DNA of 64,000 nucleotides from Methanosarcina sp. MTP4. GTDB lineage: Archaea > Halobacteriota > Methanosarcinia > Methanosarcinales > Methanosarcinaceae. Made by a program: the position numbers and the translations under genes. Shown here one piece after another: positions 1-64,000 of this stretch (its first letter is position 1; the number at the start of each line of letters is the position of its first letter). The notes below the pieces were generated by a model. That model worked only from the letters and a program-made list of their open reading frames with translations, made no database searches and was not told the origin of the DNA. The stretch lies in assembly GCF_000970045.1 (NCBI RefSeq), contig NZ_CP009505.1, positions 3,124,808 through 3,188,807 on the forward strand. Direction: 5' to 3'.

Positions 1-346
1 CCATGGAAAAGACATTAGCCCCCAGGGTAGTCAGCCCGCCGTGGGCAAGGAAGAGGGCCTGATAGAGGAGCACGATTGTCCCGAGAACTGCAGAAATTGC
101 AGGCCCGAAGATGATTGCTGCGAGTCCCGTCCCCGTCGGGTGAGAACAGCTTCCCGTAACCGAAGGCAGTTTCAGGGAAGAGAGCACAAAGATAAATGCA
201 CCCGCAACAGCCAGAAGAGGCAATATCTCGCGTTTTTCGTTTACCAGTTTGTTCATTTTATAGATCCCGAATGCGATCACCGGAATTGAGATCGCAAACC
301 AGATCTGCCACCAGGGCGTAGGTAAAAAACCTTCCATCACGTGCAT
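1..346 (-). CDS. cbiM: CbiM, cobalt ECF transporter membrane component (3' end cut by window)
   Basis: Reading the minus strand from an ATG at 346 gives an open frame that runs off the left edge. The protein begins [13 protein letters not shown], the usual N-terminus of CbiM, followed by hydrophobic helices and the segment [16 protein letters not shown], which is the conserved SCSHPTG motif of the family. CbiM is the substrate-capture membrane subunit of the energy-coupling-factor cobalt importer (CbiMNQO). The N-terminal His-2 region binds the metal in the CbiM/NikM family. Cobalt supply fits a methanogen that depends on corrinoids. A GGTGAT ribosome site lies just upstream of the chosen ATG. 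The rest of the transporter should lie to the left of the window. Confidence 0.93.
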
Positions 347-1031
347 TAAATCACCATTTTGATAAAAGTATATGATCGAACAATTGCAAGTAAATCAAGT
401 AAATATTATTGACAATAAGACAAGTAAAGTAGCGCGAATAATATATAAATAGGTTACGCCGTTAACAACCCGAAGCAAAAACAATGCCATAAGAGCCAAT
501 AAGAGAATAGTTTGGAATATATATAGACAAAATAAAATAGAAGTCAATAAGGAAAGCAAGTAAATTTGATTCGAAAATGAATAAAAGCAAAGAATATTAT
601 GCAAATTATGCATAAACAATAAAAAAATATAGAAACAGCTTGGATCCCCAAAAGAGAAAGGAAGGCTGACTAAAGAATTGAAAAAAACAACAGTGAGGAG
701 AAAAATAAAAAAGAAAAAAATGGAGGTTATATCCGCAGATTGAGATCGTTTTTGAACCCGGAAGAAAGGTTCAGGATGGCAGAGCGTTTTAAAAGCAAAG
801 CAAATCAATTTAACTTGTTTTTACAATTAAACATTGAACATCATGATACATAAAGATTTCTATTGATATCGTAGACTGAGTATTCTTTGCAAGAACCTAA
901 AGTCACAGGGAAAAAGTAATGAATTCGAAATAAACTTCACTTGATTTAGGAAACGAAAAGGAAAAAATTAAAAAAGAAAGGAAAAGGGAAAAGAGAAGAA
1001 AAGAGTCTTTGAAAATTTACCAACCGAAAAG
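347..1031. other. Intergenic, AT-rich, no gene seen
   Basis: A long AT-rich spacer between the 5' end of cbiM and the 3' end of the VTT-domain gene. An open frame of 137 codons exists on the minus strand (395-808) but its product is a run of Phe, Leu, Ile and Ser without family features, as expected from translated AT-rich DNA. The cbiM promoter should lie just right of 346, where TATA-like AT stretches are present. I see no riboswitch fold I can support. Confidence 0.5.
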
Positions 1032-1520
1032 TCAGCCGGGAAAGTAAGCCGATAATAACGAGAGGCTGGGGTTAAGGAAAACGGTAAAATAAGCAAGGGC
1101 AGCGTAGCGCCCTAACTTTCCTGCAAATACCAGGACAGAAAATAACAAAAAGGGAAGGTTCATCAGCCCCGCAGCCATGGTGATAACGTCCCCTATCCCC
1201 GGCACCCAGGTTAAGAGGAGGGTGTATACCCCGTATTTCTTAAAGAGGCGTTCACTCTTAGCAAGTTTCTCTTCCGAAGGAGAAAAGTACTTATCGAGAG
1301 CACCACGGCCTTTCAGCCCGATGTAATATGTAGTGCAAGCCCCGAGAAAATTCCCTATTGTCGCCACCATAACGACAAAAAAAGGATTGAAACCCTGGTA
1401 GACAAGCGCAACTAAAAATGCTTCTGCCCCGAAAGGAAGAATCGTAGAAGCCAGGAAGCTCAGGACAAAAAGATTTATGTAAGCGTATTCGGCGATTAAA
1501 TCGTACAAAAACTCAAGCAT
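1032..1520 (-). CDS. VTT (DedA/SNARE-associated) family membrane protein, YqaA-like
   Basis: 162 residues from ATG 1520; a TTG four codons further up (1532) is possible, and neither has a clear ribosome site. The protein is almost wholly hydrophobic with about four membrane segments. It carries the family hallmarks: an N-terminal re-entrant segment (FLASTILPFGAEAFLVALV), a Gly-rich middle with GNFLGACTTYYIGLKGR, and the WVPGIGDVITMAAGLM segment that matches the F/W-x-P-hydrophobic-R/G-D motif of VTT proteins. The family is linked to lipid scrambling or flippase-like membrane work; the substrate here is unknown. It stands alone, with long spacers on both sides. Confidence 0.85.
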   Translation of the reverse strand: MLEFLYDLIAEYAYINLFVLSFLASTILPFGAEAFLVALVYQGFNPFFVVMVATIGNFLGACTTYYIGLKGRGALDKYFSPSEEKLAKSERLFKKYGVYTLLLTWVPGIGDVITMAAGLMNLPFLLFSVLVFAGKLGRYAALAYFTVFLNPSLSLLSAYFPG

Positions 1521-1847
1521 GGTATCGGCCAATATCAGGGATTTGCGACTCTTGCATTTTTCAGGTTCTTACATTCTACCTCATATCCTATTTATATTCG
1601 TTTGTAGCTGATTACTTATTCTTTTTATCAGGCTCATTATTCATTCATAGCTGTAATTTTGCAACGTAGTCAAAAAACGATAAAAAAGCGCGGAAAAGAA
1701 GCAAATTAACTGAAAAAAACCAAAATAAGGAAAAAAGGAAGAAGGAAGAAAAAAATTACAAATCCTTCTAACTCATCACTTTCTGAATCCATCAGTTCTT
1801 TCCGAATCCATCAGTTCATTCCGAATCAATCATTTCGTTCTGATCCA
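1521..1847. other. Intergenic, no gene seen
   Basis: AT-rich spacer between two minus-strand genes. Near 1775-1850 a short unit around CATCAGTTC.TTCCGAATC recurs about four times immediately after the S-layer stop codon, an example of the 3'-flanking minisatellites seen throughout this window. Confidence 0.45.
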
Positions 1848-4451
1848 TCAGTCATTTCCTTTTCGTCTCCGAAGCACCACGAACACCGTAAGCAGTATTC
1901 CCAGAGTCAGCGCAACGCCTAGGAAGGGAGTCTTTTCCGTGACATCGTAACTTCCGCCAAGGTCCCCGATTTCAACCATATACGTTCCGGGCTCTTCTTC
2001 CATGTGGGAGAATTCGAGAGTCGTGCTTTCCCCGGCATCCAGGCTTACTGTTTCGGAATCCACGGCTTCGCCGTTGACAAGCAATTCCACGGTACTTTCG
2101 TCTTTGGCGTTTCCGGTGTTTTCAACCTGCACTGTAACCATAACAGACGCCCCGGCTTCAACGGAAGCAGGCTCGATAGTAAGGTTTGTGAACACGAATT
2201 CGGCTCTGTGCTCCAGCACCTCTATGACCGCTTCCCCGTCTTCATATCCGGCTTTAGAAGCGTTAATTTTGTAAGTTCCCGGAGTGGTCACCCAGTAGGA
2301 AACAATACCTGCTTCATTCGTCTGTTCCCCGACATTCTCTCCTCCAAGGAAGACATCAGCCCCGGACACCGGTTTGTCGCCAATGGAATCCGTAACCTTT
2401 ATGCTTATGGTATCCCCTTCCCGGATGGGGTCTGGAGAGACTTCGATTTCCAGTTTCCTGGAACCTTCTGCCAGGACATCCACCTCTTTGCTTCCGGAGA
2501 CATATCCGCCCTTTTCCGCAGAAACCGTGAAGCTGCCTTCGGTGTCAGGCGTATACCCGAGGCTTCCTTCATCTCCGGTGCGCCCTATACTCTCACCCTC
2601 AAAGAACAGCTCGACATCCCCGACTGCAACACCTCTTGCGGTAACCAGAATTTCAACCTCTTCTCCGACCACCAGGGTATCGGGCATGTCAATATCCAGC
2701 TGTCCCCCATCGCCTTTAACAACCTCAACAAAGGGATAGAAGCGAAGCTCTGACGAATCGGCAACCCTGAATTTGACATTTTCCATAAGGTCAATGGTGT
2801 CGTCCCTTGAAAGCGAGATTGAGTCCTCGTTTTCCATTGTGATCCCGGAAGAAGAAACAGAGCTTAATTCCATCTCTCCGAAGGAATCCCCTTCCTCAAG
2901 CTCAAGGTAATCGTCCGAGATCTGGAAAATTCCTTCCACGAATATGGCATCAACTTCCGTCCCCCTGAACACGGTACTTACATGGACCGCAATCATCGGG
3001 ACATCATCGGCACCCCCTATGTCGGCTTCGTAAACATAGTCCCCGTTGGAACTTACAATGCCCGTATCCACCAGGTCCCCGTCTTTGTAAAGTTCAAAAA
3101 GCACGCTGTTCCCGTTGACATCGATTTCCGCTGCCTTGAGGGAATAGCCATTTTCGAGGATCAGGGAGGAACCGGTGAAAAGCGACTTTTTATCGTCCTC
3201 GTCAATCAGGACCTTTGAAAGGATGCTGTCCGAAAGCACACTCACGCGGTCCGAATCCCCGAAGGCGTCTTCAGGGTACCCGGCAAAGTACTTTTCGGCA
3301 AGGAAACCGATGACTTCATAGCCTCCCCAGTCTTCCCGCTCAAACTCCACGAGTTCCGGTTTTGTGGAGTAGACAAGCATCTCGTCATCAATCGACCGCC
3401 CGTCAAGTTCTTTGATGACAAGTCTTTCGGTTGAGACGTCTTCGTCAATATTATAGTAGAAACCTTCAAAGTTGAAAGGCGTCCAGACCGTCGTATTGAA
3501 AATTTCATCATAGACCGTACCCCTCAACTCGTAAACCCCGGGCTCGGAGGCCTCTACCTCAAGGGCAAAACGGAGTTCATCGGCATCAGCCACCACAAAA
3601 CCAAGCCTGCCCATAAGCTCGACAGTATCCCCCTTGCTAAGGGAAATGGAATCTTCATTTTCCATCCTGATTCCCGAGCTTGAAATAGAACCTACTTCGA
3701 GTTCCCCGAACTCATCTCCTCCCTCGATTTTAACGTATTCGTCCGATACCTGGAATATTCCCTCGACAAATACTGCAGTGGTCTCCCTTCCGGTAAAAAT
3801 CTCGGAGAAGTGAACAGCAATAAGTGGGACGTCTTCCGTGTCCCCGAGGTCGGTTTCATAAACATAGTCATCATTAGAAGAAAGGAAGGAGTCTTCGATA
3901 ACGTCCCCATCCTTTTCAAGCTGGACCCAGACCTTGTCCCCGCTGATGTCGACTTCAACAATGTTCAGGGAATAGCCTTCGGAAAGCAAAAGAGAAGACC
4001 CTGCATAAAGGGAACGTTTCTCATCGTCATCAAGCAGGACCTTCGAAAGCTGTCCGTCCGAAATAACGCTGATGTCATCGTTTACAAAGTCGGTATTTTC
4101 AGTATATCCTGCAAAGTAGCGCTCTGCCATGAACCCTATGACCTGGTACGAACCCCAGCCCCCATATTCGAATTCCGTTTCTATGGGCTTTGTGAAATAC
4201 TGCAGATTTCCATCCTCAATGACCCTGCTGCCTTCCTCAAGCTGAACGGTCAGGTTTTCCGAGCCTTCCCCGGTATCCAGGTCATAATAGAAACCCGAAT
4301 ATGTCTGCGGTGTCCAGGTATATTTAAGGCTCTGGTTTGCATTTTCGTCCCACACGCGGTCTCCAGAATCTGAAGCTGCGGCTGCAGTTCCGAGAAGCAG
4401 CCCTATCGTTAAAAATACGCATAAAATTTTAAAATAATTTTTTAGCCCCAA
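1848..4451 (-). CDS. S-layer protein with two duplication domains, Ig-like and CARDB-like domains and a C-terminal anchor
   Basis: 867 residues. It starts at TTG 4451; a GGAGG at 4458-4462, six bases upstream, decides this start. Residues 1-26 are a signal peptide ending AAAAS. Residues about 35-310 and 315-580 are two copies of the Methanosarcina S-layer duplication domain: both contain the string YDLDTGE/YNIDEDV, a WGGYEVIGF-like segment, DDEKRSL/DEDDKKSL and ENEDSISLS. About 590-745 are two Ig-like/carboxypeptidase-regulatory-like modules, and 750-835 is a CARDB-like adhesion module. Residues about 840-860 form a membrane helix followed by RRRKGND. Known Methanosarcina S-layer proteins carry the same tandem domain and a C-terminal anchor but are shorter, so this is probably a minor envelope protein with added adhesion modules rather than the main lattice protein. 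Confidence 0.9.
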   Translation of the reverse strand: MGLKNYFKILCVFLTIGLLLGTAAAASDSGDRVWDENANQSLKYTWTPQTYSGFYYDLDTGEGSENLTVQLEEGSRVIEDGNLQYFTKPIETEFEYGGWGSYQVIGFMAERYFAGYTENTDFVNDDISVISDGQLSKVLLDDDEKRSLYAGSSLLLSEGYSLNIVEVDISGDKVWVQLEKDGDVIEDSFLSSNDDYVYETDLGDTEDVPLIAVHFSEIFTGRETTAVFVEGIFQVSDEYVKIEGGDEFGELEVGSISSSGIRMENEDSISLSKGDTVELMGRLGFVVADADELRFALEVEASEPGVYELRGTVYDEIFNTTVWTPFNFEGFYYNIDEDVSTERLVIKELDGRSIDDEMLVYSTKPELVEFEREDWGGYEVIGFLAEKYFAGYPEDAFGDSDRVSVLSDSILSKVLIDEDDKKSLFTGSSLILENGYSLKAAEIDVNGNSVLFELYKDGDLVDTGIVSSNGDYVYEADIGGADDVPMIAVHVSTVFRGTEVDAIFVEGIFQISDDYLELEEGDSFGEMELSSVSSSGITMENEDSISLSRDDTIDLMENVKFRVADSSELRFYPFVEVVKGDGGQLDIDMPDTLVVGEEVEILVTARGVAVGDVELFFEGESIGRTGDEGSLGYTPDTEGSFTVSAEKGGYVSGSKEVDVLAEGSRKLEIEVSPDPIREGDTISIKVTDSIGDKPVSGADVFLGGENVGEQTNEAGIVSYWVTTPGTYKINASKAGYEDGEAVIEVLEHRAEFVFTNLTIEPASVEAGASVMVTVQVENTGNAKDESTVELLVNGEAVDSETVSLDAGESTTLEFSHMEEEPGTYMVEIGDLGGSYDVTEKTPFLGVALTLGILLTVFVVLRRRKGND

Positions 4452-4778
4452 TTTAAGCCTCCTTTATGTTTTTAACGTCGAAATTGCGGAAGAATTTCCC
4501 AAAATAAAAATTACTTCCGCTAGCATGTAAATATATTACAATTGTTTTTTCCAGTATATGCATTTTCTGCACCTCCAAAAATCAGAGTAATTTACAGGCC
4601 ACATTTGCCTGAAAACCCATTCTTGAAAAAACAGAATCATGAAGAAAACTCCTGAGGAAAAAATAGGGAAGGGATACAAGACGAGTTAAAAAAGAAAGAA
4701 GGAGAAAAGAAAAAAAGAAAAGCGACTTAAAAAAGTAAACGAGGAGAAAAGAAAAAAATGAAAATGAATTAAAAAAGG

Positions 4779-4925
4779 AAAGGAGGAGAAGGAGAAGAAG
4801 AAAGAGAGGAAGAAAGAGAGGAAGAAAGAGAAGAAGAAAGAGAAGAAGAAAGAGAAGAAGAAAGAGAGGAAGAAAGAGAAGAAGAAAGAGAAGAAGAAAG
4901 AGAAGGAGAAGAAGAAAGGAAAGAA
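4779..4925. repeat. Purine-rich 12-base tandem repeat (GAAGAAAGAGAG/A)
   Basis: About ten imperfect copies of GAAGAAAGAGAR follow one another on the plus strand. On the minus strand this is a pyrimidine-rich, U-rich stretch just after the stop codon of the transporter gene at 4963, so it would lie in that mRNA's 3' region and could help termination. A 65-codon poly-Ser frame across it is an artefact of the repeat. Confidence 0.9.
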
Positions 4926-4962
4926 GAAAAAACGGAAAAAAGAGAAAATGACCTTTTTCCGC

Positions 4963-5682
4963 TCAATCTTTTAAAAGCCGCTTATACAGGACAAACCAGG
5001 GGTTGTCCAGGAAACCGATGATGTTCTTGCTTATCAACTGCCCTATGAGTAGCGGGATTACGGGCATCACCCCGTAGAAAGCTACAAAGACAAAGATGAG
5101 GGAGTCCAGAGTCAGGTTAATGATGTCGCTTGCCCCTGAGCGGAGCCAGATGTAGGGGTTGAGCATGGTGTCGTGCTTGAAATTATTTTCCCTTTTGGCA
5201 AAGCGCTTTTTGAGGCTTGCAAAGACCCAGGCGTCAAGGTTCGAGCAGACCAGGAAGGAAAGCCAGCTTGCAATGGTAATCCTGACACTCAACCCGAAGA
5301 GACTCATCCAGGCATCCTCAAGCTCGAAAAACGGAGCAGGGCTGAGGGTTGTTGCCATGCCTATGAAGAGCACGAAAAGCACCTGGGTCGCAAAGGCTAT
5401 TAGAATGGAAAGGTGCGTCCTGCGCTCCCCGTAAACTTCGTTGATCATGTCCACCACCTGGGCAATGAAAGGATAGATGAAGACTGCCGCGGGGGCGAAG
5501 AAAGAATAAAACCCAAGGTCGAAGACTATTATTCGCGTAGCCATCACCTGGGATGCCAGGAGGTAGACCACATAAAAAGCGGTGAGCACGGTAAAGCCAT
5601 TCTCAGGAAGTTTTTTGATAATGTAAACCGATGCAAAGGTGGCAATTGTTAAGCTGACGACCCAGTATAACCAGACAAGCAT
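4963..5682 (-). CDS. Queuosine/archaeosine precursor transporter (YhhQ/QPTR, VUT family)
   Basis: 239 residues from ATG 5682, which has a GTGATC-like site seven bases upstream; a further ATG at 5721 would add 13 residues that lack hydrophobic character and has no ribosome site. The protein has about six membrane helices and the VUT-family signatures: FAPAAVFIYPFIAQVVDMINEVYG in the first half, then the SxxD-like SNLDAWVFA and the segment RSGASDIINLTLDSLIFV in the second half. Family members import 7-cyano- or 7-aminomethyl-7-deazaguanine for tRNA modification; in an archaeon the likely end product is archaeosine. It is a single gene followed by the purine repeat. Confidence 0.9.
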   Translation of the reverse strand: MLVWLYWVVSLTIATFASVYIIKKLPENGFTVLTAFYVVYLLASQVMATRIIVFDLGFYSFFAPAAVFIYPFIAQVVDMINEVYGERRTHLSILIAFATQVLFVLFIGMATTLSPAPFFELEDAWMSLFGLSVRITIASWLSFLVCSNLDAWVFASLKKRFAKRENNFKHDTMLNPYIWLRSGASDIINLTLDSLIFVFVAFYGVMPVIPLLIGQLISKNIIGFLDNPWFVLYKRLLKD

Positions 5683-6022
5683 TTTTCGATCACAACCATG
5701 TTTTTGAAAGCAGAGGAACATGTGGGCTGGAGTAAGTATGGGGGATGAAAGACAAACGAGTTGAAATAATTAAGAAATTTCCGGATTAAGGTGCTGTAAA
5801 TGTCATTCATTTTATTTAAATTGTGCAGGAATCTTCAGACCCCATCCCAGTATGCCAGAAAGAATCTTGAGAGAGCATGAATTTCGGAAGCAAGGGAGTG
5901 CCCGAAAATAACCCAACGTATCCGGAAATGCCCGAAAATAACTCAAAGTATCCAGATACCTGGAGATACCCGGAAATACAAAAAAACATCCCTTCTCCGA
6001 AAACTCTTGCCGGGAAGCCCAC
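5683..6022. other. Intergenic with short direct repeats, no gene seen
   Basis: Spacer between the divergently transcribed transporter and cca genes. Around 5895-5965 the phrase TGCCCGAAAATAAC occurs twice, with related CCGGAAAT and GTATCC pieces between, a small imperfect direct repeat. No coding region is supported. Confidence 0.4.
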
Positions 6023-6054
6023 AAATTATAAGTTCAAAAACACAACTTTGAACT
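6023..6054 (+). promoter_or_regulatory. Probable cca promoter with an 8-base inverted repeat (candidate operator)
   Basis: An AAATTATAAG TATA-like box at 6023-6032 is immediately followed by AGTTCAAA (6031-6038) and its exact reverse complement TTTGAACT (6047-6054) with an 8-base gap. The palindrome sits where transcription of cca would begin, so a repressor bound there could block the start. The box and palindrome are visible; the regulator is inference. Confidence 0.4.
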
Positions 6055-6115
6055 ATACAAAATGGAAAAGCAAATGGAAAAAACAAATGGAAAAAAATAT
6101 GGAGCCAACCCTGGT

Positions 6116-7480
6116 ATGGAAACACAAAACATCATCCCTGAAAATTTGAAACTTGCAGTTCTTGACAGAATAAAGCCTTCGCAGGCTGAAAGAGAAAGGC
6201 TCCTGGCTGTCCAGAAAGAACTGGTCGTAAAAGTAAATAAGGCTGCGGAGCAGCTTGGTGCACCTGACGTTTTTGCAAAAATTGTGGGATCAGCCGCCCG
6301 GGGGACCTGGATTTCGGGGACACATGACATCGATGTCTTCATCAGCTTCCCGGAGGAGACTGCCAGGGAAGACCTTGAAACCCAGGGCATGGCAATAGCA
6401 AGGGATATTGCAAAAGGTGCGGAACACGCCGAAGACCGCCATGCCGAACATCCCTACCTGAACATCAGGTTCAAAGGCTTTGATATCGACCTGGTCCCCT
6501 GTTTCAGAGTCGCTTCGGCATGCCGGATCAAATCAGCAGTGGACAGGACGCCTTTTCACAACGAGTTTGTCAAGGTCCGTATAGGAGGGCTGGAAGACGA
6601 TGTGCTCCTCATGAAACAGTTCATGCGCGGAGCCGGGGTCTACGGCTCGGAACTGAGGACCCAGGGCTTTTCAGGCTACCTGACCGAACTCCTGGTCATC
6701 CACTACGGCTCCTTTGAAAGTGCTGTCCAGGCAGCCGGGTCCTGGAAACCGGGAAAAAAGATAGATCTCATGAAGCATGCCGAAATCGAGCACGAAGAGC
6801 CCCTGGTAATGGTCGACCCGACGGACCCCAAGCGAAACGTGGCTGCGGCGCTCTCCCTTGACAAATTCTGTATGTTCATCGACCATTGCAGAGAGTTTCT
6901 CAAAAACCCGGCCCTGAACTTCTTTTTCCCCGAACCCCCCTCTCCGGTCGGAGACGCAGAAATCCTTGAAAAAATGGAAATGCGGGGGAGCGGCCAGCTT
7001 GCCGTTGTCTTCAAAACCCCGGACGTCGTGGAAGACGTGCTCTACCCGCAACTCTACAAGACAGAACAGGCCGCTTCATCCCTTCTGGAAGGGCACGGGT
7101 TTTCCGTCATCAAGACCGGGGTCTGGGCCGGAAGACAGGAAACCGTCATCATGCTCGAACTTATCTCAAACACTCTTCCCAACGTCAAAAAACACATCGG
7201 ACCCCCGGTCTGGGTCCCGGGACATGCCGAGCAGTTCAAAGCAAAGTATGAAAACGCAGAAGATGTCTTTGCGGGCTATATTGAAGACGGGAAGTACGTC
7301 TTTGAAATCCGCCGCAAGTACCCCCTGGCAGCCGAACTCCTCAAAGAACAGCTCAGTTCCCACTCCCTTGGAAAACACATCCAGAAAAGCATAAATAGGG
7401 GAATTGAAGTCCTGGAAAACGCAGAGGTCCGGAGCTTAAAAGACCCGGGTTTCAGGGTGTTTTTAAGGAACTGGCTTTGA
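6116..7480 (+). CDS. cca: CCA-adding enzyme (archaeal class I tRNA nucleotidyltransferase)
   Basis: 454 residues from ATG 6116, chosen because it aligns with the start of other archaeal CCA enzymes and has a GGAG at 6101-6104; an in-frame ATG at 6062 would add an 18-residue Lys-rich leader. It repairs and completes the 3' CCA end of tRNAs with CTP and ATP without a nucleic acid template. The nucleotidyltransferase signature is clear in the first 110 residues: GSAARGTW, then THDIDVFI, then DIDLVPC, giving the three catalytic carboxylates. Next come SAVDRTPFH, the central domain with RGFSGYL and VDPTDPKRNVAAALS, all typical of the archaeal class. Length matches the family (about 440-460). It is a single-gene unit followed by the 12-copy repeat shared with ogg. 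Confidence 0.96.
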   Translation: METQNIIPENLKLAVLDRIKPSQAERERLLAVQKELVVKVNKAAEQLGAPDVFAKIVGSAARGTWISGTHDIDVFISFPEETAREDLETQGMAIARDIAKGAEHAEDRHAEHPYLNIRFKGFDIDLVPCFRVASACRIKSAVDRTPFHNEFVKVRIGGLEDDVLLMKQFMRGAGVYGSELRTQGFSGYLTELLVIHYGSFESAVQAAGSWKPGKKIDLMKHAEIEHEEPLVMVDPTDPKRNVAAALSLDKFCMFIDHCREFLKNPALNFFFPEPPSPVGDAEILEKMEMRGSGQLAVVFKTPDVVEDVLYPQLYKTEQAASSLLEGHGFSVIKTGVWAGRQETVIMLELISNTLPNVKKHIGPPVWVPGHAEQFKAKYENAEDVFAGYIEDGKYVFEIRRKYPLAAELLKEQLSSHSLGKHIQKSINRGIEVLENAEVRSLKDPGFRVFLRNWL

Positions 7481-7536
7481 AAAGCCATCTCCCAAAAAAT
7501 AATTCCAGAAAGAAATCATACTCAACAGAGTGTTTC

Positions 7537-7803
7537 AAAAAAGGGGAATCTAACCCCAAAAAAGGGGAATTTAACCCTCAAAAAAAGGGGAATCTAACCC
7601 CAAAAAAGGGGAATTTAACCCTCAAAAAAGGGGGAATCTAACCCTCAAAAAAGGGGGAATCTAACCCTCAAAAAAGGGGGAATCTAACCCTCAAAAAAGG
7701 GGAATCTAACCCCAAAAAAGGGGAATTTAACCCTCAAAAAAGGGGGAATCTAACCCTCAAAAAAGGGGGAATCTAACCCTCAAAAAAGGGGAACAAAACC
7801 CTC
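7537..7803. repeat. Twelve-copy 21-23-base tandem repeat with GGGG/CCCC arms and A6/T6 spacers
   Basis: The unit is A6-G4or5-AATYTAA-CCC(C/TC), repeated twelve times with small variations. Each unit can pair its G run with its C run. Read on the minus strand, in the direction of ogg transcription, every unit becomes a GGG..CCCC mini-hairpin followed by six T residues. That is a string of terminator-like elements just after, and partly inside, the ogg 3' end: the rightmost unit encodes the last residues and stop codon of ogg (7780-7782). Confidence 0.93.
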
Positions 7804-8628
7804 GACCCTCTTCTGGTAGAAAAGGTACTGCTGGGCGTAACCGCAATAAGGCCCGAAATATTCCCTGCCCCAGTCCCCCATCCGGCTCAGATTCTTACAG
7901 TTTTCAAAGTACTCGTCATCAATGTGGTAGTGCTGGATGATCTGCCGGATGTGGGTATCCACGGGGAAAGCTTCCATTTTTTCAAAGGCAAAAAGCAGGA
8001 TACAATCCGAAACCTTTTCCCCGATGCCCCGGAGCCTCATCAACCGCTCCCGGGCATATTTGTATTCAAGCCTGTAAAGGATGTCAAAGTCCAGTTCCCC
8101 GGAAAGCACCTCCTCGGCAGCGGCTTTTATCCTCTCGGTCCTGAACCCCAGTTTGCATTTATCAAGCAGGGAGAGGTCGGCATTTGCAAGAGCTGCCGGG
8201 TCAGGGAAACTGTAATACCCGTCTTCAAGTTCTTCCCCGAAAAACCTGCTCAGGAGGTAGATCCTTTTCTGGATCGTGGGGATACTCGACGCCGTGGCAA
8301 GCATGTAGGAAATCAGGCATTCCCAGGGGTCCTGCCTGATCAGGCGAAGTCCGCAGTACCTTTTGATCGCCCTGTCGATGAGCAGGTCTTTGTTAACGCT
8401 TCTGTAGATCGAATGTAGGTCGTCATCCAGACGAAAATAATTCACAAAAAACTCAGGTGAAAACTTCGAGTCTATGAGAATTTCCCCGCAGGCTTCTTCC
8501 TGGGAGAGGCGGATAACCTGTCCTCCCACAACACCCGTCCACCAGTCCCCTTCCCGGTTCCAGCGGAAGACCTGCCCGCAGTCCAGGGTATAGTTCAGGT
8601 CGAACAGCTCGGGCTTAAGCCTGTACAT
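7780..8628 (-). CDS. ogg: 8-oxoguanine DNA glycosylase/AP lyase (OGG1-type)
   Basis: 282 residues. An N-terminal OGG domain (residues 1-90, with the CGQVFRW motif) is followed by an HhH-GPD glycosylase domain. The hairpin-helix-hairpin LRGIGEKVSD (about 199-208) holds catalytic Lys-205 and the GPD aspartate is Asp-224 in VDTHI. QDPWECLISYMLATASS corresponds to the OGG1 segment QDPxECLxSFI. The enzyme excises 8-oxoguanine from DNA and cleaves the abasic site. The gene overlaps the upstream kinase by 14 bases, so the two are co-translated. Its last six codons and TGA belong to the tandem repeat, so the C-terminus (EGFVPLF) has been shaped by it. Confidence 0.93.
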   Translation of the reverse strand: MYRLKPELFDLNYTLDCGQVFRWNREGDWWTGVVGGQVIRLSQEEACGEILIDSKFSPEFFVNYFRLDDDLHSIYRSVNKDLLIDRAIKRYCGLRLIRQDPWECLISYMLATASSIPTIQKRIYLLSRFFGEELEDGYYSFPDPAALANADLSLLDKCKLGFRTERIKAAAEEVLSGELDFDILYRLEYKYARERLMRLRGIGEKVSDCILLFAFEKMEAFPVDTHIRQIIQHYHIDDEYFENCKNLSRMGDWGREYFGPYCGYAQQYLFYQKRVEGFVPLF

Positions 8629-10063
8629 CCAGTTCGAGCCTCCTTAAAAAAACCCCTGCCGTAAGCGTATCGCCCAGGCCCACGGTGGTCACGGGGGATT
8701 TCGAAAGCAGTGTAGGAAGCATGCACAGCATATATACCCCCCGAAAAGCAAAAGCCCCGTTTCCGGCAGCTTCCCCTCCGAAGGCTTCAAGGAAGCGGCT
8801 CAACTCCCCCCTTCCCAGTTCGCTTTCCTGAAGTTTCGAAACTCCTGTTTCCACAAAGTCCCGTCCGTCCAGCCTGCCCGTAGCTGCATATGTGCCTGCA
8901 CATTTGACCCCGAACTCCAGGGCCTCGATTTCGTTTTCAACCTCCCGGGAATAAAAAGGCCTTCTGATAAGTTCAGGCCTTTCCGGGCAGCCGCAGGCAG
9001 AAGACCCGGTATCGTCCCACCTGACCGCAGCCAGTACGAACTCCCTCGTATGGACAACAAGTTTTTGCAGCCTGTGAAGAGAAGCCAGGCAGGAAGCGGC
9101 TTTTCCCACAGCTTCCGCATTCATCCGGAGGAGCCCTTCAACCGGTATTCCGTGCATTTCGTGGAAGCTTGCAAGTTCATCCTCGTTCATTCCCAGGCTG
9201 TCAACTATCCCGGCAAACTTCGAAAAGACAGTGCAGGCAAGTTTCCGATTTCCAAAATGCCCGAACTCCAGGTGGACCCTGAGCCTTTCGTTCCCGGCTT
9301 TCCAGGCCAGGACACGAGAAAGGACCTGTTCAACAATTTCCAGGTAGCTGCCCCCGTCAGGATACTCCTCGAGCAGGAGATGGAAACCAGAAATCAAAGC
9401 GCCGTCCATCTCCCCGGCATGCTGCAGGGCGTAGGCATCAAAGTCAGGATTGATGAAAAGCCTGAAGTTAAGCTGGTCACAGGTCGCTATGAAACGGTTT
9501 TCCCTGGGGACTGTGAACTGCTTCCCGTAAATGGAAAAGCTCTCACCTTCCGAAAAATCAAAGACGAAGTGGATAGGGTCCTGCTCGGGGGCAGAGGCAT
9601 CAACTTTAATCTCGTCAACTTGACTCTTGACTTCAGCCTCCCCAGGACCCTCCAAAGAAGATATACCGGGGAAATACACACTTTTCCTGGAAAACAAAGA
9701 GAGCTGGGTCTTTGAAGGGACGGCAACATTCGGGACAACCAGCGAAGCCCCGAGTTCGGAGATGGTGTTGGCCATGATCCCGGCATTACCCCCCATCCTC
9801 ACCAGGGACTTTTCGAAATAGAGGCCTTTCAGGAACTCGAATACCGAAGGATTGAAAACCAGCCATTCTGCCCCAAACCCGTTTTTCATGCAATAGGCAA
9901 GCCCTGCCGCAAAATCGGATTTCGAATCAATCCTGCCGGGTGGCGAATCTATTTTTTCCAGGATCTCGGAGCTTTCGAAGAACTCCAGCAGTTCGGAAAG
10001 CTCGGCCCCTCCCATCCTGTACACCGAATCGATGTTAACGTTGTAGCCGCAGAGTATTTTCAT
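8615..10063 (-). CDS. ADP-dependent phosphofructokinase/glucokinase family protein (diverged paralogue)
   Basis: 482 residues of the ADP-dependent sugar kinase family (ribokinase-like fold). Visible signatures are the N-terminal NVNIDSV substrate loop, VRMGGNAGIMAN, VPRENRF, and the C-terminal GLGDTLTAGVF with the catalytic Asp of GxGD. It is clearly homologous to the longer neighbour at 10381-11856, sharing NxNIDxxxxL, RMGGxAGI and the GD motif, but it is much diverged and lacks several blocks. Methanosarcina species have two adjacent family members; only inference can assign this one's substrate. Its 3' end overlaps ogg, an unusual coupling of a sugar kinase with a DNA repair enzyme. Confidence 0.88.
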   Translation of the reverse strand: MKILCGYNVNIDSVYRMGGAELSELLEFFESSEILEKIDSPPGRIDSKSDFAAGLAYCMKNGFGAEWLVFNPSVFEFLKGLYFEKSLVRMGGNAGIMANTISELGASLVVPNVAVPSKTQLSLFSRKSVYFPGISSLEGPGEAEVKSQVDEIKVDASAPEQDPIHFVFDFSEGESFSIYGKQFTVPRENRFIATCDQLNFRLFINPDFDAYALQHAGEMDGALISGFHLLLEEYPDGGSYLEIVEQVLSRVLAWKAGNERLRVHLEFGHFGNRKLACTVFSKFAGIVDSLGMNEDELASFHEMHGIPVEGLLRMNAEAVGKAASCLASLHRLQKLVVHTREFVLAAVRWDDTGSSACGCPERPELIRRPFYSREVENEIEALEFGVKCAGTYAATGRLDGRDFVETGVSKLQESELGRGELSRFLEAFGGEAAGNGAFAFRGVYMLCMLPTLLSKSPVTTVGLGDTLTAGVFLRRLELDVQA

Positions 10064-10131
10064 CTAAACAAACCCTCATTAATCGGTTTTTCAGGTAAGG
10101 GAATTTTCTTTCAGCTAAGGGAATTTTCATT

Positions 10132-10375
10132 TATAGTCCCGAAAGCAAATATTTACACTTACATTATAACCACGGAAGACACGGAAAGCACGGAAGGATT
10201 GTGCCCCAATTTCCTTTATTCCGTGTTTTCTGTGCTTTCTGTGGTTAAACTTTAACTTGAGATTGGTGAAGGAATTGTGAAAGAATTGTGAAAGAATTGT
10301 GAAAGAATTGTGAAGGAATTGTGAAGGAATTGTGAAGGAATTGTGGAGGAATTTGGGCCCTTGACTATAGTTAAG
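10132..10375 (-). mobile_element. MITE-like element, copy A (expanded by an internal tandem repeat)
   Basis: Ends are TATAGTCCCGAA on the left and TTGACTATAG on the right, a short terminal inverted repeat. Inside lies a long imperfect inverted repeat: arms AACCACGGAAGACACGG and its near complement ending TTTCTGTGGTT, about 26 bases each, spaced by a segment with GGATTGTGC. The same element occurs at 19529-19694 and 31550-31713 in the other orientation. This copy is longer because an 11-base repeat has expanded inside it. No transposase is encoded, so a partner enzyme elsewhere is assumed. Confidence 0.82.
10266..10354. repeat. 11-base tandem repeat GAATTGTGAAR, about 8 copies
   Basis: The unit GAATTGTGAAA or GAATTGTGAAG repeats about eight times within MITE copy A, directly downstream of the pfkC stop codon on the minus strand. 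The other two MITE copies carry only one version of this sequence, so the expansion is local and recent. Confidence 0.92.
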
Positions 10376-10380
10376 GGAAT

Positions 10381-11856
10381 TTACTTTCCGGCCCATTTTT
10401 GCTTCATCTTAGCGAGCATGGCCACAAAGGCTCCTGCGGAAATCGCATCTCCGATTCCCACGGTGGCCCTGGGCTTACTGACCACTTTTGAAGGGACAAT
10501 GACAGCGTCGTGTTTCACGCCGTAGATGTAGCCGTACTCGAATTCATCCGGGGAGCAGAGTTTCCTGCCAACGCAGTAAAGCTTGAAATTTTCCAGGTCT
10601 TCGAGCCCTTTTTCCGAAACAGGGACTTCCAGCCCGGCTTCGGCTTCATCCAGTGTCTCTATTTTTCCCTCGAGGGCCTGAGTTGCTGCAAGGGAGGAGG
10701 CAAAGAGCAGGGAGTCCCTGTGCTCTTTCAGAGTAAGAGGATGGCCTTTTGCAAGAGCACATATGTAAAAGCCAAGGCAGTGCACATGGACGCGCTCAAG
10801 GGCGAGGTCTTCGAGCAGCCGGACAGCTCCCTGGTAAAGCGCCATGATCCCATTTTCCCCTTTCCGGATCACTGCATAAGAGAGCTCTTCGTGCCCGAGC
10901 ACGTTCAGGGCGTTTGCCACCTCCACGGTGTCCAGGCCCAGGGAATGGACGTGCCCGGCAACGATATCTTCCAGGATGGCTTTCCTTATTACCCTGTTCT
11001 GGATGGACGTAAGCTCGACATGAATGCGCAGTTCGGGGTTAAGGGACTTCAGTTTCTCAATTGCCCTGACGGATTTTGCCACGTAGTCCTTATACGTGGT
11101 CCCGTCCTCGTATTCCTCCTTGATCATCTGGTAGCCCGAGAGCATCGCCCCGTCAACAGGGCCAAGGGAGTCAAGCTGTTCGTAAATCTCCTTATCCATG
11201 TCCAGACGAAGCCATTTCGGGCGCGAAGAGATTATCAGGCGGTTATCCCTGGGGACCTTGAAAGTGTTTCCTCCGCAGCTCACGCCCAGGTCTTTAGAAT
11301 ACTCGAGAATCCAGTTGACTTTGGAGTCTATTTCCGGTTTATAAGCCTCAAGAGGGTGTTTCAGGAAGACTTTCCCTCCCTCTACCTTCGGATGGAGGAG
11401 ACTTTCCGAGGGGGCAAAGTAGCCTGCCTGTTCTTCCGAGAGCCAGGGCACGTAAGCGACAACCTTTTTCAGGCCCAGGTGAACCAGAAGGTTTGCAATA
11501 ATCCCGGCCTGCCCCCCCATGCGGGCATAGTCAAAGCCCAGGTGTCCCTTTAACCATTCATGGGTTTCCGCAGTATATGTCGGGACCTCGGCGGCTTTCC
11601 CGTCCCGCATTGAAATCATCAGGCGAGCGAGGAAATCGAGAGGTTCTTTGATCTCCCTCGGGTATGCGGAAATCTTCTCCTGGATTTCGGCATCTTCGAA
11701 AAGCTCGAGCAGCTTTGCAAGGTCTTCTTCTTTCAAATGTTTGATAGCATCAATATTGCTGTTGTAGGCAACAAAGATCCCATCCAGATAAGGAAGAGCT
11801 TCCTTTACGCTGTAAAATGCATCCCTGTGGCGCTGATCCCATTCTGCTAGGTCCAC
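10381..11856 (-). CDS. pfkC: ADP-dependent phosphofructokinase
   Basis: 491 residues. It phosphorylates fructose 6-phosphate (some euryarchaeal members also glucose) with ADP as donor, in the modified archaeal glycolysis. Seen: YNSNIDAI near residue 31, ARMGGQAGIIANLL (about 112-125), VPRDNRLIIS, a long middle with DGAMLSGYQMI, and the C-terminal VGIGDAISAGAF with the catalytic Asp in the GxGD anion hole. Length and motifs fit the PfkC family well. It precedes its paralogue (8615-10063) on the same strand with a 317-base gap filled by a MITE. No GGAGG is obvious; the start was chosen as the first Met before the conserved N-terminal helix. Confidence 0.93.
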   Translation of the reverse strand: MDLAEWDQRHRDAFYSVKEALPYLDGIFVAYNSNIDAIKHLKEEDLAKLLELFEDAEIQEKISAYPREIKEPLDFLARLMISMRDGKAAEVPTYTAETHEWLKGHLGFDYARMGGQAGIIANLLVHLGLKKVVAYVPWLSEEQAGYFAPSESLLHPKVEGGKVFLKHPLEAYKPEIDSKVNWILEYSKDLGVSCGGNTFKVPRDNRLIISSRPKWLRLDMDKEIYEQLDSLGPVDGAMLSGYQMIKEEYEDGTTYKDYVAKSVRAIEKLKSLNPELRIHVELTSIQNRVIRKAILEDIVAGHVHSLGLDTVEVANALNVLGHEELSYAVIRKGENGIMALYQGAVRLLEDLALERVHVHCLGFYICALAKGHPLTLKEHRDSLLFASSLAATQALEGKIETLDEAEAGLEVPVSEKGLEDLENFKLYCVGRKLCSPDEFEYGYIYGVKHDAVIVPSKVVSKPRATVGIGDAISAGAFVAMLAKMKQKWAGK

Positions 11857-12058
11857 TTAGCAAAAACCCCCTGGAGAATTAAATGAAACAATAGAAAGAC
11901 TAAAGAGCCTTTTCACGCAGCAAAGGCAATAAAAAGGGCTCTTTAATCTATTAGTCCCTTCATTAAGTTTATTTTTCTTTCAGGTTAATCTATTTTCATT
12001 TTATATAACATTGCCCGAACCCGGGGAGCCGACTCATTTCTGCGGCCCATTAAGGCCA

Positions 12059-13246
12059 TCAGGTGGTATATTCGGCATTGATCCGGACATAGTCGTACGT
12101 GAGGTCACAGCCCCAGGCGGTTGCCGATTCCTCCCCCATTCCCAGGTCAAGGGTTATGACGATTTCCTCAGCTGCCATGATCTTTTTCAGGAGCCCGAGG
12201 TCTGCAAAGCCGGAGATATCACCCGCTTTCACAAGCTCGACTTCCTCTCCCCCGCCTATGAAGGAAAGGGAAAGTTTGTCCTGCTCAAGTTCGGCTCCCG
12301 AGTACCCGGCAGCAGCCACGACCCTGCCCCAGTTAGGGTCTTTTCCGAAAATCGCAGTCTTCACAAGGGGAGACCGGACTATGGCTTTTGCAGCCAGCCT
12401 GGCGTCTTCATACTCTTTCGCACCCGTTACCCTGGCTTCGACCAGTTTTGTAGCACCTTCCCCGTCTTTTGCCATCTTTTTTGCAAGCTCGGTGAGCACG
12501 TAAAGGAGCCCCTCCTCAAACTCGTCCAGGCATTCCAGACAGGGCTTAACTCGAGACATGCAAGTGGAGGTAAATAGCACCATGTCATTCGTACTGGTGT
12601 CCCCGTCCACAACGACCATATTGAAACTTTTTTCCACGGCCTTGTGGAGCGCCGCTTCCAGTACGTCGGCAGGCACGTTAGCATCAGTGTAGGCAAAGCA
12701 AAGCATTGTCCCCATGTTGGGCTCGATCATCCCGGAACCTTTTGCAATCGCCCCTATCCTGATCCCGCAGTCAAGTTCTACGGCAGCTTCCTTTGGAACC
12801 TTATCCGTGGTCATGATTGCCTTTGCAGCCGCCTGGCTGCAGCCGGGGGAACTTCCCATAGCCCCAAGCACTGCAGGAAGCTGCTTTTCGATCAGCCCCA
12901 GGTCAAGCCTCTTTCCGATTACCCCTGTGGACGCAACGGCAACCAGTTCGGGGTCAAGGTCAAGTTTTCCGGCAAGCATCGAAGCCATTTCCATTGCGTC
13001 AAGGTAGCCATCGTCCCCGGTAAAAGCATTTGCATTCCCGCTGTTCACGATCACGGCAGAGAGACGCTTTTTGGTTTCGGTTCGTTGCCTTGTCAAAAGC
13101 ACCGGAGCCGCAACGACCCTGTTCCTGGTAAAGACACCCGCAACCGGCCCTTCCGCAAGAATGGCTACAAGCCCCGTCTTTCCTTCCTTGATCCCGTTTG
13201 CGGACACGCCCTGGACCGCACAGATACCACCATCTATTTTCTTCAT
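12059..13246 (-). CDS. argJ: Bifunctional glutamate N-acetyltransferase/amino-acid acetyltransferase ArgJ
   Basis: 395 residues from ATG 13246, which has an AGGGGG ribosome site eight bases upstream; an upstream TTG at 13264 is ignored. ArgJ transfers acetyl from N-acetylornithine to glutamate, recycling the acetyl group in arginine synthesis. The precursor is cut autocatalytically before the nucleophile Thr-180 in KGSGMIEPNMG/TMLCF. Also visible are GVSANGIKEGKTGL, VNSGNANAFTG, DGDTSTNDM and the C-terminal DLTYDYVRINAEYTT, which ends the family almost invariantly. Thr-180 and the acidic and Gly motifs are intact. argC lies 0.9 kb upstream on the same strand, separated by a CBS gene and repeats. 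Confidence 0.97.
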   Translation of the reverse strand: MKKIDGGICAVQGVSANGIKEGKTGLVAILAEGPVAGVFTRNRVVAAPVLLTRQRTETKKRLSAVIVNSGNANAFTGDDGYLDAMEMASMLAGKLDLDPELVAVASTGVIGKRLDLGLIEKQLPAVLGAMGSSPGCSQAAAKAIMTTDKVPKEAAVELDCGIRIGAIAKGSGMIEPNMGTMLCFAYTDANVPADVLEAALHKAVEKSFNMVVVDGDTSTNDMVLFTSTCMSRVKPCLECLDEFEEGLLYVLTELAKKMAKDGEGATKLVEARVTGAKEYEDARLAAKAIVRSPLVKTAIFGKDPNWGRVVAAAGYSGAELEQDKLSLSFIGGGEEVELVKAGDISGFADLGLLKKIMAAEEIVITLDLGMGEESATAWGCDLTYDYVRINAEYTT

Positions 13247-13309
13247 GGAAAACCCCCTGTCCAATCTCCCTTCAGTTCAATAATTATCATATTATAATTC
13301 AATTTGGAC

Positions 13310-13478
13310 ATCAGATCCATTAGCACATCAGATCCATTCACAAATCAGATCCATTCACAAATCAGATCCATTCACAAATCAGATCCATTCACAAATCAGA
13401 TCCATTCACAAATCAGATCCATTCACAAATCAGATCCATTCACAAATCAGATCCATTCACAAATCAGATTCACTAGCA
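13310..13478. repeat. 17-base tandem repeat ATCAGATCCATTCACAA, about 10 copies
   Basis: Nine nearly perfect and one or two diverged copies with a 17-base period. The array begins just after the 3' end of the CBS-domain gene (stop at 13495, minus strand) and ends before the argJ leader. There are no spacers, so it is not a CRISPR array. Confidence 0.96.
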
Positions 13479-13494
13479 TATTAGTCTATGGCAC

Positions 13495-13959
13495 TCAGAT
13501 TTTTGAAATTCCCTGGATTATATCCCCGCGGGTGACAATGCCAACAACGCGTTCTTCTTCAACAACAGGAAGCCTGTTGATCCTGTGCCGGATCATAAGC
13601 TCGGAAGCTTCCTCCACGGACGCTTCGGAAGAGATAGTGTAAACGTCCTTCTTCATAATCTCCCCGACCTGCCTTGTGCCAATGTCCGAGAGCATTTTCT
13701 TGGTCTCCTCCCAGCTAAGGAGTTCCCTGATCGGGACCTCGATCACCTCAAAGGGACTCGGGAGCCAGAGCCCTCCGTGTTCGGGGAGAACCAGGAGTTT
13801 GAGCAGATCGGCTTCACTCACGATTCCCACAAGCTTTTCGTTCTCAATGACCGGAGCCCCGCTAATATCGTGTTCTTTCAAGATTTTTGCGGTGTCGCGG
13901 ACACTGTCTTCAGGCTTACAGAAGACCACATCCGGATTCATGACATCTTTTACCTTCAT
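13495..13959 (-). CDS. CBS-domain pair protein
   Basis: 154 residues made of two CBS motifs (about 7-60 and 95-150). Both show the family pattern: MNPDVVFCKPEDSV..A..L.....SGAPVIENEKLVGIVSEADLL and MKKDVYTISSEASV..A..LM.....NRLPVVEEERVVGIVTRGDII. A pair of CBS motifs forms a Bateman module that binds adenine nucleotides or SAM. There is no attached enzyme domain, so it probably acts as a sensor that binds a partner. It lies between argC and argJ on the same strand; a direct role in arginine synthesis is not shown by the sequence. Confidence 0.92.
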   Translation of the reverse strand: MKVKDVMNPDVVFCKPEDSVRDTAKILKEHDISGAPVIENEKLVGIVSEADLLKLLVLPEHGGLWLPSPFEVIEVPIRELLSWEETKKMLSDIGTRQVGEIMKKDVYTISSEASVEEASELMIRHRINRLPVVEEERVVGIVTRGDIIQGISKI

Positions 13960-14167
13960 CTAACTACCCCTGAAATGGATTCCATTCTTTATTTTTATAC
14001 GTCACCAGTTATATGTTCTCGCCTGCCCTGCGGTCTGCAGACCTCTCAATTCAGATGTTTCAGCACAGTACAATAACTGTCAGCACAGTACATAACTGTC
14101 AGTTCAGACATTCAATACAATAACATTAGCACAGACAGGAAGCTGCCTGGACAACACCGTGTTTAAT

Positions 14168-15178
14168 TTACGGTGCAGTTGCAGGTATCCAGAGCCCGCG
14201 GGTCTCTTCAAGCCCGAACATCAGATTCATATTCTGGATTGCCTGTCCTGATGCCCCTTTTACCAGATTGTCAATTGCCGAGAGCACTACCACACGGTTG
14301 TTTTCCGCATCCGCCTCAAAGCCAATGTCACAGAAGTTCGAACCCCGAACTGCAGTGAGGGACGGGACTCCCGGGAGCCGCACAAAGGGTTTGTCCCTGT
14401 AAAACTCCTCATAAAGCGCCTGTACATCCCCTGTTGAAAGGGGCTCTTTAGTAAAGATATGGGCGGTTGTGAGGATGCCCCTGATAGTGGGGATCACATG
14501 AGGAGTGAAACTGATGTTCCTGAGCTTTCCGTCGAGCCGGTTCAGTTCCTGGACAATTTCTACCCTGTGCCTGTGTGCGGTGAGCTTGTAAGGGATTATA
14601 TTTTCCGCAATGTTGGGATAGTGGGAAGTTCCCGAAGGGCTTATGCCCGCTCCTGAAACTCCGGTTTTGGAGTCGAAAATTGCCATGTCTATAAGCCCTG
14701 CTGCCGCAAGGGGGGCTGCCGAGAGGATCGCACCCGTAGGAAAACAACCCGGGTTTGCAACCAGGTCTTCTTTTGCAGCCTCAGGGTGAAGTTCCACAAG
14801 TCCGTAGACAGCAGTTCTCGGGTCGGCATGAGTAAGGTCGTAAACTTTTTCGAATACCGAAGTCTCAAGCCTGTAATCAGCGCTCAGGTCTATTACTTTC
14901 GTATTGTCATCGAGCAGTTCGGGGACGTAGTTCATCGCAGTCCCGTGGGGCACCGCCACAAACACAACATCACAGCGTGCCCTTATCTCTTCAGGGTCCG
15001 GGTTTTCATACCTGAGATCCAGAAAGCCTTCAAGGTGCCTGTGGGTACTTGCTACGGGTTTTCCTGCAAGACTCCGGGAAGTGGCAAGCTCCGGTTTAAC
15101 GTCAGGGTGATTAACCAGTAAGCGTAAGAGTTCTCCTCCCGTATATCCGGAAGCTCCTATAATTCCTGCCTTGATCAT
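14168..15178 (-). CDS. argC: N-acetyl-gamma-glutamyl-phosphate reductase ArgC
   Basis: 336 residues from ATG 15178, with GGTGA nine bases upstream; a GTG at 15187 is too close to that site. The enzyme reduces N-acetylglutamyl phosphate with NADPH in arginine synthesis. Seen: the N-terminal Rossmann motif GIIGASGYTGGEL, VPHGTA, DLSADYRL, the active-site cysteine in NPGCFPTG (Cys-145), KTGVSGAG, and the general-base histidine region AHRHRVEI. Length is normal for the family. It shares strand with argJ downstream. The short gaps are occupied by a CBS gene. Confidence 0.97.
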   Translation of the reverse strand: MIKAGIIGASGYTGGELLRLLVNHPDVKPELATSRSLAGKPVASTHRHLEGFLDLRYENPDPEEIRARCDVVFVAVPHGTAMNYVPELLDDNTKVIDLSADYRLETSVFEKVYDLTHADPRTAVYGLVELHPEAAKEDLVANPGCFPTGAILSAAPLAAAGLIDMAIFDSKTGVSGAGISPSGTSHYPNIAENIIPYKLTAHRHRVEIVQELNRLDGKLRNISFTPHVIPTIRGILTTAHIFTKEPLSTGDVQALYEEFYRDKPFVRLPGVPSLTAVRGSNFCDIGFEADAENNRVVVLSAIDNLVKGASGQAIQNMNLMFGLEETRGLWIPATAP

Positions 15179-15406
15179 GGTCTTCACTCACCTGTGTAAT
15201 GTGTGAACCATATGATTAAACTTGTTATTGGAAAAGACAGCTGAGAGAGGACCAAAAGCCCCTTTGGGACAATAAACGGTTCAGAGAGTTGAAACTAATT
15301 TGAACAGATTGCTTTCGAAATAAATTAACCGCGGAACTTGAAAAAATAATTATCAACTAAAAATTGAAAACATTAAAAAAATAAAAAAATAAAAAATACA
15401 ATCTTA

Positions 15407-15928
15407 TTAAGGCGAAATCGTGACATGAACAGGCACATAGAGGTCCTGATAGCTTACAAGTGTTCCAAAATTGCAGTCAACAACTTCTATGATGACTTCG
15501 TCCCTTGACCCGAATTCTATGGGTGGGAGCCCCACTTCATTCAGGTTAAGGAGTTTTGAATCTCCCACCTCAAGGTCTCCAAGTGAAGAAGCATCAAGCA
15601 AATAACTTTTCCCGTTAACATACAGGAAAACTCCCAGAGACCTGCTGTCGAATTCCAGGCAGTCCCCGCCCATATGCCTGAACTCCATCGTACTTTCATT
15701 AACAAAGAAAATGTCAAGATTTACTGTCGGACAGGGTTCCCCGAAGTATCCATTAAATCCCGGGAAAACTACTGCAGTGAAAAGAGCAGCCAGGATTAAA
15801 ATAATTATCATAGATATAAAAGATCCAAAGACCTGGCCCCAAGCTCTGGAATTCTTAAATAGCTTTTCTATAAAAAACACACAACACCACCATTTCTGAA
15901 TAAGTGTTAATATATTCAGGCAACACAT
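15407..15928 (-). CDS. Pilin-like membrane-anchored secreted protein
   Basis: Up to 173 residues. One N-terminal hydrophobic helix (MIIILILAALFTAVVFPGF) follows a short basic segment KNSRAWGQVFGSF, then a beta-rich extracytoplasmic domain with two Cys. This arrangement resembles archaeal type IV pilin N-terminal-domain proteins, although the canonical processing site is not clear. The annotated ATG gives an odd Cys/Trp-rich leader; a GTG at 15880 behind a TGGTGG run may be the true start. It stands alone between argC and the deoxyribosyltransferase. Function not recognised beyond a surface protein. Confidence 0.6.
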   Translation of the reverse strand: MCCLNILTLIQKWWCCVFFIEKLFKNSRAWGQVFGSFISMIIILILAALFTAVVFPGFNGYFGEPCPTVNLDIFFVNESTMEFRHMGGDCLEFDSRSLGVFLYVNGKSYLLDASSLGDLEVGDSKLLNLNEVGLPPIEFGSRDEVIIEVVDCNFGTLVSYQDLYVPVHVTISP

Positions 15929-16072
15929 TTAAAATTTTTTGTGCGTGGGGAGAAAGATATAACATTTAAACATATTTAATATTTGAATGTTATAAAAATC
16001 AGCAAACTATTTCACGAACCATCCCCTTTCCTTTTCAGGAAATCCCGTGAAAAAAATACCTTAAAAAGTGGC

Positions 16073-16077
16073 GGAGG
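16073..16077 (+). promoter_or_regulatory. GGAGG ribosome site selecting a TTG start
   Basis: GGAGG lies eight bases before TTG 16086 and inside the frame that would start at GTG 16068, which has no such site. It therefore argues for the TTG as start of the deoxyribosyltransferase. Confidence 0.7.
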
Positions 16078-16085
16078 AAAAAAAC

Positions 16086-16508
16086 TTGAACGAAAAAAAA
16101 ACAATTTACCTTGCAGGCCCCCTTTTCACCCAGGCGGAACTTGAATTCAACCGGAAATTAAGGGATATGCTCCTTAAGAAAGGCTTTGCAGTCTTTTTGC
16201 CCCAGGAAGATGCCGAAGACGCAAAAAAAGAGCATGAACGCCAGAACCAGAAATATATTTTCCAGCGCTGTGTGGAAGGAGTGGACGATTCGGACTTCGT
16301 GGTCGCAGTCCTTGACGGTGTGGATGTGGACTCGGGCACGGCCTGGGAAATCGGCTACGCTTACGCAAAAGGCAAAGCAATAATTGGGCTCCGGACCGAT
16401 TTCAGAGAACTTTCTAACGGTATAGTAAACCTGATGATTGAAGTATCTGCAGACACCCTGGCCAGGAATGAGGAAGAACTGCTGGAAACGGTCGAAAAAT
16501 TCCTGTAA
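16086..16508 (+). CDS. Nucleoside 2-deoxyribosyltransferase family protein
   Basis: 140 residues from TTG 16086 (see the GGAGG at 16073-16077). The family moves or hydrolyses the deoxyribosyl bond of nucleosides or nucleotides for salvage and pool cleaning. Key marks: IYLAGPLFTQAELEF at the N-terminus (nucleotide-binding loop), FLPQEDA, the acidic DDSDFVVAVLDG stretch, and DSGTAWEIGYAYAKGKAIIGLRTD, which holds the catalytic Glu of the GTxxEIG motif. Length fits. It is a single gene followed by a U-rich stretch at 16562-16625. Confidence 0.9.
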   Translation: MNEKKTIYLAGPLFTQAELEFNRKLRDMLLKKGFAVFLPQEDAEDAKKEHERQNQKYIFQRCVEGVDDSDFVVAVLDGVDVDSGTAWEIGYAYAKGKAIIGLRTDFRELSNGIVNLMIEVSADTLARNEEELLETVEKFL

Positions 16509-16561
16509 ACTTACCTTCATTAAACGGACCGTTTACAAATCCGGACACCGGAAACTTCTCA

Positions 16562-16625
16562 TTTGCTTAATTTTTGACCTTTGATTCGTTTTACCCTTTA
16601 TCTCTTTTCATTTTGTTCATTTATA
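16562..16625 (+). terminator. U-rich putative terminator of the deoxyribosyltransferase gene
   Basis: Several runs of three to five T residues (TTTTT, CCTTT, CGTTTT, CATTTTG) in a pyrimidine-rich stretch about 55 bases after the stop codon, the usual form of archaeal intrinsic terminators. Confidence 0.5.
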
Positions 16626-16643
16626 TTAGCAGATATCCGTTAG

Positions 16644-16711
16644 TATCGGCGCCCTTTCCATTATTAGATCAAGAAAGGTATTAAAAAGAGAAGAGAGAAT
16701 TAACGCCGATA
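16644..16711. ncRNA. Candidate structured RNA element (nested inverted repeats)
   Basis: TATCGGCG at 16644-16651 pairs with CGCCGATA at 16704-16711; inside it CCTTTC (16653-16658) pairs with GAAAGG (16673-16678). Nested perfect arms in an otherwise AT-rich spacer suggest a folded RNA. There is no family match that I know, and promoter and boundaries are not visible, so this is tentative. Confidence 0.25.
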
Positions 16712-16857
16712 ACAGTCATATAAATGACTTTCTATTTTGAATTTCCCATAAAATCATTTCATTTCCCAAAATTAGGATGACTCGAAGAGTCCATAATTAT
16801 AGATATAATTTCAAATTGCGAAGCCATAATCTATAATGATTTTTAATTTAAAAAATG

Positions 16858-16866
16858 CTTATATGG
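16858..16866 (+). promoter_or_regulatory. TATA box of the 62-residue gene
   Basis: CTTATATGG lies about 25-30 bases before the expected transcription start near 16888, which leaves a leader of about 14 bases carrying GGAGG at 16889-16893 and the ATG at 16902. Confidence 0.5.
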
Positions 16867-16901
16867 AATGTGTGACATATTAACTATTGGAGGTTAAGAA
16901 A

Positions 16902-17090
16902 ATGACCTTTCCGAAAGGATACTCTTTCATGAAAGTGGAAACTTCTCAGGGAACTGAAGTGCACGTGTCCCAGTTCGGTGAACTGGTGAGAGTTGTACCC
17001 TGCGATTCCCGAGGGGAATCAACCAAGAATTGTATGAGGCTGGCAAGGAACTATGCCAACGACTTGATTCACAAAATCGAGTCAACATAA
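16902..17090 (+). CDS. Small conserved-looking protein, 62 residues, unknown function
   Basis: ATG 16902 is eight bases after a perfect GGAGG, which also overlaps an upstream TTG frame that I reject. The product is soluble and basic, with one beta-like N-terminal half (YSFMKVETSQGTEVHVSQFGELVRVVPC) and a helical end (NCMRLARNYANDLIHKIES). I do not recognise a family. TATA box, ribosome site and a U-rich terminator at 17139 make a complete compact transcription unit, so it is very likely a real, well-expressed gene. Confidence 0.8.
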   Translation: MTFPKGYSFMKVETSQGTEVHVSQFGELVRVVPCDSRGESTKNCMRLARNYANDLIHKIEST

Positions 17091-17138
17091 TATATAAGTA
17101 AAAATTAAAGGGAACATAAAAAAAGATAAAAAAGTTAT

Positions 17139-17158
17139 CCGACTTTTCTTTTTGTTTC
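17139..17158 (+). terminator. U-rich terminator after the 62-residue gene
   Basis: ACTTTTCTTTTTGTTTC starts about 50 bases downstream of the stop codon; three T-runs in a row match archaeal termination signals. Confidence 0.55.
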
Positions 17159-17443
17159 GGATTTCTTACCATTAACTCCTTTTTTGAAAGCCCAGGTGTT
17201 TTTGAGTTTTTAGATGATTTAGTGATTTAACCGAAGGTTTGAATTATCCAGTCGAATCATGTTGAATTTGTATATCCTGGTGAATTTGTCTATTTTTTAA
17301 CAAGCCGGGACCGAACTTTCCCTTTTATAAATAGCCAATATGCCTTCAGTTCATCTGCTTCCCCAATCCATAAATATATCTGAGTGTAATTTTAATTTTA
17401 GAATAATAAAAAAATAGTAAATAAAAATCGGGGACGAGTAGGA
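17159..17443. other. Intergenic, no gene seen
   Basis: AT-rich spacer before the GNAT gene. A TTTAATTTTAG stretch near 17391-17402 is a possible TATA region for it. Nothing else is supported. Confidence 0.35.
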
Positions 17444-17926
17444 TTGATCAGAACTTGCAGAGAGAGCGAACTTGAAGACCTTGTAAGGATATGGTATGAA
17501 GCATCCGTACTTTCGCATGCCTTTATGCCCGCGGAGTTCTGGGCGGAACAGAGGGGTGCAATGAAAGATACCTATCTGCCTGCTGTAGAAAACTGGGTTT
17601 TTGAGGAAGATGAGGAAGTTCAGGGTTTCATTTCCCTGATCAACGGAAGAATATGCGCCCTCTTTGTCAAACCCGGAATGCAGGGGAAAGGGATAGGAAC
17701 AGCACTTATCAAACATGCTAAAACCCTGAAAGGAAACCTTTCTCTTAAAGTATACCTGGAAAACGGAAATGCCCTTCATTTTTACGAAAAATGCGGTTTT
17801 GTGCCCGTTTCCGAAGAAACGGACGAATACACCGGGTTCAAACAGCTTTTGATGAAACTGGAAGAGAAGAGGCAGCCAGGGGAGCCACAACTCCTTTCCA
17901 GAACCGAAGAACTTACGGGTTTTTGA
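17444..17926 (+). CDS. GNAT-family N-acetyltransferase (YjaB-like)
   Basis: 160 residues from TTG 17444, placed so that the first residues IRTCRESELEDLVRIW match the start of the GNAT fold. The acetyl-CoA pyrophosphate loop is seen as LFVKPGMQGKGIGTALI (about 75-91), matching the Q/RxxGxG/A motif, and the C-terminal ALHFYEKCGFVPVSE is the conserved beta-bulge/Tyr segment. The N-terminal HAFMPAEFW and YLPAVENWVFEE resemble YjaB-type enzymes. The substrate is unknown. A Pro/Gln/Leu-rich tail after residue 145 is not part of the domain. Confidence 0.88.
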   Translation: MIRTCRESELEDLVRIWYEASVLSHAFMPAEFWAEQRGAMKDTYLPAVENWVFEEDEEVQGFISLINGRICALFVKPGMQGKGIGTALIKHAKTLKGNLSLKVYLENGNALHFYEKCGFVPVSEETDEYTGFKQLLMKLEEKRQPGEPQLLSRTEELTGF

Positions 17927-18519
17927 CCCGATTTTTTGCCCCTTACAGTGGCCCGAACTGAACAGGGTCTGATCGAATTTTCAGCAGGGAAAAAAGAAAC
18001 CTTGCACCTGATTACCAAAAAACCCGGTCCTGCGGCTATTTCAAAAACTGAGCCTCAATAATTAAACAGTTTTCACCGAAAAGTTTAAATAGTAAGAATA
18101 CTAACTATAGGATAGTAACTGAATGGCATAACCACCATATAGTAACCCCCAGCAGTAACTGTATGGTAGTATCCACCAGTTAACTCATAAAAGCGACCTA
18201 CAAGATACAGATCGAAGGCGGGATTACCGTCTTCAAAAAAAGTCCGCTTCCGCAAGGACGCGGATAAAAAGTTCCAAACTCCCATGCCATCGTGCCTGCG
18301 AAAACGGAAAAATGACATTAATTTCAGTAACGAATCTCCATCCCTCGGCTGAAGCTCTCCGTTTTCACAGGCAGCCTCCTGTGGCAAGGAAAAAAACGGC
18401 ATCAAAAATAACCTTACATTCACCCAAATTCAACGAAAAACTGCGATTAAAAGAAAATCCAGAAATCAAATCATCCAGAAATCAAATCATCCAGAAATCA
18501 AACACAGAGGACATCGTAA
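17927..18519. other. Intergenic with short repeats upstream of hsp20
   Basis: No convincing gene. A frame on the minus strand (18085-18423) looks random. Near 18100-18185 the words TAGTAAC and ACTGTATGG recur. At 18458-18505 a 17-base unit ATCCAGAAATCAAATC is present three times directly in front of the hsp20 ribosome site, so it would fall in the promoter or leader of that gene. Confidence 0.45.
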
Positions 18520-18978
18520 ATGAAACTGCCAATCAAAAGAACACCACGTGACGTATACACCTGGGACCCGTTTGATGAGATCAGAAAAATGCAGGAATAT
18601 ATGGACCAGATGTTCAGGACTTTCCCGGCTCTTGAAAACAGGGTAGGCGGAGATGTCTTATCCCCCCTCACAGATGTGATGGAGGAGGATGACAGAGTGG
18701 TCGTCACGACTGACATGCCAGGTATTGAGAAAGAAGGCATCGAACTGAGCCTGAAAGACAATGCCCTGGTAATCAGTGCAGGCCACGGAAAAGAAGAGGA
18801 TAGCGAAAAGGAAGGCTACATCCGAAAAGAGCGCACCTACACCCGCTACCACCGGGAAATCCTCCTTCCGGAAGGCGTAAGCGAAGAAGGGGCAAGCGCC
18901 AAACTTCACAACGGGGTCTTAACAGTCACTCTCCCGAAACTGAAAAAAGAAGCCGGAAAGAAGATCCGGATCGAGTGA
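18520..18978 (+). CDS. Hsp20 small heat shock protein
   Basis: 152 residues; GAGGA lies eight bases before the ATG. The first 45 residues form the variable N-terminal arm with the DPFDEIRKMQEYMDQMF helix typical of archaeal Hsp20. Residues about 48-140 are the alpha-crystallin domain: PLTDVMEEDDRVVVTTDMPG, then LPEGVSEEGASAKLHNGVLTVTLPK. The C-terminal tail carries IRIE, the I-x-I motif used for oligomer assembly. It acts as an ATP-independent chaperone in the cytoplasm. It stands alone and a second, shorter Hsp20-like protein is at 31855. Confidence 0.94.
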   Translation: MKLPIKRTPRDVYTWDPFDEIRKMQEYMDQMFRTFPALENRVGGDVLSPLTDVMEEDDRVVVTTDMPGIEKEGIELSLKDNALVISAGHGKEEDSEKEGYIRKERTYTRYHREILLPEGVSEEGASAKLHNGVLTVTLPKLKKEAGKKIRIE

Positions 18979-19194
18979 GAAGCGACTGCTATAACCAGAG
19001 GTACTGCTAAGAAAATTGCTGCCTCAAAAACCACAACACGATGAAAACGATAGATCCGATAAGGCCAGGTAAAACAGTACCGATAAAACCACCAAAACCA
19101 CTAAAACCACATCTGCCGAAAGGACTTGCAGGTTATCAAACCTGCGGGCCAACCTTCCCGACGATTAACCCTTCATACTCAAATCCGGCACTAA
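18979..19194. other. Intergenic; GC-rich hairpin after hsp20
   Basis: No gene seen. GCAGGTT and AACCTGC at about 19128-19146 form a 7-base stem with a 4-base loop. It could mark the hsp20 transcript end, but no T-run follows. Confidence 0.35.
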
Positions 19195-19390
19195 CTTCGA
19201 TTTCGATCCACTGAATTCAATCCACTACAAAAACGGCACACCACTAAAAACGATCAAAAACGTGTCAGACCCACTGAATTCAATCCACCACTAAAAGCAA
19301 TCCACCACTAAAAGCAATCCACCACTAAAAGCAATTCACCACTAAAAGCAATCCACCACTGAATTCAATCCACTACAAAAAGCAACTCAA
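19195..19390. repeat. 17-base tandem repeat CAATCCACCACTAAAAG and relatives
   Basis: Four close copies of CAATCCACCACTAAAAG flanked by CACTGAATTCAATCCAC-type relatives at both ends, all downstream of hsp20 and upstream of MITE copy B. Non-coding. Confidence 0.85.
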
Positions 19391-19528
19391 ACCTCAAATC
19401 GTCAAGAAAAGATAAAGCCATCGAAAAACTCCTGTGCTAAAAAACGGATTTTCCTCCTACCATTTCCTCCTACCTTTTTTCTCTATTTTTTATTTTTTTT
19501 GTGTATCCACTTTTTTGGTGCTTCCTCA

Positions 19529-19694
19529 ATATAGTTAAGACCCCAAATTTCTTTCACCAATCACAAGTGAAAGTTTAACCACAGAAAGCACGGAAAACAC
19601 GGAATAAAGAAAATAGAAGCACAATCCTTCCGTGCTTTCGGTGTCTTCCGTGTTATAATGTAAGTGTAAATATTTACGTTCAGGACTATAGTTT
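19529..19694 (+). mobile_element. MITE-like element, copy B
   Basis: Runs from TATAGTTAAGACCCC to AGGACTATAG. The interior has the same 26-base inverted arms (AACCACAGAAAGCACGG and its near complement CCGTGTCTTCCGTG) and the CACAATCCTTCCG centre as copies A and C. The orientation is opposite to copy A. Confidence 0.82.
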
Positions 19695-19972
19695 ACTGTA
19701 TTTTCAATATAATACTCAATGGTTTCAAAAACTGAACTATCAGATCCTTCTCCAAGATGCTGTTTTACAGATATGTGGATTTTAAGCCTGCCGAGCAAGG
19801 AGGACAGCGAATGAATTTTTCCGCATGCTGAATTCAGGAAAAGGTTGGAAATGTGAGATGGATGTTGACCAGGTTTAAACTGTAATTTATATGTATTCTA
19901 CCACCCTTTCAGGTATTTTCGTATTCAGGATGAAGTCTCTTCTTATTCTGGAAATTAAGAGTGCCAATAGCA

Positions 19973-19985
19973 AAAATATATATTA
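19973..19985 (+). promoter_or_regulatory. TATA box giving a probably leaderless mRNA
   Basis: AAAATATATATTA is about 30 bases before ATG 20009. Archaeal transcription would then start at or next to the ATG. No ribosome site precedes the ATG. Confidence 0.55.
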
Positions 19986-20008
19986 TCCTAATCGTTCTAT
20001 TTTTCTAC

Positions 20009-21175
20009 ATGGATGAATTAATTAAAAAACTTTTGAAGACAAGAGATGTTTGCAAAAGGCGTTCAATATTAGAGAAGGAAGGAATAGATAAAGATGAAAT
20101 TGAAGAAATATTGAACCTAGTTCATTTACAAATTAAAGGCAAGCTAAAATTCCCTCGAGCAAATTTAATGAAATTTAGCAGGGAAGGGCTTGCTCAGGCT
20201 TCTTCTAAGTATTTGGCTGAATACAGAACCTGGAAAATAAGAAATAAACTGGATGAAGTTCCGAATTGTTTAGACGTTTGTTGCGGTATTGGAGGGGATT
20301 CAATTGCAATGGCGACCAGATGGAAAGTTGTTGCAGTTGAAAAGGATAAAGATACAATTGATATGGCAAAACACAATATGAGAGTATATAACTTAGAAAA
20401 AAACATTGATTTTGTTCAGGGAGATATTAATAAGTTAATTGAAGATAGGAATTTCCTTGACAAAGTAAGGAATGTAAATTGTATCTTTTTTGATCCTGCT
20501 AGAAGGGCTAAAGAAGGGCGGACTGTAAAAGTTGAAGAATATGCACCCCCGTTATCTTTTGTTGAGAAACTTCAGGCAATTTCACCAAATATTTGTGTAA
20601 AGATATCTCCCGGGACAGACCTGTATAGAATCAAATACGATTGTGATATCGAAGTCGTGTCTTACAAAGGGGAAGTTAAAGAAGTAATGTTGTGGTTTGG
20701 AAATTTTAAAGAAAAACCTGAAAGCAATCAAATCTTAGCAAGCAAATTGCCCGAAAAAATTACACTGATAAAAGACAAAAGTAAACTTAACGTCCTTCAA
20801 TCCGAACCTAAAAAATATTTATATGAACCCGACCCTGCATTTATTAAAGCACATCTAATTGATGATTTGGCTAAAGAATTCGGGTTAAACCTTATAGATA
20901 CTAAGATCGCGTATTTAACAGGAAATGAAAAAATAGAAACTCCTCTTCTTAATCGCTATTCGGTCAAAAGAGTGTTAAATCCAGCGTTCGAAAAAATCAA
21001 TAGTAGTTTGTCTGAACTAAATATTGGAAGACTAGATTTTAAAGCAAGAGGAGTGAAGGTTGATTTGCATAATATCCATAGAAAAATTCGTGGAAAAGGA
21101 AGAAATGAAGGACTTGTAATATTTACTAAGGTTAATAGAGAAAATCAAGCAATTATTTGTATGTATGATAGATAA
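20009..21175 (+). CDS. Class I SAM-dependent methyltransferase with THUMP-like C-terminal domain
   Basis: 388 residues from ATG 20009; an in-frame ATG 16 codons earlier lies within the TATA box and is rejected. The N-terminal helical part (1-85) is followed by a Rossmann methyltransferase core: CLDVCCGIGGDSIAMA (SAM loop), VVAVEKDKDTIDMA, DFVQGDI and the catalytic-loop-like NCIFFDPARR. The C-terminal quarter, with YLYEPDPAFIKAHL, SVKRVLNP and DFKARGV, matches the THUMP-like domain found with such enzymes. The likely substrate is an RNA, but the site is unknown. Codons are strikingly AT-rich compared with neighbours and the gene sits between a MITE and hairpin repeats, consistent with horizontal acquisition. 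Confidence 0.88.
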   Translation: MDELIKKLLKTRDVCKRRSILEKEGIDKDEIEEILNLVHLQIKGKLKFPRANLMKFSREGLAQASSKYLAEYRTWKIRNKLDEVPNCLDVCCGIGGDSIAMATRWKVVAVEKDKDTIDMAKHNMRVYNLEKNIDFVQGDINKLIEDRNFLDKVRNVNCIFFDPARRAKEGRTVKVEEYAPPLSFVEKLQAISPNICVKISPGTDLYRIKYDCDIEVVSYKGEVKEVMLWFGNFKEKPESNQILASKLPEKITLIKDKSKLNVLQSEPKKYLYEPDPAFIKAHLIDDLAKEFGLNLIDTKIAYLTGNEKIETPLLNRYSVKRVLNPAFEKINSSLSELNIGRLDFKARGVKVDLHNIHRKIRGKGRNEGLVIFTKVNRENQAIICMYDR

Positions 21176-21349
21176 TAAGAGTGACTTCTTCTCTTTTTTC
21201 CCATATTTGGCATGTAGATATGAAAATTTAAACATTTTTGGTGCTCATCCATTAATCGGTTGATATTTTCCGGAACCTCAAAATATTGCATATCCCTTGC
21301 TTCTTATAAATTAGAGGAATGCTCGTCTGTTCAGAAAAATCACTCACAT

Positions 21350-21425
21350 GCCAGAAAACCGTTTTTCAATTAAATGCCATAGGAATGCTTCCGCCAGCTT
21401 GCCTGGAGGCCCTCACCAAAAAAAC
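21350..21425 (-). repeat. Hairpin repeat, inverted copy of the element at 26540 and 28310
   Basis: AAAACCGTTTTTCAATTAAATG...CCGCCAGCTTGCCTGG is the reverse complement of the right-hand part of the 26540-26715 element. The near-palindrome CGCCAGCTTGCCTGGAG has the GCTTGC cap common to the family discussed in the findings. Confidence 0.8.
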
Positions 21426-21738
21426 AAAAAAGAGATATGAAAAAACAATATCTATAGACCACATTTACTTCCTTTTATGCACTCTTACCTGTTTTTCGCG
21501 CTGCTTCTATATTTTGCCCTCTTTTTCCAACTTCTTTTATACATTTCTTCCGAATACCTTTTTGCCTATTTTCTCATTTTTTATTCTGTCTACTCTTTAT
21601 TCTGTAAAAGCCGGCCGCCTTCGGCATCTGGAGACAAGAACGACATGAGATGGCTAATTCCGGTTGTCCTGACAACAATCAAGGATTCAGATCCAGCCGT
21701 ATTTTTTATTCAAAAAATCCAGTAAAAGGAGGAGGATT
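21426..21738. other. Intergenic, pyrimidine-rich, no gene seen
   Basis: Plus-strand sequence is T- and C-rich; open frames across it (up to about 21725) are hydrophobic and start inside the hairpin repeat, so I do not accept them. GCCGGCCGCCTTCGGCATC near 21610 is a small GC-rich hairpin. The MFS gene ends at 21739. Confidence 0.4.
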
Positions 21739-22953
21739 TTAGCTTCTTTCGGGCTCTTCGACCTTTTTCATCACCACGAAACCTGCCAGGAGCATGAGAA
21801 GGGCACAGGCGTAAAATGGGGTGACGAAGGTCATGTACCCGGCAAGGAAACCCCCGAATATGGGGCCGATGGCCATCCCCGCGGCCTGGGCTGTGGTGAT
21901 GATGCTGAGTTTCGAACTGGTGAAGGAACCGTTGGAAAGGTCGGCTGCAAGAGCCATAGCAGGGGTGTCGATGGAAGCTACGAGGACGCCCTGGAGAGCC
22001 CGGGCGAAAATGAGCTGGTTTACGCTCGTGACATAACCCATGACCACGACCAGGGGAATGCTCAGGAAAAGCCCGCTTACGATCAGTTTCTTCCTCCCGA
22101 TCCTGTCAGAGAGACTCCCGAGCGGGGTCTGGAAAAGGAGCCTTGCAAAGATGTAGGCTGAAACGGCAACCCCAAGGGAAAGCTCGGAAGCTTCCAGCCG
22201 GACCTCGTATTCGGGGAGAAGAGCGACTATCATCATGATCCCCACCATCATCATAAGCATGGCCCCTGCAAGGGAATAGATGGAAACAAGCCCGTTTCCG
22301 CTGCTTTCTTCGAGAACCGGCTCCCCGGGTCCCCGGGTCTCTTTCACAAAAAGATTTACCAGCACTAAGCTCACAATGCCCAGGAAAGCGCAGAAATGAA
22401 AACCCGCTTCAAAACCGTAATAACTGGCAATTGCCCCCCCTACGATTGGCCCGAGTCCGAACCCGACTCCCCGGATAGTGGTATAGATCCCGACAGCTCT
22501 TCCCCGGTTCTCGGGAGAAGATATGTGAGTGACCATTGCAATGACTGCGGGAATGGTTGCCCCTACGGTTATGCCCTGGAGCAGGCGGATGAAGAGCAAC
22601 TGCTCATAGCCGGTCACATGGGAATAGAGAAAAGAAAAAAACGTATACCCGACCAGCCCGAAGAGAATAAAAGGCCTCCGGCGGTCAATTTTATCAGAAA
22701 AACGCCCAATCAGGGGCTGGGTAATCGCACTGAAAAGCCCGAAAACCGCAGTCACAAGCCCGGCTTTTGCGACCAGGGGAAGCCCGGTAAAAAACGATGA
22801 CCCAAGGTCAGCTATATACAGGGGGATAAGGGCAACCAGCATTCCCGAACCCAGGTCCTCGCAGAACCTGGAAAGGGACAGGACGTAGAGTTCCGGACTT
22901 ATGTCTTCAAAAGAATTCCGGTAGATTTTTCGCTGCGGGAAACAGGTTTTCAT
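21739..22953 (-). CDS. MFS transporter
   Basis: 404 residues with about twelve membrane helices. The loop 2-3 signature is GRFSDKIDRRRPFI and its counterpart in the second half is GSLSDRIGRKKLIV, both forms of the MFS G-x-x-x-D-R-x-G-R-R/K motif. GIYTTIRGVGFGLGPIVGG matches motif C of drug/H+ antiporter-like members. The substrate cannot be told from the sequence; drug or small-metabolite efflux is the usual role. The gene is GC-rich and lies, oddly, between AT-rich accessory genes, so it may be the native gene at this locus. Confidence 0.9.
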   Translation of the reverse strand: MKTCFPQRKIYRNSFEDISPELYVLSLSRFCEDLGSGMLVALIPLYIADLGSSFFTGLPLVAKAGLVTAVFGLFSAITQPLIGRFSDKIDRRRPFILFGLVGYTFFSFLYSHVTGYEQLLFIRLLQGITVGATIPAVIAMVTHISSPENRGRAVGIYTTIRGVGFGLGPIVGGAIASYYGFEAGFHFCAFLGIVSLVLVNLFVKETRGPGEPVLEESSGNGLVSIYSLAGAMLMMMVGIMMIVALLPEYEVRLEASELSLGVAVSAYIFARLLFQTPLGSLSDRIGRKKLIVSGLFLSIPLVVVMGYVTSVNQLIFARALQGVLVASIDTPAMALAADLSNGSFTSSKLSIITTAQAAGMAIGPIFGGFLAGYMTFVTPFYACALLMLLAGFVVMKKVEEPERS

Positions 22954-23208
22954 TCTTATTCTCGGGTTTATTTATAAAGTCTGTAAGATTTAACTGTTAT
23001 ATCATGGGGTATAAAAGATTATATTTTGAAGCTAGTTTAATAGTCATCGATTTTGTTCTAATTACGTTGATGATAATAAAAAATTGAAAAATGGTAAAGT
23101 GGGCGTTAACCTTATGTGCACAAATTCTTTTTGGGTGCAGGAGATAATCTATCAGGACCATCCCAAAATCGGAAATTTTTTTATTTAGTAAAACACCATA
23201 TAGAAATC

Positions 23209-23730
23209 ATGACAGAGGGGTCCAGAAATATTGGCACTCAAATTTTAGTAGGTGTTGTTGTCATAGTTGCGGCGAGTTTAGTTGTTGAACTAATTAATGC
23301 ACCCCAAATTATTCCAGTAGAAGATAACTATGGTAATATTGTACCAGAAACTATCACATTTAATACCAACGGGGAAGTTTCAGATGGATTTTCATTAATG
23401 CTCAGAAATACTGGAGACGATGATGGGAATATCTATGTGAAAATAAGATCTGATGAAATACTCTCAAGAACTGATAATAGAGAGAACTTTGAAACAACTA
23501 GTGAAAAAATCTACTTCGTAGAAAGAAAACAAAACGCACGGTTTAATTTTGACTTGAAATTGAATGAAAATGCAGAAAACATTGATAACTTCACCATAAC
23601 TGTAACTTGTGGTTGGACTAAAATAATGAATGGAAAAACTCTTAACAGTCACGACACGGGCACTCAAGTTTTCATGTATAAAAAAGTAAGTAATTCTTGG
23701 GAAAGAAATAGCAAATATGTACTATCATGA
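23209..23730 (+). CDS. Membrane-anchored surface protein, unknown
   Basis: 173 residues from ATG 23209. A TTTTATTTAGTA box about 25 bases upstream points to a leaderless mRNA; an in-frame start at 23116 would add 31 residues upstream of that box. Residues about 9-28 (TQILVGVVVIVAASLVVELI) form one membrane helix, and the rest is a beta-rich, Asn- and Asp-rich extracytoplasmic domain that resembles a CARDB/Ig-like fold (SDGFSLMLRNTGDDDGNIYVKI). No family recognised. AT-rich like the next genes. Confidence 0.7.
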   Translation: MTEGSRNIGTQILVGVVVIVAASLVVELINAPQIIPVEDNYGNIVPETITFNTNGEVSDGFSLMLRNTGDDDGNIYVKIRSDEILSRTDNRENFETTSEKIYFVERKQNARFNFDLKLNENAENIDNFTITVTCGWTKIMNGKTLNSHDTGTQVFMYKKVSNSWERNSKYVLS

Positions 23731-23945
23731 TTAAGCTGTGGAGAAATTGCATGATCTTTTTTCGATATTCTGCTCGGATCCTGGCTAGACCCCCCTTTCC
23801 AAATACTCCAGAATCCCATTTCATGCCGTCCCAGAGGCTCTGTGGGAGGGGTGAGTGTTAAAGTCTTAATTTTAGAAGAAACTGTAATGGAAACAAGTTC
23901 CAGTGAATATAAGGCTTGGTTATTTGTTAACTATGAAATGCAAAA

Positions 23946-25340
23946 TTATAATCCTAGTTGTGTTTTTATATAATTAACTGCTCCAAATAACATAGGTATC
24001 TTGCTAACATTCTGCAATAGTATGCCACTCTCTTGGATAAAATTTTTTACTAATGATATATCAGAGTTAACTTTTTCAAGTTCATCTAATGCTCTCTTAA
24101 TTGTATTTTTGATTTTTACTTTTTCACTTGTTTCAACATCTAAGTCATCTACATTTTCAATTACCTTGCTCAGAGTAATAATAAGTTCATTTTTATGTTC
24201 ACTATTTAACTGTATAGTAGTCCCTGTTGAATTTGATACAAATGAATTGTTCCCATAATTATTTCCCACATGACCATAATTATTTCCTATGTATGTCACA
24301 TTAATATCCTCTTTTTTTGATAGGCCTTCCTTGAGAATCCATATATCTTTGCTAACAATAAATTTGTATGTCCCCCCAAATTTCTTAAATATGAAATAAA
24401 AATCAATTTTATCATTAGAGCTAATATTTTGGATTTCCTTCTCAAGATCATCTTCAATGTAAATATGGTACGTTTTGTAATTTTCAATTTCTACTTCTTT
24501 ATTGAATAAACATTTATCATTATAGTTTATAAATAAATTACAGTTAGATAATGAACCATAACCATCATTAACAAAAGATATTTTTCCATCTTTTATTGTC
24601 ACATCTGTTATTAATGGAAAAAACAAATAGCCATATTTCTCAAAAAGAAGCTCATCATAATTATTCGGTTTTAAATTAGTTTTGTATGGTAAATATCGTT
24701 CCACATTATCATTGGAATAAACCATTTGTACAACATCTTTAATTTTAAAATCTGTATAATGTTGATACACACGATTCAATTTTGATATAATTGAACCAAT
24801 ATCATCAGGCTCATATTCAGACTCAATTAAAAGTTTTGTATACTTTTCCTCCAATAAATCTAAAATATCAACATCATAATTTTCTATAAATGTTATGGAA
24901 ACAATCGACTTCAAATCTTTTCCAACAACAATATTTCCAGTTGGAGTAGATAAGTCAACCTCTTCAATTAATCTATTATTGACAATTATCCACACACAAT
25001 TGTAAAATAATCGCATCCAAACGCTATTTAATTCATCCACTCTTCCAGCATAATTTTTTACAATCAATTTCATTGTAGTTTTCATGAATAAATATGATAG
25101 GCATATTGTTGAATTCTCGATAGTCCAGTTCATTAACCGAACATAAAAATCGATATCTTTATTTGCTACATTTGACATTTTTTCAATAATTAAGCTCCTA
25201 TAATCAGAGTTTGAAATGTTATTAGAAACGATTTCATCTAATTCTAGAGCTAAATCATCTAAAGCAAGCCCCTTGTATCGATCTTCAAGCATTCTTTGAA
25301 AAATACATGAGATTTCATCAATTTCAGTCAATGGGGACAC
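23946..25340 (-). CDS. Unknown protein B of an overlapping AT-rich gene pair; helical, beta-sandwich and GNNYG-linked C-terminal parts
   Basis: 464 residues, not recognised. GTG 25340 is the longest start; TTG 25331 has a GGTG six bases upstream and may be the real one. Residues 1-200 are helical. About 245-335 look like a beta sandwich (VTIKDGKISFVNDGYGS..., YKTYHIYIEDD, FGGTYKFIVSKD). Residues 350-372 are a Gly/Asn linker with two GNNYG words (352-356 and 359-363). Residues 380-464 form a charged helical module ending in SKIPMLFGAVNYIKTQLGL. Such Gly/Asn linkers between a recognition region and a short helical module occur in prokaryotic conflict proteins, but that comparison is from memory. 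The 17-base overlap with protein A means translational coupling. Confidence 0.75.
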   Translation of the reverse strand: MSPLTEIDEISCIFQRMLEDRYKGLALDDLALELDEIVSNNISNSDYRSLIIEKMSNVANKDIDFYVRLMNWTIENSTICLSYLFMKTTMKLIVKNYAGRVDELNSVWMRLFYNCVWIIVNNRLIEEVDLSTPTGNIVVGKDLKSIVSITFIENYDVDILDLLEEKYTKLLIESEYEPDDIGSIISKLNRVYQHYTDFKIKDVVQMVYSNDNVERYLPYKTNLKPNNYDELLFEKYGYLFFPLITDVTIKDGKISFVNDGYGSLSNCNLFINYNDKCLFNKEVEIENYKTYHIYIEDDLEKEIQNISSNDKIDFYFIFKKFGGTYKFIVSKDIWILKEGLSKKEDINVTYIGNNYGHVGNNYGNNSFVSNSTGTTIQLNSEHKNELIITLSKVIENVDDLDVETSEKVKIKNTIKRALDELEKVNSDISLVKNFIQESGILLQNVSKIPMLFGAVNYIKTQLGL

Positions 25341-26259
25341 CAGATAAAATATCTAACGATGTTTGATTGTGAGCAATTTTATGCTTTGTAGGCAAGCAGT
25401 AAAGCTCCTTACTAACAATCTCATCATATATCTTTCTTGCATATTCATAGAACTTAATCTCAATTTCATCATCTGAATCTAAGTCAATCCATGAAAGTTT
25501 AGGAAATTCTAATTCAATCTTACCTTTGCCATTAATTTCAAATTTTATTTCATATTCTTTTCCTAAATCATCATGCCCAGAGACTATACTTGATTTGAAA
25601 CCTGTTATAATTATATTATTAGTTTCCTTAAGCTCTTTTATTCTTACAGCATTGGGATCCAATATATTATGAGTTTCAGATTTATAGTCTGCTTGTTGAG
25701 TTGTTCCAAAACCCAGTTCTTTTACAGGATTAAAACTTATCTCAAATAAATTATTTTCAAATTTATCAAAACATAATTTTCTTAATTCCCATTCATTAAA
25801 TCCCAATTGTTTTGGTTGAGAGCTTGTTAAAAAATATTTATATTGTGAAAAAAGACGCTCATTTTTAATACTTCCCCCATTGAAGACAAGTAAATTAAGA
25901 TAGTTATTTTCGTCTGGAAAATTATCTACATGTAGAGTAGATACGATTAAATTTTTTATTTTGAAGGAATTCCTTGATAAATATTCTTTTGTTTGAGGGT
26001 CAAATGCAGCACTTGAATGACGTCGATCGCCCATTTTAGCAAATAACAGATGAATACTTTTTTGATTTTTTTTGACGTCAATACATCCAAATTCACGTCC
26101 ACTTTTCAGTAAGTTTTTTTTGAAGTGTTGACTCATTTTATCTGAATCAAATGAGTACTTAGTTTCATATCTAAGAATTGATAATTTTTTATGTGCATTG
26201 ATATCAAAAGATGCATTATCAGGTTCCCATTCAAAAGGTAAATCTGCTTCAAAAGTCAT
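25324..26259 (-). CDS. Unknown protein A of an overlapping AT-rich gene pair
   Basis: 311 residues, no family recognised. ATG 26259 is about 25 bases from the box TTATAAAAATG (26277-26288), so the message is probably leaderless. No signal peptide or membrane helix is seen. The protein mixes charged helices and strands; notable are KNQKSIHLLFAKMGDRRHSSAAF (about 63-85), SSQPKQLGFNEWELRKLCF, and NIIITGFKSSIVSGHDD. No nuclease, NTPase, kinase or HTH motif can be named. It is the first gene of the two-gene unit with protein B and is strongly AT-rich, unlike the housekeeping genes around the region. Confidence 0.75.
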   Translation of the reverse strand: MTFEADLPFEWEPDNASFDINAHKKLSILRYETKYSFDSDKMSQHFKKNLLKSGREFGCIDVKKNQKSIHLLFAKMGDRRHSSAAFDPQTKEYLSRNSFKIKNLIVSTLHVDNFPDENNYLNLLVFNGGSIKNERLFSQYKYFLTSSQPKQLGFNEWELRKLCFDKFENNLFEISFNPVKELGFGTTQQADYKSETHNILDPNAVRIKELKETNNIIITGFKSSIVSGHDDLGKEYEIKFEINGKGKIELEFPKLSWIDLDSDDEIEIKFYEYARKIYDEIVSKELYCLPTKHKIAHNQTSLDILSGVPID

Positions 26260-26276
26260 ATAAACACAACATATTG

Positions 26277-26288
26277 CATTTTTATAAC
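26277..26288 (-). promoter_or_regulatory. TATA box of the A-B gene pair
   Basis: On the minus strand TTATAAAAATGC lies about 25 bases before ATG 26259. This is the only good promoter for the pair; protein B overlaps A and has none of its own. Confidence 0.5.
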
Positions 26289-26539
26289 ATTATGTGTCCA
26301 ATTAATAAAAAGTTTAGTAGTGATAATATCGTTTTTTTAAGTCCAAACCCTGAAGGTTTCTACTACGGTAGGTATTAAATAGAGAAAGTTTTTGGGCTTT
26401 TTGGCCTACTTGAAGAAGCGCTTTGGCTTAATGAATAATTTGGTGCATTATTCCCCGAGAGTGGATAGGACAAACCACTTCTTACGATGTAAGCAAGCAA
26501 GCCAAGCAGAAGGTTGCGAAACTTTCCAAAAAAACCGCA

Positions 26540-26715
26540 AGGGAGCGAACAAAACCGAATCAAATACAACCGGAAAAAATAGTCTTTTTCAGATCTCTTT
26601 TTATTTTGCTGAGGGCCGCCAGGCAAGCTGGCGGAGGCATCCATTAACATCTAATTGAAAAACGGTTTCCGGGCTAAAGGAAATAATCCAGATATGTTTT
26701 CTCCTGCGCGGCACG
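26540..26715 (+). repeat. Direct repeat element, left copy (contains CCGCCAGGCAAGCTGGCGG hairpin)
   Basis: About 175 bases that match 28310-28485 in the same orientation. Shared words include CAAATACAACCGGAAAAA, TTGCTGAGGGCCGCCAGG, CATCTAATTGAAAAACGG, GCTAAAGGAAAT and TTCTCCTGCGCGGCA. The centre is the palindrome CCGCCAG-GCAAG-CTGGCGG. The region before it (26260-26540) is AT-rich without a gene. Confidence 0.88.
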
Positions 26716-26858
26716 GAAAGAAGGAGCTTAAGGCCCTATTCTTATTACTTAATATAATATCAACCGAATACAAATGGACCATCAACATTTCCTTTACCTG
26801 GGAAAATTGGATAAGCTTTTTCAATATATGTTAGGTTCACAACCTCATTTAGATTATT

Positions 26859-27113
26859 TCAACCCTGAGATTTTAGGGAAATTCGGAATTCCCAATTTAA
26901 TTTATTTTTATTTACAGGTAAGAAATTACATCTGACCATCGCTTCTTTAAACTGCTTATTTGTGATAAAGAAACCATCTGGTGCTTGTTCAAAAAGAATT
27001 TTAAGTGCATAACTTGTGTAATTTTTATTTGGTGTTTTTTGTGGGAGTATATTTAACATTATCCAATTATCCATGGCTTTTTTTTCAATGTCCGTTAATT
27101 CGTATTCACCCAT
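26859..27113 (-). CDS. Small conserved-looking protein, 84 residues
   Basis: ATG 27113 has GGAG eight bases upstream; an in-frame GTG at 27122 sits on that site. The pattern NYTSYALKILFEQAPDGFFITNKQFKEAMV...LNWEFRISL resembles a short domain found in small proteins of bacterial and phage accessory regions (SYxLKH-E-xGxYVxNxxF), which I recall without a firm name. Soluble, no catalytic motif. It lies in the region bracketed by the 175-base repeats, so it may belong to a mobile segment. Confidence 0.65.
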   Translation of the reverse strand: MGEYELTDIEKKAMDNWIMLNILPQKTPNKNYTSYALKILFEQAPDGFFITNKQFKEAMVRCNFLPVNKNKLNWEFRISLKSQG

Positions 27114-27160
27114 TTTACTCACTCCTGTCTTTCATAATTTATCACTAAAGTACCACTGAG

Positions 27161-27259
27161 CTATGCCTTGATTTCCTTTACTTGTGAATTTGTTAAAAGA
27201 CCTAAACTAATTCCTACAATGATACCAAATAAAAACAATAAGATCTCCATCTGAAACAT
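27161..27259 (-). CDS. Possible 32-residue membrane peptide
   Basis: ATG 27259 to TAG 27161 on the minus strand gives a peptide with a single hydrophobic helix, MEILLFLFGIIVGISLGLL, followed by a polar tail TNSQVKEIKA. The shape is that of a real single-span mini-protein, but no ribosome site precedes it. It lies directly upstream of the 84-residue gene. Confidence 0.3.
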   Translation of the reverse strand: MFQMEILLFLFGIIVGISLGLLTNSQVKEIKA

Positions 27260-27598
27260 CTATTTGAGACACACTTAGACCAAATGTGCTTTTAGTTTTA
27301 ATAGCTATAATTGTACTTATCTATCAAATTATGGACTCAGTACCAAAATCCAGCGATAAATGTAAAATTAAAAATCATTGGATTTTCTAATTGGTTACAA
27401 TTCTTGTGATAAGACTTATGGATCAAGGTCTTTTGATTTCGAATATTGATTTTGATTAAAGACTTGATTCTTCTTGCGAATTCAGAATTTCAATCAAGAA
27501 ATGCAAAAATCACTAGATTTTGGAACAGAGTCAAATTATGCACTTCATAATAAAAATGCATTTAGATTTGTGTTTCATAATAAAAGTTGCGCTGGAGC
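27260..27598. other. Intergenic, AT-rich, no gene seen
   Basis: AT-rich spacer. The words ATTTTGGA, GATTTT and ATAATAAAAGT/ATGCA recur loosely near 27330-27590 (for example TTCATAATAAAAATGCA and TTCATAATAAAAGTTGC). No coding potential that I can support. Confidence 0.35.
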
Positions 27599-27620
27599 AC
27601 CCCGCTGCAAGCAACGGGGT
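27599..27620. repeat. Hairpin ACCCCGCTGCAAGCAACGGGGT
   Basis: A CCCCG/CGGGG stem around a GCAAGC (GCTTGC on the other strand) loop, followed by ATTCGACTG. Hairpins of this kind are known at ends of IS200/IS605-group elements, and this may be the remnant of one; no transposase or TnpB gene is next to it. Confidence 0.5.
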
Positions 27621-27732
27621 ATTCGACTGAAATAAATAAACACACTAAAAAATATTCCAAAAAAAATGAAAAAAATCGGAATCTTCAGCTAGATTCCTTA
27701 TGCAGGGTTGAGACTTAAAATAATAAAATATA

Positions 27733-27942
27733 TTAAAATCCTGAACCGTCTGGTATTCCATCTCCTGAGTTTGGTGCTGGACCTTTAAAGTCTATTACTG
27801 GATTTGGATCTCCATTATGGATTGGATTATCCATTCCTGAACCGTCTGGCATTCCATCTCCTGAGTTTGGTGCTGCTGCCATAGCATTGCAACTTAATCC
27901 AATTAAGATTAGTAATCCCATTAAAATTGCAATTTTTCTCAT
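27733..27942 (-). CDS. Small secreted protein with duplicated PNSGDGxPDGSG motif
   Basis: 69 residues with a clear signal peptide (MRKIAILMGLLILIGLSCNAMA). The mature part has two copies of APNSGDGMPDGSG/APNSGDGIPDGSG separated by a DNPIHNGDPNPVIDF spacer. A GGTGAT ribosome site precedes the ATG. The mature form would be a small acidic, Gly/Pro-rich exported peptide; no function is known to me. Nucleotide repeats follow the peptide repeats, indicating a recent duplication. Confidence 0.8.
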   Translation of the reverse strand: MRKIAILMGLLILIGLSCNAMAAAPNSGDGMPDGSGMDNPIHNGDPNPVIDFKGPAPNSGDGIPDGSGF

Positions 27943-28084
27943 TTTAAATCACCAATAATATTTTGTATGAGTTGGCATATTTAGCTTTCCCTAATTTGTT
28001 CGTATGAAATTAATCCACAATTGATGATGTATCTGTAGTTGTAATATTCACCACTGCATAAGGAGTTCTGACCTGTGCTGAGTT

Positions 28085-28276
28085 CTATATTCCCCATCCT
28101 TCTAGCCTTTCCCTTAAATGAGCATTCAAGCTAAACGGTTTATCCGCTTCAGCATTCTTCTTCATGTAATGGAGTGTACCTTTTGAGAACCCCATTTTCT
28201 TCCACTCAGTATAAGATACACTCTTAGAAAACCCCAACTGTTTCCAATCAGAATAAGGGATATTGAGCCTAATTAC
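28085..28276 (-). pseudogene. Truncated gene remnant, C-terminal helix-turn-helix-like tail (Cas1/casposase-like?)
   Basis: An open minus-strand frame of 63 codons with no start, ended by TAG 28085-28087 and cut on its 5' side just before the right 175-base repeat. The peptide contains the tandem words YSDWKQLGFSKS and YTEWKKMGFSKG and ends GTLHYMKKNAEADKPFSLNAHLRERLEGW. From memory this resembles the HTH-like tail at the C-terminus of some archaeal Cas1 proteins, including those of casposons, but I cannot verify it. The rest of the gene is gone. Confidence 0.5.
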
Positions 28277-28309
28277 CTACATAAAACCCAAAACCTGCGA
28301 GGGTGCAAA

Positions 28310-28485
28310 CAAAACCGAACCAAATACAACCGGAAAAATATTCATTTTCAGAAATCTTTTTCATTTCTTTTTGCTGAGGGCCGCCAGGCAAGCTGGCGGA
28401 GGCACCCGTTAACATCTAATTGAAAAACGGACTCCGAGCTAAAGGAAATATTCCAGATATGCTTTCTCCTGCGCGGCATGGAAAA
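28310..28485 (+). repeat. Direct repeat element, right copy
   Basis: Second copy of the 26540-26715 element, same orientation, with the palindrome CCGCCAGGCAAGCTGGCGG intact. It ends a few bases before the 3' end of the AMMECR1 gene, in GC-rich chromosomal DNA. Confidence 0.88.
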
Positions 28486-28513
28486 AAATCCAGAAGCTGA
28501 CGCAGCCGAAAAT

Positions 28514-29119
28514 TCAGAACTTCTCCTCGAACACTTCTCCCCCGGATTCCTTTTCCTTGAAGATCTGCCCTTCAAACCAGTAGACTTCGGCTCCAGTAAG
28601 CCAGGCGTCGGGGGACAGGCCGGCTTTCATGCAGGTATGGCTCAGGAAATCGAGGGCATCGAAGTTGTTTTCCGGGGCGACCTGGGGTAGCAAAAGGCCC
28701 TGATAAAAGCCCTGCTTGACGATAAGCCCATGCCTTCCGATCTCGATCAGTTCGGGAAGCTCCTCGGGGATGGCATCTATTTTTTCCGGGGGCGTCAGGA
28801 CAGTTACCTCTACGACAATTTCCTTCATCTCGGCTTTTCCGACTGGAGGGAACCTGGGGTCCCGGGTTGCTGCCGATATTGCGGAATCGACAATTGCCTC
28901 TTTAAGCGGGGAATCCGGGTACGGGTGTCCTATACAGCCCCTTAGCAGCCCGTGTTCGGTAAGCGTGACGAATACTCCCCTCTGTTCTTCGAAGACGGGC
29001 GAGAGGTCAAAGTCCCCCAGCGGAGGTTCAAAGTCTTCTTTTCCTGTTCCTTCAAAGTACGATTCGATGGTTGCCCTTGCAAGTTTAACTGCAGTCTTTC
29101 CTTCTGTTTCCGTAAGCAT
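28514..29119 (-). CDS. AMMECR1-domain protein
   Basis: 201 residues covering one AMMECR1 domain. The most conserved motif of the family, LRGCIG, is present as [15 protein letters not shown] (about 58-72), along with [37 protein letters not shown] and [20 protein letters not shown]. The molecular function of the family is not settled; it is found in nearly all archaea and has been linked to a Memo-like partner. It sits downstream of pgk on the same strand after a simple-sequence spacer. Confidence 0.93.
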
Positions 29120-29149
29120 GTATGAACCAACACCCCTTGTTTGAAAATC

Positions 29150-29295
29150 AATAACATCAAAACATCAAAACATCAAAACATCATAACATCAAAACATCAA
29201 AACGTCAATAACATCAAAACATCAATAACACCAACAACATCAATAAATAAATAAATAAATAAATAAATAAGTAAGTAAGTAAAAAGTAAGTAAAA
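29150..29295. repeat. Simple repeats AACATCAAA and AAATA
   Basis: About ten copies of a 9-10-base AACATCAAA unit pass into an (AAAT)n and (AAGT)n tract. On the minus strand this is a U-rich tail just after the pgk stop codon (29323). Confidence 0.92.
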
Positions 29296-29322
29296 ATTAC
29301 GGAAAAAATATTCACAAAATCG

Positions 29323-30561
29323 TCATAGTTCTTTGGCTTCCTGGTATTTCAGGGCAGCGGCTTTCAGGGCTTCGACCCCGGGCAGGTTTTCGCCTGCAAG
29401 GTAATCGATACAGGCCCCTCCACCCGTGCTGATGTGGGAGAAACGGTCCCCCAGGCCCAGGTGAGTGACTTCTGCGGAAATGTGCCCGCCTCCTATGATG
29501 GAAAAATCGGACTTCACCGCAGCCTTGATGATCTCATGGGTCCCAAGGGCAAAATTCTCGATTTCCGAGACCCCCGCAGGCCCGTTCAGGACAACGGTTT
29601 TTGCATTTTCGATTTCATTGGAAAATTCCACAATGGTTTCCAGCCCAAGATCGTTGATCGGGAGGGAGTCGGGGCCAAGTTCTGAGACCTGCACCTCAAC
29701 CCTTTTCTTTCCGTCATTAAGGGCCACATCCTTTGGAAGCCCGATCCGGTCCTCGAATTTTGCAAGTAATTCCCTTGCCAGATCTATCTGGGGTTCGTAG
29801 CCCTGGGACCTTATAAACTCCAGGTTGATTTTCCCTATGTTCACCCCGGAAGCCTCAAGGGCCACGTTTGCAACCACGCCGGTGAAAAGAACCCTGTCCG
29901 CCCCGCCGCTGGAAAGCACGTTTTTAGCCACTTTGAGGGAATCGTCCACCTTTGCCCCTCCCAGCACGAAGATGCAGGGCCTCTCCCCGCCTTTTATCCC
30001 CCTGTCCAGGGAAGTTATCTCCTTTTCCATTACCCTGCCCGCACCTGTCGGAAGGACTTCGGTAAAGCCTACCACGGAGAGGTGAGACCTGTGGGCTACC
30101 GCAAAAGCATCGTTCAGGAAAATATCCACAAAAGGTGCCAGTTTCTTTACCAGGTATGTCTCCGCATGTTCGGCCGCAGACCTGGAAAGGGTCTCTTCGG
30201 AATAGAACCTGACATTCTCGAGCATGAGGACATCCCCGTCTTCCATGGAAGCGATATGGGTCTTTGCAAAGGTCCCGAAGATATCGTCCACATATCGGAC
30301 CTCCCTGCCCAGGTGCTTGCTCATCAGGTGGGCATGGGGCTTCATGACGGTGAAGTCCTGTTTCCCCGGCCTGCTCTGGTGCGCGAGCAGGACGACTTTC
30401 GCAGTTTCAAGATCCTTCAGGGTGGCAATATGGCTCCTTATCCGCATATCGTCCAGGATGTTCCCATCCGGATCCATGGGAGAGTTCAGGTCAACCCTTA
30501 CAAGAATTGTCTTTCCGTCTATGTCAAAGTCATCGATTGTAAGAAAGTCTCTGGAAGTCAT
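29323..30561 (-). CDS. pgk: Phosphoglycerate kinase
   Basis: 412 residues, the usual archaeal length. Interconverts 1,3-bisphosphoglycerate plus ADP and 3-phosphoglycerate plus ATP, here mostly in the gluconeogenic direction. Seen: KTILVRVDLNSPMD (substrate basic patch start), LLAHQSRPG, LMLENVRFY, FLNDAFAVAHRSHLS, FVLGGAKVDDSL and the C-terminal nucleotide loop IGGGHISAEV with TGGGACIDYLAG. All catalytic Arg and Lys positions look intact. Single gene, divergent from the uracil-DNA glycosylase. Confidence 0.97.
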   Translation of the reverse strand: MTSRDFLTIDDFDIDGKTILVRVDLNSPMDPDGNILDDMRIRSHIATLKDLETAKVVLLAHQSRPGKQDFTVMKPHAHLMSKHLGREVRYVDDIFGTFAKTHIASMEDGDVLMLENVRFYSEETLSRSAAEHAETYLVKKLAPFVDIFLNDAFAVAHRSHLSVVGFTEVLPTGAGRVMEKEITSLDRGIKGGERPCIFVLGGAKVDDSLKVAKNVLSSGGADRVLFTGVVANVALEASGVNIGKINLEFIRSQGYEPQIDLARELLAKFEDRIGLPKDVALNDGKKRVEVQVSELGPDSLPINDLGLETIVEFSNEIENAKTVVLNGPAGVSEIENFALGTHEIIKAAVKSDFSIIGGGHISAEVTHLGLGDRFSHISTGGGACIDYLAGENLPGVEALKAAALKYQEAKEL

Positions 30562-30819
30562 GTACCCTCAGCACGCCTTTGTGAATAATTAATAAAAGTC
30601 AAGATATTTATCTACGTTTTTTGTTTGCTCAGCACTGTTTACCTTTGTCTAAGGATTTTTTCCATAAATAAGTTTGTTCTAATTTAAAGCTCACGAGAGG
30701 GAGATCGATTTTATACAAGACCTTTAGAAAAAATAAAAAAATAGAGGAATGTCCGGGAAAGAAGCTTACGGGAGCTGCTTATATATCATCAGGAAAAATG
30801 CTAAAGCAGGTGGAAAGCC

Positions 30820-31467
30820 ATGGCAGCCGTGGAAAAAAACAATGAAGATTCTGAAGAAAAAGCTGGTTTTGGAAAAGGAGCCGGTTTCGAAAAAAAAGCT
30901 GGGTTTGAAAAAGAGGTTCGGGAACTTGTGGAGACCGGATATTCGGGCGTCGAAGAAGCCATTCTTGCCTGTAAAAACTGCCCCCTCCATGAAACCGCAA
31001 CCAACAAGGTAATAGGGAAAGGCTCTCGAACCCCTAAAGTGCTCTTCATAGGGGAAGCTCCCGGAAAAAACGAGGACGAAAAAGGAATCCCTTTCTGCGG
31101 AAGAGCCGGAAAAGAGCTTGACAAAATGCTGGAATATATGAAGCTTTCGGAGGAAGACTGGGCCGTGATCAACACCCTCAAATGCCGCCCCCCGGAAAAC
31201 AGGAACCCGAAAAAAAGCGAGCTTGAAGCCTGCAAACCCTTCCTGGCCGCTCAGATTACCCTTCTCGACCCAAAAGTCGTAATCCTCCTGGGAAACACCG
31301 CCGAAAAAGCCTACTGCCCCGGGAAAAAAATGGAATGGGGGGTCCCCGAAAAAATTGACGGAAGGAAGGTACTGAAAATCTACCACCCAGCAGCCCTCAT
31401 TTACACCCGCTCAAGGATAGAAACCCAGCACGCCCTTATAGACAAAAACAGAGGGCTCTGGGAGTGA
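30820..31467 (+). CDS. udg: Type-4 (Fe-S) uracil-DNA glycosylase
   Basis: 215 residues; GGTGG lies six bases before the ATG. Removes uracil from DNA. Family 4 motifs: GEAPGKNEDEKGIPFCG (about 78-94, motif A with the catalytic-loop Glu), the middle INTLKCRPPENR, and HPAAL near residue 190. Four Cys at 51, 54, 122 and 138 bind the [4Fe-4S] cluster. The first 32 residues before the domain contain three copies of AGFxK (EKAGFGKGAGFEKKAGFEKE), an unusual repetitive extension not needed for the fold. Single-gene unit, divergent from pgk. Confidence 0.95.
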   Translation: MAAVEKNNEDSEEKAGFGKGAGFEKKAGFEKEVRELVETGYSGVEEAILACKNCPLHETATNKVIGKGSRTPKVLFIGEAPGKNEDEKGIPFCGRAGKELDKMLEYMKLSEEDWAVINTLKCRPPENRNPKKSELEACKPFLAAQITLLDPKVVILLGNTAEKAYCPGKKMEWGVPEKIDGRKVLKIYHPAALIYTRSRIETQHALIDKNRGLWE

Positions 31468-31474
31468 CAAGTGA

Positions 31475-31545
31475 CAGGATAACAGAAGAAACAGGATAAC
31501 AGAAGAAACAGGACAACAGAAGAAACAGGATAACAGAAGTGAAGG
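31475..31545. repeat. 18-base tandem repeat AGGATAACAGAAGAAAC
   Basis: Four copies directly after the udg stop codon and directly before MITE copy C. Confidence 0.88.
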
Positions 31546-31549
31546 GAGC

Positions 31550-31713
31550 GACTATAGTCAAGTACCCTAATTATTTCACCAATCTCAATTTAAAGTTTAA
31601 CCACAGAAAGCCCGGAAAACACGGAATAAAGGAAATAGGGGCACAATCCTTCCGTGCTTTCCGTGTCTTCCGTGGTTATAAAGCAAGTGTAAATATTTAA
31701 GTTCGGGACTATA
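31550..31713 (+). mobile_element. MITE-like element, copy C
   Basis: Begins GACTATAGTCAAGTACCC and ends TTCGGGACTATA, with the same internal inverted arms as copies A and B (AACCACAGAAAGCCCGG ... CCGTGTCTTCCGTGG). Same orientation as copy B. No coding capacity. Confidence 0.82.
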
Positions 31714-31854
31714 CTCGAAGGACGGGGTTTCGGAAACAGGCATTTGTTCCGGCATTATTTGTCCGGGATTTATTGTTCACAAATTATAAATAAAGCGATC
31801 CAGCTATTATTATTTGGAATTTATTCTGGAATTCCTTTGGAGGGGGGATGAAGA

Positions 31855-32151
31855 ATGGCAATGGTAAAAATGTCTCCTGACGTGTTTTCATGTTCGGACG
31901 ATCAGGGAAACATGGATATCGAAATCGACCTACCGGGAGTCGAGAAAGAAAGCATCGAGTTCAAGATGGTCGAAGACGGGTTCTTTATCAGGGCAAAAAG
32001 GGAAGAAACCGGGGTTGAATACGTAGGAACCTACGCTTTCTGCTGCCCGGTTATCCCGGAAAAAGCTGTGGCAAAATACTCAAACGGAAAACTCATAGTG
32101 ACAGCTCCGTACAGGGAAGCCCCGGATACCGTGGACATTAAGATTGATTGA
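31855..32151 (+). CDS. Short Hsp20/alpha-crystallin-domain protein
   Basis: 98 residues; a GGAGGGGGG run just upstream supports the ATG. It consists of little more than the alpha-crystallin core: NMDIEIDLPGVEKESIEFKMVEDGFFIRAK and a second half AVAKYSNGKLIVTAPYREAPDTVDIKID, which matches the GxLxI/V beta strand and a C-terminal I-x-I (VDIKI). The N-terminal arm of ordinary Hsp20 is missing and there are two Cys in YAFCCPV, so oligomer formation may differ. It precedes two ferredoxin genes on the same strand and may be co-transcribed with them. Confidence 0.85.
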   Translation: MAMVKMSPDVFSCSDDQGNMDIEIDLPGVEKESIEFKMVEDGFFIRAKREETGVEYVGTYAFCCPVIPEKAVAKYSNGKLIVTAPYREAPDTVDIKID

Positions 32152-32220
32152 GACTAAAAGGAGTGGGACTAAAAGAGCGGGATTAAAAGAATGGGATTAA
32201 AAGAGTGAGAATAATCTGAA
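32152..32220. repeat. 16-base tandem repeat (GGGACTAAAAGAGT type)
   Basis: Four copies immediately after the Hsp20-like stop codon; the first overlaps the stop. Confidence 0.8.
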
Positions 32221-32234
32221 AATGGGGGAAAGGA

Positions 32235-32429
32235 ATGTATCCTGTAATTGATTATAAAAAATGCACCGGAGCCCTCGCCTGCTACGAGGTCTGCCCAGCT
32301 GACGTTTTTGATGCGAGAGAGAAAGAGGAAGTGAAGAGAGCAATAGTGACCCGTCCCGACGACTGCATCGAATGTGAACAGTGCGTGGATGCCTGTCCGG
32401 AAGACGCCATTGAACTTGTTGAAGACTGA
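32235..32429 (+). CDS. Ferredoxin with an incomplete first cluster motif
   Basis: 64 residues with two bacterial-type cluster motifs. The second is complete: CIECEQCVDACP (C-x2-C-x2-C-x3-CP). The first reads CTGALACYEVCP: its second Cys position (residue 13) is Ala, leaving Cys-10, Cys-16 and Cys-20, which predicts a [3Fe-4S] or labile cluster at that site beside a [4Fe-4S]. It carries low-potential electrons in the cytoplasm; partners are unknown. A close paralogue is next to it. Confidence 0.93.
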   Translation: MYPVIDYKKCTGALACYEVCPADVFDAREKEEVKRAIVTRPDDCIECEQCVDACPEDAIELVED

Positions 32430-32446
32430 AATTACGGGAAAAAATC

Positions 32447-32541
32447 TATTGAAAATCTATTGGAAACCTATTGGAAACCTATTGGAAACCTATTGGAAAC
32501 CTATTGGAAACCTATTGGAAACCTATTGGAAATCCATTGAA
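32447..32541. repeat. 11-base tandem repeat CCTATTGGAAA, about 8 copies
   Basis: Perfect or near-perfect 11-base period between the two ferredoxin genes, starting about 20 bases after the first stop codon. Confidence 0.95.
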
Positions 32542-32587
32542 GCTCTTAACAAATATCGAGAAAGTAAATAAAAATTGGGGGTAAGAA

Positions 32588-32779
32588 ATGTATCCGAAAA
32601 TCGATTACGACAAATGTGTGGGGTCACTTGAGTGCTACGACGTCTGTCCAACAGACGTATATGATGTGAAAGAAACGGAAGATGGGAAGAGGGCAGTAGT
32701 AGCCCGGCCCGACGACTGTACCGAATGTGAGCAGTGCATAGACGTCTGCCCGACAGATGCCATTGAACTGGTGGATTGA
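32588..32779 (+). CDS. Ferredoxin with an incomplete first cluster motif (paralogue)
   Basis: 63 residues, close to the protein at 32235: MYPKIDYDKCVGSLECYDVCP and CTECEQCIDVCP. Here the missing second Cys of the first motif is Ser-13. A GGGGG run about seven bases upstream of the ATG serves as ribosome site. The pair arose by tandem duplication and both copies keep the three-Cys first site, so the site is selected, not decayed. Confidence 0.93.
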   Translation: MYPKIDYDKCVGSLECYDVCPTDVYDVKETEDGKRAVVARPDDCTECEQCIDVCPTDAIELVD

Positions 32780-32869
32780 AACGGGCGCGAAGGTGCCCTA
32801 TTTTTCCCATTTAGTTCTGTTTTTATTATTTTTATTCCCGCTATATTTTCCGGACTTGTTTTCACCGGA

Positions 32870-33030
32870 CGTTTTTTAAACAGAGTGATCTGAAAATAAG
32901 ATAGAAACAGAGTGATCTGAAAATAAGATAGAAACAGAGTGATCTGAAAATAAGATAGAAACAGAGTGATCTGAAAGTGAGATGGGAGTAAACAGAGTGA
33001 TTTGAAAGTAAGATGGAAGTAAACTGGAAG
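32870..33030. repeat. 27-31-base tandem repeat, five copies
   Basis: The unit AAACAGAGTGATCTGAAA plus AATAAGATAG occurs three times exactly and twice with a longer GATGGGAGT/GATGGAAGT end. It begins about 90 bases after the second ferredoxin gene. Confidence 0.93.
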
Positions 33031-33105
33031 AAAGTCCGAAAGAAGTAGGAAGGAAGCTGCAAGAAAGCCGTAAGAAAAGGGGAAAATGGGGGAAGTGGGA
33101 AAGCA

Positions 33106-34122
33106 ATGGACCTGCCTGCTGCACTGACACTCTTTATAATCTCTACTGCTGTTATAGGGGTAGCGGGGACCCGGCTGGGCAGGACCGCTGACCAGCTTGC
33201 AGACCTTACGGGCCTGGGAGAAGCAATGGTAGGAGGAATACTCCTCGGGGCGATTACCTCCCTTTCAGGAATTATAACCTCAATTACTGCCGCTGCCCAG
33301 AACCACCCGGAACTTGCGGTCAGCAATGCCATCGGGGGAATCCTTGCCCAGACAACCTTTCTTGCCCTTGCCGACATCAGCTACAGGAAAGCAAACCTGG
33401 AACATGCAGCAGCGTCCTACACCAGCCTGATGCAGGGAATGCTCCTGATAATCCTGCTCTCCTTCATCCTTCTCTTAGCCTTTTCTCCTGAAGTTTCGGT
33501 TATAGGCATCCATCCGGCCTCGGTCCTTGTGATACTCGCATATGTTGCCGGGATCCGGCTTATCTGGAAAGCGAAGGCGAGGAAGATGTGGGCTCCGAAA
33601 CATACGGCCTTTACCGTTGAAGACAGGGTCCGCTACTTCGAAAGCGAGACCCTGAGCAAAAAGAGCGTTTCGGCAAAGTTCCTGATACTCGCAGCTGCCG
33701 TAGCTGTAGCAGGTTACATGGTTGCACAAACGGGTATCGTCATTGCCGAGGAAACCAGGCTTTCGGAAACCATCGTAGGGGGGCTTTTTACGGCAGTATC
33801 CACCTCGCTTCCGGAACTTATAGTCACCTTTTCGGCAGTTCGGGAAGGAGCCCTGACCCTTGCCGTAAGCAACATCGTTGGAGGAAATACCTTTGACGTG
33901 CTCACCGTGGCTCTCGTGGACTTTGCCTACTCGGAAGGCTCCGTATACCACGTCTTTACCGGAAGCCAGACTTTCATAATCACCCTGACCCTGATCTTGA
34001 GTGCGATCCTGGTCATGGGGCTCCTGGACAGGGAAAGACACGGCATAGGAGGGATAGGCTGGGAAAGCTTTCTGATACTCGTCCTTTTTGTGGGGGGCTA
34101 CTTTGTCCTGATTTTTACCTGA
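33106..34122 (+). CDS. CaCA-family cation/proton or sodium/calcium exchanger
   Basis: 338 residues with about ten membrane helices and the two inverted alpha repeats of the family. Alpha-2 is canonical: VGGLFTAVSTSLPELIVTFSA followed by SNIVGGNTFDVL. Alpha-1 has GGILLGAITSLSGIITSIT and SNAIGGILAQT, so the SxPE acidic ion-binding residue of the usual repeat is replaced by SLSG. That asymmetry suggests altered ion stoichiometry or specificity. GGGGAAA/GGGGGAAGTGGG purines precede the ATG. Single gene after the ferredoxins. Confidence 0.9.
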   Translation: MDLPAALTLFIISTAVIGVAGTRLGRTADQLADLTGLGEAMVGGILLGAITSLSGIITSITAAAQNHPELAVSNAIGGILAQTTFLALADISYRKANLEHAAASYTSLMQGMLLIILLSFILLLAFSPEVSVIGIHPASVLVILAYVAGIRLIWKAKARKMWAPKHTAFTVEDRVRYFESETLSKKSVSAKFLILAAAVAVAGYMVAQTGIVIAEETRLSETIVGGLFTAVSTSLPELIVTFSAVREGALTLAVSNIVGGNTFDVLTVALVDFAYSEGSVYHVFTGSQTFIITLTLILSAILVMGLLDRERHGIGGIGWESFLILVLFVGGYFVLIFT

Positions 34123-34203
34123 GCCGATTAAAGACTTACCTGAGCCAATATAAGGCTTAATTCTGATAAGGCTTAATTCCAAACCATTCCTGGCTGACGA
34201 AGT

Positions 34204-34587
34204 TCACCTCTGGCAAAGTTCACCCCTAATTTCCTCAAGAGAGTGAAAGGTTGAAGAATATTCATTTGTTTTTGCCCGGGGAAGCAGTAAAATTGGCTGC
34301 TCCGAAAAAGCGTAGACCTTAATTTTACGGCCTTTACAGCTCCATTTTACCTTCCGGACCGTTATCAGGCCAGCTTCTTCCAGCGCGTCAAGGTTGTATT
34401 TAAGGGTGTTCAGGCGAAGATCGAGTTCTGCTGCAAGCTCGCTTGCAGACATCTGTTTTTCCCGGAGATGTTTGAGGATCTGCATTGAAAGGGGCCTTGA
34501 AAGAGCCCTTGCAAGCAGTGGAACATCCTCAGGCAGTGATAATACCTGCACTGGTATCAAATCTTCAGTTATTTCCAAATCTTTCAA
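34204..34587 (-). CDS. ArsR-type winged-helix transcription regulator
   Basis: 127 residues. A winged helix-turn-helix core spans about 24-95: LARALSRPLSMQILKHLREKQMSASELAAELDLRLNTLKYNLDALEEAGLITVRKV, with the recognition helix LRLNTLKYNLDAL. There are no metal-binding Cys at the usual ArsR positions. Cytoplasmic DNA-binding regulator; the target is not shown, but the divergent exchanger and the downstream S-layer gene are the closest candidates. Confidence 0.88.
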   Translation of the reverse strand: MKDLEITEDLIPVQVLSLPEDVPLLARALSRPLSMQILKHLREKQMSASELAAELDLRLNTLKYNLDALEEAGLITVRKVKWSCKGRKIKVYAFSEQPILLLPRAKTNEYSSTFHSLEEIRGELCQR

Positions 34588-34669
34588 CCTCCTTTCCAGT
34601 TTCCGGAAGCAAAAAACCCAAAAAAATTACAATTTTTTCATTGTATCTCAATTTTCATTGTATCTCAAT

Positions 34670-35563
34670 TTAAAACGTTAATTTGCTTTTCATTGTGATA
34701 CAGGTCCACAAGTCCCGACACCATGAAGTGAACGATCCTGTACTTTTGTCAGTGGACTTATCCGGTTCCTTTCCGGGAGCGACAGATGAAGAAAAATCAG
34801 AAACGGAAACATTTTCGAAAACAAGACTTCCCGGGTCAGATTCATCTACTCCGCAGATGATTTCCTCAAGTGTAAGCTCTCCAAATTTGTCCCCGATATT
34901 GAGAGTTCTGGCATTTGCATAGTCAATAAGCCAGATGCCGTTGATCCAAACGATTCTTTTTTCCGTACCCACGAATGCCTGCCTGACATGGACTTTCATG
35001 ACAACGATATCGTTTTCTCCCTGAACATTGTCAAGGGAAACAGTCCATGTCTTATTGTTCTCGGAATCAACTGAGATATTCTGGTAATCAACTGAGATAT
35101 TCTGGTCGGCAACATGTTGTCCGTCCCTGGTGAATTCGAGCCAGACCTTCCCACTATCAATATTATCAGTAATCTGCCTGGCTTCGAGAGCGTAGCCACG
35201 ACCAAGATCAAGTTTTTCACCTTTTTCAAGGGTGTACGTTTCGTTACTGTCAAGAACCAATTCGGCAAGCTTGTCAACGCGTGCGTTCCAGATATCATCG
35301 TTGTTGGCGAACAACGGAACATACTTCTCGCCAAATAAATCGATTACTGGATATTGTTCATTGGACCAGCTCCCGCATTCATAATTGGTGCCCACAACAT
35401 TACAAATGAGGGTTCTACTGCTAACAGTATCTTCTGAACTTACAGTATCTACCGCATTTACAGTGTCTGCTGCAATCACGGTGTCTGCCGCACTTACAGT
35501 GCCTGTTGCAATTGCAATTAAAAAAGTAAGAGCAGCCAGTGAAACGACTGTATATTTCTTCAT
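34670..35563 (-). CDS. Secreted protein with one S-layer duplication domain
   Basis: 297 residues; GGAGG lies nine bases before the ATG. Signal peptide 1-25, then four repeats of the type ADTVxxxDTV (residues 26-49) and a single Methanosarcina S-layer domain (about 50-245) with YPVIDLFGEKYVPLF, LDLGRGYALEARQI and WINGIWLIDYANARTL. The C-terminal 45 residues are low-complexity Lys/Thr/Ser-rich and then SWCRDLWTCIT. Unlike the tandem-domain protein at 1848 it has no membrane anchor, so it may bind to the S-layer lattice. Close to the envelope operon at 35879-38830 on the same strand. Confidence 0.87.
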   Translation of the reverse strand: MKKYTVVSLAALTFLIAIATGTVSAADTVIAADTVNAVDTVSSEDTVSSRTLICNVVGTNYECGSWSNEQYPVIDLFGEKYVPLFANNDDIWNARVDKLAELVLDSNETYTLEKGEKLDLGRGYALEARQITDNIDSGKVWLEFTRDGQHVADQNISVDYQNISVDSENNKTWTVSLDNVQGENDIVVMKVHVRQAFVGTEKRIVWINGIWLIDYANARTLNIGDKFGELTLEEIICGVDESDPGSLVFENVSVSDFSSSVAPGKEPDKSTDKSTGSFTSWCRDLWTCITMKSKLTF

Positions 35564-35878
35564 ATTCTTGTTTCCTCCTTATTCCTGCAAATAGCAGGAT
35601 GTTGAACATAGCCTCCGGATTAATCAGTCCGGGGCACTTTAATTTTTCAAAGTTTTTAATTTTACAAATTTTCATGAAAGTTTAGAGTGATATTCAAAAT
35701 CTGGCATAGCCTCCGCTAATATTTGACCAGTATCGATAAAAAACCTAGAAAATGATACAAAGTACCTCGCCAGGGTTCCGGATGTTTGCAATTATTGCCA
35801 GACTAATAAAATCTTGAAATGATCTCGCTTCGAAACTTGTTTCATTCAATCCATTTTATCACAAACTAAACCCCCTGA
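35564..35878. other. Intergenic, no gene seen
   Basis: Spacer between the S-layer-domain gene and the HEAT lipoprotein gene, both on the minus strand. The phrase ATAGCCTCCG occurs twice (about 35608 and 35706). Nothing else stands out. Confidence 0.35.
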
Positions 35879-37366
35879 TTAAAAAGAGGGAGAAGAGGGA
35901 GAAGAGGAAAAAGAGGAAGAAGAAGAGACATTCACCTCCCCATCGTCCTCGAATTTTCCAAGTGCTTCTTCCGCGGCAGTCCTGACGTTCCGATATTCAT
36001 CCATGTCCGTGCTGATCCGGCGCAGGCCTTCGACAGCTTCGGGCCCTCCAAGCTCCCCGAGAGCCCGGACCTCCGCCACCCGGACATCCCTTTCCCTTTC
36101 GGTTTCGAGCGCCATGAGAAGGGGACTAACAGCTCTTTCGTCCCCAAGTTTTCCAAGGCCCACAGCAGCACTTCGCCTGACCCTGTAGCTTTCATCCCCA
36201 AGCAGAGAAATCAGAGGATCAATCGCCCTGAGGTCTCCGATTTCTACAAGGGAACCCACAACTTTCTCTCTTACAAACCAGTCCTCGTCTTCAAGAAGGG
36301 GAATAAGGGAGTCAAAAGCCTCGGGACCTCCAATTTCACCCAGAGCTCTAACGGCAGCAACCTTGAGGTTCTGATTCTTATCCTGAAGGAGTTCTTCAAG
36401 GGGAGGTACTGCTTCCTTGCTTCCGATCCCTCCAAGAGAGCGAGCAGCAGCTTCCTGTACTTCGGTTTCACTGTCCTCAAGGGCATTGATCAGGGGCTGT
36501 TCTGCCGGGGCGGCTTCTTCAGGCTCAAGAAGGCCCAGGTAAAAAGCGGCTTCCCTTCTTACCTCGGGAGTCCTGTCATCCAGCATTTCAAGCAGGAAGG
36601 GAAGAGCAGCAGGGTCCCGGAGATTCCCAAGTGCTATTATGGCGTTGGTTCGGGTTGTGGGGTTCCTGCTGTCCAGCAGCGCAGTGAGCTTTCCAAAAAC
36701 CTGTTCACTTTCAAAGCGGCTAAGGGTGTAGGCTGCCGAAGTTCCGAGCTTTTCATCAGCTAACAGGTCAAGAAAAGGATCAATAGTCCTCGGATCTCCG
36801 ATTCCTTCAAGGGAATGCATAGCTTCACGGCGTACATCGTCATTATCACTATCCAGAATTTCGGCAAGAGGTTCGACAGCCCTGGGATCACCCAGTCGCC
36901 CAAGCGCAACCACAGTATAGAGAACCACCTTTTCGTCTTCATCCTCCAGGAGCCCGATTAGAGGCTCAACGGCTTTTGTGTCTCCAATCAAACCAAGCGA
37001 ATAAGATGCATTCTTACGGACCTCCGGAGAAGGATCGTCGAGAATCTCCAGAAGAGGGGGCGCAGCTTTTTGAGCCCTTATTTCCCCGAGAGCATGAGCA
37101 GCAAGGCTTCGCACCTGGGGATCATCGTCTTTTAATGCTTTAATTAGTGAATCCACTGCGGGTTCCCCGATATCGACAAGTCCGTCAACTGAGGCATAAC
37201 TGATACTCGGGTCCTCATCCCCAAGCCCCCGGACCAGTTTCTCCACCCTGGCCTCAAGAGGGTCCTGGCCAAGGCAACCGGCACAGGTCCCTGCAAGCAA
37301 AATCAAGAGAAGCAAAAGTTTTGCATGCCCACAACTGAGAAGTTCACATCGCTTAATCATACGCAT
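35879..37366 (-). CDS. HEAT-repeat lipoprotein-like surface protein
   Basis: 495 residues from ATG 37366, six bases after a GGAGG; the GTG one codon earlier is too close. The signal sequence KLLLLLILLAGTCAGCLGQ ends in a Cys that could be lipid-modified, although the lipobox is not perfect. The mature part is about thirteen HEAT repeats of roughly 31 residues, each with the PBS-lyase-type pattern DxxxxVRxxAxxALGxIGDxRAVxPLxxLL. It should form a curved protein-binding solenoid on the outer face of the membrane. The last 18 residues are almost all Ser, encoded by a purine/pyrimidine simple repeat. The gene overlaps the secreted-protein gene upstream. Confidence 0.9.
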   Translation of the reverse strand: MRMIKRCELLSCGHAKLLLLLILLAGTCAGCLGQDPLEARVEKLVRGLGDEDPSISYASVDGLVDIGEPAVDSLIKALKDDDPQVRSLAAHALGEIRAQKAAPPLLEILDDPSPEVRKNASYSLGLIGDTKAVEPLIGLLEDEDEKVVLYTVVALGRLGDPRAVEPLAEILDSDNDDVRREAMHSLEGIGDPRTIDPFLDLLADEKLGTSAAYTLSRFESEQVFGKLTALLDSRNPTTRTNAIIALGNLRDPAALPFLLEMLDDRTPEVRREAAFYLGLLEPEEAAPAEQPLINALEDSETEVQEAAARSLGGIGSKEAVPPLEELLQDKNQNLKVAAVRALGEIGGPEAFDSLIPLLEDEDWFVREKVVGSLVEIGDLRAIDPLISLLGDESYRVRRSAAVGLGKLGDERAVSPLLMALETERERDVRVAEVRALGELGGPEAVEGLRRISTDMDEYRNVRTAAEEALGKFEDDGEVNVSSSSSFSSSPSSPSF

Positions 37367-38213
37367 CACCTGCCTCCTCTCCCGGAGGGAGCAGCAATTC
37401 GGCAGAAACTACCTGGTCCTGCCACGTGGAAGTTACATTAATCCTGAAGCGGTCCTCACTTCCTCCGATTACAACATTCTGGACAGGCATATATGATTCT
37501 CCGAAGGGTTTTCCATGGGCGATTTCCACAATTGCATAGGGATAGTCCGGCCAGGTCCACAGAGCACTCTTATCATTTCCTCTCACATCGTAGGTCCTTG
37601 AAGATGTAAAGACCGTCTTCCCGGTAAGTTCGTTTATCACGGTCAGGTTTGTGGACACATCCCGCGCGGAGCTTAGCCCGTGGTTGATAAGGTAGCCGTA
37701 TATCCCGTAAACATCAGAGCTTCCCATACGCTCCTTTTCATACTCCAGTTCCAGAAGGAGCTCAGGGGGAGGGACCTCCACAACCAGCGAGGCCTTATCG
37801 AGCAGCCTGGAATCCTCAGAAACCTTAACCTCGACTTCATATTCTCCCGGAAGCTTATAGCCAAGCATTACACTGACCGTATTATTTCCGGGGAGAAGTT
37901 TAACGGGCTTCTGAAGCGAGACAAGCTCGGCACTCCACAGAGACTCCGATTCATTGGAAATGATCAGCCTTGAGGTCGAATAGCTTTCCCCGTTCTCATC
38001 CACAAAAGCATTTTCTACCTCGAGCCATACGTCCACGGGTTCTGAGCCGTTGTTCAGAAGCACAATGTCCAGCTGTCCCCGGCTTCCGACTCCAACAGGA
38101 GGAGCATTCATATCCACGATATGCACATCAGCCCCTGTTCCGTAATACCAGAAGAGCCCCAGTGCCAGTATAAGGATGGCAAATAGAAGCGTAACTATAA
38201 CATTTTTCTTCAT
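37353..38213 (-). CDS. Membrane-anchored extracytoplasmic protein with CARDB-like domains
   Basis: 286 residues. One N-terminal helix (NVIVTLLFAILILALGLFWYY) anchors a beta-rich outer part. Residues about 50-150 and 155-280 look like two Ig/CARDB-like modules (QLDIVLLNNGSEPVDVWLEVEN, then YGYLINHGLSSARDVSTNLTVIN). No enzymatic motif. It starts within the last codon of the regulator gene (ATGA overlap) and its end overlaps the HEAT lipoprotein, so the three form one tightly coupled unit. A role in sensing or binding at the cell surface is inference. Confidence 0.82.
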   Translation of the reverse strand: MKKNVIVTLLFAILILALGLFWYYGTGADVHIVDMNAPPVGVGSRGQLDIVLLNNGSEPVDVWLEVENAFVDENGESYSTSRLIISNESESLWSAELVSLQKPVKLLPGNNTVSVMLGYKLPGEYEVEVKVSEDSRLLDKASLVVEVPPPELLLELEYEKERMGSSDVYGIYGYLINHGLSSARDVSTNLTVINELTGKTVFTSSRTYDVRGNDKSALWTWPDYPYAIVEIAHGKPFGESYMPVQNVVIGGSEDRFRINVTSTWQDQVVSAELLLPPGEEAGDAYD

Positions 38214-38830
38214 TTCAGCTCCCCCTTCGTCCCTGCACCGGCCTTAAGTTCATCAGCTAGCGAAATGCAGTTGGTAAGCCCATATTTTTTCTTGTCTATT
38301 ATGCCCCTCCGTTCCAGGTTCATGAGCACGCGGGAAACCTTGGCCTTGGAAAAATCAAGGGAATTGACCAGTTCGTTCTGGAGAATCCTTCCCCCTCTTT
38401 GCACAATAAGTTCAACGGCTTTCCTTTCGTCTCCTTCAAGGGCCCGTAAAAGAACGTCTGTAGGGTCAACTTTATCCAAAGCAGGCCGGAGTTCCTCAGG
38501 GGAATTTTCAGGAGAATTATCAGGGGAAACTTCAAAATTCCCCATTGGAACTGCCTCTGCTGCAAGATTGACTGCCGTTCCCTGCCCCGCAGGCTCCGGC
38601 AAAAGAGAAACAGACCCGGAAAGACCCAGATAATGCAGAACCTGAGCCAGAGCCAGACCCCCTAAAAACCCGGAAAAAAGGAGAATATACGCTTCTTTTA
38701 CGGTATACACATACGGGATATCCACAACCTTGAATGTGTCTCCTTCAAGCTGGATCACCACCGGAGAATCTTCAAGCAGAAGATTGACGGCAACAGTGCT
38801 CGAAAGAAGAAGGATACCCACAGCCAGCAC
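38210..38830 (-). CDS. Membrane-anchored winged-helix regulator (two N-terminal membrane helices)
   Basis: 206 residues from GTG 38830, with AAGGA eight bases upstream. Helices at about 1-19 and 47-70 flank a 27-residue outside loop (EDSPVVIQLEGDTFKVVDIPY). After a linker rich in Pro, Asn and Ser (80-120), a winged helix domain fills 125-195: DERKAVELIVQRGGRILQNELVNSLDFSKAKVSRVLMNLERRGII. Such proteins could read an outside signal and bind DNA directly at the membrane. It is first in the operon with the secreted protein and the HEAT lipoprotein. Confidence 0.86.
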   Translation of the reverse strand: MLAVGILLLSSTVAVNLLLEDSPVVIQLEGDTFKVVDIPYVYTVKEAYILLFSGFLGGLALAQVLHYLGLSGSVSLLPEPAGQGTAVNLAAEAVPMGNFEVSPDNSPENSPEELRPALDKVDPTDVLLRALEGDERKAVELIVQRGGRILQNELVNSLDFSKAKVSRVLMNLERRGIIDKKKYGLTNCISLADELKAGAGTKGELK

Positions 38831-39132
38831 GAATCTTTTCCTTTCCTGGGTCGTACAATCACCTCATTTTCTACCCTCTGTATGTACGAAACAATTGTTA
38901 TAATTTTACTGTGACCAGAGGCTAAAACGTCTCAGAATTCCGAGACCACCGGCAAATGATGACGAAAACTTCCCCGGACCATCATATTTGAAAATTGGAG
39001 TATCTGAAGGAGACGAATGGAAAATATTCCGGAAACAGTGAATCGGTCGCCCTACGTTCCGTCATCGATGCTTTTGAGAAAAGAAAAAAGAGAAAAGAGA
39101 CACATTTTTCAATTTGCTTTCAAGGTAGCGGC
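38831..39132. other. Intergenic upstream of the envelope operon, no gene seen
   Basis: AT-rich near 38880-38915 where the operon promoter should lie (TTATAATTTTAC on the plus strand, 38898-38909). Two overlapping small frames at 38995-39208 run into the hairpin repeat and are not accepted. Confidence 0.35.
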
Positions 39133-39175
39133 GCTCTCACCGGTCAGCTTGCTGACCGGCCTTTTCCACAAAGTA
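39133..39175 (+). repeat. Hairpin element CGGTCAGCTTGCTGACCG
   Basis: Perfect 8-base stem around TT, preceded by GCGCTCTCAC and followed by GCCTTTTCCACAAA. The same block is found in reverse at 53035-53085. Confidence 0.85.
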
Positions 39176-39198
39176 TATTGGAATAACCAAAAAAGTGT

Positions 39199-39283
39199 AT
39201 CCAGATGACTGAAAAGTACATCAAGATGACTGAAAAGTGCATACAGATGACTGAAAAGTACATACAGATGACTGAAAAATATA
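39199..39283. repeat. 20-base tandem repeat AGATGACTGAAAAGTACAT, four to five copies
   Basis: Four clear copies with one-base changes, in a non-coding spacer between the hairpin element and the next repeat block. Confidence 0.9.
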
Positions 39284-39369
39284 ATTGAATAACTTAAAAA
39301 CGGTAGGGTGTAAATAAAACAGGAAGAAATACAGTTTGAAAATTGCTCAATTCTTCATATCTCTTTTTT

Positions 39370-39640
39370 ATTTCTTTTTGGGGAGGCGCCGCCAGGCAAG
39401 CTGGCGGGAATTCCTACATATCCAGGGCATAAAAACGGTTTACAGGATCAATGGAAGTGCTTCTCAAGCAGGCTGGCGGGCAACTTCTATATTATCAAAA
39501 CTGAAAAACGGTTTGAGGGGTCAACGGAAGTGCTTCTCAAGCAGGCTGGCGGAAAACTCCTGTATCGCCCGGAATGAAAAACGGTTTGTGGGGTTAAATG
39601 AAAGCATTCTCGGGCAGGCTGGTGAAAGTATTCCAACATC
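39370..39640 (+). repeat. Block of about 80-base repeats derived from the GCCAGGCAAGCTGGCGG hairpin element
   Basis: The first unit carries the complete palindrome CCGCCAGGCAAGCTGGCGG (about 39389-39407). Three more units keep AAAACGGTTT, GGAAGTGCTTCTCAAGCAG and GCTGGCGG but have lost the left arm. The parent is the same as the elements at 21350, 26540 and 28310. It ends at the 3' end of the acetyl-CoA synthetase gene. Confidence 0.85.
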
Positions 39641-39653
39641 GTTTAGACTGAAA

Positions 39654-40403
39654 TCAGTCCGTTTTCAGAACAAGCCGCATGTCCACAGCCAGAGCGCCCT
39701 TTCCTTTATCTAAAACTATCATAGGGTTGATTTCGAACTCCTCGATCTCCGGGAAGTCGCAGACCAGCCGGGAAATTCTGAGGATGGAATCTACCAGGGC
39801 ATCGATATCGCTGGGTTTCGCCCCGCGGACTCCTGCAAGCAGCGGATAGGTCTTGATGCCGGTTATCAGGTCCCGGGCTTCGGGCTCGGAAAGGGGGGCA
39901 ATGGCAAACCTGACGTCTTTCAGGATCTCAACGTAAATCCCGCCGAGCCCGAACATGAGCATGGGCCCGAAGGTCGGGTCGCGGACCATGCCGATGATCA
40001 CTTCCCTGCCCTCTGAGAGCATCTGCTGGAGCTGGACTCCTTCGAGGACGGCATAGGGCTTTTCTTTCGGGATTTTTTCCATCATGTCCTCATAGGCGGC
40101 TTTCACTTCCCCGGCGTTTTCCAGGGAGAGCCTGATCCCTCCGACGTCGGACTTGTGGGAGATCTGGGGAGACACGATTTTCATAACAAGAGGATAGCCG
40201 ATATTTTCAGCTTCCCGAATTGTATCTTCCAGGGTCTCCGTGAATGCGCTGCCAATTGTCGGGACACCATAGGCTTTCAGGATCTCCAGGGACTCGAGGC
40301 CCAGAATATACTGTCCCTTCACCCTGGCGGCTTCGAGGATACCTGCAACGGTTTCCCTGTCAACATCTAATTCGGGAAAGGGGGAATTTTGCTCCATGAT
40401 CAT
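39654..40403 (-). CDS. ADP-forming acetyl-CoA synthetase, beta (ATP-grasp) subunit
   Basis: 249 residues. The ATP-grasp subunit of the NDP-forming acyl-CoA synthetase: [45 protein letters not shown] (nucleotide- and CoA-phosphate region), [35 protein letters not shown] and [11 protein letters not shown], all usual for the beta chain. It would convert acetyl-CoA, ADP and phosphate to acetate, ATP and CoA together with an alpha chain. No alpha chain is in this window, so the partner is encoded elsewhere. It is downstream of ackA-pta on the same strand, giving two acetate-acetyl-CoA systems side by side. Confidence 0.92.
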
Positions 40404-40592
40404 GTCTAATCGTGAGATAGTGTTTTCCTGAGATAGCGTTTTTTTGATAAAGGGTTGTCTTTGATCAATATAAATAGCTCGGTTTTGATCCTGGTTTAAA
40501 GAGTTGTCAAGTTAAATGGTGTGAAAGAACGGAGGAAGGATCGAAACGAAATTCAGAAACAGACCATTACGGGTCCGGAACACAGGCTTCGG

Positions 40593-40850
40593 AAACAGAG
40601 AACAGAAAATAGAACAGAAAATAGAACAGAAAATAGAACAGAAAATAGAACAGAAAATAGAACAGAAAATAGAACAGAAAATAGAACAGAAAATAGAACA
40701 GAAAATAGAACAGAAAATAGAACAGAAAATAGAACAGAAAACAGAACAGAAAACAGAACAGAGAACAGAATAGAAAACAGAATAGAAAACAGAATAGAAA
40801 ACAGAATAGAAAACAGAATAGAAAACAGAACAGAAAACACTCCGCTGAAA
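40593..40850. repeat. 12-base tandem repeat AGAACAGAAAAT, about 20 copies
   Basis: A near-perfect 12-base period; right-hand copies vary (AGAATAGAAAAC). Because 12 is a multiple of three, frames stay open: it would code (ENRT)n on the plus and (FSVL)n-like repeats on the minus strand. It lies 60 bases after the ackA stop codon, so I treat it as 3'-flanking non-coding DNA. Confidence 0.96.
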
Positions 40851-40912
40851 CCTGGAAAAAAGATAGGAAAAAGGCAAAGGAGAAAACTCCTTTACCATTC
40901 CAAGTTTACAAT

Positions 40913-42139
40913 TCAGACAGATATTGAAGCGCCTAATTTTTCATCGATGGCGACCAGTTCTTTGGTTTCCCTTGCGATAGCAAGTTCTTCGTTGGTCGGG
41001 ATGACAAGGACCCTTACGGAGGCTTCAGGTGTGCTGATGTCGATTTCTTCGCCTCTGATCTTGTTCTTCTCATCATCGATGCTGATTCCAAGACCTTCAA
41101 GATCGGAGAGGATTCTCTTCCTGATGCTTGCGCTGTTTTCTCCGATACCTGCGGTGAAGACCACTGCATCAGCACCGTTAAGTACGGCTGAGTACTCTCC
41201 GATGAACTTCTTGACCTTGTAGGCAAAGATTTCCAGGGAGAGTTCGGCTCTCTTGTTTCCTTTGGAAGCAGCTTCATCCAGGTCCCTGAAGTCGTTGCTC
41301 AGGCCGGAAACACCAAGGACACCCGATTTCTTGTTCATCATGGTGTCGATTTCCCTGGTAGTCATGCCTTCCTTTTCCATGAGGAAGGGAACGACTGCCG
41401 GGTCGATGGAACCGCACCTTGTACCCATTGCCAGGCCTTCGAGAGGAGTGAAGCCCATGCTGGTCTCAACAGACACGCCGCCGTTTACTGCGGTGATGCT
41501 TGAACCGTTTCCGAGATGGCAGGTAATGATCTTTACTTCAGACTCGGGTTTGCCAAGCATGGCAGCGGCTCTCATGGCCACGTACTTGTGAGACGTGCCG
41601 TGGAAACCGTACTTCCTGACCGCATAATTCTCATAGAATTCGTAGGGCAGGGCATACATGTAAGCATAGGCAGGCATTGTCTGGTGGAATGCGGTGTCGA
41701 AGACAGCAACCATGGGGGTACCGGGCATGATATCTTCACAGGCTGTGATTCCCATCATGTTTGGTGGGTTGTGGAGAGGTGCCAGTTCGAAACAGTCCTT
41801 TATAGCCTGCTTGACATCCTCATTGATCACAGCCGAGGAGGTGAAGTTCTCGCCGCCGTGCACGACCCTGTGCCCTACGGCACTGATTTCGGACATGCTG
41901 GAGATGACACCTAATTCAGCGTCGGTGAGGGCCTTGATAACTTCCTCAAGGGCGACCTTGTGGTCAGGAAGGTCAGTCTGCACCTCGTATTTCTTCCCAT
42001 CAGACCTCTTCTGGGTCAGGAACGAGTTGTCGATGCCGATCCTCTCGCAGAGACCAACTGCAAGAGCGGATTCATCCGTCATATCAATTAACTGATATTT
42101 TAGGGATGAACTCCCTGCGTTTATTACCAGTATTTTCAT
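40913..42139 (-). CDS. ackA: Acetate kinase
   Basis: 408 residues, exactly the length of the well-studied Methanosarcina thermophila enzyme. Makes acetyl phosphate from acetate and ATP as the first step of aceticlastic methanogenesis. Seen: [11 protein letters not shown] at the start (phosphate 1 motif), [51 protein letters not shown], with the catalytic Arg and His residues in these motifs. Forms an operon with pta 115 bases upstream. ATG 42139 has a GGGG purine tract upstream. Confidence 0.98.
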
Positions 42140-42253
42140 CTTAAAACCCCAAGTTCAATCCATTTGTTTCCAGTTTAATCAACTGGGCTCCGGTCACATC
42201 TTCAGTTTCCGGGTAGATTATACTATGTATGGTTTTTGATAAAACAATTGCGA

Positions 42254-43255
<1,002 letters not shown>

Positions 43256-43299
43256 TCAACCAACCTCCTATATATTTAGAGTAATTTAAATTACCTGAG

Positions 43300-43350
43300 T
43301 TTTGGTATATAAAATTACGTAAAATGCATAGAGAGATATATAAAAATAAT
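43300..43350 (-). promoter_or_regulatory. pta-ackA promoter region
   Basis: On the minus strand TTTATATATCTC (about 43336-43347) and ATTTTATATACC (about 43304-43315) are two TATA candidates. Either leaves a leader of roughly 25-70 bases that carries GGAGG before the TTG start. Confidence 0.5.
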
Positions 43351-43522
43351 AAATATATATTTCTGGATGGCGACATGGGGGTATATATACCACTACCAGG
43401 CGTTTTTCCTTAAAATACATGAAGATTTACAGTTACTTTTACTGAAAAGACACGGGAGTTTAAAAAGATTATTACTGAAAATATATGATAAATTAATATA
43501 AAAGAATTCCGAAATGATATCG

Positions 43523-44089
43523 ATGAAAATTTTAGGCATTTCAGGAAGTCCTCGAAAGGGACAGAACTGTGAAAAAATGATTGGAACCGTCCTAAAGCTT
43601 GCAGAAGAAAGGGGCTTTGAAACCGATAGCGTTTTTCTCTCTAGCTCAAAGATTGCCCCCTGCACGGCTTGCGGGGCCTGCCGGGAAAAAGACTGCTGCG
43701 TGATCGAAGATGATATGGAAAATGTTTATGAAAAAATGAGAGAAGCTGACGGCATAATCGTTGCCGCTCCCGTGTATATGGGAAATTACCCTGCCCAACT
43801 CAAAGCCCTTTTTGACCGCAGCGTACTTCTCCGGCGCAAAAACTTTGCCCTCAAAAACAAAGTAGGGGCTGCCCTTTCCGTAGGAGGGTCAAGAAACGGC
43901 GGACAGGAAAAAACAATACAGTCCATCCATGACTGGATGCATATCCACGGGATGATCATTGTAGGAGACGACGCCCACTTCGGAGGCATTGCCTGGAACC
44001 CCGTCGAAGAAGACACAGTGGGAATGCAGACGGTCCGGAATACCGCAGCAAAGCTCTGCGATGTCCTTGAAATTATAGAGAAGAAATGA
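43523..44089 (+). CDS. isf: Iron-sulfur flavoprotein Isf
   Basis: 188 residues from ATG 43523; an ATG three codons earlier (43514) is possible. A flavodoxin-like FMN fold (ILGISGSPRKGQNCE, then AAPVYMGNYPAQLKALFDRS, then GGSRNGGQE) is joined to a compact cluster motif C-x2-C-x2-C-x5-C at residues 47, 50, 53 and 59. As far as I recall these are the same positions as in M. thermophila Isf. In that organism Isf takes electrons from ferredoxin and may serve in oxidative-stress defence and electron transfer during acetate growth. It diverges from the pta-ackA operon, which supports the link with acetate metabolism. Confidence 0.93.
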   Translation: MKILGISGSPRKGQNCEKMIGTVLKLAEERGFETDSVFLSSSKIAPCTACGACREKDCCVIEDDMENVYEKMREADGIIVAAPVYMGNYPAQLKALFDRSVLLRRKNFALKNKVGAALSVGGSRNGGQEKTIQSIHDWMHIHGMIIVGDDAHFGGIAWNPVEEDTVGMQTVRNTAAKLCDVLEIIEKK

Positions 44090-44111
44090 ATCTAATGACA
44101 ATCAATACTAA

Positions 44112-44195
<84 letters not shown>

Positions 44196-44462
44196 AGAGA
44201 TAAAAGTCCGCGGAAAATAAAAATACAAAAGGAATAAATATAAAAGAAGAGAGGGGGATAGCATCAAGAAGATAGAGATGTTGAAACAAAACATCAAATT
44301 AAATTAAAAAAGGATAGGTTTAAATAAATAGGGAAAATCCTTTCATCTTAAGAAGGTATTTAAGGCAGAATTAAGCCCTGGAAACCCTGATATTATTTTT
44401 CCTGAAAAACGAGCTTACCGAGAAAAGAGCGAAGCATAAAAGTCCTAAAGAGGCGCACGTAT

Positions 44463-46244
44463 TTGGAAGACGGTCCGGAGTCCAAGTTCAGGTTCCATAA
44501 TGTATCGGAATACCATAAACTAACAGAGCACATAGCCCAGCGCTTCGACACGGAATCCACCAGGGTAAATTCTTTTGCCATCGTGATCGGCATCCTGACA
44601 GGGCTTGTAATCGGACTGTACGACCGCGCTCTCCGATACAGCAGTATCTTTTTTGGGATTTCGGAAGACCTCCCGACTCATGACTACACAAATTACGGGA
44701 TTATCCTGGTGCCTGCGGTAGGAGGCCTGATCGTAGGGCTGATATCTCATTTCATGATCAAACAACATTATGGCGTAGAAGGCCTGATCGAGACCGTTAC
44801 CCTCCGGGGAGCCAAGATCAAGCCCCTATACGCCTTTCTGGAAGTATTCACCTCTATAATCACAATCGGTTCCGGGGGGTCCCTCGGAAAGGAGGCCCCG
44901 GGTATACTGGCAGGCTCAGGGATCGGGGCACTGGTAGGAAGGCTGGCAAAAAGTTCGGAAAGGCAGCTTCGGATCCTGCTTGGCTGCGGGGCTTCCGGAG
45001 GGATTGCAGCTGCATTCAATGCCCCCCTTGCAGGCGTTGTCTTCGTTGTAGAAGTAATTTACGGGGAACTTGAAACAAAAACCTTCATTCCTATCGTGAT
45101 TTCCTCAGTCTTCGCTACCCTGATCTCCAGCACCGTTTTCGGGATAAAACCGATCCAGATCTCCCACTATGAGCTTGTGAACCCCTACCAGGAACTTATT
45201 TTATACCTGGTGCTCGGCCTGCTTGCGGGAATTGTCGCTACCGTCCTGATCCGGACTCTCTATTTTACGAAGGAGATATTTGGGAAAATGCCCCTTCACC
45301 CCGCTTTCAAACCCGCCTTTGGGGGGCTTGGCGTGGGCATCATAGGCTTTTTTTACCCGGAGGTTTTCGGGCTTGGTTATTCGGTTATCACCGCAGCCCT
45401 TGAAAACCAGTTTACCCTGGACCTCCTTCTCATTCTGCTGGTCCTGAAAATCCTTGCATTTTCCCTGACAATGGGCTCCGGCGGGTCGGGAGGTTCCATC
45501 GTCCCGTCCCTGTTCAGCGGGGCAATGCTCGGAGGCGCTTTCGGGACTGCTGCAAACATGCTCTTCCCCGGAATCCCAGCCGAACCGGGAGCCTATGCCC
45601 TTGTAGGCATGGCCGCAGTCTTTGCCGGAACGGCGAGGGCTCCCCTTACCGCCATCCTGATCCTTTTCGAAATCACCCGGGACTACAACATGATCCTCCC
45701 GCTTATGTTTGCCTGCGTACTCAGCAACGTGATGTCCAATGCGCTGCACCCCGAGTCCATCTTCACGGAAGAACTCCGCAAAAAAGGCTTCAAGATCCGC
45801 AAAGGCAGGGAAATCGACATCATGGTCTCCATGCTGGTGAAGGATGCGATGGTCAAGCACGTCCAGACTGTTTCCGAAGACAAGAACGTGGGTACCCTGA
45901 TCGCCCTCATGCAGGCCAGCCGCCACGCAGGTTTCCCAGTCCTGGATTCCAGAGGCAAACTCGCCGGGATCGTGACCCTCTCGGACCTCCGCAGCAAGGT
46001 TGAGTACGGGGAACTCGAAAAGAAGATAGGGGATATCTCCAGCCGGGAAGTGGAAGTTGCCTACCCCGACGAAACCCTTGACGTCGTCCTCAAACGCCTG
46101 GCAGTCCGGGAAATAGGCAGGCTTCCCGTTGTTGACCGCGAAGACAAAAGCAAACTCATTGGCCTCATCACCCGCAGCGACGTAGTAAATTCCTACAACA
46201 AGAAAGTCGTCGAAAAGGTCCGGGACACGAACGAAAGGCAGTAA
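44463..46244 (+). CDS. ClC-family chloride channel/antiporter with two CBS domains
   Basis: 593 residues, TTG start at 44463. Residues about 35-430 are the ClC membrane core: GSGGSLGKEAPG (136-147; the glutamate of the gate, Glu-144, is present), GCGASGGIAAAFNAPLAGVVFVVE, MGSGGSGGSIVPSLFSGAMLGGAFG and the C-terminal GMAAVFAGTARAPLTAIL. Residues about 460-580 hold two CBS domains (VKDAMVKHVQTVSEDKNVGTL..., ISSREVEVAYPDETLDVVL...) that bind adenine nucleotides and regulate gating. An intact gate Glu suggests a chloride/proton antiporter. The coding tail is duplicated just after the stop. Confidence 0.93.
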   Translation: MEDGPESKFRFHNVSEYHKLTEHIAQRFDTESTRVNSFAIVIGILTGLVIGLYDRALRYSSIFFGISEDLPTHDYTNYGIILVPAVGGLIVGLISHFMIKQHYGVEGLIETVTLRGAKIKPLYAFLEVFTSIITIGSGGSLGKEAPGILAGSGIGALVGRLAKSSERQLRILLGCGASGGIAAAFNAPLAGVVFVVEVIYGELETKTFIPIVISSVFATLISSTVFGIKPIQISHYELVNPYQELILYLVLGLLAGIVATVLIRTLYFTKEIFGKMPLHPAFKPAFGGLGVGIIGFFYPEVFGLGYSVITAALENQFTLDLLLILLVLKILAFSLTMGSGGSGGSIVPSLFSGAMLGGAFGTAANMLFPGIPAEPGAYALVGMAAVFAGTARAPLTAILILFEITRDYNMILPLMFACVLSNVMSNALHPESIFTEELRKKGFKIRKGREIDIMVSMLVKDAMVKHVQTVSEDKNVGTLIALMQASRHAGFPVLDSRGKLAGIVTLSDLRSKVEYGELEKKIGDISSREVEVAYPDETLDVVLKRLAVREIGRLPVVDREDKSKLIGLITRSDVVNSYNKKVVEKVRDTNERQ

Positions 46245-46329
46245 AACTCAAAGGTCCGGGACGCGAAAGAAAAGCAGTACCACAAAGTCAGGGTATGAAA
46301 GGTCCGGAATATAGGCCAAAAGCGGTAAA
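46215..46329. repeat. Duplication of the ClC coding tail
   Basis: The last coding bases (AAGGTCCGGGACACGAACG plus AAAGGCAGTA) are repeated at 46251-46279 and again, more diverged, near 46298-46329, after the stop codon. Confidence 0.8.
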
Positions 46330-46408
46330 CTAAAAAAGGTATCCGGATAAAAAGAGGTTAATGCAAAGGGCGAGTTGTGGCGACTCTTTGTAAAATAGTG
46401 GGTGCCTT

Positions 46409-49400
46409 ATGTCTCTAAAAGAGAATGTTCCGGGTGGAGAGCTGGAGAAGTACCTGAAGGGCTTAATCTTAGATGACGGTACGAATGAAACGGGGAAGTA
46501 TTATACGTCACATTCGGTCAGGGAAATATTTCCAATCCACCGCCGTCTTTTTGAAGAAAACGTATGCCTGACCCATGAATTCAATATCCCTCAAATCATA
46601 GAAAAAGAAAAAAACCTGATCATTTATGGAGAAGCAGGTTCGGGAAAGACGATAACCCTTAAATGGCTGGGGACCTCCTATGCCAGGAGCTGCCTTGAGA
46701 AAAGGGAAAGATTCGTCCCTATTTACGTAGCCCTTGATTCCTATATAAAAAGCTCTTTTTACGATTACGTAAGGACGACAGCAAAACAAAAAGGAATATC
46801 AGAACCCTGTTTTAAGAAACTGCTTGAAGGAAAAGCCCTGCTGCTTTTCGACGGGCTTGACCTGCTTACACCTTCCGAGAATTTTGATCCGTTTGAGGAA
46901 ATTTCCGATTTCATCTCCGAGTACGAAGACTGCAAATACGTAATTGCTTCAAGGCCCGGAGATTTTGCCAGCATAAAAACTACGTTTGGGGCTTTCAAAC
47001 TTGAAAAGCTGACAGATGAAAATATCCAGGAATTCATAGAAAAACACATAGAGGACAAGGAACAGGCAAAAACCCTGGCAACCAGGACCCTGAAAGAAGC
47101 CCGATCAAAGCCATTTATCCGAAATCCCCTGATGCTTTACCTCTGGCTTAAAATTGCAACAGCTAAGAAAGGGACGGTTCAGAAAGGAGTCCCTTCCAGC
47201 CGGGCTGAAATTTACCGGATTTTCATTTCAGAACTCTTCGGAGATTGGAAAAAAAGAGAAAATTCTCTGAACTCTGGAAATATGCACTCCGGCATATGCC
47301 CCGGAAGAAAAAGTAATGAAAGGACGGAATTTGAAAAAGCCGAACCTGAAAGTATAGAATTTGAAAGGACAGGATCTGAAAGTATAGAATTTGAAAGGAC
47401 AGGATCTGAAAGTATAGAATTTGAAAGGACAGAAATTGAAAATGTTCTTACGGACCTGGCTTTCAAGCTCCAGTGTGAGAATAAAGTTTCATGCGACCAC
47501 CTTTATGCCCTTGATGTAGCGGAGAAATATGCAAAAGCCGGGGTCTCCGGCAGGGCTGGGGCCAGAGAGCTGATTCAGGCCTGTACTGAGATGGGGCTCC
47601 TTTCCAGAAAAAATTCCGGGATAAAAATCGGAATTAACCGGGCTTTTCAGGAATATTTTGCAGCTTTAAAGCTGAAAACGTATTTTGGAAACGGAAAGGA
47701 CATCTCGGAAGCATTCAGGCACCCGGGATGGGAAAACGTTGTCGTATTAGCTTCAGAAATGCTTGAATCTGCCGATGAACTGGTAGATTCCATAATTTTA
47801 AGCGGGGATTTATGGCTTGCCTCAAAATGCGCCGGGAAAGCCGGACCCGAAACAAAGGAAAAGGTATGCTCATTGCTTGCCGGGAAACTTGACAGCCCAT
47901 TTACAGTGGAAAAAATAAAGGTCATCCAGAGCCTTGAAAACCTTGGAAGCTGCGGGATTGACGCGGCTGCCGGGGCACTTCATGATGAAGAGACCCTTGT
48001 GCGAAGGGAAGCGGTGAGGGTACTGGGGGAGACAAAATCAGAAGCAGCCCTTCCCCCGCTCACGGGTGCCCTTGGAGACGAGGACTATTCGGTTCGACGG
48101 GAAGCAGTAAGGGCTCTGGGAATAATAGGGTCCGAGAGAGCTGTCGAACTGCTCAGGAACGCATTTGAGGATGAAAACCGGGCTGTCCGCCTGGCAGCTA
48201 CTGAAGCCCTGGCGCAGGTCGAATCCGAAAGAGCCTTCGAAATCCTTGTCAGCGCACTTACGTCGGACGATGATTTCGTTCGGCTGGGGGCTGTGGGAGC
48301 CCTTGGGCGGGCAAAAGCCGGAAAAGCCGCAGACTCCCTTATAAAGGCATTTCAAGAAGGGGACAATTTTGTGCGGCTTGGAGCTGCCGAGGCCCTGGGC
48401 CGGATGAAATCCGAAAAAGCTATCGAAATCCTCATAGAAGCCCTGAAAGACGAAGACAAGTTAGTGCGGTGGATCGCGGCAAAAGCCCTGGGGGAAATAG
48501 AATCCGAAGGAACTCACGAGCTCCTGATAGGAGCCCTCGTGGATGAAAATCACTGCGTCCGGAGAGAAGCGGCAAAAGCACTCGGGATGATAAGCCCGGA
48601 ATCCGAAAAAGCCCTTGATTCCCTTATCTCGGCGCTCACCGATGAAGCTGAGTCCGTAAGGAAGGAAGCCTCTGAAGCCCTGGGACAGATAGGAGCCGAA
48701 AAAGCTGTTGAACCCCTGATAAGCTTACTCTCGGATGAGGACCAGTCAGTCCGAATGGAAGCCGCAAGGGCTCTTGGAATGATAGAATGCGGAAAAGCCG
48801 TTGACCCGCTTCTTCTCGCCCTGGGAGATGAAAGCCGTTTCGTCCGGAAGGGAGCCGCAAAGTCCCTCGGGAAGCTGGAATTCGAAAAAACCATCGAACC
48901 CCTGATTTGCACCTTTGAATCCGGGGACAATTTTGTGAAGCGGGAAGTAGTAAAAATCCTGGCCCGGATAGAATTAGCCGGGATAACGGATGGGACATCA
49001 GAAGTAATGTTTGAAGAGAGATCAGAAGAAAAAAGGACAGAAGAGAAAACAGAAGAAAAGAGGACACAGAATGGGAATCACATATCGAAGGAGATATCGC
49101 ACCGGATCCTGGATACTCTGATTAATGCCCTTAAAGACGAGGATGAATTTGTGCGCAGGGAGGCAGCAAAAGCCCTCGGGAATATATCTGAATACGAATC
49201 TGAAAATGTCTCCGAAACCAAAGCCGAAAACGAATACGAAACCGAATACGAAACCGAAGCTGAAAAATTCCTTCAGCCTCTTATTAATGCCCTTAAAGAC
49301 GAAGATGAAGAGGTCCGGAGGCTTGCATCCGAAACCCTGGGCAACCTGGACTCCGAAAAAGCTCTTTACCCCCTGATAGATGCCCTTCAGTCCGAAGACG

Positions 49401-49960
49401 GAATGGTCCGAAGGCTTGCAGCCGAGGCTCTTGGCCGAATAAAGTCCGAAAAAGCCCTCCAGCCCCTGATAGAACTCACCCTTGGCGACAACGTCGATTT
49501 TGTACGGGGAGAAGCTGCAAGAGCCCTTGGAAAAATAAAGTCAGAAAAGGCCATCAAACCCCTCATTACCGCACTCACGGATGAAAATAACGGGGGCCGC
49601 TGGGGAGCCGCCGAAGCCCTCGGAAGGTTGAAGGCAGAAAATGCAATCGATTCTCTCATCAATGCCCTTTATGATTATGATGATTTTACAAGGCTGGCGG
49701 CTGCAAGAGCCCTTGGAAGAATGAAACCGAAAAAAGCAATTGAACCCCTCCTTGACGTGCTTTATGACTGGAACCGCTTTGTAAAAGCAGAAGCTGCCAG
49801 CGCCCTCAGCGAGATCTGCACGAAGGACGATGAAGCCCTGTTGAAAGATTTACTTGTATCGGAAGACAAATTTACGGCAAACCTTGCTTTTGAGATCCTG
49901 GAAGGAATTGAAACAAGGGAAAAAACAAAAGCCAGATTGTTCCAGCAAATGAGTGAATAA
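46409..49960 (+). CDS. NACHT (STAND) NTPase with long HEAT-repeat array
   Basis: 1183 residues; GGTG precedes the ATG. No clear effector domain is seen in the first 65 residues. The NACHT NTPase has Walker A GEAGSGKT (74-81), Walker B LLLFDGLD (144-151) and sensor ASRPG (180-184); the winged-helix region ends with NRAFQEYFAALKL (about 410-425), the common FQEYFA motif. Residues about 500-1150 are some 20 HEAT repeats of 31 residues (VRREAxxALGxIxSExAxxPLIxAL). Inserts of low-complexity repeats occur at 307-345 (SIEFERTGSE, three times), around 875 (EEKRTEEK) and 935 (YETEYETE). NACHT proteins with repeat sensors include bacterial anti-phage NLR relatives, so a role as a ligand-sensing switch is likely, immune function possible. 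Confidence 0.92.
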   Translation: MSLKENVPGGELEKYLKGLILDDGTNETGKYYTSHSVREIFPIHRRLFEENVCLTHEFNIPQIIEKEKNLIIYGEAGSGKTITLKWLGTSYARSCLEKRERFVPIYVALDSYIKSSFYDYVRTTAKQKGISEPCFKKLLEGKALLLFDGLDLLTPSENFDPFEEISDFISEYEDCKYVIASRPGDFASIKTTFGAFKLEKLTDENIQEFIEKHIEDKEQAKTLATRTLKEARSKPFIRNPLMLYLWLKIATAKKGTVQKGVPSSRAEIYRIFISELFGDWKKRENSLNSGNMHSGICPGRKSNERTEFEKAEPESIEFERTGSESIEFERTGSESIEFERTEIENVLTDLAFKLQCENKVSCDHLYALDVAEKYAKAGVSGRAGARELIQACTEMGLLSRKNSGIKIGINRAFQEYFAALKLKTYFGNGKDISEAFRHPGWENVVVLASEMLESADELVDSIILSGDLWLASKCAGKAGPETKEKVCSLLAGKLDSPFTVEKIKVIQSLENLGSCGIDAAAGALHDEETLVRREAVRVLGETKSEAALPPLTGALGDEDYSVRREAVRALGIIGSERAVELLRNAFEDENRAVRLAATEALAQVESERAFEILVSALTSDDDFVRLGAVGALGRAKAGKAADSLIKAFQEGDNFVRLGAAEALGRMKSEKAIEILIEALKDEDKLVRWIAAKALGEIESEGTHELLIGALVDENHCVRREAAKALGMISPESEKALDSLISALTDEAESVRKEASEALGQIGAEKAVEPLISLLSDEDQSVRMEAARALGMIECGKAVDPLLLALGDESRFVRKGAAKSLGKLEFEKTIEPLICTFESGDNFVKREVVKILARIELAGITDGTSEVMFEERSEEKRTEEKTEEKRTQNGNHISKEISHRILDTLINALKDEDEFVRREAAKALGNISEYESENVSETKAENEYETEYETEAEKFLQPLINALKDEDEEVRRLASETLGNLDSEKALYPLIDALQSEDGMVRRLAAEALGRIKSEKALQPLIELTLGDNVDFVRGEAARALGKIKSEKAIKPLITALTDENNGGRWGAAEALGRLKAENAIDSLINALYDYDDFTRLAAARALGRMKPKKAIEPLLDVLYDWNRFVKAEAASALSEICTKDDEALLKDLLVSEDKFTANLAFEILEGIETREKTKARLFQQMSE

Positions 49961-50029
49961 ACATTGGAAATTCATTGAAAAGAAGTTGAAAAAAAGTTGA
50001 AAAAAAGTTGAAAAAAAGGAGCCAGAAAA

Positions 50030-51067
50030 ATGGAAACGAATCTCAGGAAAAACTTTCTCAACGCCCTTCAGGGAAAAACTGTCGACAGGGTACCCGCCCT
50101 CTCAGTCACCCAGACCGGAACCGTCGAACTGATGGACCTGACCGGAGCCTCCTGGCCTGAAGCCCATTCAGACCCGGAAAAGATGGCAGCACTTGCCCTT
50201 GCAGGCCACGAGATCGCAGGGCTCGAAGCCGTACGCTACCCCTACTGCCTGACCGTGCTTGCCGAAGCCATGGGCTGCGAAATCCGTATGGGCACAAAAG
50301 GCATCCAGCCCTCAGTCCTTTCCCACCCCTTCTCGAAAAGCCCGGAAGGCCTTGAAGTCCCCGAAGACCTGCTCGAAAGGGGAAGAATCCCTGCCCTTCT
50401 GGAGGCAACCGAAATTCTGAGAGCCCGGACCGGAGGAGAAGCAGGAAAAGAAGAGGTTCCCCTGATAGCAGGCATGGAAGGCCCTTCAACCGTGTTTTCC
50501 CATATTGCGGGAATAAACGATTACCTTGTATGGTTCATGAAAAAACCCGATTACGTTGCCCGGTTCATGGAGGTCTGCACGGATATCTGTATCGAGTATG
50601 CAAATGCCCTTTTTGAGCAGGGGGCGGACGTACTTTGCGTACCCGACGGGGGGCTTGTGGCCACGGACCTGATGCCACCGAAGTCCCTGGACCTTTTGAA
50701 ACCCAGCTTCACGCGCCTTTGCGAAGAAACCCGGGGGCCTGTAATCCTCCACATCTGCGGAGACGTTGAAAGGTCCCTCCATTCCCTCTCAGAATGCGGC
50801 TTCGACGCCATCAGCATCGAAGAAAAAGTCAGCATAAAAGCCGCAAAAGCCGCAATAGAAGACCGGGCAAGGTTAATCGGAAACATCGCCCCCTCCAGCA
50901 CCCTCCTCTTCGGGACCCCCGACGATGTGAAAGCGGAAGCAAAACAGTGCCTCTCGGACGGCGTGGACATCCTCGCCCCTGGATGCGGAATAGCCCCTAT
51001 GACCCCACTTGCGAATATGCGGGCGATTGTAGAAGCAAGGGACGAGTGGTATGAAGAGAAGGAGTGA
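50030..51067 (+). CDS. Methylcobalamin:coenzyme M methyltransferase (MtaA/MtbA family)
   Basis: 345 residues; GGAG lies before the ATG. Uroporphyrinogen-decarboxylase-type barrel with the zinc ligands His-241 and Cys-243 in ILHICGD and Cys-319 in APGCGI, which match the MtaA ligands (His, Cys, Cys at 237, 239 and 316) from memory. It transfers a methyl group from a corrinoid protein to coenzyme M, feeding methyl-CoM to methanogenesis. No corrinoid protein or substrate-specific methyltransferase gene is adjacent, so whether methanol, methylamines or methylthiols supply the methyl cannot be decided. Confidence 0.9.
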   Translation: METNLRKNFLNALQGKTVDRVPALSVTQTGTVELMDLTGASWPEAHSDPEKMAALALAGHEIAGLEAVRYPYCLTVLAEAMGCEIRMGTKGIQPSVLSHPFSKSPEGLEVPEDLLERGRIPALLEATEILRARTGGEAGKEEVPLIAGMEGPSTVFSHIAGINDYLVWFMKKPDYVARFMEVCTDICIEYANALFEQGADVLCVPDGGLVATDLMPPKSLDLLKPSFTRLCEETRGPVILHICGDVERSLHSLSECGFDAISIEEKVSIKAAKAAIEDRARLIGNIAPSSTLLFGTPDDVKAEAKQCLSDGVDILAPGCGIAPMTPLANMRAIVEARDEWYEEKE

Positions 51068-51121
51068 AAGAAAAAGGTGGAAGCCGGAAGCCCGAAAAAC
51101 TTCTGTATTCCATCGGTCTGA

Positions 51122-51205
51122 TGAACAGGGCAACCGTAATGCCTTATCCAGTCGTTATTTCACGCTCGCTTGCGAGCGGCCTTTCCCATAAAAAAGGCAA
51201 AGACG
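51122..51205 (+). repeat. Hairpin element CGCTCGCTTGCGAGCG with flanks, copy 1
   Basis: AACAGGGCAACCGTAATGCC ... TTATTTCACGCTCGCTTGCG ... AGCGGCCTTTCCCATAAA. The hairpin is CGCTC-GCTTGC-GAGCG. Close copy at 52799-52880, diverged copy at 51290-51362. Confidence 0.88.
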
Positions 51206-51245
51206 CATATACACGAGTAAAAGCGCCACCTTCGAAGTTCAAAAA

Positions 51246-51362
51246 GTGAATGGAAAAAACAGGGTTCAGCCATCAAAAGCACAGCAATAAACAGGGCAAC
51301 CTTACTAGCCGCCTCCCGTCGTTTTGTCCCCTTGCTGGCGAGCGGCATTTCCCGCAAAAGAT
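51246..51362 (+). repeat. Repeat fragments: AACAGGGTTCAGCCA unit plus diverged hairpin element, copy 2
   Basis: ATGGAAAAAACAGGGTTCAG and CATCAAAAGCACAGCAA are repeated at 52719-52765. The following AACAGGGCAACCTTACTAGC to CTTGCTGGCGAGCGGCATT is a decayed copy of the hairpin element. Confidence 0.75.
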
Positions 51363-51498
51363 AGAAAGAATTAACTTAGATGGTTTCAGTAAGGAGGTTA
51401 ATCAGGAAGAGCTGAATCAGATTCGTATAAGGCGAATATTTGAAGTTTACGCCGGTCATTTAAGCTCCCATGAAATTATATTTTTTTCGAGGTGCCAA

Positions 51499-52194
51499 AT
51501 GAAAAACACAAACGAAGAAAGCTTACAGGCATGGGAAGCAAACGCTGACTATTGGGACAGCAAAATGGGCGATAACTCCAACTATTTTCATTGTCATCTT
51601 GTGCGTCCAAATACCGAAAAATTGCTGGATATTAAATACGGAGATTTTGTTTTAGATATTGCCTGTGGAAACGGCAACTTTTCGCAAAGACTTGCCAAAA
51701 ACGGAGCTATAGTTGTTGCGTTTGATTACAGCACCAAATTGATTGAACACGCAAAAAAGCGCAGATCAGATGTTTTGGATAAGGTGGAGTTTTGTGTTTG
51801 CGATGCTACCGATTATAACCAGCTTCTTAAGTTGAAAAGAAAAACGCCGTTTAACAAAGCGGTATCCAATATGGCAATCATGGACATTTCAGATATCGAG
51901 CCATTGTTCAAAGCCGTATATGATATGTTATCCGATGACGGCATTTTCGTGTTCTCTACTCATCACCCGTGTTTTACGCATCCAGAAGGAAAATATCTTA
52001 CTCCGTGCTTACATAAGGGCGAAGCTTTAAGAGGACAACCGCTTTTACAGAATTATTACCACAGGTCATTGCAAAAGATCTTAAACCTTGCATTTAACAG
52101 GGGTTTTGTGCTTGATAAATTTTTTGAAGTTGCAGATGATGATGCGGAAATGCCAATATTAATGACCGTTCGTTTGATAAAGTTACAAAAATAA
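51499..52194 (+). CDS. Class I SAM-dependent methyltransferase
   Basis: 231 residues from ATG 51499, which has GAGGTG five bases upstream; the longer frame from 51250 would be translated from repeat DNA and is rejected. SAM-binding motif I is VLDIACGNGNFSQRLA (about 51-66), followed by VVAFDYSTKLIEHA and VEFCVCDATD. The end of the fold has MLSDDGIFVFSTHHPCF. The type is that of small-molecule methyltransferases (UbiE/Tam-like). The substrate is unknown. AT-rich relative to neighbours and bordered by hairpin repeats on both sides, so probably acquired. Confidence 0.88.
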   Translation: MKNTNEESLQAWEANADYWDSKMGDNSNYFHCHLVRPNTEKLLDIKYGDFVLDIACGNGNFSQRLAKNGAIVVAFDYSTKLIEHAKKRRSDVLDKVEFCVCDATDYNQLLKLKRKTPFNKAVSNMAIMDISDIEPLFKAVYDMLSDDGIFVFSTHHPCFTHPEGKYLTPCLHKGEALRGQPLLQNYYHRSLQKILNLAFNRGFVLDKFFEVADDDAEMPILMTVRLIKLQK

Positions 52195-52369
52195 GCTAAT
52201 GTTTGGACCAGTAAACCGGGCAAGCTTCCCAAATAATTGAAAAGTTGCAAATACAAACTTTACCTACAAACCGATAGATGCGCGAACTACTCCTCCCTGC
52301 CAGCCAAATGCTGTCGAGAAAGGAGCTTCCGGGTTCATTTCATTCCCTTTTGAGAACAGATCCCCAGGC

Positions 52370-52455
52370 TCATCTCAGAAGTTCCGTATCCTCATGCGAA
52401 TATGCCAGCGCACAGCAGCAAAGAATTTTCAGCTCCTTTTCACCGGAATTCCTGA
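52370..52455 (-). pseudogene. Duplicated 3' fragment of the cupin gene
   Basis: The minus strand encodes KELKILCCCALAYSHEDTEL, almost identical to the C-terminus of the intact cupin at 53195-53563 (KELKILCCCAPAYSHEDTEL), then a stop. Only about 28 codons remain and there is no start. Confidence 0.85.
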
Positions 52456-52456
52456 T

Positions 52457-52725
52457 CTAGTTGTGGAAATACTGGCCGCCTGTGGATTCGGCTATGGTGG
52501 TGAGCAGAGAGGTGCCACATCGCTGCCGAGGCCGATGGTGTAGACGGTGATGTTGTTGGCGATTGCCTGCTGGGTATAGTAATCGCTGTAGGAACCCTGG
52601 CCGTCGGTAAGCAGGATTATCATCCAGACGCTTTCGGAATCCCCGGAATTGATCAGGTGGCTGTTTGCGGTACTCATGCTGGCGCCGATGTTCGTTCCGC
52701 CTGAGGCATCGAGGCTGTTGATGGA
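52457..52725 (-). pseudogene. von Willebrand factor A domain remnant (frameshifted, truncated)
   Basis: The minus strand reads INSLDASGGTNIGASMSTA, then WMIILLTDGQGSYSDYYT and NITVYTIGLGSDV, the core of a vWA domain. After a frameshift near 52515-52525 the frame continues as TSLLTTIAESTGGQYFHN and stops. The upstream side is cut by a repeat fragment at 52719-52765. A vWA gene was therefore broken at this site. Confidence 0.85.
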
Positions 52726-52880
52726 AAAAAACAGGATTCAGCCAGCAAAAGCACACCAAGAAAAATGGCAACCAGATGCACTTCATGCCTCTAATAAATA
52801 AACAGGGTAACCGGAATGCCTTATCCCGTCGTTATTTCACGCTCGCTTGCGAGCGGCATTTCCCATAAAAAAGGCAAAGA
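52719..52880 (+). repeat. Repeat fragments and hairpin element CGCTCGCTTGCGAGCG, copy 3
   Basis: Contains the AACAGGATTCAGCCAGCAAA unit (as at 51246) and then, at 52799-52880, AACAGGGTAACCGGAATGCC to AGCGGCATTTCCCATAAA, nearly identical to 51122-51205. Confidence 0.88.
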
Positions 52881-53034
52881 CAAAAGAAGTAAGAAAAAAC
52901 ATCATCAGTGGCATTCCAAAATAGGATAAAACACTTTGACAGCATCGAAATGTCCAGGTTCTGCATTTTGCTCAAATTACTAGAAAATGGCGTTTATATG
53001 AAGTCAACGTCTTTTATTTCTATTTAAAATTCGG

Positions 53035-53085
53035 GAAAAGCCGGTCAGCAAGCTGACCGGTGAGAACGCTGGTACCTGAAAGCAA
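53035..53085 (-). repeat. Hairpin element CGGTCAGCAAGCTGACCG, inverted copy
   Basis: Reverse complement of the element at 39133-39175, including GAAAAGCC on one side and GTGAGAACGCT on the other. Confidence 0.85.
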
Positions 53086-53194
53086 TCAGAAACAAAAGTA
53101 ATTATGTCAATTGAAATCAGCCGAAAAACGCAATTCTGGAAAAACATATGCAGAAATCACAACGTGAGTCCATATAATAAGGATTCTTTACAAA

Positions 53195-53563
53195 TTACGA
53201 TCCCAGCAGTTCCGTATCCTCATGCGAATAAGCCGGCGCACAGCAGCAGAGAATCTTCAGCTCCTTTTCACATGTATTCCTGATCCTGTGTGGGGTCCCT
53301 AGCGGGATGCAGATTGTGCCCCCTACCTCGACTTCGAATTCTTCCGAACCGAGGGTTATTATCCCGCTGCCTTCGGTGATATGATAGATTTCTTCAGCCA
53401 CCGTATGTTTGTGAAGCAGGGTTTCCCCTCCGACAGGCACCGTGGCTTCGGCGATACTCTGTTTTGAGTTGCCGTGGACAGCAGGGTGCATGAGTTCGCG
53501 GATGATTGAGTTGTCTTTCGTGGTGTAGGCTTCGACTTTTTCGTATTCGGTTTTTAGCGGCAT
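53195..53563 (-). CDS. Cupin-fold protein
   Basis: 122 residues, a single cupin barrel. Motif 1 is GGETLLHKHTVAEEIYHITEGSG (His at about 52 and 54, Glu at 58) and motif 2 PLGTPHRIRN; the metal-ligand pattern HxH...E...H is complete. Enzyme or metal-dependent binding function is open; small archaeal cupins of this type include isomerases and dioxygenase-like proteins. The C-terminus has three consecutive Cys (ILCCCAPAYS). A copy of its last 28 codons lies 0.8 kb downstream. Confidence 0.9.
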   Translation of the reverse strand: MPLKTEYEKVEAYTTKDNSIIRELMHPAVHGNSKQSIAEATVPVGGETLLHKHTVAEEIYHITEGSGIITLGSEEFEVEVGGTICIPLGTPHRIRNTCEKELKILCCCAPAYSHEDTELLGS

Positions 53564-53661
53564 TCGGAATTACTGAAAATTGGTAACTATATAGCTATTT
53601 TCCTTTTCAAAGAGAGGGAAAAGGGGAAAAGAAAAGGGAAAAAAAGGAGAAAAAGAGAGGG

Positions 53662-54351
53662 TCAAAGAGGGGACTGCAAGAAATCCTCCTGCAAAAAATC
53701 TGAGAGTAGCAGGGGGCAGTCCGGGATCTGCTCGGCGTCCAGCATAAGCAAATTAAGGTAGTAAGGCCCCCCACCTGTAATTTCTATAGGGGTTGGATCG
53801 ACGAATTCAAGGATGTCGCCAGGGTTTTCGATATAAGAACTCTCTAGATCAGGGTTATTCAGGTCGTCTTCGCAGGGGAGGCCTATAGCGTAGATTGTGG
53901 AATCCAGAAGGTCTTCGGTGCCTGCATCCAGAATGAGTCCGAAAAAGGAATACTCTCCATGGGGAAGATCGAGCATGTAATCAGTGCTCATATCAAGCTC
54001 GGAGAGTAAAAGGTTCTGGGTGCTTTCTCCGTACACCATCAAAAGCAGCACTTTATCATTACTGCTATCTTCGGAAAGGAGTTCCTGGACCGGGTCAGGC
54101 AGGAAAAGGCTCCCGAAAACGAACTCAAACTCATCGTAAGGAGAAGCTGTAAAATCGTTTCTTACGTACAACAGGCCGTCCTCGTTCGAAAGCGAATAAC
54201 TCAAATTACCCTGAAGGTCGATTATCGGATGCTTTCTTGCAGAAGCATCCCTCCAGAACTTATTGAGAGCTTTGTCTGCTATCCGTGTCAACATGTGTAT
54301 ACATTGCCCGATACTGATACCAATATTTTCCAGCACTAAAAACCCCCCCAT
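53662..54351 (-). CDS. Unknown acidic protein, 229 residues or fewer
   Basis: Not recognised. GTG 54336 follows a GGGGGG run and may be the true start; ATG 54351 lacks a site. The product is acidic and Leu-rich with segments such as LLYVRNDFTASPYDEFEFVFGSLFLPDPVQELL and YMLDLPHGEYSFFGLILDAG, which look like alternating strands in a mixed fold. No signal peptide, membrane helix or catalytic motif. Isolated between the cupin and the methylthiotransferase on the same strand. Confidence 0.65.
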   Translation of the reverse strand: MGGFLVLENIGISIGQCIHMLTRIADKALNKFWRDASARKHPIIDLQGNLSYSLSNEDGLLYVRNDFTASPYDEFEFVFGSLFLPDPVQELLSEDSSNDKVLLLMVYGESTQNLLLSELDMSTDYMLDLPHGEYSFFGLILDAGTEDLLDSTIYAIGLPCEDDLNNPDLESSYIENPGDILEFVDPTPIEITGGGPYYLNLLMLDAEQIPDCPLLLSDFLQEDFLQSPL

Positions 54352-54648
54352 GCTGTGAGCAATTTACCTTATGTCACGAGTTTTGCCTCATCCTTTTTTC
54401 AGTGATCTCATGCCGTAAGTCTTCCGCCTCATACAGTGAGTCATTTTTCAGTCAAAGGAAGAACGGGCACAAAAACCCATTTATCAAAAAAGGTAACATG
54501 GCATTATTTATCAAATAATATATAAATTGTATCATATAAATGTATAGCCCATGAAAAAAAGAAATTCAATAATTTAGAATGCCAGATAACAAAAGGTACA
54601 GGTGATAAAAGGTACAGGTGAAAAGAAATAAAATGACTGCTTGCACCT
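54352..54648. other. Intergenic, no gene seen
   Basis: AT-rich spacer. A TATATAAATTGTATCATATAAA stretch near 54529-54550 (an imperfect palindrome around ATTGTATCAT) is the probable promoter region of the unknown gene at 53662 or unused. Confidence 0.3.
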
Positions 54649-55953
54649 TCACCTGATCAGTTTCCCCAGGAAATACCCCGGGGTCGCGTCCGTGATCTCC
54701 ACCTCAGCGTACTGTCCGGGTTTAAGGTCCGAGCCGCTGATAACCACGGGCCTGTACGAGTCCGTGCGGGCGAGAACGTCCCCGATACTCGTGTATTTCG
54801 AGACAAAAACCCTGCCTTTCCAGCCAAGCATTTCCTTTTTGGACTCGAGCTTGATCTGCTCGCAGACTTTGTGAAGGGTATGGGAACGCTGCACGGAAAT
54901 CCTGGAATCAAGGTTCCGGAAAGAGAAAGCTTTCGTGTGGGGGCGGGGGGAATAACGGGAAATATTGACTTTTTCGGGGCAGTATTTTTCCACCCAGGTT
55001 ACGGTTTCCTTGAAGTCCTCGTCACTTTCGTCACAGAAACCAACGATGATGTCGGTGAAAAGGGAAAGGTCTTCGAAACGGTCCCGGAATTTCGTGATGA
55101 TGATGTCCACGTTTTCCATCCTGTGCAGGCGGTTCATGCGCTTGAGCACGGAGTGAGAAGCGGACTGAATTGGGATGTGGAGAAGTTTGAAGATTTTGTC
55201 GGAATCAAAGGCGTCCACCAGGTCGTCGAGGATCGGGAGGACGGAAAAAGGGTTCATCATGCCTACCCTGACCTTGAAGTCGCCGGGGATTTCCGAGATC
55301 AACCGGAGGAGTTCGGGAAGCTTGAACCCGGTGTCCATGCCGTACTGGCTGTCGTCCTGGGAGGTGAGCCAGACTTCCCGGCAGCCTTCGGCAACGGCTG
55401 CGCGGATATCTTCGACTATGGCTTCCGGCGGGAAGGACCGGAGCTTTCCCCGGGCATGCCGGACTATGCAGTAAGAACAGGCAAAATTACAGCCCTGGGA
55501 GATCTGGCAGATGTGTATGTTCGGGTTGGAACGTTTGTGGGGAACGCTCAAAAAGCCGACAGGATCGGGGGTCCTGATTTCAAGCCTCTCTGCCGGGATT
55601 CCTGTCTTTTTCCTTGATTCAAGGGTAGAGAGCAGGTCGCCAAGGCGGGAAACCGCGTTTATCCCCAGGATGTGGGCCTCGGGGTTGACGTGCAGAATGT
55701 CTTCTAACTGGACCTCGGGCATGCAGCCGGAAACGATGACTTCCATGCCCTGCTCGCCCATGGTCCTGATTTTATAGAGGATCTTCTGCTCGGTGGTGTA
55801 CTTGACCGTACAGGAATTGCAGATATAGACCTCTGCCTCATCAGCCGACCCTGACTCCAGCAGCTCATGCCCAAGCCTCTCCACAGTTGCCTTCATGATC
55901 TCGGCCGAAGCCAGGCTTGCAGAACAGCCAAAACTTTCAAGAAATACCTTCAT
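54649..55953 (-). CDS. tRNA N6-threonylcarbamoyladenosine methylthiotransferase (MtaB/CDKAL1 type)
   Basis: 434 residues, radical-SAM methylthiotransferase that turns t6A-37 into ms2t6A-37 in tRNA. An N-terminal UPF0004 domain carries Cys-10, Cys-45/48 and Cys-77 for one [4Fe-4S] cluster. The radical-SAM motif is C-x3-C-x2-C in GCNFACSYC (Cys-155, 159 and 162). The C-terminal TRAM domain spans about 370-434 (VFVSKYTSIGDVLARTDSYRPVV...). The archaeal CDKAL1-like branch is indicated by VKYTTEQKILYKI and the compact length. Functionally linked to Cgi121 (58463-58993), a KEOPS subunit that makes the t6A substrate. Confidence 0.94.
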   Translation of the reverse strand: MKVFLESFGCSASLASAEIMKATVERLGHELLESGSADEAEVYICNSCTVKYTTEQKILYKIRTMGEQGMEVIVSGCMPEVQLEDILHVNPEAHILGINAVSRLGDLLSTLESRKKTGIPAERLEIRTPDPVGFLSVPHKRSNPNIHICQISQGCNFACSYCIVRHARGKLRSFPPEAIVEDIRAAVAEGCREVWLTSQDDSQYGMDTGFKLPELLRLISEIPGDFKVRVGMMNPFSVLPILDDLVDAFDSDKIFKLLHIPIQSASHSVLKRMNRLHRMENVDIIITKFRDRFEDLSLFTDIIVGFCDESDEDFKETVTWVEKYCPEKVNISRYSPRPHTKAFSFRNLDSRISVQRSHTLHKVCEQIKLESKKEMLGWKGRVFVSKYTSIGDVLARTDSYRPVVISGSDLKPGQYAEVEITDATPGYFLGKLIR

Positions 55954-56187
55954 ATTTTAACTCGGAATTTTTTGTTCTGCCTTCGTTTTTCTGGTTATTA
56001 ACCTTTTGCCAGATTATTAACCTTTTTTCGGATTCTTTAGAAAATCCAAGAATTGAAAGCAAAGTAAAAGTGGAGCGAAAATTGAGAAAAAACGGGAAAA
56101 AAATGGGAAAACGCAGATGAATTCCTTTGAATAACAAGTAAAAACAAGATCGGAAAATTGAAAATAGGAAAAATGAAAAAAAAGGAA

Positions 56188-57276
56188 TTACAGGTAGAGC
56201 GGAGTCTCCTGCTTGTCCTTTATGTAGATACTGTCGGTGAACTTGACAACTCCGGAAGCGCCCATGGAAATCGTGTGCACCCTGGCATCCCCGCCGCCGA
56301 AGAGGTTGACTTCACGCAGGAAGTGGCCGGGAGTGACGGCTGTTGCGGAAAAGATAACGTCTTTGCCAGGGACCAGCTTATCCGTGTCCAGGATTTCGTT
56401 AAGGCTTTCGAGGGTTATGCCCATCTTCTCAAGCCTTGGGAGCTTTTCTTCAATTTCCTCATCGATCTTTTCTTTGGCTTTGCCGTTTGCAACCGTGGGC
56501 AGGACAAGCCTTCCAAGGATCTTTCCGCCCAGGACCTTGATTGCGGCTGCCGTGAGCACGGCTTCACCCGAGCCGCCTGCGCCCATGACAACGTGGATAC
56601 CCGAGCCGCGGACTGCGGTTGCAACCCCGGGCATCAGGTCTCCGTCCGAAACAAGCTTCACCCTGGCTCCGGCTTCCCGGAGCTCCGTGATCTTCTGGGC
56701 GTGCCGGGGACGGTCAAGGATTACGACCACGAGCTCGTCGATGCTCCTCCCGAGAGCTTTTGCAACGATCTCAAGGTTGTGGCTGACAGGGGCGTCCAGA
56801 TCGATATTTTCACCGGGATGCTCTTTTTCATAATTTACCACATCAGGCCCTACAACGATTTTGTCTATGTAGATATCCGGGCCATGGAAAATCCCGCCCC
56901 TTTCTGCCATTGCCATGACAGCAACGGAACCCGGAGCCCCGTCCGCAGTAAGGTTAGTCCCTTCCAGGGGGTCGACGGCAATGTCCACTTCGAGATTTCC
57001 CTTGCCTGTCCCCAATTCTTCCCCTATGTAGAGCATGGGGGCTTCGTCCCTTTCTCCTTCCCCTATCTTGATCATGCCCTTCATGTCAAGCTTGTTCAGC
57101 ATCCTCCGCATGGATGCGACCGCCACCTGGTCGGCAAAATGCTTGTCTCCGCGCCCCATCTGGTAGGCTGCGGCAATGGCAGCGGCTTCCGTCACCTGGA
57201 CGAGCCTCGGCAGTAACTCACACTCAATAGGGCCAGCACACTCAATCATTTCTTCTACAGTTTTCGGATGAGGCAT
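56188..57276 (-). CDS. glpX: Class II fructose-1,6-bisphosphatase (GlpX family)
   Basis: 362 residues. Hydrolyses fructose 1,6-bisphosphate in gluconeogenesis. The GlpX signature is seen as MIKIGEGERDEAPMLYIGE (about 69-87) and AVDPLEGTNLTADG (100-113), with the metal-binding Asp/Glu residues, and GSGGSGEAVL... and HISMGAS-like HTISMGASG near the C-terminus. Most euryarchaea use a different FBP aldolase/phosphatase as well, so this enzyme may share the load. Single gene; a TATA-rich, repeat-bearing spacer separates it from the divergent amidotransferase. Confidence 0.95.
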   Translation of the reverse strand: MPHPKTVEEMIECAGPIECELLPRLVQVTEAAAIAAAYQMGRGDKHFADQVAVASMRRMLNKLDMKGMIKIGEGERDEAPMLYIGEELGTGKGNLEVDIAVDPLEGTNLTADGAPGSVAVMAMAERGGIFHGPDIYIDKIVVGPDVVNYEKEHPGENIDLDAPVSHNLEIVAKALGRSIDELVVVILDRPRHAQKITELREAGARVKLVSDGDLMPGVATAVRGSGIHVVMGAGGSGEAVLTAAAIKVLGGKILGRLVLPTVANGKAKEKIDEEIEEKLPRLEKMGITLESLNEILDTDKLVPGKDVIFSATAVTPGHFLREVNLFGGGDARVHTISMGASGVVKFTDSIYIKDKQETPLYL

Positions 57277-57467
57277 GATAATCGTCTCTATTTTCCTGCT
57301 TCCTGCTAATAAATTCGTATTCTAAAGTAGAATTAATTTTTGGTGATCAAAAACTCTTTTTATACGGATGTTCTTTGCCTTTTTATGTGATCTGTTGACA
57401 CGATAGTATATTAATGAATCTGTTGCCCGGAAAGAAAACATAGAACAAACTGAAACAGCAAAGAAAA

Positions 57468-57486
57468 ATTTATAAATATATTAATT
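57468..57486 (+). promoter_or_regulatory. TATA region of the glutamine amidotransferase gene
   Basis: AATTTATAAATATATTAA is about 35 bases before the start of the tandem repeat below. The likely transcription start near 57510 would put the repeat in the mRNA leader. Confidence 0.5.
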
Positions 57487-57504
57487 AATCTTTGGGAAAC
57501 AACC

Positions 57505-57612
57505 CACCCACCAATTCATTCCCATACAATTCATTCCCATACAATTCATTCCCATACAATTCATTCTCATACAATTCATTCTCATACAATTCATTCCCAC
57601 TCAATTCATCCC
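57505..57612. repeat. 14-15-base tandem repeat ACAATTCATTCCCAT, about seven copies
   Basis: Copies differ only in CCCAT/CTCAT. Ends at the GGTGG ribosome site before 57628. Unlike the other minisatellites in the window, it lies in a 5' leader. Confidence 0.93.
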
Positions 57613-57627
57613 CAAGGTGGAAAAACG

Positions 57628-58407
57628 ATGAAAATTCACTGCCTCCAGCACATTGAAACCGAGACACTTGGAAACATTACAACCTGGATAGAAGAAAAAA
57701 ACCATGAGCTCACTAAAACCCTGCTTTACGAAGAAGGGCACACATTCCCGGACCCCGGAGATATCGACCTGCTTCTGATAATGGGCGGCACCATGAGTGT
57801 TTACCAGGAAGAAGAACATCCCTGGTTAAGGCCAGAAAAGGATTTTGTCAGGAAAACAATCGAAGCAGGCAAACCCATACTGGGGAGCTGTTTCGGCGCT
57901 CAGATGCTTGCGGAAGTCCTGGGCGGGAAAGTCAGTAGAAACCGGTTCAAGGAAATCGGCTGGCACAGGGTCAGATCCACTGTGAACGAAAAAGGAAATG
58001 AACATTTTACTGAAGACTGCCCTCCTATTTCAGAGCTTCCTGCAGACATGCCCCCGAAATTTACCGCCTTCATGTGGCATGGAGATACTTTTGAAATCCC
58101 GGCAGGAGCAGCCAGGCTCTTCGAAAGCGAGGCCTGCCCGAACCAGGGCTTCATCTACAGTGGGAATGTGCTTGGCCTGCAGTTCCATCCGGAAGCTGAC
58201 GAGCAGTGGATAAAAAACCTGATCGAAGATTCAGGACACGAGATCGTGGAAGGAAAATACATCCGGACTGAAGAGGAGATGCTCGGACAGGAGGAATTCC
58301 TTGAAGGCTCCAGGGCCCTGGCTTTTGCAGTGATGGACTGGTTCGAGAAAAAGAGTGTAAAATCCAACGCCGGGAAAACCCCGGGAATAAAAGCCCTCAC
58401 AGAATAA
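57628..58407 (+). CDS. Class I glutamine amidotransferase-like protein (GATase1)
   Basis: 259 residues; GGTGG lies eight bases before the ATG. Complete triad-type motifs: nucleophile Cys in ILGSCFGAQML (about 86-96), His and Glu in LQFHPEADE (about 189-197). The N-terminal YxxEGH and MGGTMSVYQEEEHPWL match the small stand-alone GMP-synthase-like amidotransferases. The amide acceptor is not known. About 30 C-terminal residues (KSVKSNAGKTPGIKALTE) are extra and basic. Single gene. Confidence 0.92.
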   Translation: MKIHCLQHIETETLGNITTWIEEKNHELTKTLLYEEGHTFPDPGDIDLLLIMGGTMSVYQEEEHPWLRPEKDFVRKTIEAGKPILGSCFGAQMLAEVLGGKVSRNRFKEIGWHRVRSTVNEKGNEHFTEDCPPISELPADMPPKFTAFMWHGDTFEIPAGAARLFESEACPNQGFIYSGNVLGLQFHPEADEQWIKNLIEDSGHEIVEGKYIRTEEEMLGQEEFLEGSRALAFAVMDWFEKKSVKSNAGKTPGIKALTE

Positions 58408-58462
58408 AACCGGGTAAAATAGAAAGGGAAAAATAAGCAAGGGAAAAAATCCGCTTAAGAAT

Positions 58463-58993
58463 TCATTTCAACAGGTCTGCCAGGGCCACCCTTTCAAGCA
58501 CAAGCTCAGGGATTTTATCTTCCCCGGCGGCTTCGATTTCCGCGTCCGTAATCCCGAACAGGGCAAGGACCCCTTCCCTTTTGGCATCGGAGTAGGCGAG
58601 CATTTCGGAACACGGCTTTTCATCGATTATCTTCTGAATTTCAGAAAAAGCCAAAAGCAAGTTTTCCCTTTTCCCGAGCAGCACGAATGCAGCTCTGTTT
58701 TTTCCTTCATGCAGCCCAATTGCAAAACTCTTTTCGATCTGCCTTTCCCCGGCTGCATAACGCATGATCTCGACTCCCGGGTCCTTTGCCACATTAGTTC
58801 CCGCAGCCACTGCCCGAAGAGCCTTTCCGACCGCAAAATGAAGATGCCTCTCCCCTGCAAGCAATTCCGCATTCAGGCCCTGGATGATAACCCCATGGGC
58901 AGAGGAGACGGTGTTCATTGTTTTCAGGAATTCCCGAAGGGAAGGGATCTGCACTGTCCCGCAGATGACCTGGATTTCCTTTTGCATTTCCAT
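58463..58993 (-). CDS. KEOPS complex subunit Cgi121
   Basis: 176 residues covering the whole Cgi121 fold. Subunit of KEOPS, which transfers threonylcarbamoyl to A37 of tRNA; in archaea Cgi121 binds tRNA and contacts Bud32. Matching features: the alternating N-terminal strand/helix HGVIIQGLNAELLAGERHLHFAVGKALRAV (AE/H-containing helix), EIMRYAAGERQIEKSFAIGLHEGK (with IxxxxGLxxG) and the end RVALADLL. It pairs with the methylthiotransferase at 54649, the next step in the same modification. Confidence 0.92.
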   Translation of the reverse strand: MEMQKEIQVICGTVQIPSLREFLKTMNTVSSAHGVIIQGLNAELLAGERHLHFAVGKALRAVAAGTNVAKDPGVEIMRYAAGERQIEKSFAIGLHEGKNRAAFVLLGKRENLLLAFSEIQKIIDEKPCSEMLAYSDAKREGVLALFGITDAEIEAAGEDKIPELVLERVALADLLK

Positions 58994-59071
58994 ACTTCTG
59001 CCAATAGCCCGGGCTTACAATAAGGATTTCGGTAGGGAAATACTCAGGATAAAAAAGAACACCCTCGTTTT

Positions 59072-59209
59072 TTAGAAAGGGTGATGAAACACTAAACATT
59101 TGAGAGCAACCTCAACCACTTTCAGACCGAGTGCCACCAGCAAAAGAAGAATCAACAGGTTGAGGATGATCTGGCCGATTTTGGTACGAAACCCTGCCAG
59201 TTCATACAT
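59072..59209 (-). CDS. Small single-span membrane protein, 45 residues
   Basis: From ATG 59209 (TATA-like TTATATACTT about 40 bases upstream, near 59250) to TAA 59072. The sequence begins MYELAGFRTKIGQ, has a strong hydrophobic helix IILNLLILLLLVALGL and ends KVVEVALKCLVFHHPF. No family recognised. It lies directly upstream of Cgi121 on the same strand (78 bases between stop and start), so both may be co-transcribed. Helix, promoter and frame support a real gene, but nothing else does. Confidence 0.5.
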   Translation of the reverse strand: MYELAGFRTKIGQIILNLLILLLLVALGLKVVEVALKCLVFHHPF

Positions 59210-59479
59210 CTATATACCCATATATAATTACGTGGTGAGAAGTATATAACCGTTTGGAAATTTTCATACATTTCCAATTAATTCTATGGGAAAAAATATT
59301 AAAAATGCAATAAATTTAGTTAATTTTCGAACATTTTTATGGAACAGGGAAAGCAAAAAGAGAATTAGCAGGAGACTGCCGGGCTTAATCCGGATAGGCT
59401 CTTTGCCAGCTCCCGACATACAACTTATAACAAATTATATGCAACATCTGAGTATCATGCAGTAATTAATTCATCCTTA

Positions 59480-59600
59480 TTTCTCGTTGAACTCTGATTT
59501 ATCGTTGAACTCTGATTTATCGTTGAGCCCTTTATTTCTCGTTGAGTTCTTATTTCTCGTTGAGTTCTTATTTCTCGTTGAGCTCTTATTTCTCGTTGAA
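59480..59600. repeat. 20-base tandem repeat TTATTTCTCGTTGARYTC, about seven copies
   Basis: The unit TATTTCTCGTTGAACTCTG and the shorter ATCGTTGAACTCTGATTT follow one another up to the vhoC stop codon (59604); the last unit passes into the stop region. Confidence 0.92.
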
Positions 59601-59603
59601 CTC

Positions 59604-60407
59604 TCACTTCTTATTGATCACTTCAACAAAATTCCTGTCCGAAAGGTCCTCTTTCCCTGACCAGAAGATTGACTTATAGTACTTCCAGACTTTGGGATCG
59701 AGTTCAAGGATTCCCACATGGATCACGAATTCAAACAGGAACCAGTAGGTTGCGACCAGGTGCCCGATACGGATCAGGCCCAGAGCCGAAACGTCCAGGT
59801 AAGGGGCAAAGATCCCGGCAATCGAGATGATCCACTGAGCTATAGGAAGCCCGAGGAGGGACCAGTTAAGGTTGTAGAGAACGATTCCCGTGGCGGCGAT
59901 TAGAAGAATTGCAGAGCTTTCGAAGAGGATCAGGAGCTTGAGCAGCGGGTGAAGTTTCGTAACGTAATGTTCCTCCTGAGCATCATAAACCGTAAATGCC
60001 GGATACTCCCCTTTGCCGAAAAAATTGAGTATGATGCCTTTCAGGCGTTCGGCATCCTCGGGCCCGAAGATGTAACTTTCGATAAAATGGCTCAACCTGT
60101 CGTTCAGGGCGCAGACCTCTCCCCTGCACGAAAAAACATTGTAAGGAACAAGGATCCAGTTCGCTGCCAGGAAGAAAGGAACTGCAATCATATGCAGCCC
60201 GCGGGCTTTATCGAAATCCATGAAGTCCCAGCCTAGATAAATCTTAAGCCCGGTAACAACGAGGACCAGCATGGAAAGCAGGTGAATCAGGTGTGTGACC
60301 CGTTCCATCCGCGTATAACGTTCTACAACCAGGCTTTCCCCGGGACTTCCGGGATCGGGATTTCCGGAACTACCGGAATTTCCAGCACTAACGGATTTTT
60401 CGTCCAT
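59604..60407 (-). CDS. vhoC: Hydrogenase cytochrome b subunit (VhoC/VhtC)
   Basis: 267 residues from ATG 60407, preceded by GGGGAG four bases upstream; an ATG five codons earlier overlaps that site. A Pro/Ser/Gly-rich 30-residue leader is followed by about five membrane helices. Heme-binding histidines are visible in [27 protein letters not shown] and [18 protein letters not shown], typical of the NiFe-hydrogenase cytochrome b. It passes electrons from the VhoGA dimer to methanophenazine, moving protons across the membrane. Last gene of vhoGAC, 31 bases after vhoA. Confidence 0.93.
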
Positions 60408-60438
60408 ATTTCTCCCCACCATATTTCGACCTCCCCGG

Positions 60439-62226
60439 TCAGATCACCCTGACCCTCTCTTTCTCCTTTCCGGTAAGGTCAATGGTATGGATGGCACAGG
60501 CGAGGCAGGGATCAAAGGAACGAGCCGTATGGAAAATGCCGACAGGGTTGGTATAATCCACACCCAGGGCGTTTTCGGCGGCCGAAATCCTGTTCCCCAG
60601 GAGGGCCTGTTCCACGGGACCGGGGACGCCTGCAGTGTTGCGCGGGGCCAGGTTCCAGGTACTCGGAACCACAGCCTGGTAGAGCGTTACCCTGGAGTCC
60701 GGGCCGGTTGCAACCCAGTGGCCCAGGGCACCCCTGGGCGCTTCCCAGAGCCCCATGCCTTCGGAGTCCTTTGCCATAGACAGGTCGGTGGGCACGGCAA
60801 ACTTACCGCCGGGGTCAAGGTCTACGGTCACCCATTTAAGGAGTTCGGATGCAACAACCAGGAGCTCCTGTGCCCGGGCAAGCATACGGATATAGGTGTT
60901 GATAGCAGGGTAGCCGTTTTCCCTGAACAGCTGCGCAAGTCCGATGATGAGCGGGTCTTCCATGATGAGCATGCGGGAAAGGGGCCCGAGTTCACAGGGC
61001 ATCCCATCGTAATTAGGTGCTTTTATCCAGGAATAGCGACTTTCCGTACCCCTGGAGTAATCAATTTCATCAGGTTCGGGCTCAGGTTCGGTGACTCCTT
61101 CCCAGGGGAACCTGTCGGCTTCGGAGTCAACATAAAAGGAATGGGCTATGCTTTCGGAAATTTTCCTGTGGTCGAACTTATGCAGCTTGAGGTTCCCGTC
61201 CATGTAACCTGAAGAAATGACCCTGGAACCCGGAGGGCTGGTAGGGTCATAGCCGTCCCCGTCCTCGGGCTTGAAGAAAACCCCGTAGGAGAGATAGCCA
61301 ATCGTATCAGGGTTGCTGTAGCCCCCTGTCCGGTCAAGTTTCATGCTTGCGGGTAGCCCCAGAACTTCCTCCCCTATCAGTTCGGAGCCGAAAGCAGCAA
61401 GAAGAGGCACGTCCCCCCAGCCTGCGGCATGGGAAAAGTCTTTCGAGACCAGGGAGGCGGCAGTAAGTTCTTGCAGGCGCTCAACCACAAAGTTTACGGC
61501 TTTTTGGGGGGAACTCGCAAACCTGGTGTTTTCGATCCAGGTCTCGGGGGAAACGCCCAGGGCAAAATTCTCAACAAAATCCATTACCTGCCAGTAGTAA
61601 GAGGCAAGCTGTCCGATGTCCGCAAGGGTGGGCCCGTAGGTCACTCCCCCCACATGCGCCAGGACAGAATGGGGCATCTTTGCCCCGAGAAGAGAGATAG
61701 CTTCGTGCAGCCGCCGCTTTTCCCGGATAGCAGCCGCATAACTGACCCCGACAGGGATATCAACGCCATTTAGCCTGTAGCTAATCGGGGCAAACCTCCG
61801 AAGCAGCTCGTCCCAGACGGCTTTACCCGTATCCCCAAAGTTTCCAAACAAATCCCTGTAGGCCGGATTTGCAAGGTCTGTTCCCCAGAGCACGTAGATG
61901 TGAGTCGTGTTGCTGGCAATCGTGTTCAAGCCCTGGTGGATATTGCGTACCACAAGGGCATCCTTGGGAACGGCGTCCTCCACTCCGAAGAGCTGGTCAA
62001 GGGCATTTGTCGCTGCAAGGGAGTGGGAAGTCGGGCAGACCCCGCAGATCCTCTGGGTAAGAAGGGCAGCATCCCGGGGGTCCTGGTGCTGGAGGAAACG
62101 TTCAAACCCCCTGAGCATAAGCCCCATGCTCTGGGCTTCCGTAATCACCCCTTCCTCGTTGACCTGGGTGTCGATCCTGTAATGCCCTTCAATCCGGGTA
62201 AGCTGATCAACCGTAACTTTGACCAT
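60439..62226 (-). CDS. vhoA: Methanophenazine-reducing NiFe hydrogenase large subunit
   Basis: 595 residues. The N-terminal metal motif is [10 protein letters not shown] (Cys-61 and Cys-64) and the C-terminal one DPCLACAIH (Cys-574, Cys-577, His-580), which together hold the Ni-Fe centre. Residues 581-595 ([15 protein letters not shown]) are the extension removed by the VhtD-type protease, so the gene encodes the precursor. Active in the periplasm-facing side as VhoGA with VhoC in the membrane. Starts at ATG 62226 directly after the vhoG stop codon. Confidence 0.97.
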
Positions 62227-63480
62227 TTACTGATCCTCTCCTTCATCTTTGCCCGCTTTTCTACCTGGAACTTCCTCCGGTTCTTTGCCCGGCGCTTGCT
62301 CCGGCTCTTTACCTGGAGCTTCCTCGGTCTCTTTTCCTTCAGTCACGGCGACTCTCCGGATAGCATGGGCTCCTACCGCAAGCATGGAAGCCCCGATAGC
62401 CACTTTCGCAACGGTATCAATATTTGTGCCTGCAATCCCCACGTCCTCAATTTCCTGGAAAAAGGGGCGTGAACTATCAGGGAAACCCGGAGATACACAG
62501 GAGATACACGGGGACCCTGACTGAGGGCAGAGGCTGTGGTAGCCATTCCAGCGGCGTATGGCACAGTCCGCATGGGTATATGGAGCCTTGCACCCGAGTT
62601 TCCAGAGACATTTCTCCCCGCCTACGACGGTATCAAACTCTCCTTTGTCGTAGAACCCCCTTCTAGGGCAGTTATCGTGGATGACATAATCAGGAGGGAA
62701 AAAGACTTTCGGACGCAGCCATTCATCCAGAACCTCAGGGAGGTCGTCGGGAACTTTGATCTTCCCCAGCACCACCGCTCCCAGGGTCAGGAGCATCCAG
62801 TCCGGGTGAGGAGGACAACCGTTGATATTAATAACGGGCTTTTCGATTCCCAGTTCCTGCAGCATTCCTTTCTCCCCGTCTTCCATGGTAAAAGCAACCC
62901 CGCGGAAGTCCATAAGGTCCTTGATCTCACTGTCCGCCGAGTTAACCCCCCCGTTCGTTGCACACTGCCCTACTGCCACGATTAAAGAAGCATTTTCAGC
63001 AGCCTCCCGGAAAATATCCTTATAGGTCTTGCCCCCCAGAATCATGTACTTGCCCGTGCCTTTCGGGCCATTGGCAATAGCCCCTTCCACAACCAGGATA
63101 TAACCTTCCTCTTCAATAACTTCTTCAAAAAGAATTTCAGAATTAAGTTCGGAAGTATTTGCCATCTCCCCGTCCACGTAAATCCCCTGCTGCCCGAGCA
63201 GGAGCTCGTGATATTCAAGTCGGATGTTCAGGCGGTCAAAAGCCTGCAAAACATCAGGCTCACCTCCATTTAACAGGGACTCGGAACAACCCGTACACTC
63301 CCCACCGTGGATCCAGACAATCCTGGTTTCCGCGAATTCCAGGGCTTTAACAATATCGCTTCGATAAGTTTGCAAAAACAGAGACGCTCCCAGAGCCCCT
63401 AAGGCTTTCAGGAACGTTCGTCGCCCCATCTTCATAAAATCAAGATTCTTGAATCGGTCAGGAGAGATTCCTCTACCCAT
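62227..63480 (-). CDS. vhoG: Methanophenazine-reducing NiFe hydrogenase small subunit with Tat signal
   Basis: 417 residues from ATG 63480; the GGAGGTG site six bases upstream decides it over an in-frame ATG 21 codons earlier. A twin-arginine signal (MGRRTFLKALGALGASLFL, Arg-20 and Arg-21) exports the folded VhoGA dimer. Three Fe-S clusters are ligated by ECTGCSES, CATNGG, INGCPPHPDW, and the distal DNCPRRGFYD, C-x-WKLGCKAPYTHADC. A hydrophobic helix near residue 340 and a charged tail (two KEPEQAPG/KEPEEVPG-type repeats) follow. The tail repeat is an expansion beyond the usual length. Confidence 0.97.
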   Translation of the reverse strand: MGRGISPDRFKNLDFMKMGRRTFLKALGALGASLFLQTYRSDIVKALEFAETRIVWIHGGECTGCSESLLNGGEPDVLQAFDRLNIRLEYHELLLGQQGIYVDGEMANTSELNSEILFEEVIEEEGYILVVEGAIANGPKGTGKYMILGGKTYKDIFREAAENASLIVAVGQCATNGGVNSADSEIKDLMDFRGVAFTMEDGEKGMLQELGIEKPVININGCPPHPDWMLLTLGAVVLGKIKVPDDLPEVLDEWLRPKVFFPPDYVIHDNCPRRGFYDKGEFDTVVGGEKCLWKLGCKAPYTHADCAIRRWNGYHSLCPQSGSPCISCVSPGFPDSSRPFFQEIEDVGIAGTNIDTVAKVAIGASMLAVGAHAIRRVAVTEGKETEEAPGKEPEQAPGKEPEEVPGRKAGKDEGEDQ

Positions 63481-63827
63481 ACAACACCTCCACCAGAGTA
63501 GAATATTATTACATAAGAAAGTCCTGAATATAATTAATATCATAAACCAATCGATAAATAGCTTACCTAAAAAAAGAATATCGTTCGAGCAAAAGAAGAA
63601 AATGTCACCTATCTTTAGCAGGGGTTTTCCCCTCCATAAGGAGCTGATCTATTCAAAAAACAGCACCATGCCAGACCTTTCCAGAAAGCCATTATTTGCA
63701 AGTGGATGCCAAAATGCTATTACCCTTACATGCGGAAGGCCGCTCTCACGTCAAGGAAAAGAAAAGATTAATTCTGGAAAAAAGAAAAAGAAGGAAAAAA
63801 GCAGTTCCGGATCAAAACTGATCAGGA
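63481..63827. other. Intergenic with vho promoter region
   Basis: Minus-strand TTAATTATATTC near 63532-63543 is the best TATA candidate for vhoGAC, about 55 bases before its start. GGGGTTTTCCCC at about 63629-63640 is a small perfect hairpin between vhtD and this promoter. The phrase GATCAAAACTGATCAG repeats next to the vhtD stop (63808-63842). Confidence 0.45.
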
Positions 63828-64000
63828 TCAAAACTGATCAGAAACTTCTTCCCTGATCAACCGGACTGCCTCGTTTACGGCTTCAAGCACATCAGGGCTC
63901 ATTTCCATTGTAATTTCCGTAGCCTGTTTTCCTATTTCTATGCCGAAGACCACGATTTCCGGAAGTTCCTGCACCTGTTCCCCTATCTTCAGGACATCGG
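63828..64000 (-). CDS. vhtD: Hydrogenase maturation protease, C-terminal part (probably VhtD; cut by window)
   Basis: The minus strand is open from the right edge to TGA 63828-63830: 56 residues DVLKIGEQVQELPEIVVFGI, then EIGKQATEITMEMSPDVLEAV and a final helix. That is the C-terminal part of the HyaD/HycI family (VxxxGI...xxxMSPxVxxAVxxA), which removes the C-terminal extension of NiFe large subunits. It ends 347 bases upstream of vhoG and vhoGAC itself has no protease gene. In M. mazei, as I recall, vhtGACD precedes vhoGAC, so this is probably vhtD. Confidence 0.8.
   Translation of the reverse strand, partial: DVLKIGEQVQELPEIVVFGIEIGKQATEITMEMSPDVLEAVNEAVRLIREEVSDQF

Follow-up and report, generated by a model that had tools for sequence, protein, structure and literature searches.

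A low-GC gene pair in Methanosarcina sp. MTP4

The window, that is, the whole stretch of DNA analysed here, comprises 64,000 nucleotides of contig NZ_CP009505.1 of Methanosarcina sp. MTP4, whose genome (4.21 Mb, a single contig) harbors the gene pair described below once. The two genes, hereafter A and B, lie on the reverse strand (Table 1), at the positions given by the initial annotation and with the overlap of 17 bases (25324-25340) noted there. Their AT-richness relative to the flanking housekeeping genes is likewise evident, as the GC content amounts to 0.29 for A and 0.27 for B versus 0.54 in the MFS transporter, AMMECR1-like, and phosphoglycerate kinase genes. A single upstream region is common to A and B, and its TATA-like TTATAAAAAT is kept in the closest homologue, so that of the shared TATA box initially proposed the conserved element stands, while its role as a promoter is putative. 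Neither protein could be assigned to a family, housekeeping or other, in Pfam, PADLOC, PHROGs, or NCBIfam, even at E ≤ 10, once chance matches such as the weak single-protein hits to Goodbye, DpnII-MboI, CdiI_4, and similar models were set aside; PADLOC profiles gave no match at all to A or B at that threshold, and sequence searches of the PDB yielded nothing useful.

Table 1. Features of the A-B locus (window coordinates; B domains in residues)
Feature	Position	Strand	Description
Protein A	25324..26259	-	First gene of the pair; 311 aa with a predicted RdgC/RexA/Iml3-type fold; would bind DNA as a dimer
Protein B	23946..25340	-	464 aa; GTG start at 25340; proposed effector
Domains of B (AlphaFold2)	1-236; 244-332; 344-376; 380-462		Helical; Ig-like beta; disordered NNYG-rich linker; C-terminal helical
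Upstream region common to A and B	26260..26318	-	TATA-like TTATAAAAAT; putative function
Casposase (Cas1) remnant	28094..28222	-	Residues 355-397; 43 residues, 81% identity to the intact casposase of G117
Remnant of tRNA-Leu-like casposon target site	23797..23849	.	81% match to G002 (L033:4000-4053)
Membrane-anchored 173-aa protein	23209..23730	+	Beyond the target-site remnant; N-terminal membrane segment
Dispersed hairpin repeat	26530..26722	.	Outside the unit; second copy at ~28228-28487

Distribution and conservation of the pair

A-B is absent from three other genomes of the same genus. Within 186 genomes of the order Methanosarcinales, A was found in six and B in five, and all seven copies of A (in six genomes) have B directly downstream on the same strand, so the two genes were never encountered apart. 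In the intact pairs, A and B either overlap by 4 to 26 bases or are separated by 7-8 bases; the seventh, truncated copy lies on a short contig of genome G042, where the start of B follows A before the sequence diverges. One of the carriers is Methanolobus vulcani PL 12/M, whose copy was also the sole match in a search of a genome-contig collection. A profile of A retrieved no further relative from 393 genomes of the phylum (a weak match in G365 is a 545-aa unrelated ORF and was rejected as chance), nor were direct relatives found in the viral-contig, plasmid, and phage collections. The dN/dS values of A and B range from 0.16 to 0.24, which are rough figures because synonymous sites are near saturation, and indicate purifying selection. 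The pairing of the two genes and the purifying selection on them can be taken as shown.

The pair is carried by casposons

Casposons are mobile elements from which the Cas1 enzyme of CRISPR is held to have come. The clearest carrier of A-B, an intact one, was found in genome G117, where the pair adjoins a Cas1 gene (Pfam Cas_Cas1, 1.6e-66), at 193 bp from this casposase, within an element that also holds HTH, HNH, and family-B polymerase (DNA_pol_B) genes. The element is delimited by 32-nt terminal inverted repeats (189520-189551 and 206193-206224), with A-B inside, and by a target duplication of 17 nt that overlaps the 3' end of a tRNA-Leu gene. The element is a casposon, with Cas1, PolB, HNH, inverted repeats, and tRNA target duplication all present, and its layout, together with an adjacent second element, fits the description of MetPsy-C1 of Methanolobus psychrophilus R15 (PMC4046053).

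In the window, B, A, and cas1 follow each other on one strand in the same order, and the DNA similarity to G117 runs from 23952 to 26318, covering both genes and continuing for about 60 bases upstream of A. No terminal inverted repeat was found for the window copy, in which the casposase is reduced to a fragment. The unit therefore reaches past the limits first drawn for it, up to this fragment, although the positions of A and B themselves stand. Casposase fragments are also found beside the pair, upstream of A, in G155, while around three of the seven pairs (two in G151 and one in G136) no casposase was seen over about 8 kb, and the contig of G042 ends too early to show whether one adjoins.

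The orthologous locus, defined as the interval between the MFS and AMMECR1-like genes, contains a casposase remnant without A-B in two sister species, of 268 residues and accompanied by an unrelated membrane protein in G001, and short in G003; in G002 it is broken off by the contig end. In G002 and G001, a tRNA-3'-end-like sequence is followed by the casposon-end motif GGGGATATAGGTAACAGCAAAAAACGGAACTC, which also adjoins tRNA-Leu at the casposons of G117, where it forms the casposon boundary, and of G115. Part of this site is preserved in the window at 23797-23849, and the matching stretch of G002 leads into the tRNA-3'-end-like sequence and the motif. The T-arm-like sequence in G001 and G002 was considered as a tRNA gene, but ARAGORN finds none, and it is better read as a remnant of a casposon target site. 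Taken together, A-B is, in essence, established as casposon cargo, which bears out the initial view of a mobile-element module, and the simplest reading of the window is that a tandem casposon site decayed here and left A-B intact. A second casposase fragment lies elsewhere in the host genome (G000:C1:2350546-2350665), and some 80 bases from it the dispersed hairpin repeat of Table 1 occurs again (2350407-2350467).

Two neighbors that the initial annotation had associated with the pair need to be separated from it. The 173-aa protein facing A-B does have an N-terminal membrane segment and a similarly low GC content (0.33), but its only other copy in the 186 genomes is located at the tandem casposon site of G115, just past the target-site duplication. 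The order there is that of the window, namely casposase, cargo, target-site copy, and then the relative of the 173-aa protein on the other strand, and the gene probably derives from the neighboring element of a tandem array rather than from A-B. The hairpin repeats that were thought to surround the unit belong to an unrelated dispersed repeat, for which the genome gives 28 matches; the two window copies, 91% alike, flank the 87-aa ORF region of the decayed casposon. In the same part of the window, a 69-aa ORF (27733-27942) has an N-terminus resembling a signal peptide and contains an internal repeat (APNSGDGMPDGSG / APNSGDGIPDGSG), and a short AACATCAA-type tandem repeat occupies 29143-29259, between the AMMECR1-like and phosphoglycerate kinase genes.

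Predicted structures of A and B

The AlphaFold2 model of A (pLDDT 74.6, pTM 0.72) was built on only seven sequences. In a Foldseek search of the PDB, its top match was E. coli RdgC (E 3e-5, probability 1.00, with a moderate TM-score of 0.41-0.43), followed in the ranking by CENP-N and Iml3 chains, while RexA itself was not among the 50 best fold matches. In a library of viral structures, phage proteins matched the model at a probability of 1.00, one of them named "exonuclease", a label that is also applied to phage RdgC. Lambda RexA, RdgC, Iml3, and Chl4 have one common fold (PMC11077077). At the sequence level, hhalign found no relation of A to lambda RexA (probability 0.3%, E 0.22) or to E. 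coli RdgC (probability below 1%), and no RdgC profile in Pfam or NCBIfam matched at E ≤ 10. Since the fold matches and the profiles do not, we describe A as probably having an RdgC-type fold, on the strength of the model, and do not claim membership in the RdgC or RexA family. The Kiwa protein KwaB was considered as an identity for A and dropped, because A has no PADLOC match and KwaB is not among the 50 best folds.

The model of B (pLDDT 80.3) shows a multidomain protein without a transmembrane segment (best 19-residue hydropathy 1.1), for which no significant overall fold match and no known toxin fold were found. In a profile search with B, three further archaeal genomes gave matches to the C-terminal module (per-genome E values of 2e-6 to 4e-5), in each case in a small protein with a glycine-rich stretch of the GNVxxGxxSGxVAIGE type. 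Two of these three small proteins are encoded directly upstream of STAND NTPases that bear the same glycine-rich stretch, and the third adjoins a TPR protein that bears it as well. The relationship of the C-terminal region of B to two of the small proteins is seen in hhalign as well (probability 92%, E 7e-7, 67 columns), and these small proteins also match PDC-M14B, a PADLOC candidate family, over its C-terminal part. These sequence relationships point to an assembly or adaptor module of conflict systems at the C-terminus of B. The glycine-rich small proteins with the B-type module at L103:1438-1812, L104:1408-1818, and L105:1420-1881 look like paired adaptor modules.

Defence genes in the cargo slot of related casposons

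Strong casposase matches were present in 48 of the 186 genomes. When 20 related casposons were sampled, the slot downstream of the casposase contained known defence families in 10 (L072, L073, L074, L075, L076, L078, L080, L082, L087, and L089), which is an association only, as it comes without a random-locus control. Type I restriction-modification was found in six loci (five by testing and the sixth, L076, by its sequence resemblance to L072), at least two of which are close relatives, and a KAP NTPase, a STAND-TPR protein, and an Mrr-type endonuclease were found in one each. A SIR2-like protein occurs within 6 kb of the casposase in one of the 20 loci. Restriction enzymes and other defence functions are among the casposon genes reported by Krupovic and colleagues (PMC4046053). 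Since defence genes often occupy a fixed slot by the Cas1 gene in the sampled elements, casposons look like carriers of immunity genes. It is possible that the cas1-adjacent slot is a general defence cargo slot of casposons, in which case new archaeal defence systems could be sought there; to our knowledge, few such systems have been tested in methanogens. As a separate observation, look-alike ORFs with the pattern FVAF[IV]DISGFK ... FVSDC.ILF are located beside A-B in L015 (10927-11568) and beside the casposon STAND gene in L078 (3221-3913). Neither has a Pfam match and the one in L015 has no PADLOC match either, and a further ORF without a known family follows each of them, so these may be another cargo pair.

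Proposed function

On balance, a defence role of A-B appears more probable than not. The initial suggestion of defence gains by association, through the company in the slot, the RexA/RdgC-type fold predicted for A, and the occurrence of the B module beside STAND NTPases, but not from the PADLOC profiles. For the more specific proposal, that A-B is a casposon-borne antiviral module, probably of the abortive-infection type, that works in a manner analogous to RexAB, we consider the chances about even. RexA binds DNA and shares the RdgC fold (PMC11077077, PMC12894663), and it has been proposed to detect phage DNA or protein-DNA complexes and to switch on RexB, a membrane effector (PMC12894663). 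By analogy, the best available guess is that A is the sensor and B the effector. In this reading, the pair is a two-gene cargo of tRNA-Leu-directed casposons that was kept intact here while the surrounding casposon decayed. A, with its RdgC/RexA-type fold, would dimerise on DNA and sense abnormal DNA or protein-DNA states that arise in virus replication. B, either held by A or recruited via its helical domain, would be the effector; its flexible linker and its C-terminal helical module would associate with further B molecules or with partners and halt growth. DNA binding, sensing, the A-B interaction, the effector activity, and the target are all inferred. It is a more tentative possibility, to which we give somewhat less than even chances, that A-B represents an undescribed type of archaeal abortive-infection casposon cargo, in which a DNA sensor of RdgC/RexA fold controls a soluble effector with a STAND-type adaptor module. 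If so, the methanogens that carry A-B would possess a RexA-like DNA sensor coupled to a partner of a new kind.

Given that A-B lies beside the casposase inside an intact casposon, and that RdgC in E. coli binds DNA and restrains RecA (PMC11077077), the pair could instead serve the element itself, with the RdgC-like A protecting casposon DNA or modulating recombination or replication during transposition and B as its partner. This is the strongest of the alternatives, though an unlikely one, since a service function is hard to reconcile with a strong casposase in 48 of 186 genomes and A in only six, with the pairs of G151 and G136 that lack a casposase in the surrounding 8 kb or so, with an intact A-B next to a decayed casposase in the window, and with the defence genes that other casposons carry in the same slot.

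Slightly less likely still, A-B may be an addiction pair resembling toxin-antitoxin systems, which would stabilise the element and in which B would be toxic and A its restraint. Restraint of one partner by the other is described for Gp30/Gp31 of mycobacteriophage Butters in the summary given by PMC12894663, and the tight overlap, strict co-occurrence, location in mobile and variable DNA, and retention after decay of the element would all agree with it. However, defence modules, too, would be expected to outlast the decay of their element, both proteins are large for a simple toxin-antitoxin pair, and B lacks a known toxin fold. Least likely of all is a non-defence accessory function, for instance in chromatin organisation or DNA repair, for which the RdgC-like fold of A and the RdgC-like operons with a histone and a membrane protein in Halobacteria (PMC11390915) could be cited, but which fits poorly with the sparse distribution, the mobile-element location, the company in the cargo slot, and the different partner genes.

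Comparison with known systems

The antiviral reading can be placed against several described systems. As for the carrier, the Methanosarcinales casposons of the MetPsy-C1 type share Cas1, PolB, HNH, HTH, inverted repeats, and the tRNA target duplication with the element of G117, whereas decay has left the window copy with no more than a casposase fragment of these; the excerpted text of PMC4046053 does not describe A-B as a module. PDC-M14B and the STAND-linked small proteins have in common with B its C-terminal helical module, to which B adds the N-terminal helical and Ig-like domains and a pairing with A; no STAND NTPase adjoins A-B.

RdgC of E. coli and phages resembles A in predicted fold and in length, but A has no sequence similarity to it, is paired with B, is mobile cargo, and is sparsely distributed in archaea. 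An archaeal RdgC-like protein in a conserved operon is also known from the RdgC-histone operon of Halobacteria and Bacillus (PMC11390915); going by its description, that operon joins the RdgC-like protein to a histone and a membrane protein as partners, and the protein itself carries two additional small domains.

The parallel drawn above is with the phage-exclusion system RexAB, of lambda and of the Pseudomonas putida prophage P1. In both cases adjacent genes are carried by mobile DNA and the first encodes a soluble protein of about 300 aa with an RdgC fold, predicted in the case of A. In contrast, A shows no sequence similarity to RexA, RexB is a small membrane protein whereas B is a soluble multidomain protein of 464 aa, and RexAB is prophage-borne while A-B resides on archaeal casposons. 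With a soluble B that has no relation to RexB, the effector step cannot be that of RexAB. A-B is best read as RexAB-like and not as RexAB-homologous, and, if the more tentative possibility given above holds true, the RexA-type sensing principle would have come about in archaea, or spread there, together with an effector of an unrelated kind.
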